Shown here: positions 1 to 64,000 of the stretch, piece after piece | Layout: each line of letters starts with the position of its first letter | Position numbering within the stretch: position 1 is the stretch's first letter | From: Brachycybe producta | Lineage: Eukaryota > Arthropoda > Diplopoda > Playtdesmida > Andrognathidae | Length of the DNA: 64,000 nt | Reading direction: 5' to 3' | NCBI GenBank assembly: GCA_036925085.1 | Contig: JAUPFP010000031.1 | Location: forward strand, 2,962,469-3,026,468 | The notes under the pieces: generated by a model | What the model was told of the DNA's origin: nothing | Database searches by the model: none | The model's input: only the letters and a program-made list of their open reading frames with translations | Position numbers and translations under genes: made by a program

Positions 1-13
1 CCCTTTCTCTCTC

Positions 14-53
<40 letters not shown>

Positions 54-60
54 CCCCCCC
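1..60. repeat. (CT)n/(C)n microsatellite
   Basis: An almost pure CT dinucleotide run is followed by a ten-base C run. The left end lies outside the window. Confidence 0.95.
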
Positions 61-142
61 AATGTATTGGCTAAAGTAGTTCAGATTAAAATCGTTTAAA
101 ATTAAATATTTAAAAAAAACACCAATGCAACACATTTAAAAC

Positions 143-600
143 TTAATGTGGTTTTAAAGAGTAAAAAAAACCTTCTTCGAACCTTCTTGATTATTTCTGT
201 CATTTTAGATGTAAAATGAAGAGAAAACTATGAAAGTCTTTTAGAAACTAGAAGGGTAGCTCAATCACTTAATGATGTTTTCACGTTGATATCTTTCAAA
301 ATAAACTTTTTATATAAGTATAAAAATCATCGAACTTTAAACAGAACGATATTTTTTTTATATTTTGTTCTATAAAAAAAGTTTACTTTGAAAGATATCA
401 ACACGAAAATACCCTTAAGTGATTGAACGACCCTTCTAGTTTCTAAAACACCTTCAAGTTTCCCTTCATTTTTGCACCTGAAAGACAGAATAATTTCATC
501 ACCACCAGACGGTGCCACTGCAGTGGCTATTATATGTTCTATAAGAGGTCCAATTTTAACCTTGAGAAAATTTATATTTTTTAAGCGAACGTTTTTTTTT
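143..600. mobile_element. Fold-B MITE with a Fold-J arm fragment
   Basis: The left arm reads TTTTAGAAACTAGAAGGGTA, CTCAATCACTTAA, then a core with ATATCTTTCAAAATAAACTT. The right arm is its reverse complement, ending in CTAAAACACCTTCAAG and a CTGAAAGACAGAATAA tail. From about 500 the sequence switches to a Fold-J arm (GCCACTGCAGTGGC, then AAGCGAACG). No coding potential was seen. The element is defined by comparison with more than twenty relatives in the window. Confidence 0.85.
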
Positions 601-629
601 CCCCACAAAGTTCGAATATCAGCTCTTCA

Positions 630-807
630 GGCCTTGTTTCCACTGGAGCGAAAATTTTAGTACTTTTTGAAAATTTCAACTGGTGAAAAATAGAAGAAAC
701 GTGGCCCTCCCCGTCCCCCTTCACTATCATAAGCAAAGACCACGTTTGTTCTATTTTTCACCAGTTGAAAAACTGTTCAAATTTTCGCCCCAATGGAAAC
801 ATGGCCT
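630..807. mobile_element. Fold-D foldback MITE
   Basis: An imperfect palindrome of about 178 bp. It opens with GGCCTTGTTTCCACTGG and closes with CCAATGGAAACATGGCC. The arms contain TTTCAACTGGTGAAAAATAG and its complement around a short C-rich centre. Five further copies occur in the window. Confidence 0.85.
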
Positions 808-814
808 CAGAAAC

Positions 815-1179
815 TACCTTAACAATATTTCTTAAACTAAACTTTGCCTGAAATGATTCAGTTTACTGTTTAAGGTGGCGTTAAACAGAGAAGAGGAGGG
901 GGGGGGGGGAAAGGAACAGGAAGGATGGAAACCAATTTCAACTGCAATTGGAGCGCATCCATTTAACTTCCGGTGTTTTTTTTTTCTTTCTAGTCTAGTC
1001 TTTCTATTTTCTTTTTCGGTATAGATCGAAACCATTGACCCTGTCTTAATCAATCCTTTTTTTTAAACCAATAATTTAACACCGAATAATTAAAAAAAAA
1101 TGCAGAATTGGAACCAATTAAATGAGATGATCACAAAGTTTTAATACTTTTATCTACAGAGTGTCCCATAATGCACTTT
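815..1179. other. Unassigned AT-rich spacer
   Basis: A TTTAAGGTGGCGTTAAA block at 867-883 looks like a Fold-B/J outer end. An 11-base G run near 900 and homopolymer tracts follow. I see no gene. Confidence 0.4.
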
Positions 1180-1890
1180 ATGGTGGCTGAATAGATATTT
1201 ATTCCAGGCAGTTAGAAATCGGGGAGAACTTCAGTTGGCTCCGCCCCTTTGTATGACGATCGGTAACTTCTAATTGGTTTGTTGGGTGGTTCGACGTTGA
1301 AAAGGGCGGAGAGCATGTGACATCAGACTACATAACCAACCAATTAGAAGTTGCCGGTCGTCATAAAAAGGGCGGAGCCAACTGACGTTCTCCCCGATTT
1401 CTAACTTGCCTGTATATTTATTAAGTTCACAACTCCTCCCTTTCCTGACAAAAACGTCAAGCAAACGTTTTTTAGAAACAACATTATGAAAAAATTGAAA
1501 TTGTTTTAAAAACTAGAATGGTCAAAAATTATGTTAAAAGTTTTTTTAATGGCAATATCTTAAAAAATAAACAATTTTATAGTTCAGTTTGAAAAATGAT
1601 CCGTTTTTTCATGTTTTTCTATTGAGATTTCATGACAAACTATTTTCGGCCCTTTTTTCCAAACTGTCATAAAAAGTTTATTTTGAAAGATATCATTATT
1701 AAAAATGTTTTAACATTATTGCCAACTATTCTAGTTTCTAAAACACTTTGAATTTTTTTTCGTAATACTTCTCCTGAAAAAAAAAACGTTCGCTTGAAAA
1801 ATATAAATTTTCCTCAAAACCACGAGGGGAAGCGGTACCACCTCCCATAGAACATAATGACAACTGCAGTGACGCCACCTGGTGGAGATA
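1180..1890. mobile_element. Fold-J element interrupted by Fold-A
   Basis: It starts with TGGTGGCTGAATAGATATTT. After the Fold-A insertion it continues with the family's AAAACGTCAAGCAAACG and TTCAGTTTGAAAAATGA core and the reverse arm (CACTTTGAATTTTTTTTCG). It ends near GACGCCACCTGGTGG, where it joins a Fold-B arm, so the right end is chimeric. Confidence 0.75.
1204..1413. mobile_element. Fold-A monomer, 9-bp target duplication
   Basis: A 210-bp palindrome beginning CCAGGCAGTTAGAAATCGGG and ending TTTCTAACTTGCCTGT. It is flanked by ATATTTATT at 1195-1203 and again at 1414-1422, an exact 9-bp duplication of a Fold-J sequence, so it inserted into Fold-J. Internal GGCGGAG, ATTGG and TGACATCA sites are mirrored about the centre. 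Confidence 0.92.
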
Positions 1891-2091
1891 AAATTATTCT
1901 GTCTTTCAGATGAAAAATGAAGAGAAACTTGAATGTGTTTTAGAAACTAGAAATGTAGCACAAATCACTTAAGGTTATTTTCATGTTGATATCTTTTAAA
2001 ATAAACTTTTTATGTCAACTTTGAAAGATATCAAAATGCAAAAAAAAAAAATACCCTTAAAGATGATTGAGCTACCCTTCTAGTTTCTAAC
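1891..2091. mobile_element. Fold-B MITE
   Basis: It contains CTGTCTTTCAGATGAAAAAT, the TTTTAGAAACTAGAA left arm, the ATATCTTTTAAAATAAACTT core, and the inverse arm ending CTACCCTTCTAGTTTCTAA. Confidence 0.8.
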
Positions 2092-2753
2092 ATAAATTTA
2101 ATTTATATTTAAGCGTTAAAAAAGAGTTCGGAAACAAATCAACTCTGTTCAAGAAACCAAATCTTAAAAAAAAGTTTCAACCGGAAAAAAAAAATGAATG
2201 AAAAAAAAAAAAGCAAAAGCGGCCCCTTGATACTTCCCTGCAATGCATTGAAAAAACCTTTTTGTTTTGTTTTTCGCAGACAAAAAACCATGTTAAAAAT
2301 AACATGTTAAATGGTAACAACATGGTAATAAAATGTCATTTATTACAGACACACACACCCACCCAAACAGAGATAATATTATTATTCAAAACAGGACCCA
2401 TAATAATAATAATAGACAATGAAACCTTTTTTTGTGTTTTTATTATTTGCAGAAATTTCCATTTTCTCACATCATCATCATCATCTCCTGAAACACTAAA
2501 CAACAACAACACACACCTTATAAAAATTCACACCTGTGGGAAAACATTATTAACATCACTGTTGTTGTTGTTGTTGAACAACAAACAACAACAAAAAAAC
2601 CCTTTCATTAACAGGATCCATGTTTAAAGGAACCCAAAAAAAAGTAAAAATGAAAATGAATCGCAGGTTTTGAAAAGTAAATTACTTTTTTTTTTCAAAA
2701 TAAATCTGTAATTTCATATTTCTTTTAAAACTTTTTAATTTGTAATTGCAAAC
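2092..2753. other. Unassigned spacer with microsatellites
   Basis: The region is A/T-rich and includes (CATCAT)n near 2475 and GTT repeats facing AAC repeats near 2562-2600. An open frame at 2262-2627 is low complexity (poly N, L, I and S) and shows no recognisable domain, so I do not call it. Confidence 0.4.
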
Positions 2754-3328
2754 TTACAAATCGAAAGTTGCAATCCGTAGGTTGCAAATCGAAAGTTGCA
2801 ATCCGTAGGTTGCAAATCGAAAGTTGCAATCCGTAGGTTGCAAATCGAAAGTTGCAATCCGTAGGTTGCAAATCGAAAGTTGCAATCCGTAGGTTGCAAA
2901 TCGAAAGTTGCAATCCGTAGGTTGCAAATCGAAAGTTGCAATCCGTAGGTTGCAAATCGAAAGTTGCAATCCGTAGGTTGCAAATCGAAAGTTGCAATCC
3001 GTAGGTTGCAAATCGAAAGTTGCAAATCGAAAGTTGCAAATCGAAAGTTGCAATCCGTAGGTTGCAAATCGAAAGTTGCAATCCGTAGGTTGCAAATCGA
3101 AAGTTGCAATCCGTAGGTTGCAAATCGAAAGTTGCAAATCGAAAGTTGCAAATCGAAAGTTGCAAATCGAAAGTTGCAAATCGAAAGTTGCAAATCGAAA
3201 GTTGCAATCCGTAGGTTGCAAATCGAAAGTTGCAATCCGTAGGTTGCAAATCGAAAGTTGCAATCCGTAGGTTGCAAATCGAAAGTTGCAAATCGGCAAG
3301 TTGCAACTGGAAAAGTTGCAAATCGTCA
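2754..3328. repeat. 14-bp/28-bp tandem satellite
   Basis: Two 14-bp monomers, GTTGCAATCCGTAG and GTTGCAAATCGAAA, alternate to form a 28-bp higher-order unit. In two places (about 3008-3050 and 3120-3205) the second monomer repeats alone. About 40 monomers are present, decaying to variants at the right end. Because 14 is not a multiple of three and the units lack stops, all minus frames stay open. This gives long artefactual open frames. Confidence 0.97.
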
Positions 3329-3383
3329 CTCACAGATTGAGAAACATTTATTTGATATTGCATAAAAATTTGAGCCTCTAATA
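3329..3383. mobile_element. Fold-I right-end fragment
   Basis: CACAGATTGAGAAACATTTA followed by TATTGCATAAAAATTTGAGC matches the right terminus of the complete Fold-I at 17579-17918. The satellite therefore abuts, or replaced, the interior of a Fold-I copy. Confidence 0.6.
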
Positions 3384-3839
3384 TTTCCTTCATTGACTTA
3401 ATTTAAAAAAAATGTTATCGATATGTCCAGTAGGTGGCGCTCGCTCTACTCTCTACCCACCCATCCCACCCTTTTTTTTTTTTTTTTTAAAAAAAAAGGG
3501 ATCTTAACATAATATACAACAACACACACACAAAAGACAGTTGAGTTTATTTTCATTTTCTAACATCTTCCATTTTGAGAGATATTTTTACGGGAAGGAG
3601 GTCAATGGACGTCTCTTTTTTTTTTTACTTTTCTCGTGTCTTATTTATAGGAACACGTTTTCCATGTTTTTCAACACTTATTTCTCTTCTTTTTCTCAAA
3701 ACAAGACTAGAAAGAAAAAATCAGACAGTAGGCGAAATGAAACTATTTTCGGAGTACCATTTCGTCTAAAGCTTTTTTTTTAAAAAATTTAAGATATTTC
3801 AATATTTACGGTTGATTTTGAAACAGCGAAAATAAACTT
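3384..3839. other. Unassigned spacer with a CTCF-like site
   Basis: It contains CCAGTAGGTGGCGC at 3427-3440, which fits the bilaterian CTCF core consensus, poly-T/poly-A runs near 3472-3497, and a short Phe/Ser-rich open frame without domain signals. No gene is called. Confidence 0.4.
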
Positions 3840-4366
3840 TCTAAAACAACTTTCAATTTCTTATTAAGTAATCCATTTACTCCTCTAGTTTTTAAAACTA
3901 TTTCAAATTTCTTCTTAAGTAATTCATATACTCTTCTAGTTTCTAAATTCTTTTCAATTTTTTAAGTGATTCAGTTTACTTTTCTAGTTTTTAAAACCCT
4001 TTCAATTTCTTCTTAAGCCATCCATTTACTCCTCTAGTTTTTAAAACCATTTCAAATTTCTTCTTAAGTGATTCATATACTCTTCTAGTATCTAACTTCT
4101 TTTCAATTTCTTAAGTGATTCAATTTACTCTTCTAGTTTCTAAATTCTTTTCAATTTTTTAAGTGATTCAATTTACTCCTCTAGTTTTTAAAATCCTTTC
4201 AATTTTTTAAGTGATAAAATTACTCCTCTAGTTTTTAAAACCATTTCAAATTTCTTCTTAAGTGATTCATATACTCTTCTAGTTTCTAACTTCTTTTCAA
4301 TTTCTTAAGTGATCCATTTTTACTCTTCTAGTTTTTAAAACCATTTCAATTTTTTTAAGTAATTAC
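3840..4366. repeat. Diverged tandem array of a Fold-B right arm
   Basis: About ten degenerate copies of a 47-60 bp unit of the form CTCTTCTAGTTTTTAAAACC, TTTCAAATTTCTTCTTAAGT, GATTCATTTA. The unit matches the Fold-B terminal arm in reverse orientation to the array at 5646-6490. Units vary in length and base content, so this array is older. Confidence 0.85.
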
Positions 4367-4620
4367 AATTTAAGAGACACATGAGAAAGTGTTTTACAAA
4401 CTAGAAGGGTAGCTCAATCACTTAAGAGGGTATTTTTCAATGTTTGATATCTTTCAAAATAAACTTTTTAAATAAACAATTAAAAAATATTGTCTACTTA
4501 AAAGTGGTGCTTGTTTTTAACTTTTTAATTTGAAATAAAAAGTTTATTTTGAACGATATCATCAATATGAAAATGACATTAAGCGATTCAACTACCCTTC
4601 TAGTTTCTAACAACTTCCCC
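4367..4620. mobile_element. Fold-B MITE
   Basis: It has both arms (TTACAAACTAGAAGGGTAGC and CTACCCTTCTAGTTTCTAAC), ATATCTTTCAAAATAAACTT and its complement. It directly follows the degenerate arm array. Confidence 0.82.
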
Positions 4621-5115
4621 CCAAAAAATAGGAAAAAAATATAAAAATTGTTTAAAACTTACTTGCGGTAAGAATTATTTACATCACAATAAATAAAATC
4701 CATAATTTTGGCATTTTTAAATATTTTATAATTAATTAAACATAATTAAACTTAATTAAAAAAAACACATCCATAATCTATATATATTTGTATTTGTATA
4801 GCAATTATCACTGAATAAATATATAAATATATTCTAAGACCAGTCCTCAATCAACAATACGAAATGAATGAGACTCGCGGTAAAAGTGTGGTTTCCATTC
4901 GGCAACATTTAAACAGAAAACATCATCGAAAGATTAAACTGACATTCAAGCTAAAGCCAGCCAATCAGATGAGGCTTGTCATCAGGTACAGTGACGTCAC
5001 TGACATTGTGAGTGTTGTCATTCATGATTGCGGACGAGTTTATTTGAGAAGATTGAAATGGGGGAGGAGGGGAAGGTAATTTTCAAAATATAACAATTTT
5101 TAACACGTACGTTAT
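4621..5115. other. Unassigned AT-rich spacer
   Basis: Homopolymer-rich DNA with a somewhat more GC-balanced block at 4860-5080. That block holds a 71-codon open frame with no recognisable motif. I do not support a gene here. Confidence 0.35.
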
Positions 5116-5322
5116 ACACGCAATTAGAAATCGGGACGAACACAAGTTGGCTCCGCCCCTTTTTATGACGAAGGCAACTTCTAATTGGTTGGTTATGTAG
5201 TCTGACGTCACATGCTCCGCTTTATTCAACGTCGAACCACATAACTAACCAATTAGAAGTTGCCGGTCGTCATAAAAAGGGGCGGAGCCAACTTGTATTC
5301 GTCCCGATTTCTAATTGCCTGT
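5116..5322. mobile_element. Fold-A monomer
   Basis: A 207-bp palindrome with the A-type end (GCAATTAGAAATCGGGACGA). Flanks GTACGTTAT (5107-5115) and GTACGAGAT (5323-5331) agree at seven of nine bases, consistent with a decayed 9-bp target duplication. TGACGTCA, ATTGG and GGCGG sites are internal. Confidence 0.9.
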
Positions 5323-5645
5323 GTACGAGATTCTCTCTCCTTGTGTCGTCCCCCTTTTACTAAAACTACATTAAGCAAAATCAATATCATTCTTAATGGG
5401 GTTTTGTGTTTCTCTCTTTTGTTTTTGCATTAAAAATGATAAAAATCCCCTCCTCTTTCTATTATATTATATTTATATCATGACATCATGATAAGAATTA
5501 AAATAGACAATACACTTAGTAATATATACCAAGTGGGAATATCGCTTAACACGAAATTGAATATTTTTTCGTGATATGAACGGCTGATTTTTCGAACTCT
5601 TTGATTATTCTGTCTTTTAGAAGAACAAAATATTATTTAAGCGAA
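5323..5645. other. Unassigned spacer
   Basis: AT-rich. A short TTAACACGAAATTG/TTTCGTG stretch near 5547-5570 resembles the TTCGTGTTA repeat field at 61.8-62.5 kb. No gene is seen. Confidence 0.35.
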
Positions 5646-6490
5646 GGCAAGAGTGTTTTTAGAAACTAGAAGAGTAAACGGAGCCACTTAAAAAGATATT
5701 GAAAGCATTTTAGAAACTAGAAGAGTAAATGGGGGCCACTTAAGAAGAAATTGAAAGCGTTTTAGAAACTAGAAGAGTAAACGGGGGTCACTTAAGAAGA
5801 AATTGAAAGCGTTTTAGAAACTAGAAGAGTAAATGGGGGCCACTTAAGAAGAAATTGAAAGCGTTTTAGAAACTAGAAGAGTAAATGGGGGCCACTTAAG
5901 AAGAAATTGAAAGCATTTTAGAAACTAGAAGAGTAAATGGGGGCCACTTAAGAAGAAATTGAAAGCGTTTTAGAAACTAGAAGAGTAAATGGGGGCCACT
6001 TAAGAAGAAATTGAAAGCATTTTAGAAACTAGAAGAGTAAATGGGGGCCACTTAAGAAGAAATTGAAAGCATTTTAGAAACTAGAAGAGTAAATGGGGGC
6101 CACTTAAGAAGAAATTGAAAGCGTTTTAGAAACTAGAAGAGTAAATGGGGGCCACTTAAGAAGAAATTGAAAGCGTTTTAGAAACTAGAAGAGTAAATGG
6201 GGGCCACTTAAGAAGAAATTGAAAGCATTTTAGAAACTAGAAGAGTAAATGGGGGCCACTTAAGAAGAAATTGAAAGCGTTTTAGAAACTAGAAGAGTAA
6301 ACGAGGCCACTTAAGAAGAAATTGAAAGCATTTTAGAAACTAGAAGAGTAAATGGGGGCCACTTAAGAAGAAATTGAAAGCATTTTAGAAACTAGAAGAG
6401 TAAATGGGGGCCACTTAAGAAGAAATTGAAAGCATTTTAGAAACTAGAAGAGTAAATGGGGGTCACTTAAGAAGAAATTGAAAGCATTTT
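5646..6490. repeat. 52-bp satellite derived from a Fold-B arm
   Basis: About sixteen nearly identical 52-bp units of the form GAAAGCRTTTTAGAAACTAG, AAGAGTAAATGGGGGCCACT, TAAGAAGAAATT. The unit is the Fold-B arm from AGAAACTAGAAG to CACTTAAG. The commonest variation is a C-G/C-A toggle in GCGTTTT versus GCATTTT. The last unit runs into a Fold-B core (CTTTCAAAATAAACTTTTTA), showing its source. Confidence 0.96.
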
Positions 6491-6544
6491 AGAAACTAGA
6501 AGGGTTTTCATGTTGATTACTTTCAAAATAAACTTTTTATTATA
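6491..6544. mobile_element. Fold-B core fragment
   Basis: AGAAACTAGAAGGGTTTTCA and TTTCAAAATAAACTTTTTAT continue from the satellite. The opposite arm is missing. Confidence 0.7.
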
Positions 6545-6660
6545 GTAATTGAAGCTCTTAAGTACAGTCTGCGCCCTCTATTGGCCACACTCAGTTTTGG
6601 CACCAAACGCTCCCATAAGAACAGCTCTTAGTTGATTTACCCTCTGTACAAGGAAATAAC
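6545..6660 (-). mobile_element. Fold-K fragment with CTCF-like site
   Basis: The reverse complement of the left part of Fold-K at 59.1 and 60.7 kb: GCGCCCTCTATTGGCCACAC, then CTTAGTTGATTTACCCTCTG. The inverse of the GCGCCCTCTATTGG box (6571-6584) is one mismatch from the CTCF core consensus. Confidence 0.65.
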
Positions 6661-6852
6661 TTTTTATATTAAAACCCTCACTTTTTGGCAATTCATTGTA
6701 CCATAAAAATATCTCTTAAAAATGTTTCAAAATTTACAATATATTATTTTATAAATATGTTACCGTCAATCTGCAGAATCAGTGATTCTGCAGATTTCTT
6801 AGGCAATCTGCAAAACCATCAAATTGCTAAAGAGAATGTCCAAAGAACTGTT

Positions 6853-7144
6853 ATACCTAGTACACAGCTGATAATTTAAATGCATTTAAATAATGTGTTC
6901 TACAGAGCCCTGTGAAGGACAAACAAACAATATGACGCATTCAATTTATTCAGTTAATTAATCTGAAAATATTGAGTTAATTAACTTAAATATATAAAAT
7001 ATTGATTTAGTATTTCAATTTTTAAAATATTAATAATAAAGTCAATTTTAATTTGGTGTTTATGTCCTTAACTGGATTCCGTATAATTCACCTAAACACA
7101 TTTAATTTGAATTCATTTAACTCATGTGTGTGTGTACAAGGTAT
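6853..7144 (+). mobile_element. Fold-C MITE (nested in Fold-F)
   Basis: Ends ATACCTAGTACACA and TGTGTGTACAAGGTAT are inverted repeats. The interior holds the family-typical ACAGAGCCCTGTGAAGGACA, AATTTATTCAGTTAATTAA and TCCTTAACTGGATTCCGTAT. It is about 290 bp and non-coding. Confidence 0.88.
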
Positions 7145-7640
7145 CAGGAATTTTGAACATTGCCTAAAGTTAAAAATTCTGCACATTACCTAAAATTTTA
7201 GCACGCCATTGTGCACATTGCTAGTTTTTTTGCAAATTTCCTAGTGGTCCAAGGCATTCTTCATAAAGACTAAATGTGTTTTTTTTTTTGCAATTTAGTT
7301 GATTATTTGCACTTTTGCATGGTTGTTTGCTGAATTTGCATATTGCCTGTTTAATGTAAGCTTTATGCACATTGTCTAAAAGAGTAGGTATTCTACACAT
7401 TGTCTAAAAGAGTAGGTATTCTACACATTGTCTAAAAAAATAGGTATTCTACACATTGTCTAAAAGAATAGGTATTCTACACATTGTCTAAAAGACTAAG
7501 TATTCTACACATTGTCTAAAAAAGTAGGTATTCTACACATTGTCTAAAAAAGTAGGTATTCTACACATTGTCTAAAAGAGTAGGTATTCTACACATTGTC
7601 TAGTGTTTTAGACTTTATGCAAATTGTCTGTTTTAGTAAA
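7145..7640. repeat. 28-bp tandem array
   Basis: The clear part, 7375-7610, is about eight copies of CTAAAAGAGTAGGTATTCTA plus CACATTGT. From 7145 the same theme (TCTGCACATTACCTAAAAT, GCACATTGC) is present in degenerate form. The array is built from the CTGCAnATTGCCTA motif of Fold-F itself, so it probably arose by internal expansion. Confidence 0.88.
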
Positions 7641-7755
7641 TCTGCAAATTCTTTAAAATAATTGAATTTTGCTGAGTCATTAGCAATTTGGTTGTTTTGC
7701 AGATTGCTTAGGCAATCTGCAGATTGACCGATTCCACAGATTGCCAGTAACATAT

Positions 7756-8328
7756 ATATATAAATATAAAAGTGAAATATATTTTCCAGTTGAATTGTTA
7801 TAAAAAGAAGACAAAAAAAAAAACTTCAAAGAGCAACAAAAAAAAATTGTAGATAAATAAAAATTGCAAAAAAAAAAAAATTATTTTACCACAAATTTTA
7901 AGTAACTTGAAAATTGCAACAAAATAATTAACCATTACAAGAAAAATTATTTTTAAAAAACCCCCAATTGCATTCAAATTTTTGATAAATGATATAATGG
8001 GTCAATGGCTGGAAAACCACAGATGACCATCTCTCTTTATCTCATTTATCTCACTTATTTTATCTCAATTTTATCTCAATGAAAAATCATCATCACCACA
8101 ACCTTTTGATCCATTCAATTTTTTTACTAAAAAAAAATTACAATCAAAAACCATCTCGAGAAGAAATCTCAACGAAACGAATTTGCATTAAAAATCTTTA
8201 AAATCACTTTCTGTTTTTATAAAACTTTAAAACTACGGGATAGATCACACATGCAGAAAAAAATAAATAAATTTATAACAGAATAAAAAAAGGAGTTATC
8301 TCATTTGAATACAATTTAAAACCGATTT
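7756..8328. other. Unassigned AT-rich spacer
   Basis: Poly-A rich, with a run of TATCTCA words at 8035-8080 like those in the 27.5-29 kb satellites. No gene is seen. Confidence 0.35.
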
Positions 8329-8670
8329 AAGGTGGTTTTAAAGTGTAAACACGCTTCTTTTTCAGAAGAGAAACTTGTGTTTTAGAAACTAGAAGGGTAA
8401 GATAGCTCAATCATTTAAAGGGCTGATATTGATGTTGATATCTTTCAAAATAAGCTTTTTATGTCAGTTTGAATATGATAAATCTTTAAGCAGATGGTAT
8501 TTTTTTTTTAATTTTTGTCTATAAAAAGTTCATTTTGAAAGATATCAAAGATAAAAATAGCTTTAAGAGTGATTGAGCTACCCTTCTAGTTTCTAAAAAC
8601 ACTTTCTAGTTTCTCTTAATTTTTTGTGCTCCTGAATGACAAAACAATCAAGAGTTTGAAATTCCGTTTT
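8329..8670. mobile_element. Complete Fold-B MITE
   Basis: It starts with the outer end TTTAAGGTGGTTTTAAAGTG and CTTTTTCAGAAGAG. Both arms (TTTTAGAAACTAGAAGGGTA and CTACCCTTCTAGTTTCTAAA) surround the ATATCTTTCAAAATAAGCTT core. It ends in the ACAATCAAGAGTTTGAAATT tail. Confidence 0.85.
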
Positions 8671-8989
8671 TCATAAAAAAAAACATTTTCAGCTAAGCGC
8701 TTAGAAAGCCTACAATGTATGAGGCGCCTTTCTCGTCAAAAATATAAATTTAATTTTTTTATGAAATTGATTTTTTGACATGAATGGCACCTCATTATTA
8801 TGTTAAATAAGCGGAGGGTTTGTTTTCCTTGCAATTTTGTTCTGTTTATGTTTATTTCCGCGGTAAAAAAAATATTTATAAAACCCTTTATAAAACGGAA
8901 ACCTGCTGAAATCACACAGGGTTCCGTTTTAGCCAGGTTTTTAATTGAATTATAAGAAAAATAGATCCGGGTTATTTTTTTGTTGGTAA

Positions 8990-9180
8990 GGGCCTTGTTT
9001 CCATTGGAGTGAAAATTTGAACTTTTTTGGAAAATTTCAACTGGTGAAAAATAGACGACACGTGACAACCCACCACCTATTCACTATCATAGGCGGGGGG
9101 GGTGGCACGCGTCGTCTATTTTTCACCAGTTGAAATTTTCCAAAAAGTTGAAATTTTCACTCCCAATGGAAACAAGGCCT
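8990..9180. mobile_element. Fold-D foldback MITE
   Basis: GGCCTTGTTTCCATTGGAGT at the left and CCCAATGGAAACAAGGCC at the right, with GGAAAATTTCAACTGGTGAA and its complement around a C/G-rich centre. The sequence before it (8671-8989) is unassigned. Confidence 0.9.
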
Positions 9181-9374
9181 TAAAAATATGAAGCAACTTT
9201 TTTTTTTGTGCTTTTTCCAAATGTATTAATATCTTACATGTGTTTGTATGGAGAGGAAATGATCGATTAGTGACGTCTGGTCATGACGTCGTTATGCCTC
9301 TGTCTTATAATTGGACAGCTCAAATTAAAGATAGAAGAGTTTCCGGAAACGATCACAGAAATATAATCGAAAAT

Positions 9375-9413
<39 letters not shown>

Positions 9414-9617
9414 ATCGTATTTTCGACTATGCAATGAAGAAAAAAAAACGTTTAACACTAAGAACGGATAAGACAAAATATATCTTCGCTCTCTTGTCCA
9501 ATAAAATAAAAGTTCTTTTAACACGATTTTAACCTTTTTTTTTTCTTTGGAGGAACCCTTGAAATATTTCGTCAAATCTCGAGGAACCGGCCCTCCTACC
9601 TGGTTGACACATATTAG
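9181..9617. other. Unassigned spacer with (GA)n
   Basis: It includes two TGACGTC words near 9271-9290, a (GA)n run at 9378-9408 and a more balanced block to 9600. Short open frames on both strands show no domain I recognise. Confidence 0.35.
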
Positions 9618-9763
9618 GTTCGACAAATTGGTTTGTTGTGTGGTTCCACGTTGAAAAGAGCTGAGCATATGACGTCAGAATACATAACCAACCAATTCGA
9701 AAGTTGCGTTCATCATAAAAAGGGCGGAGCCAACGTCTGTTTATCCCGTTTTCTAATTGCCTG
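9618..9763. mobile_element. Truncated Fold-A (right two-thirds)
   Basis: It begins inside the left arm (AATTGGTTTGTTGTGTGGTT) and keeps ATGACGTCA, CCAACCAATT, GGGCGGAGCCAAC and the terminus CGTTTTCTAATTGCCTG. The left terminus is missing. Confidence 0.85.
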
Positions 9764-9777
9764 TTTTTTTTCTTATT

Positions 9778-9867
9778 TTACATTGCGTCTATGGGCTCAA
9801 TAGAAAAACGATGCTAGCGCTCTTTGCGGATATTTTTCGAAGTAATTTTGCGATGTAGCCACTTAAG
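9778..9867 (-). mobile_element. Solo end of Fold-M
   Basis: TTGCGTCTATGGGCTCAATA, GAAAAACGATGCTAGCGCTC and TTTTTCGAAGTAATTTTGCG match the right terminus of the 816-bp Fold-M at 35918-36733. A CACTTAAG follows where that copy has CTTAAG. Confidence 0.85.
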
Positions 9868-9891
9868 GGTTGTTTCGTGTGAAGCTGGTCT

Positions 9892-10203
9892 TATACGTTG
9901 TACTCACACATGAGTTACAATGAATTCATATTAAATGTGTTTAAGTGAATTATACGGAATCCAGTTAAGGACATGAACACCAAATAAAAATTGACTTTAT
10001 TATTAATATTTTTAATTGAAATTACTAAATCAATATTTTGTCAATAGTTTATATTTTATATTTAAGTATTAACTCAATATTTGCAGATTAATTAACTGAA
10101 TAAATTGAATTCGACATATTGTTTGTTTGTCCTTCACAGGGTTCTGTAGAACACGTTTATTATTTAAATGCATTTAAATTATCAGTTGTGTGTACTAGGT
10201 ATA
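9892..10203 (-). mobile_element. Fold-C MITE
   Basis: Reverse orientation: ATACGTTGTACTCACACATG, ATACGGAATCCAGTTAAGGA, CCTTCACAGGGTTCTGTAGA and a terminus GTGTGTACTAGGTAT. About 310 bp, no coding frame. Confidence 0.88.
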
Positions 10204-10205
10204 AG

Positions 10206-10345
10206 ATATCAACATAAAATTCCCCTTACGTGATTGAGCTACACTTCTAGTTTCTAATAACATTCAAGTTTCTTTTTATTTTGCACCTGAAAGACAGGAA
10301 TAATTAACCAGTCTGAGAGGCGTTTTTACTCATTAAAACCACCTT
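10206..10345. mobile_element. Fold-B right half
   Basis: GATATCAACATAAAATTCCC, GAGCTACACTTCTAGTTTCT, CTGAAAGACAGGAATAA and the outer end TTAAAACCACCTTA. The left half is absent, apparently replaced by the neighbouring Fold-C. Confidence 0.8.
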
Positions 10346-10346
10346 A

Positions 10347-10605
10347 ATACGTTGTACACATACATGAGTTAAATGAATTCAAATTAAATGTGTTTAGGTG
10401 AATTATACGGAATCCAGTTAAGGACATGATCACCAAATAAAAATTGACTTTATTATTAATATTTTAAATTGAAATACTAAATCAATACTTTGTCAATAGT
10501 TTATATAAATTATATTTAAGTATTAACTCAATATTTTCAAGATTATTAACTGAATAAATTGAATTCGACATATTGTTTGTTTGTCCTTCACAGGGCTCTG
10601 TAGAT
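10347..10605 (-). mobile_element. Fold-C MITE, truncated
   Basis: ATACGTTGTACACATACATG to CCTTCACAGGGCTCTGTAGA. The last about 50 bp, including the terminus, is missing. Confidence 0.85.
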
Positions 10606-11159
10606 ATCTGATCTAAATAAAATTTAAAAGGTAGAGAGATTCTTATAAATTTACTGAACTTGAACAAAAATAGATAATGACAGAAATGAAGAAAAAAAAA
10701 TGTCATTGAAGTAATTTATTATTCATTATCTCTCTTTTCAAAAAAAAAAAAACAACACAAAAAAAAATTGGTGTTGAAATTTGAAAGTTGAAACAAGAAA
10801 GAAGAAGAAGCAGATTATGAAACCATAAAGTGCAAAATAAACAAAAAAAAACCTTCAACAATTCAATAGTTTTACCAGCACAACCACCCCACCTACCCAC
10901 AACAACAACAACCCTTTTTTTTTCTTATCTGAAAATAAAAAAAATACAACCCGTGACCGACACGCCACCTAGCGCCAAACGCACGTTTTTAAAACAAAAA
11001 CCCAACCGACCAAAACAGGCAACGACGAAACGCATTTGGAACATGTTAATGACCATTTATAGGAAAATCAATGAAACATTTTTTTTATGAAGTCTACAAA
11101 AAAAAAATACATTTTCAAAACATAAAAAACCAATAAAAAGTTCTACTACTTTTCTATAT
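10606..11159. other. Unassigned spacer
   Basis: Poly-A/poly-T rich. The block at 10840-11060 is C-rich on the plus strand (CAACCACCCCACCTACCCAC). Near 10965 a GCCACCTAGCGCC word anticipates the Fold-S array. No gene is supported. Confidence 0.35.
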
Positions 11160-12130
11160 GACGCTTTCCTATATCATCCAGATGTCGCCACTGTCTACGT
11201 TAAATTACGCAGAACTTAAAAAAGAAACTCTTAGCTACATAAACCCAATAAAACGCCATCTGGTGGGTTGTACAATACATCATTTATGCTTAGGATGCTT
11301 CACATGCAAAGTTAGACTTCAAACCAACAGATGGCGCCACTTTTGTCTACGTCACAGTATGCTAAACTTAAAAGAAACTAACTGAACGTTAATCAAACGC
11401 CACTTGGTGTAAAGACTTAAATCACAAATCACAAATAATGCTAGACTACAGCCTATCAGATGTCGCCACTGTCTATGCCAAATTATATAACTGCCACCTG
11501 GTGTTGCAAACTTGAAATACTTAAATAATGATCCATTTGACTTCTACAATTGGTCAATCAATCAATTTTGGCGCCAATTACGTTAAAAATAGAATAAGTT
11601 AATTATTCTGTTGTTGCTCGAGTTTTAGGAATTATTTCATCCTAGTCAATTAAAATAAAACGCCACCTGGCGTCCAAACTTCATTTAATCACAAGAGACA
11701 CTACATGTCATAAAAAAGAACAATAGCTAAAACAGCAAATAAAAACAGGAAAATAAAATGCCACCTGGTGTCCAAACCTCAATTAAACTTTTGACATTCC
11801 AGATACAATGTATGGCTTCAGGACATCAGGTGGCGCCACTGTCTATGCTAAATGGCATTAAAACGCCACCTGGAGTCCAAAAGACTCCAAATTTTACTTA
11901 AACTTATGAAACTCCACATAGATCTACAAGGCATGGCTTCAGGACATCAGGTGGCGCCACTGTCTATGCTAAATGGCATTAAAACGTCACCGGGAGTCCA
12001 AAAGACTCCAAATTTCAGTTAAACTTATGAAACTCCACTCACAACAAGGCATGGCTTTAGGTCATCAGATGGCGCCACTCTCTATGTAAAATTACATTAA
12101 AACAACACCTAGTGTTGCAAACTTCAAATA
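11160..12130. repeat. Fold-S repeat field (GGCGCCAC units)
   Basis: Alternating inverted boxes RGATGGCGCCACTGTCTAYG and AAAACGCCACCTGGTGT recur at intervals. At 11815-12115 they resolve into three tandem units of about 116 bp, each with GCATGGCTTCAGGACATC, GGTGGCGCCACTGTCTATGC, AAAACGCCACCTGGAGTCC and a 10-bp AAAGACTCCA. The earlier part is diverged. CCAACAGATGGCGC at 11324-11337 is one mismatch from a CTCF core. Confidence 0.8.
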
Positions 12131-12990
12131 CTTACATAAGACATTTTCCAAAATTGATCTTTTTCGTTTGACCCTCTGCAATTGGTCAATTTTGGCGCTA
12201 ACCGTGTTCAGAAAAAGAAAAAAAAAATCCAAATAAGAAAAACACAACACACCAAAAATAATAAGAAACTTAAAACCACAAAAAAAGCGAATGAACTTTT
12301 TCAGTGCAATGAAAATTCGAACAATGGAAAAATAAAAGACACAAAAAAAAACGCTCTCAGAACCGAATTATTATTATTATAACTATTTAAATCTATCTAA
12401 ATAGGCGTATTTTTGTGTGTGATAAGATAATGATAATAACAGCTCAAATGCTAAAATAAAAATGAAACAAAAAAAAAGAATATACTTTTAATTGGAATGT
12501 ATAAAAAATGGCGCCTTCATTTATCTAAATTTCCTCAGATGACGTCACAGTCGTCACTATTATCTTATCTCTGCAATGTGTTACATGATATCTCTCTCTC
12601 TCTCTCTCTTTCTCTCTTGTTCTCTTTTGTTTTGCAATTTGTAAAATTAGAAGAAGAAATTTCAGAAAAAATATTTCCATTATTGACATTCCAATCAATT
12701 TGAGAAATCAATGAAACAAAAATGTAATTATTTATTAATTTTTTTTTGCTTTTATCTTGAAATTATCAAAATTCTTCAAATTTCTCCTTTTTTATGTTCT
12801 GACATCATCTCTCAAGTATTGTTTTTTATCCTTGAGAGAAACAAACGACCCTTGAAAGTACTCTCAACTTCTCACAAGTTAGAAAGATCACTCCAATCAG
12901 ACTTTAAAAATTAAATCTCAGGAACATTTTGACAGACATTAGAGATTAACTCTCAATATCTCAAAAGACACTAATGAACTTTTTAGAACA
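12131..12990. other. Unassigned spacer
   Basis: Lys/Asn-coding poly-A DNA, a (TC)n run at 12589-12616, and a TGACGTCACAGTCGTCA block at 12540-12556. CTCTCAA words from 12810 onward lead into the 30-bp arrays. No gene is seen. Confidence 0.35.
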
Positions 12991-13312
12991 TTTTTCAAGT
13001 AACTCTCAAGGACTGTGCACGTTCAAAACTAACTCAAGAACTGTGCACGTTCAAAACTAACTCTCAAGGCCTTTTCACGTTCAAAACTAACTCTCAAGGA
13101 ATTTTCACGTTCAAAACTAACTCTCAAGGCCTTTTCACGTTCAAAACTAACTCTCAAGGCCTTTTCACGCTTAAAACTAGCTCTCAAGGCTTTTTCACGC
13201 TCAAAACTAACTCTCAAGGCCTTTTCACGCTCAAAACTAACTTTCAAGGCCTTTTCGCGCTCAAAACTAACTCTCAATGCCTTTTCGCGCTCAAAACTAA
13301 CTCTCAAGGCCC
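12991..13312. repeat. 30-bp tandem array 1
   Basis: About ten units of CTCTCAAGGCCTTTTCACGT followed by TCAAAACTAA. The ACGT/ACGC/GCGC variants fall in blocks, suggesting stepwise spread. The minus frame is open (a VSFEREKALR repeat) only because the unit is a multiple of three without stops. Confidence 0.96.
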
Positions 13313-13384
13313 TTTTCAGACACTAGACTAAAATGTCAGAACTTTTCAGACTTAAAAGTTAACGACTAACTCAAGACGTAATCA

Positions 13385-13502
13385 GACTAATAGCCTCTAG
13401 CCAGCCTATTTGATTAGAAAAAAGCATAATTGCAGTTGCTCTTATGATGAAGATTACTTCAACAATAGGCACTTGGGCCACAAATTGAGAAACATTTGCT
13501 TA
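13385..13502. mobile_element. Fold-I right-half fragment
   Basis: TAGCCTCTAGCCAGCCTATT, then GATGAAGATTACTTCAACAA and GGGCCACAAATTGAGAAACA correspond to the right arm of Fold-I. The second 30-bp array begins immediately after it. Confidence 0.7.
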
Positions 13503-13505
13503 AGT

Positions 13506-13880
13506 TTGACTCTCAAGACGTCACACGACACTATATTAACTCTCAAGACATCACCAGACACTATACTAACTCTCAAGACGTCACCAGCCACTATACTAAC
13601 TCTCAAGACGTCACCAGCCACTATACTAACTCTCAAGACGTCATCAGACTCTATATTAACTCTCAAGACGTCATCAGACACTATATTAACTCTCAAGACG
13701 TCATCAGACGCTATATTAACTCTCAAGACGTCATCGGACGCTATATTAACTCTCAATACGTCATCAAACACTATACTAACTCTTAAGACGTCATCGGACG
13801 CTATATTAACTCTCAATACGTCATCAGACACTATACTAACTCTTAAGACGTCATCAGACACTATATTAACTCTCAAGATG
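13506..13880. repeat. 30-bp tandem array 2
   Basis: About twelve units of CTCTCAAGACGTCATCAGAC followed by ACTATATTAA. It shares ACTAACTCTCAAG with array 1, but the other half of the unit is unrelated. The plus frame translates as repeats of LTLKTSSDTI, and both strands are open. I regard these frames as non-genic. Confidence 0.96.
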
Positions 13881-14640
13881 TCAACAACTCTAGTCAGAGG
13901 TTCTTCTCACACTCACACTAAAGACTATCAGGAACTTTTCAAACACTAGACTAGACTGGTCCTGAAGATCACTCTCAACCAACTTTAGACTAACTCTCAG
14001 GATTTTCTATCTCCCTATAACACTGTTTTCAAAAACTAAAGCTCACTATCTGGTGACATCATACAAGCTCTCAAGAGTTTCTCAGACAGTAAAACAAACA
14101 TTTTCAGGCAAAAAAAAAAATATCACAAAGGAGAAATCTCTCAGATAGTTTACTCTCAAGTGTCTTATGAATGATTTTCATCACTTCTCTGAGTCTGGTT
14201 TTTTTTATAAATAATCTTAATCCTATTTATTCCTATATTGGAAAAAAAAGCGAGTCACCTGTTAGTCTATGAAGAGACTAGAAAGATCAATTTCGTTCAT
14301 TCATTCATTCATTCATTCATTCATTCAAAAACAGCACTGTACAACTCTTAACTCAAAACCATCCCCCCCCCTCCATTTTTTTTCTTCTTCTTTCAAAGGA
14401 CCCTCTCCCCTCAGACAATATTAAAGCCCCACTCCAGCCACCCTTAGCTGGCCCTCACCCCCCCCCCCCTAACACACCCCCTTATTTTTATGTGTGTAGT
14501 TCGATAACACGTATTGATCTTTCAAATCGTTTATTATGAAGTTTCTCTTTTCCACCCTCGCTGCTCTCAATTCAAACACAGTACTACACCTTATATTTAA
14601 TATCAAAGACAAGAGATAAAAGTGACCAATAGACTGACCA
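13881..14640. other. Spacer with degenerate 30-bp units and microsatellites
   Basis: Scattered CTCTCAAG words to about 14160, an (ATTC)n run at 14298-14327, then poly-C/poly-T stretches around 14360-14470. No gene is recognised. Confidence 0.45.
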
Positions 14641-14734
14641 TTACCAGGAGAGAGTGAGATATTGGTGAGTTGGAGACATAGAGAGAGGGAAAGAGAGGGA
14701 GAAAGAGAGAGATAGCAAAGAGAAAGAATGAGAC

Positions 14735-14765
<31 letters not shown>

Positions 14766-15785
14766 GACAAACAATGAGAAAAGAGATGCGATAGAGGGAA
14801 AGAAATAGCAGAGAGAGAGAGAGAGAGAGAGACAAGGAAAGAGAGAAAGGGAAAGAGAGAGAAAGGCAAGTAGAGAAAGAGAATAAGAGATGAGAGGGAA
14901 AGAGATAGCAGAGAGAGAGAGAGAGGGAGAGACAGAAAGAGACAGACAAAGAGAAAGAGACAATGAGAAAAGAGATAACAGAAAGAGAGAAGGAAAGAGA
15001 AAGGGAAGTAGAGAGAGAGAGAGAAGGAAAGAGAAAGGGAAGTAGAGAGAGAGAGAGAAGGAAAGAGAAAGGGAAGTAGAGAGAAAGAGAAAGAATGAGA
15101 AAAGAGATAACAGAGAGAGAGAGAGAGAGAGAAAGGGAAAGAGAATCAGAGAAAGAGAATGAGAAGAGATGAGAGGGAAAGAGATAGCAGAGAGAAAGAG
15201 AGAGGGAGAGACAGAAAGAGACAGAGAAAGAGACAAAGAGAAAGAGACAATGAGAAAAGAGATAACAGAAAGAGAGAAGGAAAGAGAAAGGGAAGTAGAG
15301 AGAGAGAGAGAAGGAAAGAGAAAGGGAAGTAGAGAGAGAGAGAGAAGGAAAGAGAAAGGGAAGTAGAGAGAAAGAGAAAGAATGAGAAAAGAGATAACAG
15401 AGAGAGAGAGAGAGAGAAAGGGAAAGAGAATCAGAGAAAGAGAATGAGAAGAGATGAGAGGGAAAGAGATAGCAGAGAGAAAGAGAGAGGGAGAGACAGA
15501 AAGAGACAGAGAAAGAGACAAAGAGAAAGAGACAATGAGAAAAGAGATAACAGAAAGAGAGAAGGAAAGAGAAAGGGAAGTAGAGAGAGAGAGAGAAGGA
15601 AAGAGAAAGGGAAGTAGAGAGAGAGAGAGAAGGAAAGAGAAAGGGAAGTAGAGAGAGAGAGAGAAGGAAAGAGAAAGGGAAGTAGAGAGAGAAAGAGAAA
15701 GAATGAGAAAAGAGATAACACAGAGAGAGAGAGAGAGAGAGAAAGGGAAAGAGAGAGAATCAGAGAAAGAGAATGAGATTGAACG
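14640..15785. repeat. Complex GA-rich satellite with 285-bp duplication
   Basis: More than 1.1 kb of almost pure purine on the plus strand (GAGA, GGGAAGTAGA, AGAGATAACAGA). A segment of about 285 bp starting near 15165 is repeated with little change from about 15450, and a smaller GAAGGAAAGAGAAAGGGAAG unit of about 37 bp is tandem within it. Long Ser/Leu/Phe or Arg/Glu/Lys frames are artefacts of the composition. Confidence 0.95.
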
Positions 15786-16672
15786 ATGGAGAGATAGAAT
15801 GAGATACGAGACCCATTGTAGTCTCCAGCAGCTCCCCCCCCCCCCCCCTTCTCCCTTTTCATATTTTCTTTTCATACACAAGTTAAGTGGACACAGATCC
15901 ATTCAAGAACCATTTCAGAATAAAACCCACCTCCAAATAGACACACAAAAGTGTGATCAAAATAGATGGGGAATAATCACACTTTTTCCCAATTCCGCCC
16001 ACTTCTGTTAGTTGATCACAATGGTTTCTTCCACACAAATTGACACAATATGAACACAAACGGAGAAACTTGATTGAAACTAGGTTGTAAAACAAGTTTC
16101 ATGTTGCAAAGTCACATCACAAGTTGCATTGCAAGTTGAAAAGTTATGCTAGTGTGATAGAGGCTAGAATCCTTTAACTCTAGCCTCATAAAAAGCCCCT
16201 TTGATTAAAAATCTATATTGACTCTTTAGAGAACTATAATATAGCCTCTAAACAGTCTCTTTTGATTTTTTTTTACAAAAAAAAAAATCATAAATCTTTT
16301 TACACACAAGAATCATAAAAACTTTGACTGAAATGTAACCTCAAAACAGCCGCAAATGATGTTTTTTTTTATAAACCAAACACACAAAAAAACCAAAATG
16401 GCTGCCTTCTAGAGCAAATGTGTTTTTTGTGTTTTCAAAATGATCATTAAGTCAAGTAAAAAAAAACCACACACAAACACACTTAAGTAATCTTACTAAG
16501 TAGTGGTTTCCATTAACCACCCTCCTTAAAGAAGAGTTAAACCTAATCCAGGGGCCCCCTCCACCCCCAACCCGCCTTTTTTACATTTAAACCAAGGTTG
16601 TGACTGAAGTAAGAATCCAAAATGGCCACCTATTTTTTTTTCTTTTAGAAGAAAGTGAATTGACTTTGAAAG
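15786..16672. other. Unassigned spacer
   Basis: A C-run at 15834-15848. A GAGGCTAGAATCC / TTTAACTCTAGCCTC pair at 16161-16188 is a short hairpin. Poly-A/T tracts make up the rest. No gene is supported. Confidence 0.35.
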
Positions 16673-17339
16673 ACAGGCAGTTAGAAATAGGGGAAAACTT
16701 CAGTTGGCTACGCCCTTGTTATGACGACCGGCAACTTCTAATTGGTTGGTTATGTAGTCTGACGTCACATGCTCTCCGCCCTTTTCAACGTCGAACCACA
16801 CAACAAACCAATTAGAAGTTGCCGGTCGTCATAAAAAAGGGTGGAGCCAACTGAAGTTCTTCCCGATTTCTAAATGCCTGTGGAGTATGGTCCTTTTTTT
16901 ACAGGCAATTAGAAAACGGGACGAACTTCAGTTGGCTCCGCCCTTGTTATAACGACCGGCAACTTCTAATTGGTTGGTTATGTAGTCTGACGTCACATGC
17001 TCTCCGCCCTTTTCAACGTCGAACCACACAACAAACCAATTAGAAGTTGCCGATCGTCATAAAAAAGGGCGGAGCCAACTGAAGTTCTTCCCGATTTCTA
17101 AATAACTGTGGAGTATGGTCCTTTTTTTCACAGGCAATTAGAAAACGGGACGAATTTCAGTTGGCTCCGCCCTTGTTATAAACGACCGGCAACTTCTAAT
17201 TGGTTGGTTATGTAGTCTGACGTCACATGCTCTCCGCCCTTTTCAACGTCGAACCACACAACAAACCAATTAGAAGTTGCCGGTCGTCATAAAAAAGGGC
17301 GGAGCCAACTGAAGTTCTCCCCGATTTCTAACTGCCTAT
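16673..17339. mobile_element. Fold-A trimer transposed as one unit
   Basis: Three complete Fold-A palindromes are joined by linkers containing TGTGGAGTATGGTCC and a T-run. The outermost ends are G-type (ACAGGCAGTTAGAAATAGGG and CTCCCCGATTTCTAACTGCC). The four inner ends are A-type (CAGGCAATTAGAAAACGGGA). CTTTGAAAG at 16664-16672 and CTTTGAAAA at 17340-17348 form a 9-bp target duplication around the whole trimer, and none is visible around the inner units. Each unit contains mirrored TGACGTCA, ATTGG and GGCGG sites. Confidence 0.93.
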
Positions 17340-17578
17340 CTTTGAAAAGAGTTTTTCATCTATTTTTAAGCTTCAAGTGTGACTTGAAAAATGTTTGCTG
17401 ATATTTTTCTCCCCTCCAAACAGCCCCCCTCATTTTAACAAACTCCACCCTAAAACTTCAAACAGATTTTTCTGTTCCCTTTTTAAATTTTGCAAAACAT
17501 CCTGAATTCATTCATTCTAATTTCTACTCTCCAAACTCTCTCTCTCTCTCTCTTTTTATATATAATTTATAAATAGAG
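17340..17578. other. Spacer with (CT)n
   Basis: Unique-looking pyrimidine-rich DNA with a CT run at 17534-17553. No gene is seen. Confidence 0.35.
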
Positions 17579-17918
17579 TTCGGATTTTCATGCGAAATCA
17601 AGTAAATGTTTCTCAATCTGTGGCCCAAGTGCCAATTGTGAAGTAATCATTAATCAACTAATCATTATCATCAGTAGAACAGCAATTTAGGATTTTTTTT
17701 TTTCTAATTAAGGTTGGTTAGAGGCTACATTGTCTAGTTACTATCAGTTATCGACTAAAAAGTTTTAGCCTCTAACCAGTGTTTTTGATTTTTTTTTTTT
17801 TAAATCATAATTGTTGGTTGATCTCTAAACGGAGAAGATTGTTACTTCACAATTGGCTCTTTTGAGGGCCACAGATTGAGAAACATTTTGTTGTGATATT
17901 TTGCATAAAAATCCGAAC
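17579..17918. mobile_element. Complete Fold-I foldback MITE
   Basis: Left end TTCGGATTTTCATGCGAAAT, then AAATGTTTCTCAATCTGTGG and GCCAATTGTGAAGTAATC. The mirrored right side has GATTGTTACTTCACAATTGG, CCACAGATTGAGAAACATTT and GCATAAAAATCCGAAC. The centre is TTAGCCTCTAACCAG facing GTTAGAGGCTA. About 340 bp, no coding frame. Confidence 0.9.
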
Positions 17919-18206
17919 ATTTTTTATAAATCATATCAGACAGAAAAAGTAACTAGTAACTCCTTATTTAATGAACAGCTTCCTCATTTATATTCAGTTA
18001 GAAAAAAAAGGAGGAAGTTCAACTTTTTTTTTTCCAAAGTGCAAAAAAAAAAAGTCTCCCCCCCCCCAAAAAAAAAATGGCGGCTTTACAAAGGACGGTT
18101 TCATTCTGTAGCATCTATTGGCCCTCTCTTAGAGGCTAATCTGGTACTTTAATACTCAAGAGATAATGGTGAGGAACCCTGAGCTCAAGACTGAGTCAAG
18201 AGTATT
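17919..18206. other. Unassigned spacer
   Basis: Poly-A runs near 18005-18075 and an 83-codon lysine-rich open frame without recognisable features. No gene is called. Confidence 0.35.
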
Positions 18207-18465
18207 TTTTATTTCAGAAGAGCAAATTAAAGAGAAACTGGAAAATGTTTTAGAAACTAGAAGGTATCTCTGGTATCTTTCAAAATAAACTTTTTTTATA
18301 GGCAAACTTGACATAAAAAGTTTATTTTGAAAAATACCAGACGTAAACATATTCTTTAAGTTGATTGAGCTACCTACCGTTTCTAGTTTCTAAAGCATTT
18401 TCTAGTTTCTCTTCATTTTACACCTGAAAGACAGGAGGAATCGAAGTTCAAGAGGTGTTCACACT
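18207..18465. mobile_element. Fold-B MITE
   Basis: TTTCAGAAGAGCAAATTAAA, TTTTAGAAACTAGAAGGTAT, the core, then CGTTTCTAGTTTCTAAAGCA and CTGAAAGACAGGAGGAAT. Confidence 0.85.
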
Positions 18466-18479
18466 TTCACACTAAATAA

Positions 18480-18560
18480 GCATCACCAACACAAACTGAA
18501 TAAGCGCCAAAAACTTGGCAGTTAATTCAGTTTGACGCTTATTCAGCTTACTAATTTGAG
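18480..18560. mobile_element. Small Fold-G palindrome
   Basis: AAACTGAATAAGCGCCAAAA faces CAGTTTGACGCTTATTCAGC with the centre CTTGGCAGTTAATT. The same words build the 500-bp array at 25.9-26.4 kb. Confidence 0.75.
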
Positions 18561-18654
18561 AAGTCGAGGATATTTAACAGTTCATTTTAGCCTTAAGTAC
18601 AGCCATTTTCTCATTATTGCGTGCCATTTGTTCACGCGATACAAAATTAAGAAA

Positions 18655-18915
18655 AAAAAAACTAGAAAGTGTTTTAGAAACTAGAAGGGTAACTCAATCA
18701 CTTAAAAGGTATAATTTTCATGTTAGATATCTTTTAAAATAAGCTTTTTATATCAGGTTTTTTGTCTATAAAAAGTTTATTTTGAAAGATATCAAAATAT
18801 GAAGTGATTGATGCTACTCTTCTAGTTTCTAAAACACTTTCTAGTTTCTTTCTTAATTTTTGCTCTTCTGACAAAAAACGACAGAAAATAATCAAAGAGA
18901 TCGAAAAAAAAAAAT
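18655..18915. mobile_element. Fold-B MITE
   Basis: AACTAGAAAGTGTTTTAGAA, AGGGTAACTCAATCACTTAA, the core, CTACTCTTCTAGTTTCTAAA, then AATAATCAAAGAGATCGA. It lies in a gene-free region that continues to 19495, where I find nothing else (an AAATGGCGGCC word at 19028). Confidence 0.85.
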
Positions 18916-19496
18916 CAGCTGTTCATATAAACCTATCTTAATATAAAGTTTGGCGCTTTAGCTGGCAAGCTGGCGCTTCTAACAGTGCAACAAACTCGCT
19001 TCGCTCGCTAGAAAAATCAATTTAAAAAAAATGGCGGCCCTTTTAAAATATTAACTTGAGAATCATAATAAAATGTAATAAAGAAATACTCAAAATTTTG
19101 CTCACCATGAAAAATTTAAAGCAAATGCTTCAAATATCCTTAGGATATCCTTATTATATAACATTAGAAATCCATCTGAGAGAAACAAACGACGTCACAA
19201 ATTACCACCAAACATAGTTAATCTCTTTATTATAAATGAGATTATCTTAATCCGATAATCAACATATAAACTAGATTAACTTTTTTCTTGACATGACACG
19301 CAAAACACCACCAATCAACACCAACCACATCTTTTTTCTTAAACTTTTCTTATTGAAAACTTAAATGATAATTAAGTTAATTAACACACTCAACAAAAAA
19401 AATAGCCTCGCAACATAAAACTTAAACCTCGTCTTTTTTTTAAGGGCCAAAGTTCAAATAAGAAAACTTAACACTTGAATCCTCAAAAACAGGGTT

Positions 19497-20275
19497 CAAA
19501 AATCCATCTTGTTTTAAAGTGTAAAAAAAAGCTTCTCGTGGAACTCTTTTTTGATCAGCTGCAGAGTGCGTGTTTTAAAAACTAGAAGGGTAGCACAAAT
19601 CACTTAAGAGGTATTTTTCATGTTGATATCTTTTAAAATAAACTTTTTATGTCATTTTGAAAACTATAAAAAGTTTATTTTGAAAGATATGAAAATAAAT
19701 CTTTAAGTGTCTAAGCTGACCATTCTAGTTTCTAAAAAAATCTTTTAAAATAAGCTTTTTATGTCACTTTGAAAACTATAAAAAGTTTATTTTGAAAGAT
19801 ATGAAAATAAATCTTAAGTGTCTAAGCTGACCATTCTAGTTTCTAAAAAAATCTTTTAAAATAAACTTTTTATGTCACTTTGAAAAATATAAAAAGTTTA
19901 TTTTGAAAGATATGAAAATAAATCTAAAGTGTCTAAGCTGACCATTCTAGTTTCTAAAAAAATCTTTTAAAATAAACTTTTTATGTCACTTTGAAAAATA
20001 TAAAAAGTTTATTTTGAATGATATGAAAATAAATCATAAAAGTGTCTAAGCTGACCATTCTAGTTTCTAAAAAAATCTTTTAAAATAAACTTTTTATGTC
20101 ACTTTGAAAACTATAAAAAGTTTATTTTGAAAGATATGAAAATAAATCTTAAAGTGCCTAAGCTGACCATTCTAGTTTTTAAAAAAATCTCTTAAAATAA
20201 ACTTGTTACGTCACTTTGAAAACTTAAGTGCTAATTTTTCTTCTTCGTGTTATTTGAGGCTAAATACTATTTAGA
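19497..20275. repeat. 116-bp satellite made from a deleted Fold-B
   Basis: After one normal left arm, a unit of about 116 bp is repeated five to six times: ATCTTTTAAAATAAACTTTT, TATGTCACTTTGAAAAC, TATAAAAAGTTTATTTTGAA, AGATATGAAAATAAATCTTA, GTGTCTAAGCTGACCATTCT, AGTTTCTAAAAAA. This is the core and right arm of Fold-B with the left arm deleted. The repeats are highly alike. Confidence 0.93.
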
Positions 20276-20411
20276 CAGAAAATCAGACCTTCTCCTCCTT
20301 AGAAATCCACAACCATTTCTTCAAGTATGGACTCTCCACTTTTTAACTCCCTGACTTTTCTTGAAAAGTAAAACTTGTTCAAAATTAAAAATCTCCCCTC
20401 AAACTTTTAAA

Positions 20412-21453
20412 TACGGAGCCCTGCAGAGGACTTATTCAATTTTTTTTATTCCCGACATGTCGACTTTTTTTGAAAACACGGATTTGTCGAATTGAAACTC
20501 AACACGTCGAACTTTCAATCTCGACATGTGGATTTGTCGACTTTGAAACTCGACATGTCGACTTTTTCGACACGTCGACTTTCAATCTCGACACGTTGAC
20601 TTTTTAAACCTCGACACGTCGAACTTTCAATCTAGACACGTCGACTTTCAAACTCGATTTGTTGACCTTCAATCTCGACGCGTCGACCTTCAATCTCGAC
20701 GCGTCGACCTTCAATCTCGACGCGTCGACCTTCAACCTCGACGCGTCGACTTTCAACCTCGACGCGTCGACTTTCAACCTCGACGCGTCGACTTTCAACC
20801 TCGACGCGTCGACTTTCAACCTCGACGCGTCGACTTTCAACCTCGACGCGTCGACTTTCAACCTCGACGCGTCGACTTTCAACCTCGACGCGTCGACTTT
20901 CAATCTCGACGCGTCGACTTTCAATCTCGACGCGTCGACTTTCAATCTCGACACGTCGACTTTCAACCTCGACGCGTCGACTTTCAACCTCGACGCGTCG
21001 ACCTTCAACCTCGACGCGTCGACCTTCAATCTCGACGCGTCGACCTTCAATCTCGACGCGTCGACTTTCAACCTCGACGCGTCGACTTTCAATCTCGACG
21101 CGTCGACTTTCAACCTCGACACGTCGACTTTCAATCTCGACGCGTCGACTTTCAACCTCGACGCGTCGACTTTCAATCTCGACGCATCGACTTTCAACCT
21201 CTACACGTCGACTTTCAACCTCGACACGTCGACTTTCAATCTCGACGTGCCGACTTTCAATCTCGACACTTCGACTTTCAATCTCGACACGTCGACTTTC
21301 AACCTCGACACGTCAACTTTCAATCTCGTTGCGTTGCAAGAATTATGGTGCGCGCAACATGACATAATTAACATTGGCTGAATAAAAGTGATTAAAAGTC
21401 GACCTGTCAAGAATAAAAAAAAAATTGCAAAAAGTCCTCTGCAGGACTCCGTA
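20412..21453. mobile_element. Fold-H element with 21-bp CpG-rich satellite core
   Basis: The ends are inverted repeats TACGGAGCCCTGCAGAGGAC and GTCCTCTGCAGGACTCCGTA (one mismatch), flanked by TTAAA at 20407-20411 and 21454-21458. The interior is a TCGAC-rich array, then a tail with GGTGCGCGCAACATGACATA and GGCTGAATAAAAGTGATTAA that is shared with Fold-H at 46.5 kb. The element is 1042 bp long and encodes no recognisable protein. Confidence 0.92.
20455..21330. repeat. 21-bp tandem array (TCGACGCGTCGACTTTCAACC)n
   Basis: About thirty well-ordered 21-bp units preceded by degenerate ones. Each unit has the 12-bp palindrome TCGACGCGTCGA with overlapping SalI-type and MluI-type hexamers and four CpGs. 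CGACGC versus CGACAC, and CAACC versus CAATC, are the common variants. Both strands are open (SDASTFN-type and RLKVDAS-type heptads) because 21 is a multiple of three. Confidence 0.97.
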
Positions 21454-21667
21454 TTAAAACCCTCGCCGCCCCCTTTTTTTTTTTTCTAAAACTGGACTTC
21501 TCCTTCCCCCCCCCCTTTTTTTTGTAAAATAAATTTGACAGACAACAACAAGAAGAAGACTGGAAAGGAAAAAAAAAAAAACCTCAACGAATGACGTCAT
21601 TGAAGAACGTATTTCATTTAAAATTCATTCTAGTATCAAGAGTTAAGTTTCTCACAGCCTCTTTTTT
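21454..21667. other. Unassigned spacer
   Basis: Poly-T, poly-C and poly-A runs and an ATGACGTCAT word at 21592-21601. No gene is seen. Confidence 0.35.
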
Positions 21668-21975
21668 ATACCTTCGACACACATACACATTTAAATGCAT
21701 TTAAATATTACACATGTTCTACAGAGCCCTGTGAAGGGCAAACGGACAATATGTCGCATTCAATTTATTCAGTTAATTAATCTGAAAATATTGAGTTAAT
21801 ACTTAAATATAATATTATAAACATATTGACAAAATATTGATTTAGTATTTCAATTTAAAATATTAATAATAAAGTCAATTTTTATTTGGTGTTTATGTCC
21901 TTAACTGGATTCCGTATAATTCACCCTAAACACATTTAATTTGAATTCATTTAACTCATGTGTGAGTACAAGGTA
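21668..21975 (+). mobile_element. Fold-C MITE, first of a head-to-tail pair
   Basis: ATACCTTCGACACACATACA to GAGTACAAGGTAT with the family interior (CAGAGCCCTGTGAAGGGCAA, TTAACTGGATTCCGTATAAT). Confidence 0.9.
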
Positions 21976-21977
21976 TA

Positions 21978-22283
21978 ATACCTAGTACCCACACCTGATA
22001 ATTTAAATGCATTTAAATAATAAACGTGTTCTACAGAGCCCTGTGAAGGACAAACAAACAATACGTCGCATTCAATTTATTCAGTTAATTAATCTGAAAA
22101 TATTGAGTTAATACTTAAATATAAAATATATAAACTATTGACAAAATAATGATTTAGTATTTTCAATTTAAAATATTAATAATGAAGTCAATTTTTATTT
22201 GGTTCTTGTCCTTAACTGGATTCCGTATAATTCACCTAAACACATTTAATTTGAATTCATTTAACTCATTTGTGTATGCAATG
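21978..22283 (+). mobile_element. Fold-C MITE, second of a head-to-tail pair
   Basis: It starts directly after the previous copy (junction GGTATAATACC) and carries the same interior. The right terminus is degraded (TGTGTATGCAATG). Confidence 0.88.
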
Positions 22284-22744
22284 TTCGGCTTTTTTTATTC
22301 ATTCACTGGACATAGCCAACATTATCATCATTCATCACATACAGACATAATATGTATATTGGTCAACCAAGTGACCACTACACTACTTGTCCGCCGCACT
22401 CCTGTAACCCGTTCTCCATTCTTATCAAATGGTGTCAGCAAAGGTCACACCATAATATAACAAACATCAAACATAATAAATATATTTTTTTCAGGTTATC
22501 AAGTTTAATGAATAATATTTAAATCACATCAAGTGTAAACTTGGCACAGTTAATGTTGTTATAACACACACACAAGATGTTCTCTTTTTTTTTTTTTTTG
22601 CAGACTTCCGGTGTGAAAAAACATGCACACACAACATGAGGGTTTCATTTGGATAAAAACACATGTTTCTTTCTCTGTATACGCCTGGTTCTCACATTTC
22701 TAAAAACGTTTTTTTTTTAGTTTATCTAAGTTCATTTTGCACCT
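22284..22744. other. Unassigned, comparatively unique DNA
   Basis: A balanced-composition stretch at 22300-22450 with TTGTCCGCCGCACTCCTGTA. An open frame runs through it from a Fold-C end, but it has no recognised domain and no start context of its own. It could be a decayed or unrecognised exon. Confidence 0.3.
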
Positions 22745-22745
22745 T

Positions 22746-22934
22746 AGGCCTTGTTTCCACTGGGATGAAAATTTGAACTTTTTTTAAAAAAATTTAACTG
22801 GTGAAAAATAGAGCACACGTGGCCGCCCCACGGCCCATTCACTAATCATAGGCAAAGGTCACTTGTGTTCAATTATTCACCAGTTGAAATTTTCAAAAAA
22901 AGTTCAAATTTGCACCCCAGTGGAAACCAAGGCC
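22746..22934. mobile_element. Fold-D MITE (cluster copy 1)
   Basis: GGCCTTGTTTCCACTGGGAT to CCAGTGGAAACCAAGGCC, with TTAACTGGTGAAAAATAGAG and TTCACCAGTTGAAATTTTCA arms. Confidence 0.9.
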
Positions 22935-22987
22935 GAAAGACAAAATATCAAAATATAACGAAGAGCTGGAGAGGCGTTTATACATTA

Positions 22988-23168
22988 AGGCCTTGGTTTC
23001 CACTGGAGTGAAAATTTGAACTTTTTTGAAAATTTTAACTGGTGAAAGATTGAACAAACGTGACCTTGGCCTATGATTGTGAATGGGCGGGGCCACGTTT
23101 CTTCTATTTTTCAACAGTTGAAATTTTCAAAAAAGTTCAAATTTTCACTCCAATGGAAACAAGGCCTT
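22988..23168. mobile_element. Fold-D MITE (cluster copy 2)
   Basis: GGCCTTGGTTTCCACTGGAG to CCAATGGAAACAAGGCC. The 22935-22987 linker (GAAAGACAAAATATCAAAAT, GAGAGGCGTTTATACATTAA) is a decayed Fold-B outer end. Confidence 0.9.
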
Positions 23169-23212
23169 AATGTGTAAACGCCTCTCCAGCTCATCATTAT
23201 ATTTTGTCTTTC

Positions 23213-23399
23213 GGCCTTGTTTCCACTGGGGTGAAAATTTGAACTTTTTTTTTAAAAATTTTAACTGGTGAAAAATAGAGCACACGTGGCCCCCCCCCGC
23301 CCATTCACTATCATAGGCAAAGGTCACTTGTGTTCAATTATTCACCAGTTGAAATTTTCAAAAAAAGTTCAAATTTGCACCCCAGTGGAAACCAAGGCC
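23213..23399. mobile_element. Fold-D MITE (cluster copy 3)
   Basis: Like copy 1, with a nine-base C run at its centre. The linker before it is the reverse complement of the other linkers. Confidence 0.9.
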
Positions 23400-23445
23400 G
23401 AAAGACAAAATATAACGAAGAGCTGGAGAGGCGTTTATACATTAA

Positions 23446-23620
23446 GGCCTTGTTTCCATTGGAATGAAAATTTGAACTTTTTTTTTAATTTCAACTGGTG
23501 AAAGATTGAACAAACGTGACATTGGCCTATGATAGTGAATGGACGGGGGGGGGGGGGTACGTTTCTTCGTTGAAATTTTCAAAAAAGTTCAAATTTTCAC
23601 CCCACTGGAAACAAGGCATA
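23446..23620. mobile_element. Fold-D MITE (cluster copy 4)
   Basis: GGCCTTGTTTCCATTGGAAT to CCCACTGGAAACAAGGC, with a G-run at its centre and a partly deleted right arm. The tail 23621-23692 (GATCAAAATTTTTACTTTCA, TAATGGAAACAGGGCC) looks like a further diverged end. Confidence 0.85.
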
Positions 23621-23699
23621 AAACTGCCTTTAAAACAGATCAAAATTTTTACTTTCACTTCCGATTTTGATCTAATGGAAACAGGGCCATAAATTATTA

Positions 23700-24034
23700 T
23701 CATAAAAAAAATTATTCAAATTTTCACATCATTTTTAAGATGAACTTCCATTAGAAAGCAAATTATTCTTTGTTTATCAGTGTTGTTTTTATTGAATGAC
23801 GGATTCAATGAATAAAGACATCAAAAACCTGAAAAAATGCTGTCAGAAACTTCAAGAAAAACCAATTTTTTTTTTAAAAAGAAGAAGCAAAAACAGCTGT
23901 TTTTGCTTAGAATTTTCAATAAAGAACTCCATTTATTTCTAATTCAGATTTCTTTAAATAAAAGTCTAAAATCAAGAAAAAGCACTCGAACCCTCTGTGC
24001 AGGGTTACAACTTAGAAAACTCCTTGTTTTAAGG
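23700..24034. other. Unassigned AT-rich spacer
   Basis: Lysine-rich poly-A DNA without a supportable gene. Confidence 0.35.
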
Positions 24035-24330
24035 GAGGGTTTTCAAGTGTAAATTTCACTCAAAACTCTTAATTATTCTATTTTTCAGAAGAGCACGAAA
24101 GTGTTTTAGAAACTAGAATAGCAGCTCAATCACTTAAAGGTGATTTTCATGTTTGATATCTTTCAAAATAAACTTTTTTATACAAAATAATTTTAAAATA
24201 TTTTCAAACTGACATAAAAAGTTTATTTTGAAAGATATCAAACATGAAAATCACCTTTAAGTGATTGAGCTGCTATTCTAGTTTCTAAAAAAACGCTTTC
24301 AAGTTTCTTTTTAAGATAATTTTTTGAACA
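24035..24330. mobile_element. Fold-B MITE
   Basis: A nearly perfect palindrome. GTGTTTTAGAAACTAGAATA, AGCTCAATCACTTAAAGGTG, TTTGATATCTTTCAAAATAA and their exact complements surround a TTTTAAAATATTTTCAAAC centre. Confidence 0.9.
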
Positions 24331-24339
24331 GCTGATATT

Positions 24340-25160
24340 CTAACATTGGTTATTTTGCATTTTGTGTTAAAAATTAGAAATATGTTATAAACTAGAAGGG
24401 TAAATAATTTCGTTTAAGATGTTTTATGAACAGCTGACTTTTTCGAACTCTTCATGACGAGAAACTAGAAAGTTTTATAAACTAGAAGAGTAGCTCAATC
24501 ACTTAAAGATTATTTTCTTGTTTATATTTTTCAAAATAAACTTTTTATACAAAATAATTTTAAAATATTTTCAAAGTGTCATAAAAAGTTTATTTTGAAA
24601 AATATAAAACATGAAAATAATCCTTAAGTGATTGAGCTACTCTTCTAGTTTCTAAAACACTTTCGAAGTTCTTCTGAAAGAAGCTCTCAGCTGACTTTTT
24701 CGAACTCTTTGATTATTTCTGTCTTTCAGAAGAGCAAAATGAAAGAAGAAACTAGAAAGTATTTTATAAACTAGAAGGGTAGCTCAATCACTTAAGGTAT
24801 ATTTCGGGCTCGGTATATTTTCATGTTTGATATCTTTCAAAATAAACTTTTTGTACAAAATAATTTTAAAAGTGACATAAAAAGTTTATTTTGAAAGATA
24901 TCAAACATGAAAATAACCCTTAAGTGATTGAGCTACCCCTTCTAGTTTCTAAAACACTTTCAAGTATGCATTTTGTGTTAAAAATTAGAAATATGTTATA
25001 AACTAGAAAGGTAAATAATTTCGCTTAAGATGAACAGCTAACTTTTTCGAACTCTTTTGATTCTTTCTGTCTTTCAGAAGAGCAAAATGAAAGAAGAAAC
25101 TAGAAAATGTTTTAGAAACTAGAAGAGTAGCTCAATCACTTAATGAATATTTTCATGTTG
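24340..25160. mobile_element. Cluster of Fold-B copies
   Basis: Two full copies (about 24455-24690 and 24700-25000) and half copies at 24360-24455 and 25005-25160. Each has TTCTAGTTTCTAAAACACTT-type arms. Several show CTGTCTTTCAGAAGAGCAAA at the arm edge, for example 24718-24737 and 25068-25087. Confidence 0.88.
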
Positions 25161-25844
25161 ATATATTTCGCCTTAATTGGAAATATTTTTTAATTAAAAT
25201 TGCAACTAAAATACATTTTTTTTTAAAGAAATAATCAAGTTTTTAATATTTTATAGTTGAATGACATCCTTTTTTGTTGTTGTAAAAGTGGGAGGATAAT
25301 AATGGCTGCTATTCTGAAATTGTAGGTGGCGCTGCTGCAGGCATATTAGGATCCTTTTTTTTTTGAGAAAGTTTCTTAATTACTGTTTTTTTTTTTTTAA
25401 AGAATTGTTTTTTTATATTTTATTTTAAACTATATCCGCGTTCTTAACATAATTGTGGAAAAAATTTCATTTTTAGTTATTTATTTGATAAAAATGAGGT
25501 AAAAAATATTCTCAGAATTGTAGATTTTTTTTTAGTATGTCATGAAAAAAAAAAAACTCTTTAAAAGTGTTGTGAAAGAAAATATTTGATCTATTTTTAT
25601 TTTTATTAAAATATATTTTGTTTAAATTTAATCTGATGGAAGATTTAATTGAATAATTGAAGAAGACAATAATTTGTGACAAGTCTTAGTTGTTGTCTTG
25701 ACTTCAAAGATATTTTTTTATTACAAAATCCAATTTAATCTCATCGCCATCTTTATGTTGACGTCATTTTATGGCTGTTAAATTTAAGATTTATAAGTAG
25801 AAATATAATTTATTCTTGCATTTCAAATCAAACATAATCCGAAG
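25161..25844. other. Unassigned AT-rich spacer
   Basis: Long T-runs and a GTAGGTGGCGCTGCTGCAGG block at 25323-25342. No coding signal. Confidence 0.35.
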
Positions 25845-25900
25845 AAATTTAAAGTGTTTTAGAAACTAGAAGGGTAAAATAAACCACTGATGAAGATTTT
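25845..25900. mobile_element. Fold-B arm fragment
   Basis: AAAGTGTTTTAGAAACTAGA followed by AGGGTAAAATAAACCACTGA; nothing further of the family. Confidence 0.65.
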
Positions 25901-25914
25901 CAAAGGCATCTTTT

Positions 25915-26440
25915 TGGGGCGACTGAATAAGCGCCAAATTGAACAAACGCCAAACTGAATAAGCGCCAAATGGAACAAACGCCAAACTGAATAACCGCCA
26001 AATTTTTGGCTTTTATTCAGTTTGGCGTTTCTTCCATTTGGCGCTTATTCAGTTTGGCGCTTATTCAGTTTGGCGTTAGTTCAGATTGGCGTTTGTTCAA
26101 TTTGGCGCTTAACCTAACCTAACCAAACCTAACAATGTGTTTATCACATTTTGGCGGTTATTCAGTTTGGTGCTTGTTCAGTTTGGCGTTTGTTCCATTT
26201 GGCGCTTATTCAGTTTGGCGTTTGTTCCATTTGGCTTTTATTCAGCTTGGCTTTTATTCAGCTTGGCTTTTATTCAGCTTGGCGTTTATTCAGTTTGGCG
26301 TTAGTTCAGATTGGCGTTTGTTCCATTTGGCTTTTATTCAGCTTGGCTTTTATTCAGCTTGGCATTTATTCAGTTTGGCGTTAGTTCAGATTGGCGTTTG
26401 TTCAATTTGGCGCTTGTTCAATTTGGCGCTTGATCAGTGC
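25915..26440. mobile_element. Fold-G inverted satellite element
   Basis: The left 110 bp repeat GCGCCAAACTGAATAAGCGC on the plus strand. From 26015 the inverse GGCGCTTATTCAGTTTGGCG unit, with GTTTGTTCCATTTGGC variants, runs tandemly to 26440. Units are 18-21 bp, with stretches such as TTTTATTCAGCTTGGC repeated three times. Both sides read as open frames rich in FSLAFIQ-type heptads, which I consider non-genic. Confidence 0.92.
26110..26133 (-). repeat. Interstitial (CCTAA)n island
   Basis: TAACCTAACCTAACCAAACC followed by TAAC: four and a half CCTAA-type units inside Fold-G. This is the arthropod telomere repeat, but the tract is short. Confidence 0.7.
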
Positions 26441-26454
26441 CACCATCTTTTTAT

Positions 26455-26700
26455 CTTGTCTTTCAAAAGAGAAATTAAAGCGAAACTAGAAAGTGTTTTT
26501 TTTAAACTAGAAGGGTTAGTTCGGTCACTTAAGGGTAATTTTCATGTTGATATCTTTCAAAATAAGCTTTTTTATAATTGAATCATTTTCTTCAAACTGA
26601 CATAAATTAGCTTATTTAAAAAAAATACCAACACGAAAATACCTGCATGTGACTGAGCTACCCTTCTAGTTTCTAAAACACTTTCAACATTCTTCCACCC
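26455..26700. mobile_element. Fold-B MITE
   Basis: AACTAGAAAGTGTTTTTTTT, GAAGGGTTAGTTCGGTCACT, the core, then GAGCTACCCTTCTAGTTTCT. Confidence 0.85.
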
Positions 26701-26705
26701 TTTAA

Positions 26706-26800
26706 GAGGCGAACTACACAGCAAACCAATTAGAAGTTGCCGTTCGTCATAAAAAAGGCGGAGCCAACGTCTGTTTATCCCGTTTTCTAATTGCCTTTCC
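26706..26800. mobile_element. Fold-A right-half fragment
   Basis: ACTACACAGCAAACCAATTA, GAAGTTGCCGTTCGTCATAA, GGCGGAGCCAACGTCTG and CCCGTTTTCTAATTGCC. The left half is missing. Confidence 0.85.
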
Positions 26801-26839
26801 CCAGTATGGTGAGCAACAGAGTGAACAAGCAACCATTTG

Positions 26840-27010
26840 ACAGGCATCTGTAGACAGCTTCAGAATTTCCTTTGGCTCCGCCCTAATTACTTTGTTACTG
26901 CGTCTGTCACATGCCCCGCCCTTTTTTATTTCTAATTGGTTCATATTTGGTCTGAGGCTCATAAAAGGAGCTGAGCCAAAGAAATTCTGAAGCTGTCTAC
27001 AGATGCCTGT
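26840..27010. mobile_element. Fold-A2 MITE with 8-bp target duplication
   Basis: ACAGGCATCTGTAGACAGCT and its complement bound a 171-bp palindrome (TTTGGCTCCGCCCTAATT, TTTCTAATTGGTTCATA). Flanks ACCATTTG (26832-26839) and ACCATCTG (27011-27018) match at seven of eight bases. Confidence 0.92.
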
Positions 27011-27018
27011 ACCATCTG

Positions 27019-27514
27019 TGTGACAGCAACCACTTTCATTGTCATGTGATCATGATTTGGTTGCTCACTCAGTTGGTTCCCTAATTTGCGTCCGGTCTTA
27101 GAATATTCATAGACTGTAGCGCCACCTGGTAAAGTGCATACATACACAACACATAAATCGTGGTTCAAATTCAAGCTTCATTAAACTCGAATGAAGCCAC
27201 TATATAAGTTAAACAGAAATGTTCATTTTTTTTTCGTCTCTCTCTCTCTCTCTCTCTCTCCATCTATCTCACTATGGAAACCCATCACTCGTCTCAATTT
27301 TATGGTCGAATAAAGTCAATTTGTTATGCACATGTATATTATAAAATATAATATAAAAAAAACCAAAGAAATTCTCATCAGAAGAATATAAAAAAAAATC
27401 CACCATATTGAAATAAAATTGATGGACAATTAAGATTTGGCCTCGATAATCATTAGACCAAATTACAAATAATGAAGAAGATCAAAATTCATTAAATACT
27501 GTGTAGAACATGTT
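27019..27514. other. Unassigned spacer with (CT)n
   Basis: A GTAGCGCCACCTGGTAAAG word at 27117-27135, a CT run at 27237-27260, then AT-rich DNA. No gene is recognised. Confidence 0.4.
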
Positions 27515-28320
27515 TTATGTATCTCATACTATCTTTATTTTGTATCTCAATCTATGTTTTTTCACAATTTGTAAACTCATTCTATCTCTTTTGTAATTTG
27601 TATCCCATTCCACCTTTTTATTCTGTCTCATTTTATCTTTTTGTATTCTGTATCTCATTCTATATCATTTCATAATCTATCTCATATTTTTTATATTCTG
27701 TATCTCATTCTATCTCTTTATATTCTGTATCTCATTCTATCTTTATATTCTGTATCTCATTCTATCTTTATATTCTGTATCTCATTCTATCTTTATATTC
27801 TGTATCTCATTCTATCTCTTTATACTCTGTATCTCATTCTATCTCTTTATACTCTGTATTTCATTCTATCTCTTTATATTCTGTATCTCATTCTATCTTT
27901 ATATTCTGTATCTCATTCTATCTCTTTATATTATGTATCTCATTCTATCTTTATATTCTGTATCTCATTATATCTCTTTATATTCTGTATCTCATTCTAT
28001 CTCTTTATATTCTGTATCTCATTCTATCTCTTTTCATAATTATCTCAGTCTATCTCTTTTCATAATTATATCATTCTATCGCTTTTCATAATTTGTATTT
28101 CATTTATCCCTTATATTCTGTATCTCATTCTATATATTTTCACAATTTGTAAACTCATTCTATATATTTTCCTAATTTGTATCTCATTCTATCTTTTTTG
28201 TATTCTGTATCTCAGCCTATAAACATGTGTTTTGTATTTCATTCTCTCTTTTGGCAATCTGTATCTCATTCTATATTTTTTTGTAATTTGTATCTCCGTT
28301 TGTATTTCTGTATCATTCCT
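27515..28320. repeat. Pyrimidine-rich satellite (CTGTATCTCATTCTATCTTT)n
   Basis: About thirty units of 20-25 bp of the form TTTATATTCTGTATCTCATT plus CTATC. They are tightest at 27690-28020 and degenerate on either side. The plus frame is open and translates to Ile/Leu/Tyr/Ser-rich sequence, an artefact of composition. Confidence 0.95.
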
Positions 28321-28514
28321 TAATTCCAACTATTTATATCTCAATTATCTCTATTTCGTTTCTATCTCACCCTTTTCCTATCTTAGTATTTTTCAATTTA
28401 AAATCTATCTCATTTTTTTCATTTTTCTATCTCAATCTCCCATTCATTTCTTCAATCTCAATCGTTTTCTTTCCATTTTGTCTGTATCTCAATATTTCTC
28501 TCTATTTCTCTCTA

Positions 28515-28815
28515 TCTCACTTTGACTTCTATTTCGACTTGCCTTCCATTTATTTCTATCTCAGCCTGTCTTCCATTCATTTCTATCTCAGCCTGTCTTC
28601 CATTCATTTCTATCTCAACCTGTCTTCTATTCATTTCTATCTCAACCTTTCTTCCCTCCATTTCTATCTCAACCTTTCTTCCCTCCATTTCTATCTCAAC
28701 CTTTCTTCCATTCATTTCTATCTCAACCTTTCTTCCATTCATTTCTATCTCAACCTTTCTTCCATTCATTTCTATCTCAACCTTTCTTCCATTCATTTCT
28801 ATCTCAGCATTTTCC
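28515..28815. repeat. 27-bp satellite (TTTCTATCTCAACCTTTCTT...)n
   Basis: About eleven 27-bp units TTTCTATCTCAACCTTTCTT + CCATTCA. GCCTG versus CCTTT and CATTCAT versus CCTCCAT variants occur in adjacent blocks. It shares the TCTATCTCA word with the preceding array. Several frames are open in register with the 9-codon period. Confidence 0.95.
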
Positions 28816-30165
28816 ACATATATTTGTATCTCAACCTTTTTCCTCCATTTATGTCTATCTCATTTTATTTTAATCTCAATGTTTTTCTCTCCACTTGTTT
28901 CCATCTCTTTCAATTTTATCTCAAGTCATTTCTTTTCTTCACTTATTTCCAATCTCCTTTTACATTTTTCTATCTCAATCATTTTCTTTCTATCTCACTT
29001 TCATATCTGAATTTCTATCCGAACCCTTCCCCCTCCCCCAATTTAATTTTTATCTCAATTTTTTCATTTTACATTTCAAATTTATCTCATTTTTCTTTCC
29101 ATCTCTCTCTTTATTTGCATTTTCTTTTAAAGAAACATCACCTTTAAGAAAACAAAATGGCGCCCATATAATGTCCAATATATATGTTATTCTTATTATA
29201 TAAAAAAAATTTAAATGTCCGCCATTTTTTTGTTATCTCATTTCAACAGAAAATTATCAAAGCTGAAAATTAAAACCCCTTCTTGATTTGAAATAATCAG
29301 TAAATTAAATTCAAATAAAACTCAAACGATGCATAAATTGAAAAAAAAAATCAATTGATTTAGCTTCCAAGGCAACGCCATCTTTAAATTCCCCCATATC
29401 CACCCACCCACCTTAAAAAAAACGAATGGCTATCTCACCTTTTTTTTTGTTTTTTTCTTCAAATGGACACTGGTCAATATAGAAAAAAAGGCAGTGAAAA
29501 AAGCAACCAATTAAAAAAGAGCAAATGTCTTTTTAATTAAAAAAAAGTCCTGAAAATAATTAAAAAATAAAAGATGGCTTCCAAAATATTAAAGCTGAAG
29601 TAACCATCTTTTTAAAAGAGATGTTGGTGTGTTCCTTAAAGGAATCCCTTCCTCATCACAGGTGTTTTTATATATGTTTTAAAATGAAATATATAACACA
29701 AAATAAAACACTTTCACAACAAACACACACAAAATATATGCAGAAAAAAAAATTAAAACCGCGTTTTAATCACCACAATATATATATTTTTTAGTATATT
29801 CTAGTTTTTAAGCACATTGCCTTTCTAGCTTTTTTTTTTTAAATAAAATGTGAAGAAAGATATATTGAAAAATATGCAATCATGGAGTCCTCTCTCAATG
29901 AAAGACGCACTTGAAACCAGACACACACAACACTGGTTTCTATCTAAAAAGTGCTCAACACATTGAAAAACCTGATTGAAACAAAAAAAAAAGATGGAAG
30001 AAGCGGACAAAAAAAAAAGCAGCTCACTTTCGCTCACAACAACGGTTACAAGTTTCAAATAAAAGGCGATGGTGGCGTCTCATAGCGGGATGCTGCGTAA
30101 CAACATATGATCGGTTACTATGACAACCAATAAACTGACATCTGTTGGCAACTTTTTGAAGAAAA
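28816..30165. other. Degenerate satellite and unassigned AT-rich DNA
   Basis: To about 29110 the TATCTCAnTTTT word persists irregularly. Beyond that are poly-A/T DNA and ATGGCG words (29157, 29575). GTTACTATGACAAC at 30114-30127 resembles an RFX X-box. No gene is supported. Confidence 0.4.
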
Positions 30166-32065
30166 AACAAAATAGTGGTTAAAAATGCAAGTAGATCATT
30201 TTTAGCGTTAGATGGCGCCACTAGATTTCCTCCCCCATAGAAATGTCACGACACTCTTCAATTCTTGGACTCCCATTTTTAAATTGATAATAAACTAGAA
30301 TTATCATTCTGAAGAGACTAGAAAATGAAAATTTTCAACATTTTTTTTTAGAAATCTAGCCTCTAAAACAGTCTTCTTTGATTTTAGGATGCAAGTAGAT
30401 CATTTATTTTGGTGCGTGTAGCGTTAGATGGCGCCACTAGCCCTCCTCCCATAGAAATGTACTGCAGACACTCTTCAATTCTTGACTCACCTTCTTCCTT
30501 TTTTTTTCTGCACGTGGCAAATTTTTAATTGCGTCATCGCTATTTCTCTACACGTGCTCTCTCTCTCTTCACTTATATTGTGTTCTGGGTTAAGTTTGTC
30601 ACGTGCTCTGATAATTAAGGTTGTTTTGGACGCTTTTAGAGCTAAAAGGAGGCTGCATTCGATTTCAACAGATAGGAGACGAGTGTGTAGTTTGAAACTT
30701 TATGGAGGGGTTGCAGGCGCCATCTACCTTGCATTTACACAAGTATTTTTCTATGGAGCCCTTCTTAAAAGTGTTTAGTTTCTTGGAGCCTGAAATTATA
30801 TTTCTGTACAAAAATAGGAATTTTTTTTTCATAAGATTTTCCTTTTTTCAGTTTAGAAAATAATGAATCACTGATTGTGGCCTCACAGGTAATTTAGCCT
30901 CAATGTCTTTTTTCTCAGTAAACACATTGATTTTTTTTAACTAAATTGTATTTTATTATAAATGTGGATAACCTTGTATTTAAAAGACTTTTTTTTAAAG
31001 AAAAAAAATAATTGAAATTCTGTTCAATTGCTGTCGTTTTTTTTTTGTCTTATTTTTTTGTATTCCTTTTTGTTATCCTTCTTGAACAGGTCAAAGACAA
31101 TTTCATTGTTACATCCTCACATGTAATTTTGCAATATTTAACTTAATTTGAAATTTCATCATCATCATCATCATCACCACAATGAAGAAGAATTTTTTCC
31201 GCTATTACTTTCAATATTAAAAGCCTTTAAAATAATCAATGTTCTGGTCAAGTATACGCAGGGATAAACCGTTCACATCACACTCAATATCAGTGCCTCA
31301 GAGGTAAACTGTGTTAAAGAGGAGCTCCATTGAAAAAAAAAATACTTGTGTAAATACACGGTAGATGGCGCCTGCATGCAACCCATCCATGGGTGGTCAA
31401 CTACACTCGTCGCTAATTAGTTGAAATAGAATGCATCCTTTTAGCTCTAAAAGTGCGTCCAAAACAACCTGAATTATCTGCACGTGGACAAACTTATACC
31501 CAGAACATAATTATAAGTGAAGAGAGAGCACGTGTAGAGAAATAGCGATGACGTAAATTAAAAGAATGCCACGTGCAGAAAAACGGAATAAGGTGAGTCA
31601 ACAATTGAAGAATGTCTGCAGTACATTTATGCACGGTAGATGGCGCCTGCAACCCATCCATGCGTGTCCAACTACACACTCGCCAATTAGTTGAAATAGA
31701 ATGCACCCTTTTAGCCTCTAAAAGCGTCCAAAACAACCTTAATTATCTGCACGTGGACAAACTTATACCAAGAACATAATTATAAGTGAAGCGAGAGCAC
31801 GTGTAAAAATAGCGATGACGCAATTAAAAGAATGCCACGTGCAAAAAACGAAAGAAGGTGAGTCAAGAGTTGAAGAAGTGTCTGCAGTACATATCTATAG
31901 GAGGGATAGTGGCGCCATCTAACGCTACACGGACAAAATTAATGATCTACTTGCATTCTTAAATCAAAGAAAGACTGTTTTAGAGGCTAAATTTCTATTA
32001 AAGATGTTGAAAATTTTGATTTTCTAGTCTCTTAGAGTGATAGTTCTAGTTTATTATTTATTTGA
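30166..32065. mobile_element. Fold-E composite foldback element
   Basis: The left arm (30166-30778) and the inverted right arm (about 31317-32065) surround a unique spacer. The left arm has GCGTTAGATGGCGCCACTAG twice (an outer 240-bp duplication), CTGCACGTGGCAAAT, CTACACGTGCTCTC, GTCACGTGCTCTG, TTAAGGTTGTTTTGGACGC and GGCGCCATCTACCTTGCATT. The right arm repeats these in reverse, with its own internal duplication. No transposase was seen. Confidence 0.85.
30780..31315. other. Central spacer of Fold-E
   Basis: AT-rich, with a (CAT)n run at 31158-31178. Neither arm sequence nor a coding frame is present. Confidence 0.5.
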
Positions 32066-32079
32066 AGATGGTTTTTTTA

Positions 32080-32549
32080 TGAACAAAGCTGATTTACTAA
32101 CTGTGATTATTTCTCTTGTCTTTTAGAAGAGCAAAATTATGAAAAACTCGAAAGTGTTTTAGAAACTAGAAGGGTTAGCTTAGGCACTTATGATTTATTT
32201 TCATATCTTTCAAAATAAACTTTTTATAGATTTCAAAGTGACAAAAAGTTTATTTTAAACGATATCAACTTGAAGTTTCTTTTAAGATGGTTTTATGAAC
32301 AGCTGTCCTTCAGATGTCCTTCAGAAGAGCACAATAAAAAAAGCTTAAAGCTAAAAGCTTAGCTTAAAGATTGTTTTCATGTTGATATCTGAAAACTTAT
32401 TTTGAAACTGTAAAAAAAAGTTTATTTTAAAAGATATCAAACATGAAAATAATTTTAAGTGATTGAGCTACCCTTCTAGTTTCTAAAACACATTCAAGTT
32501 TGTTTTCATTTTGTACCTGAAAGACAGAAATAATCAAAGAGTTCGAGCG
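32080..32549. mobile_element. Fold-B arm pair, left limb of inverted duplication
   Basis: Two Fold-B modules in tandem: TTTTAGAAACTAGAAGGGTT, a core, GAACAGCTGTCCTTCAG, a second core, CTACCCTTCTAGTTTCTAAA, CTGAAAGACAGAAATAATCA and AGAGTTCGAGCG. The order is mirrored at 34362-34790. Confidence 0.85.
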
Positions 32550-33194
32550 ACAGGCAGTTAGAAATAGGAGAGAACTTCAGTTGGCTCCGCCCCTTTTTAT
32601 GTCGACCGGCAACTTCTAATTGGTTTGTTGTGTGATTTGACGTTGAAAAGGGCGGAGCATGTAACGTCACACTACATAACCAACCAATTAGAAGTTGCCG
32701 TTCGTCATTAAAAAGGGAGGAGCCAACTTCTGTTCATCCCGTTTTCTAATTGCCTGTCTTAAAAAGAGGTAGTTAGAAATCGGGGAGAACACAAGTTGGC
32801 TCCGCCCTTTTTATGACGACTGGCAACTTCTAATTGGTTTGTTGTGGGGTTCGACGTTGAAAAGGGCGGAGCATGTGACGTCAGACTACATAACCAACCG
32901 ATTAGAAGGTTCCGTTCGTCATAAAAAGGGCGGAGCCAACTGAAGTTCGTCCCGATTTCTAATTGCCTGTAAAAAAGTACCCGTACTCCACAGGCAATTA
33001 GAAATCGGGCCATACAGAAGTTGGCTCCGCCCTTTTTATGACGACCGGCAACTTCTAATTGGTTTGTTGTGTGGTTCGACGTTGAAAATAGCGGAGAGCA
33101 TGTGACGTCAGACTACATAACCAACCAATTAGAAGTTGCCGTTCGTCATAACAAGGGCGGAGCCAACTGAAGTTCTCTCCTATTTCTAACTGCC
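32550..33194. mobile_element. Fold-A trimer (right terminus truncated)
   Basis: Three Fold-A units with G-type outer ends (ACAGGCAGTTAGAAATAGGA, CTCTCCTATTTCTAACTGCC) and A-type inner ends. The second linker has CCGTACTCCACAGGCAATTA. The last base-pairs of the right terminus are replaced by GTTTCTCCCCC. The left flank GTTCGAGCG is the same Fold-B site hit by the trimer at 33705. Confidence 0.9.
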
Positions 33195-33672
33195 GTTTCT
33201 CCCCCTAAAAATTTGAAATTTGTTGAAATCCTATCTTCATCTCATTTTTTCTTGTAAGAAAATAAAATTATGCTTCATTTACATAAAGGACAAAATAATA
33301 AAGAAAAAATATGATTGACAGTTTTAAAAGTTTGTAAATAATAATGGTGAGTTTTTTTTTAATAGAAAAATAAACAAAAATTAAAGTAGGTCAAAATTGT
33401 ATTCTAAAACATAATAAAAAAAGGGACATTTGAACACAAACACAAAAAAAAAAAACGATCATTACCACCATTTACTACCATTGAATTGCTCATTTTGAAA
33501 AGAAGAAGAAGAAGGCCTCAAAAAATAAATATCGATTGACCCCTTTGATGCCCAGAGAAAGGAAGTTATTTATAAAAAGAAGAGCCTCGAGGAGGAGAGT
33601 AGAACTGAGGGTAGTTGGATATATTCTTATAATATCATTAATAATGTACAGAGTGTGTTTTCAAAGTAATAA
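33195..33672. other. Spacer of the inverted duplication
   Basis: AT-rich DNA with a long run of A-tracts, an AGAAGAAGAAGAAGG stretch at 33501-33515 and a GAGCCTCGAGGAGGAG block. No gene. Confidence 0.4.
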
Positions 33673-33704
33673 AGGTGGGTTCAGTGTAAACGCACCGCTC
33701 GAAC

Positions 33705-34361
33705 ACAGGTAGTTAGAAACAGGAGAGAACTTCAGTTGGCTCCGCCCTTTTTATGACGACCGGCAACTTCTAATTGGTTTGTTGTGTAGTCTGACGTCAC
33801 ATGCTTCGCCCTTTTCAATGTCGAACCACACAACAAACCAATTAGAAGTTGCCGGTCGTCATAAAAGAGGCGGAGCCAACTTCTGTATGTCCCGATTTCT
33901 AATTGCCTGTGGAGTACGGTACTTTTTTTACAGGCAATTAGAAATCGGGACGAACTACAGTTGGCTCCGCCCTTTTTATGACGACCGGCAACTCCTAATT
34001 GGTTTGTTATGTAGTCTGACGTCACATGCTGCGCCCCTTTCAACGTCGAACCACGCAATAAACCTATTAGAAGTTGCCAGTCGTCATAAAAAGGGCGGAG
34101 CCAACTTCTGTATGTCCCGATTTCTAATTGCCTGTGAAGTACGGTACTTTTTTTTACAGGCAATTAGAAATCGGGACGAACTTCAGTTGGCTCCGCCCTT
34201 GTTATGACGACCGGCAACTTCTAATTGGTTGGTTATGTAGTCTGACGTCACATGCTCCGCCCTTTTCAATGTCGAACCACGCAATAAACCTATTAGAAGT
34301 TGCCAGTCGTCATAAAAAGGGCGGAGCCAACTGAAGTTCTCTCCTATTTCTAACTGCCTGT
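33705..34361. mobile_element. Fold-A trimer with exact 9-bp target duplication
   Basis: 657 bp, three Fold-A units, linkers GTGGAGTACGGTAC and GTGAAGTACGGTAC plus T-runs. CGCTCGAAC occurs immediately on both sides (33696-33704 and 34362-34370), so the trimer moved as one unit. Outer ends are G-type and inner ends are A-type. Confidence 0.95.
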
Positions 34362-34861
34362 CGCTCGAACTCTTTGATTATTTCTGTCTTTCAGGTACAA
34401 AATGAAAACAAACTTGAATGTGTTTTAGAAACTAGAAGGGTAGCTCAATCACTTAAAATTATTTTCATGTTTGATATCTTTTAAAATAAACTTTTTTTTT
34501 TACAGTTTCAAAATAAGTTTTTAGATATCAACATGAAAGCAATCTTTGAGCTACCCTTCTAGTTTCTAAAACACTTTCTAGTTTTTTTATTGTGCTCTTC
34601 TGAAGAACAGCTGTTCATAAAACCATCATAAAAGAAACGTCAAGTGGATATCGTTTATAATAGACTTTTTGTCATTTAGAAATCTATAAAAAGTTTATTT
34701 TGAAAAGTGCCCAAGCTAACCCTTCTAGTTTCTAAAAAAAACATTCAAGTTTCTCTTCATTTTGTAGAAGAGAAGACAATATAACCAAAGTTTTTGTAAA
34801 AAGTTTGTTTCGAAACATGAAACTCATAACTCATTAAAGCGGCATTCACACTAGGCTGGTT

Positions 34862-35268
34862 TACAAGCCGCTGGTTGCTGCTGGCTATTAGCAGCAACAG
34901 CAAGCGGCAGCTGCTTTGGGTTCACACTTGTCCAGTCACTGCTGGTATTAGCAGTGCAAGTCATCCAATCACCGTCTTGCAAAAACACAAACTCTAACAA
35001 CAACCAACCCAAGCAGTGGAGTTTCAACTACCACTAGTGCCACTACTAGCAACAAAAAGTTCACACTAGATGGCAGCAGCAGGAAGGGAGTCACATGACC
35101 AGCTGGTAGCTGCTAAAGTTGGACATGTCCAACTTCACCAGCCGCTGTTAAAATCACTAGCATGCTGGTGAAAGCAGCTGCTGGTAGCACTTCAGACTAT
35201 GCTGCTAGAGCGCTACAACCAGCCAGCAGCAACTAGCAGCTTGTAAACCAGCCTAGTGTGACTGCGCC
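34862..35268. mobile_element. Fold-L CAG-rich foldback element
   Basis: Ends GGCATTCACACTAGGCTGGT (then TTACAAGC) and GCTTGTAAACCAGCCTAGTG. The interior is full of GCTGCTGG and CAGCAG words, with a nested TTGGACATGTCCAA palindrome near 35125. It is clearly GC-richer than its host and sits inside a Fold-B. Confidence 0.88.
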
Positions 35269-35345
35269 ATAAGTGATTGAGCAACCCTTCTATTTTCTAA
35301 AACACTTTCTAGTTTCTTTCTTAATTTTACTCTTATGAAAAAAAA

Positions 35346-35913
35346 AAAAAAACAGAATAATCATAATTCGAAAATTAACTATTCAGAGAGAAAAAACCCA
35401 ACCATGAATAAAATAGGCCATTGTTTTGTTTGTTTCTAGTTTTTTGTTTTATTTTGTGCAAAATTAAATAATAAACAATCTGGAACAAATTGTTGCTCGT
35501 AAATTTCAATAGAAGATTGGAAGGTGGGAGGATATTCAATGACGTCATAATATAATTTATTATAGAACACATTGCTCAACTTCCAATTGCGATCTCAATG
35601 TATTTTACGATGATAAATAAACCACAATTTGCTTAAAATTCCATCAATTTTTCAACCAACATATATATAACAAAGGTGGTCACATTCTTGACCCTTCGAC
35701 CCCCAACCCCACACTGGGCCCTCCCTCCTCTTGACCCTTTCCTTTAAGCCCTCAGATATTTGACCCAACGAAAACAACTCTCTTCCAATATATCAACCAC
35801 AGAATTAAAACTCAAAATACAAGAAAGAAACTCTCTAACCAGGGTTCCAACATAAAAAAAAATCTTTTTGTGTAGGAACCCCTGGTTGCTGAGAGTTTAA
35901 GTTGAAGTAATCT
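35346..35913. other. Unassigned spacer
   Basis: Contains a CTCTCTAACCAGGGTTCC / GGAACCCCTGGTTGCTGAGAG inverted pair at 35831-35900, a hairpin of unknown type. No gene. Confidence 0.4.
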
Positions 35914-35917
35914 TTAA

Positions 35918-36733
35918 GAGGCTATACATCACAAAATTACTTCGAAAAATCTCCACAAACAGCACTAGCATCGTTTTTCTATTGAGCCCATAGACCCAAT
36001 GTTTTAAAAAAATGTTAATTTTTAAAATACACAGCAGTCGAGGCGGCAATATGTTTATTTTTCATATTTAAAGTTGTCCAATTTTGATAGTTCAAAGTGC
36101 AATGTGCACCTTAAACACATGCTGATCGAGTAATAGAATGACAAAAAATTGGTAAGTGCGGTTCTATTTTTAAAGCAGTATTTCAAAACCGCGAATTTCT
36201 AACTTTGATGTTAAATTACATTGAGTACGTGCTCGTAAACACAAAAACATCCATTAAAATGTTCGTAAAAATACGTAAATATAATTTTTTTAAAAAAACC
36301 ACAATGAAACCACAGTGAAGCCAACAAATTGGCGCACGTGCTGAATTTTTTTTCTGATTTTTTAAAATTATTTTTACGTATTTTTACGAGCATTTTAACG
36401 GATGCTTTTTTGCTTACGAGCGCGTACTCAATGGAGTTTAACGTAAGAGTTAAAAATTCGCGATTTTGAAATAGTTTTAAAAATAGAAAAACACTTACCA
36501 ATTTTTTGTCATTCTATCACTCGATCAGCATATATTTAAGGTGCATATTGCACTTTGAACCATCAAAATTGGACAACTTTAAATATGAAAAATAAACATA
36601 TTGCCGACGCGACTGCTTTGTAAATTTTAAAAATTAACGTATTTTCTTTAACATTGGGTCTATGGGCTCAATAGAAAAACGATGCTAGCGCTCATTGCGG
36701 AAATTTTTCGAAGTAATTTTGCAATGTAGCCTC
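35918..36733. mobile_element. Fold-M, 816-bp foldback element with TTAA duplications
   Basis: The arms are about 390 bp each and meet near 36325. Landmarks mirrored in order are GAGGCTA, AATTACTTCGAAAAAT, CATCGTTTTTCTATTGAGCC, AATATGTTTATTTTTCATAT, AAAGTGCAATGTGCACCTTA, GACAAAAAATTGGTAAGTG and GTAAAAATACGTAAA. TTAA flanks both ends (35914-35917, 36734-36737), as in piggyBac-like and other TTAA-targeting elements. No transposase frame. Confidence 0.93.
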
Positions 36734-36737
36734 TTAA

Positions 36738-37010
36738 GATGGTTTATGAACAGTTAATTGAATTTGTTTTTCAGAAGAGCAAAATTACAGAGAAACTAGA
36801 ACGAATTTAGAAACTAGAAGGGTATTTTCATGTCGATATCTTTCAAAATAAACTTTTTTGTCAAAATTTTTTTTAGAAAAATATCGTTTGCTAATTACAA
36901 ACTGTCAGATCTGAAGGTTTATTTTGAAAATTTATAAATATCAAATCAAAATAAATAAAAAATCTCCTTCTAGTTTTTAATAACAACTTTTCCAAGTCAG
37001 TCCTCTCTTT
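36738..37010. mobile_element. Fold-B MITE
   Basis: It resumes directly after Fold-M: GATGGTTTATGAACAG, TTTTTCAGAAGAGCAAAATT, TTAGAAACTAGAAGGGTATT, the core, and CTCCTTCTAGTTTTTAATAA. Fold-M inserted at this copy's TTAA. Confidence 0.8.
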
Positions 37011-37200
37011 CGCAATGAAACGTGTATTGCAAATTATCACTCCCATTATTAAACGTGTAATTTTCTGCCTTAAGGGGGTCAATAGGTCAGGTTTTTTGTT
37101 TTGTTTTAAGATATCGTAAATATTTTCATCGATAGATTTTATAAAATACAAGATTCCAATCTTTAAAATCACGATCATAATAAGATTATTATTTATTTTG

Positions 37201-38400
37201 TTCACGAAATTCGAACTCTTGTTCGTTAATATTTCTCTCTTTCCCAGATGGCGCCACTGAAGTGACTATCAGGTTTTATACTTAGGCCTCTTCCCTCCCT
37301 TTCACCTGCTGTTTTGATGAAAATTTATATTTTTCAAGCGAACGTTTTTCAGAAGAAACATTACGAAAAAATTCAAAGTGTTTTAGAAACTAGAATAGTT
37401 CATGATAATGCTAAAAGTTTTTTCAGGATATTATCTTTCAAAATAAACGTTTTAGAACAGTTTTGAAAAATGACCGAAACTAGTTTTTCATGAAATTTCA
37501 ATAGAAAAATCTAAAAAACCGGGTCAATTTTTCAAACTGAACTATAAAATTGTTTATTTTTTAAGATATTTTCATGAAAAAACTTTCAGCATAATCTTTT
37601 ACCATTCTAGTTTTGAAAACAATTTCAATTTTATTGTAGGGCCTAATATTTTTTCCTGATAATTGAATTCTTCCACCTCCGGAAAACATTACGAACAAAA
37701 TTCAAAGTGTTTTAGAAACTAGAATAGTTGGTGATAATGCTAAGTTTTTTCAATGATGATATCTTTCAAAATAAACTTTTTATAACAGTTTGAAAAATGG
37801 CCGAAACTAGTTTTTCATGAAATTTCAATAGAAAAATCTAAAAAACAGGATCATTTTTCAAACTAAACTATAAAATTGTTTATTTTGTAAGATATTGCAA
37901 TGAAAAAAAAAAAAAACGTTTAACAATATTTTGCTATTCTAGTTTGGAAAACAAGTTGAATTTTAATGTAGGGCCAAATATTTTTTTTCCTTATAATTGA
38001 ATTCTTCCACCCCAGGAAAACAAACGTTTTAGAAACTAGAATAGTTTTTTTCAATGGTGATATCTTTCAAAATAAACTATTTATAACAGTTTGAAAAATG
38101 GCCGAAAATAGTTTTTCATGAAATGTCACTGAAAAAACAAAAAAAAAACTGGGCCTTTTTCAAACTGAAGTATAAAATTGTTTATTTTGTAAGATATTGC
38201 CGTGAAAAAATCTTTTGCTATTCTAGTTTGAAAAACAATTTGAGTTTTGTTGTTTCTGAAAAAAAAAAACGTTCCCTTGACGTTTTTTGCAATCAAATTT
38301 TACAAAAAACGTCTATGGAGCTCAGGATTAGCCACTGGCAGTGGCGCCATTCAGATGAACAAAAGCAAAATAAATATCTATTCCGCCACCTTAATCGTTC
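37201..38400. mobile_element. Fold-J with three tandem cores
   Basis: It starts with CCAGATGGCGCCACTGAAGT and TTTTTCAAGCGAACGTTTTT. Three successive modules (about 37370-37640, 37680-37960, 38030-38260) follow, each with TTTTAGAAACTAGAATAGTT, TATCTTTCAAAATAAAC, TTTTTCATGAAATTTCAATA and AACTATAAAATTGTTTATTT. It ends with GTCTATGGAGCTCAGGATTA, CAGTGGCGCCATTC and AATAAATATCTATTCCGCC. Confidence 0.85.
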
Positions 38401-38905
38401 TCTCATCACTCTCTCACTCTTTCTTTCTCCTCCCATAATTTTTTTTAAAAAATTATGCAAATGAACCACCAAAATGTTGATTATGGGAAGAAAAACCTTT
38501 AAGAAAAACATGAAATAATTTCAGTAAAAAAAAAAACTTAAACCAGTTCACCATGATGTAAATTTTAAGGGGGAGAGAATTTTTGTTTAAAAGTGGGTGA
38601 CTTAACAAGTGGGTGGGTGGGTGGTCTGGCACACATTTTATAGAAATGGACACCCGAAAATTTATGGACACGACTTTTCAACACAAACCGCAACAACAAC
38701 AAAAAAAACAGCCAAAAATCTAGGCCAGAAATTATGAAATTTAATCTCCACACTTTGGTTAATTTCCTTTTCTTCAATCAAATTCATCATCATCAACCAG
38801 CATTTAGAACAAAAATCACCCTCTGCCATAGGCCAACCGGATATCATATGGATATATTTAAAATTTGCTATTCGGCCCTCACTTTTAATGAAGTTGCACA
38901 TAATA
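38401..38905. other. Unassigned spacer
   Basis: Poly-A/T, GTGGGTGGGTGGGTGG at 38599-38614, and a more balanced block at 38730-38900. Overlapping short frames on both strands lack domains. No gene is called. Confidence 0.35.
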
Positions 38906-38909
38906 TATC

Positions 38910-39650
38910 TTCTCTAAAAGCTAGTATAATGCCTCAGGAGCACTCTCATCTGGCCCCAGAAGTCCCAAAAAGCTTGGAAAAGCACAAGGAAATAAGAATT
39001 TTTAAAATTCGAAAAAATGGGCCAAAAACCAAGTCTATATTTTTTTGGCTTTTTTTCAAAAAACGGCCGAAAGTCGAAAAATATTTAAATGTTCTAAAAG
39101 CTCTAAAATGTCTCAGGAATGCTTAACTGGATTCAAGGATCACACAAGGATTCAAGAATTTTTAAAATTCGAAAAAATGGGTGAAAAACCAAGTCTGGTT
39201 TTTTTCAAAAAACGGCCAAAAGTCAAAAACCATTTAAAATGCTCTAAAATTTCCTCAGGAGTGCTCAACTGGCACCAGAAGTCCCCAAAAGCTTAGAAAA
39301 GCACAAGGATTCAAGCATTTTTAAAATTCAAAAAATGGGTGAAAACCCAAGTCTTTGGCTTTTTTTCAAAAAACGGCCAAAAGTCAAAAAATATTTCAAT
39401 GCTTTAGTCTAAAAGCTCTAAAATGCCACAGGAAAGCTCAATCGGTCCTAGAAGTCCCAAAAACCTTAGAAAAGCACAAGGATTCAAGAATGTTTAAAAT
39501 GGGTGAAAAACCAAGTCTGGCTTTTTTCAAAAAAACGGCCAAAAGTCAAAAACTATTTAAAATACTCTAAAAACTCCTCAGGAGTGCTCAACTGGCCCCA
39601 GAAGTCCCAAACAGCTTAGGAAAGCACAAGGATTCAAGAATTTTTAAAAT
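38910..39650 (+). repeat. Diverged tandem repeats of about 150-190 bp
   Basis: Four to five copies of a unit with CTCAGGAGTGCTCAACTGGC, CCAGAAGTCCCAAAAGCTTA, AAAAGCACAAGGATTCAAGA, ATTTTTAAAATTCGAAAAAA, TGGGTGAAAAACCAAGTCTG and CAAAAAACGGCCAAAAGTCA. It sits between two Fold-J right ends (38280-38400 and 39655-39775), as if it amplified inside a Fold-J. Confidence 0.88.
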
Positions 39651-39654
39651 TCAA

Positions 39655-39775
39655 ATTGTGTCCAAATTTTACAAAAACGTCAATGGAGCTAAGCATTAGC
39701 CACATGGCACCACTGCAGTGGCGCCACGTGGCGAGAGAAACAAAAACAAAATGGATATCTATTCAACCACTTCTA
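39655..39775. mobile_element. Fold-J right-end fragment
   Basis: ACGTCAATGGAGCTAAGCAT, CACTGCAGTGGCGCCACGTG, AATGGATATCTATTCAACCA. Unassigned DNA follows to 40020, including GGCGCGCGCACAC at 39895-39907. Confidence 0.75.
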
Positions 39776-40019
39776 ATTTAATCATTATTCATCCATTTTT
39801 TTCTGCACCCAATTTTTTTTATGATTTTTATCAATTTCTCCCTTTCTCTTTCAAAAATCCCCACCCCATCCATCCATCACCCATCTGAAATCAAGGCGCG
39901 CGCACACTTGAACCACACCCTTTATGAATATAAAAAGCCTATTTCGACCAAGTGACACAAGAAATGTGTAAACTACAGTCCTAATATATTTAATAAGACT
40001 GGACAAAACCCTACTTAAA

Positions 40020-40245
40020 ATAAAATTAAAAGTATGTTAGAAACTAGAATGGTAGCTGAATCACTTAATTAAGTACTTTCACGTTGATATATCGTTCAAA
40101 ATAAACTTTTTACTGACAAAAATTTTAAAAAATATCATTTTTTATAATTTAGATCATTTTCAAAATGACATAAAAAGCTTATTTTAAAAGATACCAACAT
40201 GAAAATACCCCTAAGTACATTAAAAGTGGTTCGTGTTAAAAGGCC
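40020..40245. mobile_element. Fold-B MITE
   Basis: TATGTTAGAAACTAGAATGG, TAGCTGAATCACTTAA, the core, ATACCAACATGAAAATACCC. The right terminus is cut by the Fold-C pair. Confidence 0.8.
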
Positions 40246-40248
40246 CTT

Positions 40249-40549
40249 ATACTTTGTATACACCTGAGATAAATGATTTTCAAATTAAATGTGTTTAGGT
40301 GAATCATACGGAATCCAGTTAAGGACACATGAACCAAATATAAATTGACTTTATTATTAATATTTTAAATTGAAATACTAAATCAATATTTTGTCAATAG
40401 TTTATATATTTAAGTATTAATCTTAATATTTTCAGATTATTAACTGAATATATTTAATTCGGCATATTGTTCGTTTGTACTTCACGGGGTTCTGTAGAAC
40501 ACGTTTATTATTTAAAATGCAGTTAAATTATCAAGTGGGAACTAGGTAT
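40249..40549 (-). mobile_element. Fold-C MITE, first of a head-to-tail pair
   Basis: ATACTTTGTATACACCTGAG to GGGAACTAGGTAT, with ATACGGAATCCAGTTAAGGA and TTCACGGGGTTCTGTAGAAC inside. Confidence 0.88.
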
Positions 40550-40550
40550 T

Positions 40551-40855
40551 ATACCTTGTACACACATGAGTTAAATGAATTCAAATTGAATGTGTTTAGG
40601 TGAATTATACGGAATCCAGTTAAGGACATACAAACCAAATAAAAATTGACTTTAATTATTAATATTTTAAATTGAAATACTAAATCAATATTTTGTGTCA
40701 ATAGTTTATATATTTAAGTATTAATCTCAATATTTTCAGATTAACTGAATTAAATTGAATTCGACATATTGTTTGTGTGTCCTTCACAGGGCTCTGTAGA
40801 ACACATTTATTTTTTAAATGCATTTAAATTATCAGGTGTGTGTACTACGTAATAC
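40551..40855 (-). mobile_element. Fold-C MITE, second of a head-to-tail pair
   Basis: ATACCTTGTACACACATGAG to GTGTGTACTACGTAAT. The junction with its partner is GGTATTATACC, like the pair at 21.97 kb. Confidence 0.9.
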
Positions 40856-41344
40856 GTATTAGACCATTTTTCATTTCATTTTTGAATGATTTTAAATAAA
40901 AAGTTCATTTTAAACGAGTCAGAAATAAAACTAGAATCGACCCCACTTTTACCTGTCAAAATCATTATTTTGTTTCAATGACTTTTTTTTCTCACTTTCT
41001 AGTCTTTACTTTTTTTTTCCTAAAATAGAAATCTAATAATAATAATAAAAAAACACCTTGAGATTGCAATTAAACGTTTTGCACTCTGGGCTTCTCTAAT
41101 TAACATTAATTATCGTTTTAGCGATGTTAAAAAAAATAACAACTTCAAAATGCTAAAGCTAATTTATTTATGGGCGGCTCTCAAAAATGTTTTTTTTTAA
41201 AAAAAAAATCTCGGTTAAAATTAAAGCCAAGACTCAAGAAAAAAAAACTCAATGTGGACTATTGGAGTTTCGTTTTAGCCCTTTTTAACTTAGCTCTTTA
41301 GTGTTTATTTAGCCCTTTTTAAGCCCTATCTTGCCTTCTTCAGT
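40856..41344. other. Unassigned AT-rich spacer
   Basis: Poly-A/T runs and (AAT)n near 41035. No gene. Confidence 0.35.
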
Positions 41345-41440
41345 TGTATTTAAGGTGGCTTCATAATTATTTTGTTTTTTCTTCTCCTGCCAGATGGCGC
41401 CACTGAATATATAGGTTATATATAATAGGTTCTATAAGTT
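41345..41440. mobile_element. Fold-J left-end fragment
   Basis: ATTTAAGGTGGCTTCATAAT, GCCAGATGGCGCCACTGAAT and GGTTCTATAAG, interrupted by Fold-A. Confidence 0.7.
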
Positions 41441-41453
41441 GCACCGTTCAGAG

Positions 41454-41659
41454 ACAGGCAGTTAGAAATAGGTCAAAACTTCAGTTGACTCCGCCCTTGT
41501 TATGACGACTGGCAACTTCTAATTGGCTAGTTATAAAGTCTGACGTCACATGCTCCGCCCTTTTCAACGTCAGACTACATAACCAGCCAATTAAAAGTTG
41601 CCAGTCGTCATAACAAGGGCGGAGCCAACTGAAGTTTTTCCCTATTTCAAATTGCCTGT
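41454..41659. mobile_element. Fold-A monomer, 8-bp target duplication
   Basis: 206-bp palindrome, ACAGGCAGTTAGAAATAGGT to CCTATTTCAAATTGCCTGT. Flanks GTTCAGAG (41446-41453) and GTTCAGCG (41660-41667). Confidence 0.92.
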
Positions 41660-42000
41660 GTTCAGCGTGGACGTAGTTGAAGTGTAACTGTGGTTCCCAA
41701 TGAAAATTTAACTTCGAAAATTCATTGCAAGTGAACCAGACGAGCCGGAATGGAACTGTTGGAATCGATGCATTCCCGGTGAAGTCTGGAAGGCAAAGAT
41801 GTCTTCAATTCCAATGTGCACTGAACGCTTCAAAAGTTAGGCCGTCCAGAGTGGACGTAGTTGAGGTGTAACTACGGTTCTTCATGAAAGTTTTAACTTC
41901 GAAAATTCATTGCAAGTGAACCAGACGAGTCGGAATGGAACTGTTAGAACCAATGCATTCTCAGATAAGTCTGGATGAGAGGATTTGAGAAAATTTAGAA
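41660..42000 (+). repeat. About 185-bp tandem duplication
   Basis: Two copies of a unit with GTGGACGTAGTTGARGTGTA, ACTTCGAAAATTCATTGCAA, GTGAACCAGACGAGYCGGAA and TGGAACTGTTRGAA (41668-41835 and 41850-41985). Fold-A sits at the left edge. The family is not recognised. Confidence 0.85.
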
Positions 42001-42039
42001 TTCGTCCCACCTCTAGTAAAAAATGCTAAGCTTAGTGGC

Positions 42040-42097
42040 TGAACTAGCCACTTTGCAGTCGAACTCGACCACCAAAAGTGGTTCGTGTGAAAAGGCT
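42040..42097. mobile_element. Fold-R arm fragment
   Basis: CTTTGCAGTCGAACTCGACC, then ACCAAAAGTGGTTCGTGTGA, an inverse match to the Fold-R palindrome at 55403-55600. The CT array begins at once on its right. Confidence 0.75.
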
Positions 42098-42230
42098 CTC
42101 TCTCTCTCTCTTCTTTCTTTCTCTCTCTCTTCTTTCTTTCTCTCTCTCTTCTTTCTTTCTCTCTCTCTTCTTTCTTTCTCTCTCTCTTCTTTCTTTCTCT
42201 CTCTCTCTTCTCTCTCTCTCTCTCTCTCTT
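42098..42230. repeat. CT-rich tandem array
   Basis: Five to six units of TCTCTCTCTCTTCTTTCTTT (about 21 bp) ending in pure (CT)n. Confidence 0.95.
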
Positions 42231-42575
42231 ATATATTTGTAAACCACTCTAAAAACAATAAAACCATATAAGCTGTGAAGGACAACACCCTCTCACAAAA
42301 AATACAAAACTTTTAACAGACTTTGACAATTTCTGGTCCTCTTTTGACCACAAATGGACACCTCGGACAATACAAACCACCTTGACGGTCATCTCCTTTT
42401 TTTTAAAAAAAATAAAGTCGCCAATAATGGCTCACAAAAAACCCCACTTTCACCTTTCATAAAGAACCATAAAAAGTCTACCATTTTTTTTTACTTTTTA
42501 TGTTATATTTTCCTTCCCTTTGAACAATCAAGAAATTGCATTTTTTTTATAGAAAAAAAGGTGCAATGACACATA
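42231..42575. other. Unassigned spacer
   Basis: AT-rich DNA with a short open frame at 42354-42569 lacking recognisable domains. Confidence 0.35.
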
Positions 42576-42580
42576 ACGTA

Positions 42581-42690
42581 ATGACGTCATCATCCTTTCC
42601 AAATATAAGAGAAAGAGATCTCCCTACCTGAGTCAACTACGCATGCGCAGTTTAGTGCATATTTTTTTTTCTCCCTTCTCTATTGGTTGG
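42581..42690. promoter_or_regulatory. Cluster of CRE, AP-1, NRF1-like and CCAAT motifs
   Basis: ATGACGTCAT (42581-42590, full CRE), TGAGTCA (42629-42635, AP-1), CGCATGCGCAG (42640-42650, NRF1-like) and ATTGG (42682-42686, inverted CCAAT) lie within 110 bp. Such combinations are typical of animal housekeeping promoters. No gene is visible downstream on either strand, so the call is speculative. Confidence 0.3.
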
Positions 42691-42929
42691 CCTAAAGCGC
42701 AACTTTTTATTATAGAAATTTTGCTTCATTCATTTTCAGAGAAGTTTTTATTTAAAATAAGAAGAGAGTGAAAAATATGGCCGTATAATTATTATTAAAA
42801 TGGCAGAACGTTGCAAAAAAAAAACAACGATACTTCCTAGTTTTTTTAACTTTCTAGTTTCTTAAAAAGGGGGAAGTTTACACCTATATTTGAACAAAAA
42901 AAACTTTAAGACAAAACGACTAAATGTAA

Positions 42930-43550
42930 TAATAGTATTAGCGTTAGCCCATTAGTATTAGCAGAGGCTCAGAGCGCATGCGTATTGACATCTTATCGTT
43001 TTATATAAGACTAGTGGGGTAACCCGTCATAAATGACGGGAGCAAAATTCACAGGCAATTGTGCACATGCGCATCGTTTGTTTCTTTTTTACTCCTTTCA
43101 TTTCAATTTCAGTCACCCCCTCCCACTTTTTCCCCCTCCACGTTTCCTTCTCTCCCCCTCTACACTTTCCTACCTTTTCCCCTCTCCAATTTATTATCAT
43201 GGGGTTCTTGGATGGGAAGGGTGCAACATATATTTGACCTTGAGAAAAAAAAAAGCTGTTCATTTCTTCATTTATTTAAATTTATATAAATTCCGATGTG
43301 CTTCAATGGTTGTACAGCGTTATTTCAGACAGAAAGACAGACAGACAGATACACAGACCTGGGATATTATATATATAATTTTATACAGGTTTCCAATATA
43401 GTGGACGTCTCATCGGCAGTTTCCATTGGTGATCATTGATCAATAGATGGCGCTGCTAACGCAAATCTGCAATCACTTTCCTATTTAAAACGATAAGATG
43501 GCAATACGCATGCGCTCTGCTAATACTAATGGTCTAACGCTAGTATAATA
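42930..43550. mobile_element. Fold-N element with an inserted retroposon-like sequence
   Basis: The left end (TATTAGCGTTAGCCCATTAG, AGCGCATGCGTATTGACATC, TTATCGTTTTA) is mirrored at 43483-43550 (AAACGATAAGATGGCAATAC, GCATGCGCTCTGCTAATACT, AATGGTCTAACGC). The arms are about 70 bp. CAATAGATGGCGCTGCTAAC lies inside at 43440-43459. Confidence 0.85.
43004..43386 (+). mobile_element. SINE/RTE-like retroposon candidate
   Basis: It begins ACTAGTGGGGTAACCCGTCA with the CCCGTCATAAATGACGGG hairpin. It ends in CAGACAGACAGACAGATACA and GGGATATTATATATATAA. This layout (a head hairpin of CCCG type, GACA repeats, then an AT-rich tail) resembles many invertebrate short retroposons derived from RTE-type LINEs. 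No reverse transcriptase frame is present, and the family assignment is from memory of form only. Confidence 0.4.
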
Positions 43551-43599
43551 GTTTTTAGATGTTTTTTAAAACAAAAAATGGATGGAGAACGGCTATTGA

Positions 43600-43870
43600 A
43601 AAATGCAATGTCAAAGGGTTTTCATGGTCATTGGAAGTCTGTTGAGCCCTCCTGACTTCATTTCAGTGCTTTTCATTTTTTGCCACTTTTTTGGAAATTT
43701 TCCAAGAGATTTCATTTTTCGACAATTTTTACTTTTTTCAATTTATGGGATTTTCTGGTCCTCCAAAGTCTGTTGGGCCCTTCTGAGTTCATTTCAGTGC
43801 TTTTCAGGGCATCTAGAAGACTTTCATTTTTTTGCCATTTTTTGAAAGAAATTCATGGAAATTCAATATA
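43600..43870 (+). repeat. Tandem duplication, about 145 bp
   Basis: GGAAGTCTGTTGAGCCCTCC, TTCATTTCAGTGCTTTTCA, TTTTTTGCCA recur as AAAGTCTGTTGGGCCCTTCT, TTCATTTCAGTGCTTTTCAG, TTTTTTGCCA. Family not recognised. Confidence 0.75.
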
Positions 43871-44019
43871 TCGTTAAAATCGACTTTTTTAAAAAAACAT
43901 GGGACCGATTTCGATTTTTTTTTTCAAAAAAAAAAAAAAATATTGCCAATCCTAAATCAAATCACACAAGAGAGCCGAAGTGTAGGAATAGGTGAGGAGG
44001 AGGGTGGGCCAAAAATGGT

Positions 44020-44390
44020 GCGTTTCCCTTTCCGTCGACAACCCTCTGGGATTGGATTGGAGGCTAACAGTGACGTCAATAAAAAAATATATAGACCTTT
44101 TTTTTTTTATCAAAAGGGTCACTACAGCTACCTGGAGGTAGCTGGATCGATTCGATTAGGTTAGGTTTGGTTAGGATCGATTAGGTTTGGTTAGGATTGG
44201 TTACGATCGATTAGGATCGGTTAGGTTTAGGTTAGGATCGGTTAGGATCGTTAAGGTTCGGTTAGGATCGTTAAGGTTCCGTTAGGTTAGAGAGAAAGGG
44301 TTATTTTGTCCCCCTATGACGTCACTGTTAGCCTCCAATCCAATCTCTGAGGCTTATCGACGGAAAAAATGTCGACCGAAAGGGATACCC
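44020..44390. mobile_element. Foldback element enclosing TTAGG-like repeats
   Basis: The left arm CCGTCGACAACCCTCTGGGA, TTGGATTGGAGGCTAACAGT, GACGTCA is mirrored by TGACGTCACTGTTAGCCTCC, AATCCAATCTCTGAGG, TCGACGG at 44336-44366. The interior holds a perfect AGCTACCTGGAGGTAGCT hairpin (44127-44144) and the TTAGG-like array. Confidence 0.85.
44155..44290 (+). repeat. Degenerate TTAGG-like array
   Basis: More than fifteen GGTTAGG or GATTAGG words separated by ATC, TTT or TTC, for example GATTAGGTTAGGTTTGGTTA. The exact TTAGGTTAGG occurs at the left end, GGTTAGG predominates, and GGATCG interruptions give a loose 20-bp periodicity. Confidence 0.85.
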
Positions 44391-44614
44391 CGCCCTAAAA
44401 ATATTACCCCCTTTAAAGTGAAAATTGAGGTCAGTTTATAATTTGCCCAAAAAGAAGAGAAAAACTTTTATCAGAATTTTTCTTTCTTTATAAAAATGAC
44501 ACAAGAAGAAAAATGCTTTATTATTCATTATGTTATATTATTGTGTCAGTATTTTATAAAAGTCACTCTCTAATGTGTTGGGGGGAAGGGGAGGGTAGTT
44601 AGAGGCTAGTCAAT

Positions 44615-44656
<42 letters not shown>

Positions 44657-44950
44657 CACACATTCCGCCCCCGAACTATTCAGAAAAATAACAACAAATC
44701 TTCTTCTCTTAATCATAATTTCATAATTTCTCCATCAAAAAACACGCGGAAGAAAAAGTTGTATAACAAATAATATGAGAGAAATATTTCAGGCAATTTG
44801 AGAAGAAGGAACGAGTTCAAGAGCCCCAATAAAAAAACAAACAAAGATGGCCGCCCTCCTCCCCCCCCCCCTTAAGAAAAAACCAGGGATCAATGAAGCC
44901 AATGACCTGAACAGAAACACCATCTTTTAAAGATGGGATTTATTATGGAA
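44391..44950. other. Spacer with (TC)n
   Basis: A 32-bp CT run at 44620-44652, GATGGCCGCC at 44845, otherwise AT-rich. No gene. Confidence 0.4.
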
Positions 44951-45158
44951 ACAGGCAGTTAGAAGTAGGTGAAAACTTCAGTTGGCTCCGCCCCTTGTTA
45001 TGACGACTGGCAACTACTAATTGGCTGGTTATGTAGTCTGACGTTGAAAAGGGCCGGAGCATGTGACGTCAGACTTCATAAGCAACCAATTAGAAGTTGC
45101 CAGTCGTCATAATAAGGGCGGAGCCAACTTAAGTTTTCACCTATTTCTAACTACCTGT
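44951..45158. mobile_element. Fold-A monomer
   Basis: 208-bp palindrome with ACAGGCAGTTAGAAGTAGGT and ACCTATTTCTAACTACCTGT. Flanks TTATGGAA (44943-44950) and TTATGGGA (45159-45166). Confidence 0.92.
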
Positions 45159-45189
45159 TTATGGGAACAGCTGATTTCTTCTGCAGAAT

Positions 45190-46480
45190 AATGATTATTT
45201 TTCCCATCTGTCTTTTCAAAAGAGCAAAAGTAAGAAAGAAATTAAGTGTTTTAGAAACTAGAAGGGTAAGCTCAATCACTTAAGAAGCAATTTTTCATGG
45301 TTCATATATTTTAAAATATCTTTTTAAAACTTTTAAGATTAAAAAGTTTATTTTAAAATACGTCAAAACCCATCAAAATTGCTCGTGATTGAGCTTACCC
45401 TTCTAGTTTCTAAAACACTTGTGTCATTTTCTCTTTAAGTTGGTTTTAAAGTGTTAAATGCACCAATCAAGGTAAAAACTAGAAAAGTGTTTATGTTACT
45501 GTTAATCTGCAGAATCAGTCAATCTACAGATTGCCTAGGCAATCTGCAAAACAACCGACCTGCTAGTGAATCTGCAAAGGGGTTGAATTTTGCAGATTCA
45601 CTAGCAGGTCGGTTGTTTTGCAGATTGACTGATTCCGCAGATTCATAGTTTCTAAAACACTTTTCTAGTTTTTATCTTGATTTTGAACCTGAAAAACTAG
45701 AAATAATCAAGAGTTCGAGAGGTGCTCGTTTAACACTTTAAAACCAACTTAAAGAGAATTTGAAAAGTATGTTAGAAACTAGAAGGGTAAGCTCAATCAT
45801 TTAAGAAGCAATTTTCATAGTTTTGATATCTTTTAAAATAAACTTTTTATAGTCAAAAATTAAAAAAATATAATCTGCTTAGAAATTTCAATCTTGAATT
45901 TGAAAATAGATCAATTTTTAAACAGATTTTAATTTTTTAATTTTTGGTTTTAAAAAGTTTTATTTTAAAAGATATCAATCAAAACCATGAAAATTGCTTC
46001 TTAAGTGAGTAAGCTTACCCTTCTAGTTTCTAAAACACTTGTCAATTTCTCTTTAAGTTGGTTTTAAAGTCTTAAACGCACCTCTCGAACTCTTAATTAT
46101 TCTAGTCTTTCAGGTTCAAAATAAAGGTAAAAACTAGAAAAGTGTTTTAGAAACTAGAAGAGTAGCTCAATTACTTAAGAGTAATTTTCACTGTTGATAA
46201 TTTTCTTAAAATAAACTTTGCAATCTTGAATTTGTAAATAGATCAAAGTTTATTTTGATAAATATCAAACGTGAAAATTGCTCTTAAGTGATTGAGCTAC
46301 TCTTCTAGTTTCTAAAACACTTTTCTATCTAAAACATTCTTTATCTTAAGTGTCAAAGCAGTTAGTTTATTTTCAATCAGACATAAAAACGTTTATTTTG
46401 AAAGATTATCATTATAAAAAAAACTGAATTTTTTTTTTCATAACTCTTCTAGTTTCTAACATAATTTGACTTTCACCTTT
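45190..46480. mobile_element. Fold-B cluster (three modules) with nested Fold-F
   Basis: Modules at about 45205-45440, 45720-46060 and 46100-46340, plus a fragment to 46480, each have paired TTTTAGAAACTAGAAGGGTA/TACCCTTCTAGTTTCTAAAA arms. The first two carry GAAGGGTAAGCTCAATCA, a good 5' splice-site match. Outer ends (GTTGGTTTTAAAGTGTTAAA) separate the modules. Confidence 0.88.
45499..45650. mobile_element. Fold-F palindrome nested in Fold-B
   Basis: TTACTGTTAATCTGCAGAAT and CCTAGGCAATCTGCAAAACA, ACCGACCTGCTAGTGAATCT face GATTCACTAGCAGGTCGGTT and TGCAGATTGACTGATTCCGC. About 150 bp. The left terminus is intact and the right is short. Confidence 0.88.
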
Positions 46481-46542
46481 AGGTTTTACTCGTGAACATT
46501 GTCTAGAAATGTAAATTAAACTCGTCTATTCCATATTGGAAC

Positions 46543-47051
46543 CTACGGAGCCCTGTAAAAGATAGGCGAGATTTTTTTTTAAATCTCGACATTTCGACTT
46601 TAATCTCGACATTTCGACTTTAAATCTCGGCATGTCGACTTTTAATCTCGACATTTCGACTTTTAATCTCCACATTTCGACTTTAATCTCGACATTTCGA
46701 CTTTTAATCTCGGCATTTCGACTTTTAATCTCGGCATTTCGACTTTTAATCTCGACATGTCGACTTTTAATCTCGACATGTCGACTTTTAATCTCGACAT
46801 GTCGACTTTTAATCTCGACATTTCGACTTTTAATCTCTTTTATTCGGTCATGTTAATTATGCCATGTTGTGCGCACCATACTCTAATAATTAAATTATTG
46901 CTGCTACAAGAGGGCGCTTGCAATAATTTAATTATTAAAGTATGGTACGCACAACATGGCATAATTAACATGACCGAATAAAAGAGATTAAAAGTCGAAA
47001 TGTCGAGATTTAAAAAAAAAAGATCTCGCATGTCCTTTACATGGCTCCGTA
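46543..47051. mobile_element. Fold-H element with 21-bp satellite and palindromic tail
   Basis: Ends TACGGAGCCCTGTAAAAGAT and GTCCTTTACATGGCTCCGTA are flanked by GGAACC at 46537-46542 and 47052-47057 (exact 6-bp duplication). Inside lie 21-bp units and a 130-bp palindrome (GTCATGTTAATTATGCCATG, GCGCACCATACTCTAATAAT and complements), and ATTCGGTCATG/CATGACCGAATAAAAGAG closes the inner arms. 509 bp. Confidence 0.93.
46575..46840. repeat. 21-bp tandem array (TCGACATTTCGACTTTTAATC)n
   Basis: Twelve to thirteen units of TCGACATTTCGACTTTTAAT+C, with TCGACATGTCGAC and TCGGCATTTCGAC variants. It corresponds base for base to the 20.5-kb array except for the centre (ACGCG versus ACATT/ACATG) and the TTCAACC/TTTAATC half. 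Confidence 0.95.
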
Positions 47052-47224
47052 GGAACCAGAAAACAATTGGCCAACATCCAAATTAGCTTATAGCCTAAAT
47101 TATAATCGCCTAAATTATAATAGCTTAAATAATAATATAAATATCGACAATCTTCTTCTCGCTCTGAAAAATGAGGTTTGGATGTCCTGACACAAATATA
47201 ATATGAACCTAGTTCATTTTAAAC
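47052..47224. other. Unassigned spacer
   Basis: (ATAATAGCCTAAATT)-type triplication at 47085-47130, otherwise AT-rich. Confidence 0.4.
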
Positions 47225-47865
47225 TATGAACTGCATTTCAGGTACAACACTGAAGAGAAATTGAATGTCTTTTATAAACTAGAAGAGTAACTGAATCTCC
47301 TTATGATTATTTTCACGGTTGATATCTTTCAAAATAAACTATTTTTTTTACAGACAAAAAATTATCGTCTGCTAAAAGTTGGATCATTTTCAAAATCAAA
47401 TATAAAGCTTATTTTGAAATATAACATCATGAAACTCAGCCAATTTTCTTCTGATTCAATTACTCTTCTAGTTTCTAATAACTGAATCACTTCATATTAT
47501 TTTCAAAATAACATCGTTCAAAATAAACCTTTTATAGACAAAAAGTTTAAAAAAAAATAAACTGAAAAAGTTCATTTTGAACGATAACACGAAAATACAC
47601 TGAAGGGATTAATTCACTCTTCTAGTTTCTAAAAAAAAACAATTTCAATTTGTTCTGAAATGATCTATTTATACTCTCATCTGCTTAAAATTAAGTCATT
47701 TTCAAACTGGAATAAAAAGTTTATTTTGAAAGATATCATCATGAAAATATCTTTAAGTGATTGAGTTACCCTTCTAGTTTCTAAAACACTTTCTAGTTTC
47801 TCTTTATTTTGAACCTGAAATAATCAAAAGAGTTCGAGACGCGATTTAAACCTTAAAAGCCACTT
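47225..47865. mobile_element. Fold-B cluster
   Basis: Three partly overlapping copies: 47225-47480, 47490-47650 and a right half 47690-47860 that closes with ATTCTAGTTTCT-type arms, AAAGAGTTCGAGACGCGATT and TTAAAAGCCACTTAA. Confidence 0.82.
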
Positions 47866-48500
47866 AAGTGTAGAACAGAAAATGTTCGCGAACATTTCCA
47901 AAGAACATATAATTCGTTGTTCTGTTTGTTGTGGCCTGAGTGTTCAAACTTAAGCAGAACATGTTCGGCAACGTGTTCCCGGTTGGTAACCTCGGTTGCT
48001 GTCAGAACCGCCAATGACTGAACGTTCGGGAATATGTTCGCTGAGACGTCCAAACTACTCCTGGCTGCGAACACGAACATTCTTTGATGTGACAGGCAAA
48101 AACCGACAACTGGTGGATCGAGACCAGACAAAATAACGAACAACAAAACATGTTCGCGAACATTCAAAAAGAACATGTTCGTTGTTCTGTTCACTGTGGC
48201 TGATGTGTCCATAAAGTGAACAGAACATGTTCGCAACGTGTTCTCAGATGGTATAACCTCGTAATTGTTTCTATTATAGCTCAGTATGTTCGGAGAAAAT
48301 GTTCGCCGAGACGTCCAAACTACTCCTGGCTGCGAACACGAACATCCTTTGATGTGACAGGCAAAACACCGACAACTATTGGATCGGTTTGCCGAACAGA
48401 ACAACGAACAAATTTTGTTACAAGACAAAATATTCGGAAAAAACCGTCCACATTGTTCGCGAACAAGTGTTCTGTTCGTTTTGTTGTAAAATCTGAACGT
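47866..48500. mobile_element. Fold-P element (TGTTCGCGAACA boxes)
   Basis: Two related halves of about 270 and 350 bp, each with AGAACATGTTCG, AACGTGTTCYC, TGTTCGCYGAGACGTCCAAA, CTACTCCTGGCTGCGAACAC, GAACATYCTTTGATGTGACA and GGCAAAACACCGACAACT. Both are bordered by TGTTCGCGAACA palindromes with GTTCTGTTCGTTTTGTTGT. A 191-codon minus frame spans it but reflects the repeats and has no recognised domain. Confidence 0.85.
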
Positions 48501-48960
48501 ACCCCTTAAATAAAGCTACTTTATCTTATTTTAAAATACATAATTTTTACATAAATTATAATTATTATAATTAAAAATTACCTTTTTGTTGTTGTTGTTG
48601 CTTGAAATATTTGTAATATCCTTAATTTTGTAATATCACTTATTTTTCACGATTTTATAAATTAAAACACACAAAAAACACATGAAAATTATTATAAAAT
48701 TTAAATCCCACTCTTGTTTTTTATGTTTTAAAAAACAGACTTAGAAATGTGCAAATTTAACAATCAAAGAGAAGAGAGAATTGTTTAAAATACATTTTTC
48801 CAACAACTACTAATAGTGAAAAATGCATTCTCTCCCTCTCTCTTTCTCTCTCGTGACTTCTTGAGAGTTTTTTTTTTTAGCTGAGAGTTTTTGACGGCCG
48901 AAAAGATAGAGAGAAAGTGGGCGGACAAGTCACTGGTTTCAGTTCAGTCTTTATGATAGT
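48501..48960. other. Unassigned AT-rich spacer
   Basis: GTTGTTGTTGTTG at 48588-48600, CT run at 48832-48852. No gene. Confidence 0.35.
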
Positions 48961-49056
48961 TAAAAATGCACTTTTTTTTAACTTTCTCTCTCTTTCTCCA
49001 TCTCTCTCTCTCTCAATCTCTCTGTCTCTCTCTCTCTCTGTCTCTCTCTCTCTCAA

Positions 49057-49098
<42 letters not shown>

Positions 49099-49355
49099 TC
49101 TCTCTGTCTGTCTCTCTCTCTCTCTCTTTCCCCCTCTCTCTCTCTCTCTGTCTCTCTCTCCCTCTTTCCCTATCTCTCTTTCAATGATCAATCTCTCTTC
49201 ATCTTTCTCTGTTTCTCTCTCTCTCTCTTCATCTTTCTCTGGTTCTCTCTCTCTCAATCTCTCTTAATCTTTCTCTGGTTCACTCTCTCTCTCTCTCTCT
49301 CTTCATCTTTCTCTGGTTCTCTCTCTCTCTCAATCTCTCTCTCTCTCTCTCTACA
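48961..49355. repeat. Complex (TC)n array
   Basis: (TC)n with CAATCTCTCTG and TTCATCTTTCTCTGGTTCTC words that recur at intervals of about 40-56 bp. Serine/leucine-rich or arginine/glutamate-rich open frames are compositional. Confidence 0.95.
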
Positions 49356-49790
49356 GGTGGACTTGGTGGTCATCGCCTGTGGGGCCCAACCTAATTTCAG
49401 GTTTTATCCGTTCCAATTTCAAACCCAATGAGAATACCTTATATACAGGTATATTATAGTAATGTATATACAGTATATATAGAGGGTATGTGTTTGTAAA
49501 CTACTACCTTACTACCTTTATCTTTCATTATAGTGTTATTTTTCACTTTTACAATTTGAACAATAAGATTATTATCTTTCAAATAAGTGGTTCAATATTG
49601 GTTTTAGAAATTATGTTATCAATTATTAATTATCATAATCAGAAATGCTTTTTTTTATTGTAAATATTATAAGACTTTCTTCTTACCTTTATTTTATTGT
49701 TGGCTCGCGAGCCAACAAATGGCTCTCACTATTTCATCATGGGCCGTTTTTTTTAAATTTAGCTCCTATAAAATAAATAATATAATTAAG
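49356..49790. other. Unassigned spacer
   Basis: A balanced block 49353-49440 (GTGGACTTGGTGGTCATCGC, CTGTGGGGCCCAACC) follows the CT tract, then AT-rich DNA and TTGTTGGCTCGCGAGCCAAC at 49698-49717, a perfect hairpin. An exon cannot be excluded but is not supported. Confidence 0.35.
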
Positions 49791-50350
49791 GTTCGAATTT
49801 CTAAGCAAATATAAAAAGCACGTGTTTCTCAATTTGTGGCCCCCGAGTGCCAATTATGAAATTAATTATCATTAGATCAACTGGAAATTGCAGTCTACAA
49901 TTACGTTGTTTTATTTCTCATTAAAAAAGCTGGTTAGAGGCTAGATGTCTGGTTACTATCAGTTGTCAAATAAAGTTCTAGCCTCTAACCAGGCGTTTTT
50001 GATTTTTAAAAAACCATAATTGTTAGTTGATCTAAATGGGAGACTGTTAATTCACAATTGACTCTTGGGCCATATGTTTCTCAATTTGTGGCCCAAGTGC
50101 CAATTATGAAATTAATCGTCATTATCATTATATCAACTGCAATTATATTGTTTGTTTTTTTCTAATAAAAAAGAGGCTGGTTAGAGGCTAGATGTCTGGT
50201 TACTATCAGTTGTCAAGTAAAGTTCTAGCCTCTAACCAGGTGTTTTTGATTTTAAAAAAAAACCATAATTGTTGGTTGATCTCTAAATGGGAGATTGTTA
50301 ATTCACAATTGGCTCTTGGGCCACAGATTGAGAAACATTTGCAGAAAATA
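49791..50350. mobile_element. Fold-I element with internal duplication
   Basis: Left end GTTCGAATTTCTAAGCAAAT, then two consecutive copies of the body: TTTCTCAATTTGTGGCCC, TTAGAGGCTAGATGTCTGGT, TTCTAGCCTCTAACCAGG, TGTTAATTCACAATTG. The final right arm is CCACAGATTGAGAAACATTT. The middle junction at 50060-50085 lacks termini. Confidence 0.85.
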
Positions 50351-51085
50351 TGCAGAAATATTGCAGAAATATTTTACTTTTTTTTTTGTGGAGAAATGAA
50401 TATTTTTGTATAAAAAATAAAACAACTTCTTTAAAAAAACAAAAAATTTCGCATATTTGTGAATTTTAATTTACGTTAAAGGTTATGACCTTTATCATAA
50501 GGATATAACTGTCACATTTTTTTAAGATTTCTTTTTTTTTCTTCTTCTCTTGTAATGAGGCCTTCCTACAGTTGAATTTCAATTGTTCTCTTGTCTCATT
50601 TGCATATTTTTTTTTCTAGCTACTTATAAAACCGTCTTTCAAAATATATGTAATTAATTGGTCATAACCTATAAATATTATTTTTCAGTAAAACTTGGAC
50701 ATAAAGCCCACAAGGGCAACCAGGTATATTAATTTGATGGCTCAAAACTTGTTCCCTTTAACGATTTTTTTTTGGACCACCACTCCCCCCCCCCTCACAA
50801 AATTAAGGGGTGAGCTGAGGGTGAGGATAATTCTCTTAATGGGACATTTGCGTCCTTCAAACTCTTCAAACTGATAAAAACTTTTATTTTAAAAGTTTTT
50901 TTTTAATGACCCCCAAAAAAAGTTTAAAATTCAAGAGATGTTTTTTTTAGTTGCTTTTTCGTTTAATCTTTATAGTTTAAATTATAATATTTTTACCTCA
51001 AAAAAAAAAAAGTGGTCAAATAAAAGATGATCTTGAACAACAATTGAATACAAAGACGAAGAAAAAAAATCACACAATTTAAGAG
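50351..51085. other. Unassigned AT-rich spacer
   Basis: Poly-T and poly-C tracts. A ten-base C run near 50785. No gene. Confidence 0.35.
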
Positions 51086-51293
51086 ACAGGCAGTTAGAAA
51101 TCGGAAAGAACTTTAGTTGGCTCCGCCCTTGTTATGACGAACCGCAACTTCTAATTGGTTGGTTATGTAGTCTGACGTCACATGCTCTCCGCCCTTTTTA
51201 ACCGTCGAACCAACACAACAAACCAATTAGAAGTTGCCAGTCCTCAAAAAGGGCGGAGCCAACTGAAGTTCTCTCCGATTTCTAACTGCCTGC
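51086..51293. mobile_element. Fold-A monomer (G-type ends)
   Basis: ACAGGCAGTTAGAAATCGGA to TCCGATTTCTAACTGCCTG. AATTTAAGAG (51076-51085) and AATTTTAAGAG (51295-51305) flank it. TGACGTCA, CAATTAG and GGCGG sites are inside. Confidence 0.9.
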
Positions 51294-51390
51294 CAATTTT
51301 AAGAGGGGCTTCATAGAGAAAAATACTTGTGTAAATGCAAGGTAGATGGCGCCTGCAACCTTCATAGGTGATAAACTCGACTCACCTTAT

Positions 51391-51801
51391 ACAGGCATCT
51401 GTAGACACAGGCAATTAGAAAACGAGATAAACAAAAGATGACTCCGCCCTTTTTATGATGAACGGCAAATTCTAATTGGTTACTTATGTAGTCTGACGTC
51501 ACATGCTCCGTCCTTTACAACGTCGAACCACACAACAAACCCAATTAGAAGTTGCCGTTCGTCATAAAAAGGGCGGGGCCAACTTCTGTTCATCCCGTTT
51601 TCTAATTGCCTGTTCTGTAGACAGCTTCAGAATTTCTTTGGCTCCGCCCTTTTATGAGCGTCATTAATTTCTAATTGGTTTTTTTACTTGGTCTGATGTC
51701 ACATGTTCTGCCTTTTTTAATTTCTAATTGGTTGATATTTGGTCTGACGCTCATAAAAGGGCGGAGCCAAAGAAATTCTGAAGCTGTCTACAGATGCCTG
51801 T
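51391..51801. mobile_element. Fold-A2 MITE interrupted by Fold-A
   Basis: Left tip ACAGGCATCTGTAGAC, right part AGCTTCAGAATTTCTTTGGC to GAAGCTGTCTACAGATGCCT. A Fold-A splits it just inside the left tip. Confidence 0.92.
51407..51613. mobile_element. Fold-A monomer with exact 9-bp target duplication
   Basis: ACAGGCAATTAGAAAACGAG to CCCGTTTTCTAATTGCCTGT, 207 bp. TCTGTAGAC is present at 51398-51406 and 51614-51622. The target is Fold-A2's own end, so the order of events is Fold-E, then A2, then A. Confidence 0.96.
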
Positions 51802-52095
51802 GTTTCACCAATTAGTTGAAATAGAATGCAGCCTCCTTTTAGCCTCTAAAAGCGTCCAAAACAACCTTAATTATCAGAGCACGTGACAAACTTATACCCA
51901 GAACGCAATATAAATGAAGAGAAAGCACGTGTAGAAGTAGCGATGACGCAATAAAAAGTTTGCCACGTGCAGAAAAAAAAGGAAGGAAGGTGAGTCAAGA
52001 GTTGAAGAATGTCTGCAGTACATTTCTATGGGAGGAGGGCTAGTGGCGCCATCTAACGCTACGATCTATGATCTACTTACATTACATTTTTAAGA

Positions 52096-52263
52096 TTCAG
52101 AGAAAAAAAGAGGGGGCAGAAGAGGCTCAACCTCCTGATTAGTTAACCCTCCCCCCCCCCCTTTCCTGGCTTAACCTCAAAATAAAATATTATTTAGCCT
52201 CAATAAGAGCCTATCTTTTTTTTTCTACATGTTTCAAAATAGGCCAAACTAATGATTAATCAT
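52096..52263. other. Unassigned spacer
   Basis: C-run near 52150 and AT-rich DNA; no feature. Confidence 0.35.
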
Positions 52264-52740
52264 TGAAGGTGGCTGAATAGATATTTCGCTTTTGTAGCTT
52301 CGATTAGTGCCACTGTGGTGGCTTATGCTAAGCTCCAATGACTTTTTTTGAAGAAAAAAATCTGTATGCAAAAACGTTAAGCGAATATTTTTTTTTCCAT
52401 GCTAAAAGGTTTTTCATTGCAATATCTTACAAAATAAACAATTTTATAGTTCAGTTTGAAAAATGACCCGTTTTTTTTGGTTTTTCCATTGAAATTTCAT
52501 GAAAAACTATTTTCGGCCATTTTTCAAACTGTCATAAAAAGTTTATTTTGAAAGATATCATCATTAAATTTTTTTTAGCATTATCACCAACTATTCTAGT
52601 TTCTAAAACACTTTGAATTTTTTCGTAATGTTTCTCCTGAAAAACGTTCGCTTGAAAAACTTTTTCTCAAAACCGCGTTTGGGAGAAGAGACTTCCAATA
52701 GAACGTACTAGGCGCGCCATCTGGGAGGGGAAAAAAAGCA
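52264..52740. mobile_element. Fold-J element
   Basis: AGGTGGCTGAATAGATATTT, GCCACTGTGGTGGCTTATGC, the core (TTCAGTTTGAAAAATGACCC, AAACTGTCATAAAAAGTTTA), the reverse arm TTCTAGTTTCTAAAACACTT, and CGCGCCATCTGGGAGGG, but the final AATAGATATTT end is replaced. Confidence 0.82.
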
Positions 52741-52759
52741 AAATAAATATTTATATCAA

Positions 52760-52990
52760 CGTGAAAATGAAATTGAGGTGGCTGAATATATTTCAGCCAC
52801 CTATTTTAAAATAAGCTTTTTTTAACGGCATTTTATTAATGACCGTACATTAGACAATGTTTTTTTTTAATTGTGGTCAATAACAAAAAGCTTATTTTGA
52901 AAGATAATCAACATGAAAATATCCGTAAGTGGTTCAGCTACCCTTCTAGTTTCTAAAAACACTTTCAATTTCTTCAAACAATTCTGTTTA
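52760..52990. mobile_element. Fold-B/J hybrid MITE
   Basis: TATATCAACGTGAAAATGA and GGTGGCTGAATATATTTCAG, then a core and GCTACCCTTCTAGTTTCTAA. A (TA)n tract at 53143-53176 follows in otherwise unassigned DNA. Confidence 0.7.
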
Positions 52991-53136
52991 AATATAAATT
53001 ATATTTTTTAAATATATTTTTTTTAAATAAATAATTCAATCATTTTTGCATGATTACGGCGACAAGTGCGACATCTATCGATAAAATTCCAAATAGAGAA
53101 TAAAACGTTTCTCTTCAAACCACTAGAGGTCACTTA

Positions 53137-53142
<6 letters not shown>

Positions 53143-53176
<34 letters not shown>
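53143..53176. repeat. (TA)n microsatellite
   Basis: Seventeen TA units; next to AGAGGTCACTTACTG. Confidence 0.95.
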
Positions 53177-53179
<3 letters not shown>

Positions 53180-53230
53180 TGTCTACATTATTAAAATAAA
53201 ATTCGAAAACACCAACCTATAGACAGTCAG

Positions 53231-53875
53231 GTTGGGCGCAGCCAGAAAAAATACAGGCAATTAGTAATCGGGACGAGCAGAAGTTGGCTCCGCCCTTTTT
53301 ATGACGACCGGCAACTTCTTAGAAGCAGGGCGAATCGTTAGACCTGTGACAGAGAGGACGGGTTCTTATCCGTCATCCGTCCTAGGTGTGGTTCGACGTT
53401 GAAAAGGGCGGAGAGCATGTGACGTCAGACTACATAACCAACCAATTAGAAGTTGCCGGTCGTCATAAAAAGGGTGTAGCCAACTTATGTTCGTCCCGTT
53501 TTCTAATTGCCTGTAAAAAAATTACTGTACTCCACAGGCAATTAGAAATCGGGACATACAGAAGTTGGCTCCGCCCTTTTTATGACGACCGGCAACTTCT
53601 AATTGGTTTGTTGTGTGGTTCGACGTTGAAAAGGGCGGAGAGCATTTGACGTCAGACTACATAACCAACCAATTAGAAGTTGCTGGTCGTCATAAAAAGG
53701 GCGTGAGCCAACTGAAGTTCGTCCCGATTTCTAATTGCCTGTGAAAAAATACTGTTAGCCCCGCCCTTTTATGAGCATCAGACTAATAAACAAAATCAAA
53801 CGCGTAACAAACCTAAAGAACAAATCAGAACGAACTTTTCTGGCTGCCCCCAACTGCTTCTATAAGCTCTTTGCC
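53231..53875. mobile_element. Fold-A3 element interrupted by a Fold-A dimer
   Basis: GGTTGGGCGCAGCCAGAAAA at the left; after the dimer, GCCCCGCCCTTTTATGAGCA, ATCAGAACGAACTTTTCTGG and CTGCCCCCAACT at the right. A partial copy lies at 58.7-58.83 kb in the opposite orientation (CAAGTTGGGCGCAGCCAGAA, GGCGGGGCTAACAG). It shares the GGCGG/TTATGAGC theme with Fold-A2. Confidence 0.75.
53253..53742. mobile_element. Fold-A dimer with exact 8-bp target duplication
   Basis: Two Fold-A units joined by CTGTACTCCACAGGCAATTA-type linker DNA. GAAAAAAT is present at 53245-53252 and 53743-53750, so the dimer moved as a unit. The first unit's left-arm centre (about 53322-53388) is replaced by foreign DNA containing AGGACGGG and CCGTCCT. 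Confidence 0.93.
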
Positions 53876-54274
53876 AGCACGTGCAGCGTCCGCGTACGAG
53901 CCAATGAAAAGCGCTCCTGTTACATAATTTATCTTTACAAAAAAACTGAACTTCTCCATCAAAACGTTTATAAAAACAATTAAAAGTTGTCGATTTTACA
54001 AGAAAAAAAGACCAAAATTAGGTTAAAATAATAAGAAAAAAAGATTATTTTACATAAAACACAAGACACATTTATGATTTTTATTAAGATTTTTCTAATC
54101 ACAATTCAAAACACAAAAAAGAACAATAAAAACATGATTAAGGTTTGAAATAATTAAAAATAAACTATAATACAAAGTGCTTACAAAAAGTTAAAAAGAG
54201 GCTTATACAATTAAAGCTCACTCCTTACCTCGCCTCCTTCTAATATGAAGTTGAGCTACCCCTATGTAATATAT
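53876..54274. other. Unassigned AT-rich spacer
   Basis: A GTGCAGCGTCCGCGTACGAG block at 53881-53900, then poly-A DNA. No gene. Confidence 0.35.
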
Positions 54275-54440
54275 GTTACTGTCAATATGCGGAATCAGTC
54301 AATCTGCAAAACAACCAACATTCTAGTAAATCTGCAAAATATAACACACTAAAATGTATTGCATTTTGCAGATTTACTAGCAGTTTGGTGGTTTTGCAAA
54401 TTGCCTAGACATTCTGCAGATTGACAGTAACATATATTAA
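54275..54440. mobile_element. Complete Fold-F palindrome
   Basis: ATATGTTACTGTCAATATGC and its complement GCAGATTGACAGTAACATAT bound about 165 bp with CAATCTGCAAAACAACC and GGTTTTGCAAATTGCC inside. Best-preserved termini of the family. Confidence 0.92.
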
Positions 54441-54544
54441 GCTATTCTGTATCTAGGCCCTATTCCTTATTTTAGGCCCCTATCTTAATTTAGGGCCTCT
54501 CTTATTTAAAAGGCATCTTCTTTACAGACCAAAAAAAATCATTT

Positions 54545-54795
54545 TATTATTAACTAGAAGAGCCAATATTCAAATTAAATATTTTTCGTATGACAAGTTT
54601 TAGTTTTTCACTTTAAAATGGTGGAAATTTGATATTTTTTGGTCATTTTTTTTAGATCATCTTTTAAATTTTGTTTTGAACGATATTAACATGAAAATAC
54701 TATGAAGTGATTGTGTTACCCTTCTAGTGTCTAAAACACTTTCAAATTTCTCTTCATTTTTGCTTCTGAAACACAAAATAATTGCCAGAGGCATT
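54545..54795. mobile_element. Degraded Fold-B MITE
   Basis: TTTGTTTTGAACGATATTAA, GTTACCCTTCTAGTGTCTAA, AATTTCTCTTCATTTTTGC; the left arm is barely recognisable. Confidence 0.65.
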
Positions 54796-55139
54796 ATTCA
54801 TTAACTTTTCTAGTTTCTAAAACATTTTCATCATTTGTATATTTTTGCAAAATAGCTGATTGTACTATTTTTGTTCTTTCTAGTTTATATAAAAAATTAT
54901 AGTTCCCAACATAGAATTTAGAAATAACTAGAAATTAAAACCAACCAACCTTTAACTTTTAAACTTATTTACAAAATTTAAACTAAAATTCTTTGAAATT
55001 GTTAACTTTCAACTTCCGGTTTTACTTATTGACATCCGGTCTTTTTTTTTCTATTTATATCTCGATTAAACCCTTTTTTTTTTTGTAGGAAACCGAAACA
55101 CTTGGCCTCATTTTTAAGGTCTTAGGACTTCCTAGTGAC
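54796..55139. other. Unassigned AT-rich spacer
   Basis: It contains ACTTCCGGTTTT and GACATCCGGTC (ETS-like GGAA sites on the minus strand) near 55010-55040. No gene. Confidence 0.35.
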
Positions 55140-55375
55140 AAATTAGAATTTTAGATTTTTGTTAAAAGTGTAATTAAAAAGTAGAAGAGTAAAGATGAAA
55201 AGGCTAAGAGTTTGTTCATGTTGATATCTTAAAAAAATAAGACTTTTCTTTAAAAACAAAGCTATTTAAAAGATATCAACATGAAATTACCCTTTAAGTG
55301 ATACATTTACCCTTCTAGTTTCTAAAACACTTTCAAGTTTCTCTTCATTTTTACTTCTAAGTCGAGGAGGAAACT
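55140..55375. mobile_element. Fold-B MITE
   Basis: AGTAGAAGAGTAAAGATG, GTTGATATCTTAAAAAAATA, GATATCAACATGAAATTACC and TTTACCCTTCTAGTTTCTAA. Confidence 0.75.
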
Positions 55376-55402
55376 GAACAAAACAATTTAAGAAGAGTGC
55401 CT

Positions 55403-55600
55403 TTTCACAAGAACCACTTTTGTGGTCGAGTTCGACTGCAAAATGTAGCAGGCTTGTCGACAGTGGTAGTCGGAAAGTGGTCCTATAATGTTATTGAGTG
55501 AACCTGCAATAAATTTGGACTAGAAATGGTCGGTTTTGACGACACGCCAACTACATTTTGCAGACAGAACTCGACCACAAAAAGTGGTTTGTATTAAAAA
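55403..55600. mobile_element. Fold-R foldback element
   Basis: GAACCACTTTTGTGGTCGAG, TTCGACTGCAAAATGTAG is mirrored by CTACATTTTGCAGACAGAAC, TCGACCACAAAAAGTGGTT. The centre has TCGACAGTGGTAGTCGG. About 200 bp, no coding frame. Confidence 0.85.
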
Positions 55601-55635
55601 AAAAAAGGTCGAAAAAGTGTCTTTATAACCATGAA

Positions 55636-56218
55636 TTAAGGTAGCTGTATCGATATTTATTTTGCTTTTTTATCCCTCCGGATGGCGCCACTGTAGTGGC
55701 TCAAGTTATGCTTCATAGATGTTTTTTTTTTGTAAAATTTGGACGCAAAAACGTCAAGCAAACGTTTTATAGAAACAACATTCTGAAAAAAATGAAATTG
55801 TTTACAAAACTAGAATGGTAAAATATTATTCTAAAAGTTTTTTCATCGCAATATCTTACAAAATAAAAGATATTATAGTTCAGTTTGAAAAATGACCAAT
55901 TTTTTTTAGGTTTTTCCAATTGACATTTCAAGAAAAAACTATTTTAAGCCTTTTTTTCAAAACTGTCATAAAAAGTTTATTTTGAAAGATATCATCCTTG
56001 AAAAAAAACTTTTAGCATTACCACCAAGTATTCTAGTTTCTAGAACACTTCGAATTTTTTCGGAATGTTTCTCCTGAAAAAACATTCACTTGAAAAATAT
56101 AAATTTTCCTGAAAACCGCGAGGCAAAGAGGGTATCTCATATAGAACATAATGGCCACTACAGTAGCGCCATCTTGGAAGAAACAAAAAAATAAATAAAT
56201 ATCTATTCAGCCACCTTA
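55636..56218. mobile_element. Complete Fold-J MITE beside the gene
   Basis: 583-bp palindrome. TTAAGGTAGCTGTATCGATA and AGATGGCGCCACT-type box (GGATGGCGCCACTGTAGTGG) at the left; ACTACAGTAGCGCCATCTTG and AATATCTATTCAGCCACCTT at the right. Inner arms AAAACGTCAAGCAAACG and TTCACTTGAAAAATATAA, core TTCAGTTTGAAAAATGACC. It ends about 24 bp beyond the stop codon of the gene on the minus strand, and TTTATT words in it (55656-55661, 55976-55981) read as AATAAA on that strand. Confidence 0.93.
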
Positions 56219-56242
56219 TAAATCACCTTTTGAATAACTTAT

Positions 56243-57508
56243 TCAAAAGAAAAATCCATAAAGAGAGATTGTCAGAAAGAAACAAATTCCCGATAATGAT
56301 GATGATGACCCCAACTTAAAAGCCACATTCTTCTTGACCACTTCATTCTGTCCATCATTTCCATGATGAGTGGTCATCACAGTAACATCAGCCACTTTTT
56401 GACCAGAAGATTGATCTCCATTACAAAAATCCTCATCATCAATTCTTGATCCAAAAGTAGCCAAAGAAACATTCTTGCCACCAGAACAAAAATTATCCTC
56501 AAAGAAGGTTCCATTTATCAGTTTTTGAAACTTATTATCATAAAGCCAACAAAGGTCACCATCACAAGTAAATACATTGTCCAGCAATGTCCAGTGTTTG
56601 ACCATCGATGTTGCTTTAAGAGTAGATGGAAAAAGCGATCCTTCAACCAGATTCTTAAACTGATTCTCTTTAAGAACCACATTCGAAGTGGACATCAAAG
56701 AATCAAAAGCACCAGTTTCTAAATTACCAATTTTACAACCGGAAATGGTCAAATTATGCGGAATTAAAGAAACAATTGCATTGTCTTCAATCACATCAAA
56801 GACACAATTCATCAAACTTGCATTGACCACATTGACCAATGTTAAAGATTGATTTGCCAAATTGGTCACTTGGATATTCTTCATAATGAACTGGTCAACA
56901 TTAGTAAAAACCATTGAATGAGTGTCCAGTTTGTTAATATTTGTATTTTCAATATTGACCACTCGAATATCTTTTGTATCATTAAAAGCTCTGATGGCCA
57001 CCAAATCAATTGTAGAATTTACAATTGAAAAAGAATCAATATTTTGCAATTGGTCAAATGCAAAACTAGAGACATTCTGTATGGTGACATTGACCATTGC
57101 AAAACTGACCACATTCTTAATGGACATAAATGCATGTGGCCATAAAGTGACCACCGTGTTACTGATGGCGATTTCTTTCATTTCAGACGTTTCGTAAAAT
57201 GCAGATGGTTTTATAAAAAGTTCCTTAACGTTAACGATACGTAATATTTTAGGTGGAACAATGCCCTTGGTGAAGGTCATCGAATTAATGGCCACAGCCT
57301 CACAACCTTCAATATGAAGGACCTCCAAGTCTTTAGGAATGATGAAATTTAATAGATTCAAGTGTCCATCATGAGTACAATTACAGATGACCATCTGCTG
57401 GACACAGTGACACTGTTGATTGTTAACACACTTGGCAGAAAAACCTTCAGCCACAGTCATCAAGAACACCATTAAACTGACCACTGTCCACTTCAACAAC
57501 AAAGCCAT
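56243..57508 (-). CDS. Secreted LRR-like, probably GPI-anchored surface protein
   Basis: This is the only gene I support. It is one uninterrupted exon of 421 codons, and the start has a favourable context (AAAATGG). Residues 1-22 form a hydrophobic signal peptide. A Cys cluster follows (27, 33, 35, 42, 44), like an LRR N-cap. Residues 59-292 contain about ten 22-24 residue repeats with hydrophobic spacing and small or Asn turns, for example EMKEIAISNTVVTLWPHAF and SFSIVNSTIDLVAIRAF. Cys 315, 320, 341 and 362 could form an LRR C-cap. Residues 364-398 are polar, and Ser401-404 precede a hydrophobic tail (405-421) with no basic stop, which suggests GPI anchoring. There are ten N-glycosylation sequons (43, 140, 145, 164, 176, 219, 229, 252, 332, 346). 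This indicates an extracellular adhesion or recognition role. The repeats are irregular, so a beta-solenoid of another class is possible. No specific family is recognised and no function is assigned beyond this. Confidence 0.9.
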   Translation of the reverse strand: MALLLKWTVVSLMVFLMTVAEGFSAKCVNNQQCHCVQQMVICNCTHDGHLNLLNFIIPKDLEVLHIEGCEAVAINSMTFTKGIVPPKILRIVNVKELFIKPSAFYETSEMKEIAISNTVVTLWPHAFMSIKNVVSFAMVNVTIQNVSSFAFDQLQNIDSFSIVNSTIDLVAIRAFNDTKDIRVVNIENTNINKLDTHSMVFTNVDQFIMKNIQVTNLANQSLTLVNVVNASLMNCVFDVIEDNAIVSLIPHNLTISGCKIGNLETGAFDSLMSTSNVVLKENQFKNLVEGSLFPSTLKATSMVKHWTLLDNVFTCDGDLCWLYDNKFQKLINGTFFEDNFCSGGKNVSLATFGSRIDDEDFCNGDQSSGQKVADVTVMTTHHGNDGQNEVVKKNVAFKLGSSSSLSGICFFLTISLYGFFF

Positions 57509-57589
57509 TTTTTTTTTCTTGTTGAAAAATTCAAAATTGCAAAATTCGCAACTTTTTTAAACAAAACACAAATTAAAAAACCGTCTTTC

Positions 57590-57650
57590 TAATATTCAAA
57601 AATTAATAAAACTGAATTGAGTTTTGATATATTTGATAAAAGAGCATAAA
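57590..57650 (-). promoter_or_regulatory. Candidate core promoter of the LRR-like gene
   Basis: On the minus strand TCAGTT (57610-57615) matches the arthropod initiator, and CTTTTATC (57635-57642), a weak TATA-like box, lies about 27 bases upstream. This would give a 5' leader of roughly 100 bases. Both motifs are short and the region is AT-rich, so chance is a real alternative. Confidence 0.25.
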
Positions 57651-57802
57651 GACCGGAAATGAAAAATGACACACTTCCGCTTTCTGTTTATTAGTTAAAA
57701 TCTAAGTTTCCCTTCAAAAAAAAATTTTTTTTCCATGAAAAACAAATCTGAAAACAAGGATTGGGCGGTTTTTATTAAGAGGAAAAAAAAATTTGCTTTT
57801 AA

Positions 57803-58500
57803 AGAGGGCTGGCTCTATAGAAAAATACTTGTGTAACTGCAAGGTAGATGGCGCTTGCAACCACCATATGGGTGGCCAACTACACACGTGCCAATTAGTT
57901 GAAATTGAATGCACCCTTTTAGCTAATAAAAGCGTCGAAAACAACCTTAATTATCAGAGCACGTGGACAAACTTATACCCAGAACACAATATAAGTGAAA
58001 AGAGAGCACGTGTATAGAAATAGCCGATGACGCAATTAAAAGTTTGCCACGTGCAGAAAACAGGAAGAAAGTGAGTGTCAGCAGTACATTTCTATGGGAG
58101 GAGGGATAGTGGCGCCATCTAACGCTACACGCACCAAAATAAATGATCTACTTGCATCCTAAAATCAAAGTGAGACTGTTTTAGAGGCTAGATTTCTAAA
58201 AAAAAGATGTTGAAAACTTTCATTATCTAGTCTCTTAAGAATGATAATTCTAGTTTATTATCATTTTAAAAATGTGAGTCAAGAGTTGAAGAGTGTCGTG
58301 ACATTTCTATTTGGGAGGAGGGCTAGTGGCGCCATCTAACGCTACACGCACAAAATAAATCATCTACTTGCATTGTTAAATCACAAGAGACTGTTTTAGA
58401 GGCTAGATTTCTAAAAAGATGTTGAAAATTTTCCTTTTCTAGTCTCTAGAAGGGTGATAATTCTAGTTTATTATCATTTGAAGATTTTTTTTTTCTGAAC
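57803..58500 (-). mobile_element. Fold-E arm with duplicated outer segment
   Basis: TACTTGTGTAACTGCAAGGT, AGATGGCGCTTGCAACC, GCACGTGGACAAAC, AGCACGTGTATAG, GCCACGTGCAG, AGTGGCGCCATCTAACGCTA. From 58261 the outer 200 bp (GAGTCAAGAGTTGAAGAGTG to TAATTCTAGTTTATTATCAT) are repeated. It begins about 300 bp upstream of the LRR-like gene's start codon. Confidence 0.88.
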
Positions 58501-58519
58501 AAAGCTGATTTACTAACTT

Positions 58520-58640
58520 TTTCAGAAAAGCAAAATTATGAGAAACTAGAAAGTGTTTTAGAAACTAGAAGGGTAAATCACTTAAGAGTATTTTCACGTT
58601 GATATCTTTCAAAATAAACTTTTTTATGCCCTTTTTTTTT
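58520..58640. mobile_element. Fold-B left-half fragment
   Basis: AACTAGAAAGTGTTTTAGAA, CTAGAAGGGTAAATCACTTA, GATATCTTTCAAAATAAACT; the right half is missing. Confidence 0.75.
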
Positions 58641-58699
58641 TGTAAAAGTTAGACAAGAAAGTTATTACTAACTTATTAGCCTTACTACACATATTGACC

Positions 58700-58835
58700 A
58701 ATCACAAGAGAAGCAAGTTGGGCGCAGCCAGAAAAGTTCGTTCTGATTAGTTATTTTAGGTTAATTGTTACGTGTTTGGTTCTGATTGTTATTGGTCTGA
58801 TCCTCATAAAAAGGCGGGGCTAACAGAATTTTGAT
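58700..58835. mobile_element. Fold-A3 fragment
   Basis: AAGTTGGGCGCAGCCAGAAA, AGTTCGTTCTGATTAG, then CTCATAAAAAGGCGGGGCTA. About 300 bp of unassigned AT-rich DNA follows (58836-59133). Confidence 0.7.
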
Positions 58836-59133
58836 AAAATGTTTTAAATGATTTTCTAATCAAAATTTGACTTCCTTGAATTTATTTTATAAAACAAAAT
58901 ATTCAAAGTTCCTTTTCCGAATTATAAATTCTAAGAAGAAATGTGTTTAATTTTTTTCTAATAAAATTATAAATAAAAAAGCCTATTTGAAGCGTGCATT
59001 TCCATAACGTTGTAAATGCCACATATGAGTGAAATACATTTTTAATAAAAAAAATGGCGGACTGGCATCAACTTATTTCCGCAATTTTAAAAACAAGTAT
59101 AAAAAGCAAGATAAATTATACAGAGTTAAATCA

Positions 59134-59460
59134 ACTAAGAGCTATTCTTATGGAGCATTTCGTGTCAAAAGTGAGTGCGGCCACTAGAGGGCGGCAAACT
59201 GTACTTAGAAGTTAGAGCTTCAGTTACTATATGATTACAGGGCGAACGAGATTCACCAATAATGTCGTCCCCCTTTAAAACAGCTTACTATACTGTAAGG
59301 TACGAGATTCACCGTCCTGTGTCGTTCTCGTCTTGGGCAAGATGGCTTCCTTCTAGCTTCAAAAAGCAGACGATTTTTCACTCATTTTCAGCGCTTTTTT
59401 TTCTAACATGGAGCTGATTTACTTTTATATATTAATCTTGATAAAAAGCAGTTTTTAATA
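59134..59460 (+). repeat. Fold-K repeat, copy 1
   Basis: CTATTCTTATGGAGCATTTC, GTGCGGCCACTAGAGGGCGG, GAGCTTCAGTTACTATATGA, TACGAGATTCACC twice, CTTCCTTCTAGCTTCAAAAA, GCAGACGATTTTTCACTCAT, TCTAACATGGAGCTGATTTA. It matches 60683-60990 throughout. CCACTAGAGGGCGG (59181-59194) fits the CTCF core consensus. I see no inverted termini and no frame; a SINE or decayed exon-containing repeat is possible. Confidence 0.8.
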
Positions 59461-59861
59461 AAAAAAAAAAAAAGCTGCGGAATCCGACTACTGTATAAAG
59501 TTAGTTGTATACAGTAGTTGTAAGCGAAAAAGCAAACAGAAAAAATATCGATTGAAATAAAATTGAAATGAGAAGAAAAAGTCTGAAGTCATTCTAACAA
59601 ATGAAACGTGACATAAATTATGTAGCAAAATAAACAATCTTCTTGTTTATTTTGTACGGTTTTTATGGGTCCTTTTTTTTCTATAATCGAATAAATTTAA
59701 TTTAAACAAAAAATCACAAGTCACATTTGTCGTTTAAACAGTAAAATATTTATATATTTTTTAAAAATATACAATTCAACTGAGAATTGTTTATTTAAAA
59801 AAACATTAGAAATGTCAGCGGGTCGAAACCGGCAGAACCGGTTTCCCATATTACTGGAACT
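59461..59861. other. Unassigned AT-rich spacer
   Basis: Poly-A runs, and AAACCGGCAGAACCGGTTTC at 59826-59845, a short hairpin. No gene. Confidence 0.35.
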
Positions 59862-59869
59862 GATAAAAC

Positions 59870-60075
59870 ACAGGCAATTAGAAAACGGGATGAACAGAAG
59901 TTGGCTTCGCCCTTGTTATGACGACCGGCAACTTCTAATTGGTTGGTTATGTAGTCTGATGCCACATGCTCCGCCCTTTTCAACGTCAAACCACACAACA
60001 AACCAATTAGAAGTTGCCGGTCGTCATAAAAAGGGCGGAGCCAACTTCTGTTCGTCCCGTTTTCTAAATGCCTGT
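59870..60075. mobile_element. Fold-A monomer with exact 8-bp target duplication
   Basis: ACAGGCAATTAGAAAACGGG to CCCGTTTTCTAAATGCCTGT, 206 bp. GATAAAAC is present at 59862-59869 and 60076-60083. TGATGCCA/TGACGTC-like, ATTGG and GGCGG sites are inside. Confidence 0.95.
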
Positions 60076-60118
60076 GATAAAACTAGTTCGTCAGTATAGG
60101 GGTCGAACTGATAAGAAG

Positions 60119-60572
60119 ACAGGCATCTGAAGACAGCTTCAGAATTTCTTTGGCTCCGCCCCTTTTCTGAGCGTCATCAATTTCTAATTGGTTTGTTACT
60201 GGGTCTGATGTCACATGCTCCGCCCTTTACAGCCAAGTGTAGCCAGCACTAGCTTTTCGTTTGCTCCGCCTTTTTATGAGCGTCAGACCAAATATCAACC
60301 AATTAGAAATTGATGATGTTCAGAAAAGGGCGGAGCAAACGAAAAACTAGCGCTGGCTACACTCGCTTTATAGTAAATTAGAGCACTAAGATTTTGTTTA
60401 CCCCGCCCTTTTATGAGCGTCATCAGTTTCTAATTGGTTTGTAACTGAGTCTGATGTCACATGCCCCGCCCTTTTATGAGGTACGGCAATTTCTAATTGG
60501 TTGATATTTGGTCTGAAGCTAAAAAAAAAAGGCTGGGCAAACGAAATCTTAGTGCTGAGCAGAACTGCCTGT
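60119..60572. mobile_element. Compound Fold-A2-type element
   Basis: It opens with ACAGGCATCTGAAGACAGCT and runs to GAACTGCCTGT. Inside are a palindrome AAGTGTAGCCAGCACTAGCT / CTAGCGCTGGCTACACT (60234-60363) and a second one, GAGCACTAAGATTTTGTTTA / CAAACGAAATCTTAGTGCT (60379-60560), each with GGCGG and ATTGG boxes. It looks like three A2-like relatives inserted into or fused with one another. Confidence 0.8.
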
Positions 60573-60682
60573 CCTCTTAACTAATGTGCTGCACACAAAT
60601 CTGCTACAGCACATTGGGAACCGGTTTGCCAAGATCAGCGAACTGATCAGAACCAGTTTCCAAAAAAACGCGAACCGATTTC

Positions 60683-60990
60683 AGGCTCTTCCTATGGCAG
60701 TATTTCGTGCCAAAACCAAGTGTGGCCAATAGAGGGCGCAAACTGTACTTAGAGCTTCAGTTACTATACGATTACAAGGGGGTACGAGATTCACCAATAA
60801 TATCGCTCCCCTTTAAAATAAGCTTGCCATGCTGTACAAGATTCACCAACTTGTGTCGTCCTCCTCTTTGGCAAATGTCTTCCTTCTAGCTTCAAAAAGC
60901 AGACGATTCTTCGCTCACTTTTAGCGCTTTTTTTCTAACATGGAGTTGATTTACCTTTATACATTTATCTTGCAAAACACAAACAAACTG
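60683..60990 (+). repeat. Fold-K repeat, copy 2
   Basis: CTCTTCCTATGGCAGTATTT, GTGTGGCCAATAGAGGGCGC, CTTAGAGCTTCAGTTACTAT, CTTCCTTCTAGCTTCAAAAA, TCTAACATGGAGTTGATTTA. A 60-codon frame at 60707-60889 is not conserved in copy 1, so I do not treat it as a gene. Confidence 0.8.
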
Positions 60991-61625
60991 CTTTCAAATA
61001 ATAAAAGGTCAAATCAAAGACGTTTCTAAATAAAGAGGTCAGTTGGTCACACTTCCTCCCCCCCCCCAACACACAAACTTCAAAATGTGACGTCATCACA
61101 AGAAGAACCAAATAATAATCAATATCAACAACACATGGGATTTATCACAATATTTACAAGGGACCTAGACCAGATGACGTCACATGACGTCTTTATTTGG
61201 CAAATAACCCAAAGCAAATGAAGAACCCAGAGCTCTTTTTTGGGGGGGGAGGGGTATAAAATTATCACGTCGTAAGTGCAACAGCATTAGGATTAATCTA
61301 TTGTTACACAAAATGGAGGGTAGATTGAGGGGAGGAGGGCCCAGGGCCCCTACCCCCTTCATTACTCCCCACATCTTACATTCTCTTTCTCTCTATGAAT
61401 TCTCATAAAATTGCGACAATCATACCTTATGTTGTTTTTTCTTTATGCGATATTGCTTTATGATGATCACAAAACAAACCAGTCATATGACAGTATTTAT
61501 CATAATATTTTGTAATTAGGTTTTGTGACAAGGTTATGCACTATAGTGATGGGACAATGAGGGGCCCACAACGGGCCCTTAAAAAAATAGAAATGATCGA
61601 AATATTTTTTTCGTTTTAAATTATT
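60991..61625. other. Unassigned, comparatively GC-balanced spacer
   Basis: ATGTGACGTCATCACAAG (61086-61103) and GATGACGTCACATGACGTC (61173-61191) are CRE-like. A G-run at 61241-61250 and a GGAGGAGGGCCCAGGGCCCC block at 61333-61352 follow. No frame with recognisable content. Confidence 0.35.
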
Positions 61626-61690
61626 AAATAAACCTTTCTAGTTTCTAAAAAAAACACTTTCTAGTTTCTTCCTGAAATACGGAATAAATA
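61626..61690. mobile_element. Fold-B arm fragment
   Basis: AACCTTTCTAGTTTCTAAAA, AACACTTTCTAGTTTCTTCC and ATACGGAATAAATAAA. Confidence 0.6.
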
Positions 61691-61839
61691 AAATTTCTAA
61701 AATTAAATATTCATAAAACATGTTAAACTTTCTATGAAAAATTAAATAAATTTGTAAATAATTAAAACAGTTATTGATTTTTTTAAAAGAAAAACTTGAG
61801 GTTGGAAATTGTAATTTTTTTCGTTCTTTCTAAAGAACA

Positions 61840-62525
61840 TTTTTTCGTGTTAAAAGAAATAATTTGTATGCACTTCTAAGGTAATCTGAACAAAAACATA
61901 TTTTGTGTTATTCGAATTTCACTGTATTATAGAAACCGTTTAACACGAAATCTTCGAGCTCGTAGAAGAAACTGGATTATTTTTTTCATATTAAAAGAAA
62001 TTTCATGTTAAAAAAAATTTCGTGTTAAAAGAAACTTTTTATGCTAGTTTTAAAAAAATAAAAAAAAACAGAAAGTATATTTCGTGTTATCCAATTTTTC
62101 GTGCTAAAAATTTACTTTATTTGCTAAAAAATATATATATATATATTTTGTGTTATCCGATTTTTCGTGTTAAAAATTAACTTTTATGCTAAGAAAAAAA
62201 AAAACAGAAAATATACTTCGTGTTATCCGATTTTTCGTGTTAAAAATTAACTTTTATGCTAAGAAAAAAAAAAACAGAAAATATATTTCGTGTTATCCGA
62301 TTTTTCGTGTTAAAAATTAACTTTTATGCTAAGGAAAAACAGAAAATATAATTCGTGTTATCCAATTTTTTGTGTTAAACGATTTTCACTATAGAAACAG
62401 TTTAACATAAAAATATAGAGAACGGAATTTTCCTTTCTTTTCATTTCGTGTTAAAAAAATTATTTGGATGCCAATAAAAAAAATATTTCGTGTTATCCGA
62501 ATTTTCGTGTTAACCGATTTCCACT
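61840..62525. repeat. TTCGTGTTA repeat field
   Basis: TTCGTGTTATCCGATTTTTC + GTGTTAAAAATTAACTTTTA + TGCTAAG units of about 70 bp, three of them (62090-62340) nearly identical, within a wider field of TTCGTGTTAAAAGAA and TTCACT(A)TAGAAAC words. Short related stretches lie at 5547-5570. Confidence 0.88.
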
Positions 62526-63675
62526 GATCACTGATAATAATAGACTGGATCATTTTTTTTGGGTTCAGAGAGAAACATCCCCCCCCCCCCTTCCAGTAAG
62601 AACTACGTTAAAAATCCCCACATTTTAAAACCCAAAATATACCCAACACCCCCCTCTTCAAGTTTAAAAATCCCTCTTTATGAACTGATCCAAAGTCTCT
62701 TCCATTGATTTTGGTGCAAAATTTTTCACGTCCTGTTGGTTACTTGACTGAAAGAAGAAGTGTTGAGTGAAGGAAAGAGACTAGAAAACACATAGGAAAA
62801 CCAATAGAGAGAAAGAGAGAAAAACAAATAAGCTAAAAATGGAGACCACAGATCTTACTACTCTGTGTTTCACTTCAGACTAGAAAAAACAAAACCTAAT
62901 AACAGTGCAATCTATCACCTGATTGACCACTTAACATCTGTAATCTATTATCAACAGACTAGAAAAAACCAAAAGAAGAAGAAAAAAAGGTAAATTGGTT
63001 AAATTTTTCAATATTTTTTCTTCATAATGAAAACTGATGGCGTTGTATGCAAGGATTGCTTACGTGCAAGGGGCAGCCATGTTTATTTTTTATGCAATTT
63101 ATCTTTTCGTGTAAACAAAACAAACAAATATTATCTTCTGCAAATTATAAACTAGAAAAACAAAAAGCTAAATTATAGTTCTAGTATTTTACAGTTGTTT
63201 GAAATGATTTTTTAAACTAAAAAATGTGGAAATTTTATGTAAAAATTATTGGTTATTGTTGTATTTGAACGATTTTTCTTTTTAAAAAAGAGAAGAAAAA
63301 AGCTTTAAATATGGCTTCTGATTCTTCTTAATTTGTAAAGATCATAAAACTGTCACCTATTGACTAAGATGTTATAATATGGATGGGCTAAATGACGTCA
63401 TAAGTGTTTTTTTAAAAGAGTTTTTGTCATAAGATTCAATGTGATTAAATTGGAAACATGAGAACCCCTGAAGGACGGCAATCACTGCCAACACACTATT
63501 TCACATTATTTTTTTTTTCAAGAGAGATTTTATAATTAATTAAATTACAGAAAAGATCAAAATTTTGAAGAAAAGAAATTGTTCAAATTGAACTTTATTT
63601 TCATTTATTTTTCTCTCTCGATGTGATTCCTTTAAATACTAGAAAGATCTTTCTATATTCACATATATCCTCAAA
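62526..63675. other. Unassigned spacer
   Basis: A ten-base C run at 62579-62590, several ACTAGAAAA words, a 41-codon frame from an ATG at 63028 (KTDGVVCKDCLRARGSH...) with a CxxC pair but no support, and AT-rich DNA. No gene is called. Confidence 0.35.
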
Positions 63676-63679
63676 AATT

Positions 63680-64000
63680 TAAGGTGGGTTTTAACAAGTA
63701 AAACGCAAATTTAACAAAAAAACTAGAATGTGTCTTAGAAACTAGAATAGTTAGTGATAATGTTAAAAGTTTTTTCAATGATGATATCTTTCAAAATAAA
63801 CTTTTAATGACAAAGTTTGAAAAATGGCAGAAAATAGTTTTTTTTTTTCATGAAATTTCAATGGAAAAAACCTAAAAAAAAAACAGAACATTTTTCAAAC
63901 TAAACTATAAAATGTTTTAATTTTTAAGATAATTGTCATGAAGATAGTTTTAGCTATAATCTTTTACCATTCTAGTTTTTAAAACAATTGACAAGTTTCT
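63680..64000. mobile_element. Fold-B/J MITE, cut by the window end
   Basis: AAGGTGGGTTTTAACAAGTA, TCTTAGAAACTAGAATAGTT, GATATCTTTCAAAATAAACT, TTTTTCATGAAATTTCAATG, CCATTCTAGTTTTTAAAACA. It resembles the J-type modules at 37.4-38.3 kb. Confidence 0.85.

Follow-up and report, generated by a model that had tools for sequence, protein, structure and literature searches.

A foldback element family with IS3EU-type ends and expanding palindrome arrays in Brachycybe producta

Results

The window, a 64,000-nucleotide stretch of Brachycybe producta DNA, contains two copies of a real, numerous and mobile element family in which a short tandem unit is integral and expanding. We consider it likely that the copies are non-autonomous foldback MITEs with IS3EU-type ends, moved by an IS3EU transposase acting in trans, and that their palindrome arrays expand copy by copy.

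Two elements in the window

Element 1 is a complete non-autonomous DNA transposon at window positions 20412-21453. Its features, and those of element 2, are as follows.

20406..20411, no strand: left target-site duplication of element 1, TTTAAA (TTAAA exact)
20412..20433, plus strand: left terminal inverted repeat of element 1, 22 bp, TACGGAGCCCTGCAGAGGACTT
20452..20463, plus strand: first subterminal palindrome in the left arm of element 1, CCGACATGTCGA, read from the sequence
20567..21328, plus strand: expanded 21-bp array of element 1, consensus TCGACGCGTCGACTTTCAACC
21329..21398, minus strand: inner part of the right arm of element 1, with the CATAATTAA core common to other copies; limits approximate
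21399..21410, minus strand: single subterminal palindrome in the unexpanded right arm of element 1, TCGACCTGTCAA, read from the sequence
21432..21453, minus strand: right terminal inverted repeat of element 1, one mismatch to the left end
21454..21459, no strand: right target-site duplication of element 1, TTAAAA
46538..46543, no strand: left target-site duplication of element 2, GGAACC
46544..47051, plus strand: element 2, with a left-arm array (46578-46837), the core, and a right arm with one unit (46995-47006)
47052..47057, no strand: right target-site duplication of element 2, GGAACC

A first-pass annotation of this DNA had described 22-bp inverted ends with one mismatch and a TTAAA duplication enclosing an array of 21-bp units, and all of this was borne out. 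The left end, TACGGAGCCCTGCAGAGGACTT, starts at 20412 and its inverse, with one mismatch, ends at 21453. TTAAA flanks the element exactly at 20407-20411 and 21454-21458; at the 6 bp typical of the family, the duplication reads TTTAAA/TTAAAA and is identical at 5/6 positions. TRF reports 36.1 copies of the 21-bp unit at 20567-21328. The end 20-mer has three matches in the window at up to three mismatches, one of them in element 2, compared with a mean of 0.00 in 100 shuffled windows. An Rfam search of the window gave no match.

The array had also been described as holding about four CpGs per unit in a CpG-poor neighborhood. A CGCG centre, and with it four CpGs, is present in 22 of the 43 palindromes of element 1; the mean is 3.2 CpGs per 12-mer (42 loosely matched units). 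The CpG observed/expected ratio is 2.46 in element 1 and 0.74 in the window without both elements, so the neighborhood is only mildly CpG-poor. Element 2, reported as a second copy at 46.5 kb, is indeed a family member with an array and is flanked by a perfect 6-bp duplication, GGAACC. However, it is not CpG-dense, and its 13 palindromes have mostly CATT or CATG centres.

Family size and target-site duplications

We searched the genome (295 Mb, 442 contigs) with a degenerate 20-bp end, TAYGGAGCCCTGYARAGGAC, and obtained 914 exact matches (467 + 447) compared with 0 for the reversed control. The same genome has 33 matches to PF00379, a cuticle family characteristic of arthropods. Allowing up to three mismatches yielded 8,091 matches against 14 in the control, a number that, by our own mismatch count, also takes in the ends of a second repeat family. 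A non-random sample of 38 loci was retrieved using the left end of element 1 and is therefore biased to that end type. From these loci and the window we paired ends into 32 elements, 87 to 1,310 bp long; the set includes one odd pair of 87 bp (L043) and one of poor quality (L009). Twelve ends remained unpaired and stand outside all pair counts; ten of them read as truncated or mutated copies.

Flank identity across the 32 pairs was 0.719 at 6 bp, compared with 0.219-0.400 at 2-5 and 7-12 bp. The two flanks matched at 6/6 positions in 7 elements, 5/6 in 12, 4/6 in 6, 3/6 in 1, 2/6 in 3, and 1/6 in 3; we count the 7/32 pairs that match at three positions or fewer against our best explanation. 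An earlier, stricter end filter gave 28 pairs with an identity of 0.69 at 6 bp, and we used the 32-pair set because ends such as TACAGAGCCCTGTAAAGGAC were lost under the stricter filter. The duplications are varied in sequence (GGAACC, ACAATT, AAATGG, GGTACT). Because they are 6 bp long and varied, we ruled out piggyBac or another TTAA-target element.

Foldback architecture and the subterminal palindrome

When folded as single strands, two copies formed near-complete hairpins (z -27.74 and -27.18), and we therefore describe the family as a foldback MITE. As in foldback or long-TIR elements, the arms are inverted over most of the element (two copies folded) and contain variable tandem repeats (32 copies). 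In its basic form, about 300-330 bp long, the element consists of inverted ends, the subterminal palindrome TCGACATGTCGA, and a long inverted core; 14 of the 34 measured elements, two of which have hand-set bounds, are at most 340 bp long.

TCGA-N4-TCGA with at most one mismatch was found within the first 112 bp of 61/64 ends, compared with 1/64 control flank stretches of equal length, and starts at a median of 42 bp from the tip (quartiles 41-45). Exact matches were present in 45/64 ends and 0 of 64 control flanks; with up to two mismatches, the counts were 63/64 and 12/64. The unit is inverted in orientation between the two arms of most copies. The earlier proposal that the array is an integral, expanding part of a mobile element is supported. 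Ends without the array had been named as an observation that would speak against it. This is half borne out: ends with few units are common, but 61 of the 64 ends have at least one unit, and ends with none are rare.

We then compared variation among parts of the unit in 17 in-register runs, which were phased on intact palindromes (at least two required) and thus lean somewhat to arrays with good palindromes. Of the 15 arrays that stayed in phase, 14 showed less variation in the outer half-sites than in the linkers (sign test 0.001), a set that leaves out the drifted element 2 and L035; with these two drifted runs added, the count was 14/17. When one array was taken per element, the outer half-sites were less variable in 10/10. 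Variation pooled over all 17 runs was 0.092 in the outer half-sites, 0.134 in the centre, and 0.119 in the linker. The outer half-sites contain CpGs, and methylated CpGs at these positions would be expected to raise variation. Due to its nearly fixed position and the low variation of its half-sites, the palindrome is best read as a putative protein-binding site, and its binder would probably be the transposase.

Array expansion and copy-specific variants

The 32 copies carry 1 to 45 palindromes at up to two mismatches, spaced mostly 20, 21 or 26 bp apart, with arrays in one arm or both; the longest arrays reach about 50 units. In 15 of the 17 copies with at least six units, the units resembled each other more than they resembled those of other copies (mean difference of 0.188 within and 0.243 between copies), indicating that arrays grew largely copy by copy.

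The usual palindrome centre in the family is CATG. A dimer of the CGCG unit has 37 genome matches at up to three mismatches, 27 of them in element 1 and the remaining 10 at C152 (7), C3 (2), and C4 (1). This unit is nearly private to element 1, and we rejected the CpG-dense satellite as a signature of the family, contrary to the first-pass annotation. Of the four copies richest in units, GC-rich centres dominate L025 (36 units), element 1 (42), and L031 (51), but not L039 (48). Centre composition and unit number gave a Spearman coefficient of 0.49 (34 elements, relatedness uncorrected). We infer that, in some of the longest arrays, GC-biased exchange gave rise to the CpG-rich variants, and we count against our best explanation that the long arrays L039 and L018 are not GC-rich.

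The array at L031:1707-3026 is very long and GC-rich, with about 50 units and a 38-bp higher-order organisation. Its unit is a different one, mostly TCGCCGTGTCGG, and has lost the intact palindrome over much of the array, which we also count against our best explanation. Since this array became long with a unit mostly without a clean palindrome, expansion itself does not need the palindrome.

Three arrays in the fetched loci lie outside paired elements. At L024 the array continues into the remnant of an end at the locus edge. The L031 array has a family end on one side, with none recognised on the other. The L023 array is part of a core that follows an unpaired end, its outer side having no recognisable end. 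Long blocks without ends, the other observation named as contrary, were not seen where flanks were read, at a minority of the listed array places, although these last two arrays lack a recognisable outer-side end. Dimer searches revealed no kb-scale block among the matches listed (for one search, the first 100 of 583 places), and the longest cluster among the matches listed spans about 760 bp, at C4.

Superfamily assignment and search for an autonomous partner

IS3EU elements are described as having TA..TA termini with a usually 6-bp target-site duplication (PMC10045372) and TAYGG..CCRTA termini with a 6-bp duplication (PMC12730594). The family ends, TACGGAG or TATGGAG, fit TAYGG..CCRTA, and the 32 pairs have the 6-bp duplication. 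Because these ends and duplications constitute the structural signature of IS3EU, we regard the family as a probable member of this superfamily, by structure only. This offers an answer, on structure, to the first-pass annotation, which had not recognised the family: ends and duplication length match IS3EU. The copies examined here differ in carrying no transposase gene, and foldback arms with palindrome arrays are a feature of the family that the available text of PMC10045372 and PMC12730594 does not mention for IS3EU. Among the papers listed by literature searches on IS3EU, foldback and subterminal palindromic elements and MITEs, no title or abstract opening described such a palindrome-array foldback IS3EU element, which leaves its absence unproven.

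An IS481 profile and a weak search with one 73-aa motif query found no autonomous IS3EU partner, which we count against our best explanation. The profile gave 50 scored matches, of which 49 lie in open frames of 1,467 aa or more; the match in the shortest frame (L047) reads to us as a retrotransposon polyprotein. The motif query led to integrase-like genes at C12, C5, C7, and C24 (E 3.1e-22 to 1.8e-9; loci L048-L051, with L053 covering the C5 place over a greater length), below which came many weaker, retrotransposon-like matches (E 1.9e-6 and worse). A match at C17 (L052) looks like a retrotransposon integrase. The genes at L048, L049, L050, and L051 resemble IS3EU/KRBA2-type proteins. We recognised no family end in the DNA examined at L048-L051 and L053 (only 3.2 kb at L048). 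From reading of the translations, catalytic residues seem lost in the C12, C7, and C24 genes, and the C5 gene may keep all three. Pfam returned only sub-threshold rve and C1 matches for P0001 and none for P0002. The genes at L048-L051 are possibly domesticated. Across the genome, many integrase matches each fall within one open frame of about 2,170 or 2,570 aa, and these are probably recently active retrotransposons.

Proposed explanation and alternatives

We propose that an IS3EU transposase supplied in trans moves these elements or formerly did so. Located about 42 bp in from either tip, the palindrome TCGACATGTCGA would serve as a secondary binding site, with this transposase the most likely binder. 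Since it lies within a foldback arm, the unit could be duplicated by slippage, unequal exchange or gap repair following excision, and each copy would then grow and homogenise its own array. A more specific version, in which the palindrome is the IS3EU transposase's secondary site, copies evolve by changing its dose, array length tunes recruitment or else titrates and inhibits the transposase, and GC-biased exchange from CATG to CGCG in some of the longest arrays creates CpG islands de novo, several times independently, strikes us as rather unlikely.

The palindrome might instead have no binding role, with arrays arising by neutral replication slippage at hairpin-forming DNA and palindromes persisting because they fold. 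Both tested copies do fold into hairpins, the unit length drifts between 20, 21 and 26 bp, and the L031 array reached about 50 units with mostly TCGCCGTGTCGG and no clean palindrome. Against this stand the palindrome's nearly fixed distance from the tip and outer half-sites that are steadier than linkers in 14/15 in-phase arrays despite their CpGs, and we regard neutral slippage as possible but doubtful. That a MITE captured a pre-existing satellite, the origin proposed for Xenopus miDNA4 (review PMC12628747), appears improbable here: the unit lies near the tip in 61/64 ends, is inverted between the arms of most copies, and forms no kb-scale block among the matches listed (100 of 583 places in one dimer search). 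The CpG ratio of 2.46 in element 1 could suggest that the host retains the array as a functional CpG island or regulatory sequence, but the CGCG unit is almost confined to a single copy and centres in most copies are mainly CATG, leaving us to give this reading very little credence.

Comparison with known elements

Foldback or long-arm elements with internal repeats are already known, and the family joins a known kind of element (Tetris, Galileo, miDNA4). The foldback element Tetris of Drosophila virilis has repeats of about 220 bp and also forms kb-size satellite-like arrays, and its authors proposed for these repeats a binding or dose logic as in Galileo and piggyBat (PMC4079207). In contrast, the family described here has palindrome-based units of 20-26 bp, with no kb-scale free array among the matches listed. 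Galileo shares the long arms with internal tandem repeats; it belongs to the P superfamily and is described with three binding sites, the THAP domain of its transposase binding sites in the arm repeats (PMC3688188), whereas the binder in our family is only putative. An extra internal site restrains the activity of piggyBat (PMC11707139). Expandable internal arrays are likewise found in miDNA4, Xstir, and the clam tandem-repeat MITEs, although miDNA4 differs as a Tc1/mariner element with a proposed satellite capture (PMC12628747, PMC9659126).

With this family, the combination of foldback arms and arrays is extended to an element whose ends are of the IS3EU type. Its many copies with graded array lengths could be used to test whether multiple subterminal sites favour or limit transposition. 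It also shows how a transposable element can give rise to short CpG-rich minisatellites within itself.

Other repeats in the window

A second interspersed repeat, estimated at about 300 bp, occurs at window positions 9953-10148, 10406-10602, 21720-21916, 22032-22227, and 40307-40798. Its interior contains TACGGAATCCAGTTAAGGAC and TACAGAGCCCTGTGAAGGAC motifs that resemble IS3EU ends; these motifs do not mark its outer limits, since conservation continues for about 40-50 bp past them. Many unrelated tandem arrays are also present in the window (61 TRF rows, some overlapping), including those at 2757-3306, 5657-6502, 13509-13883, and 27518-28214.
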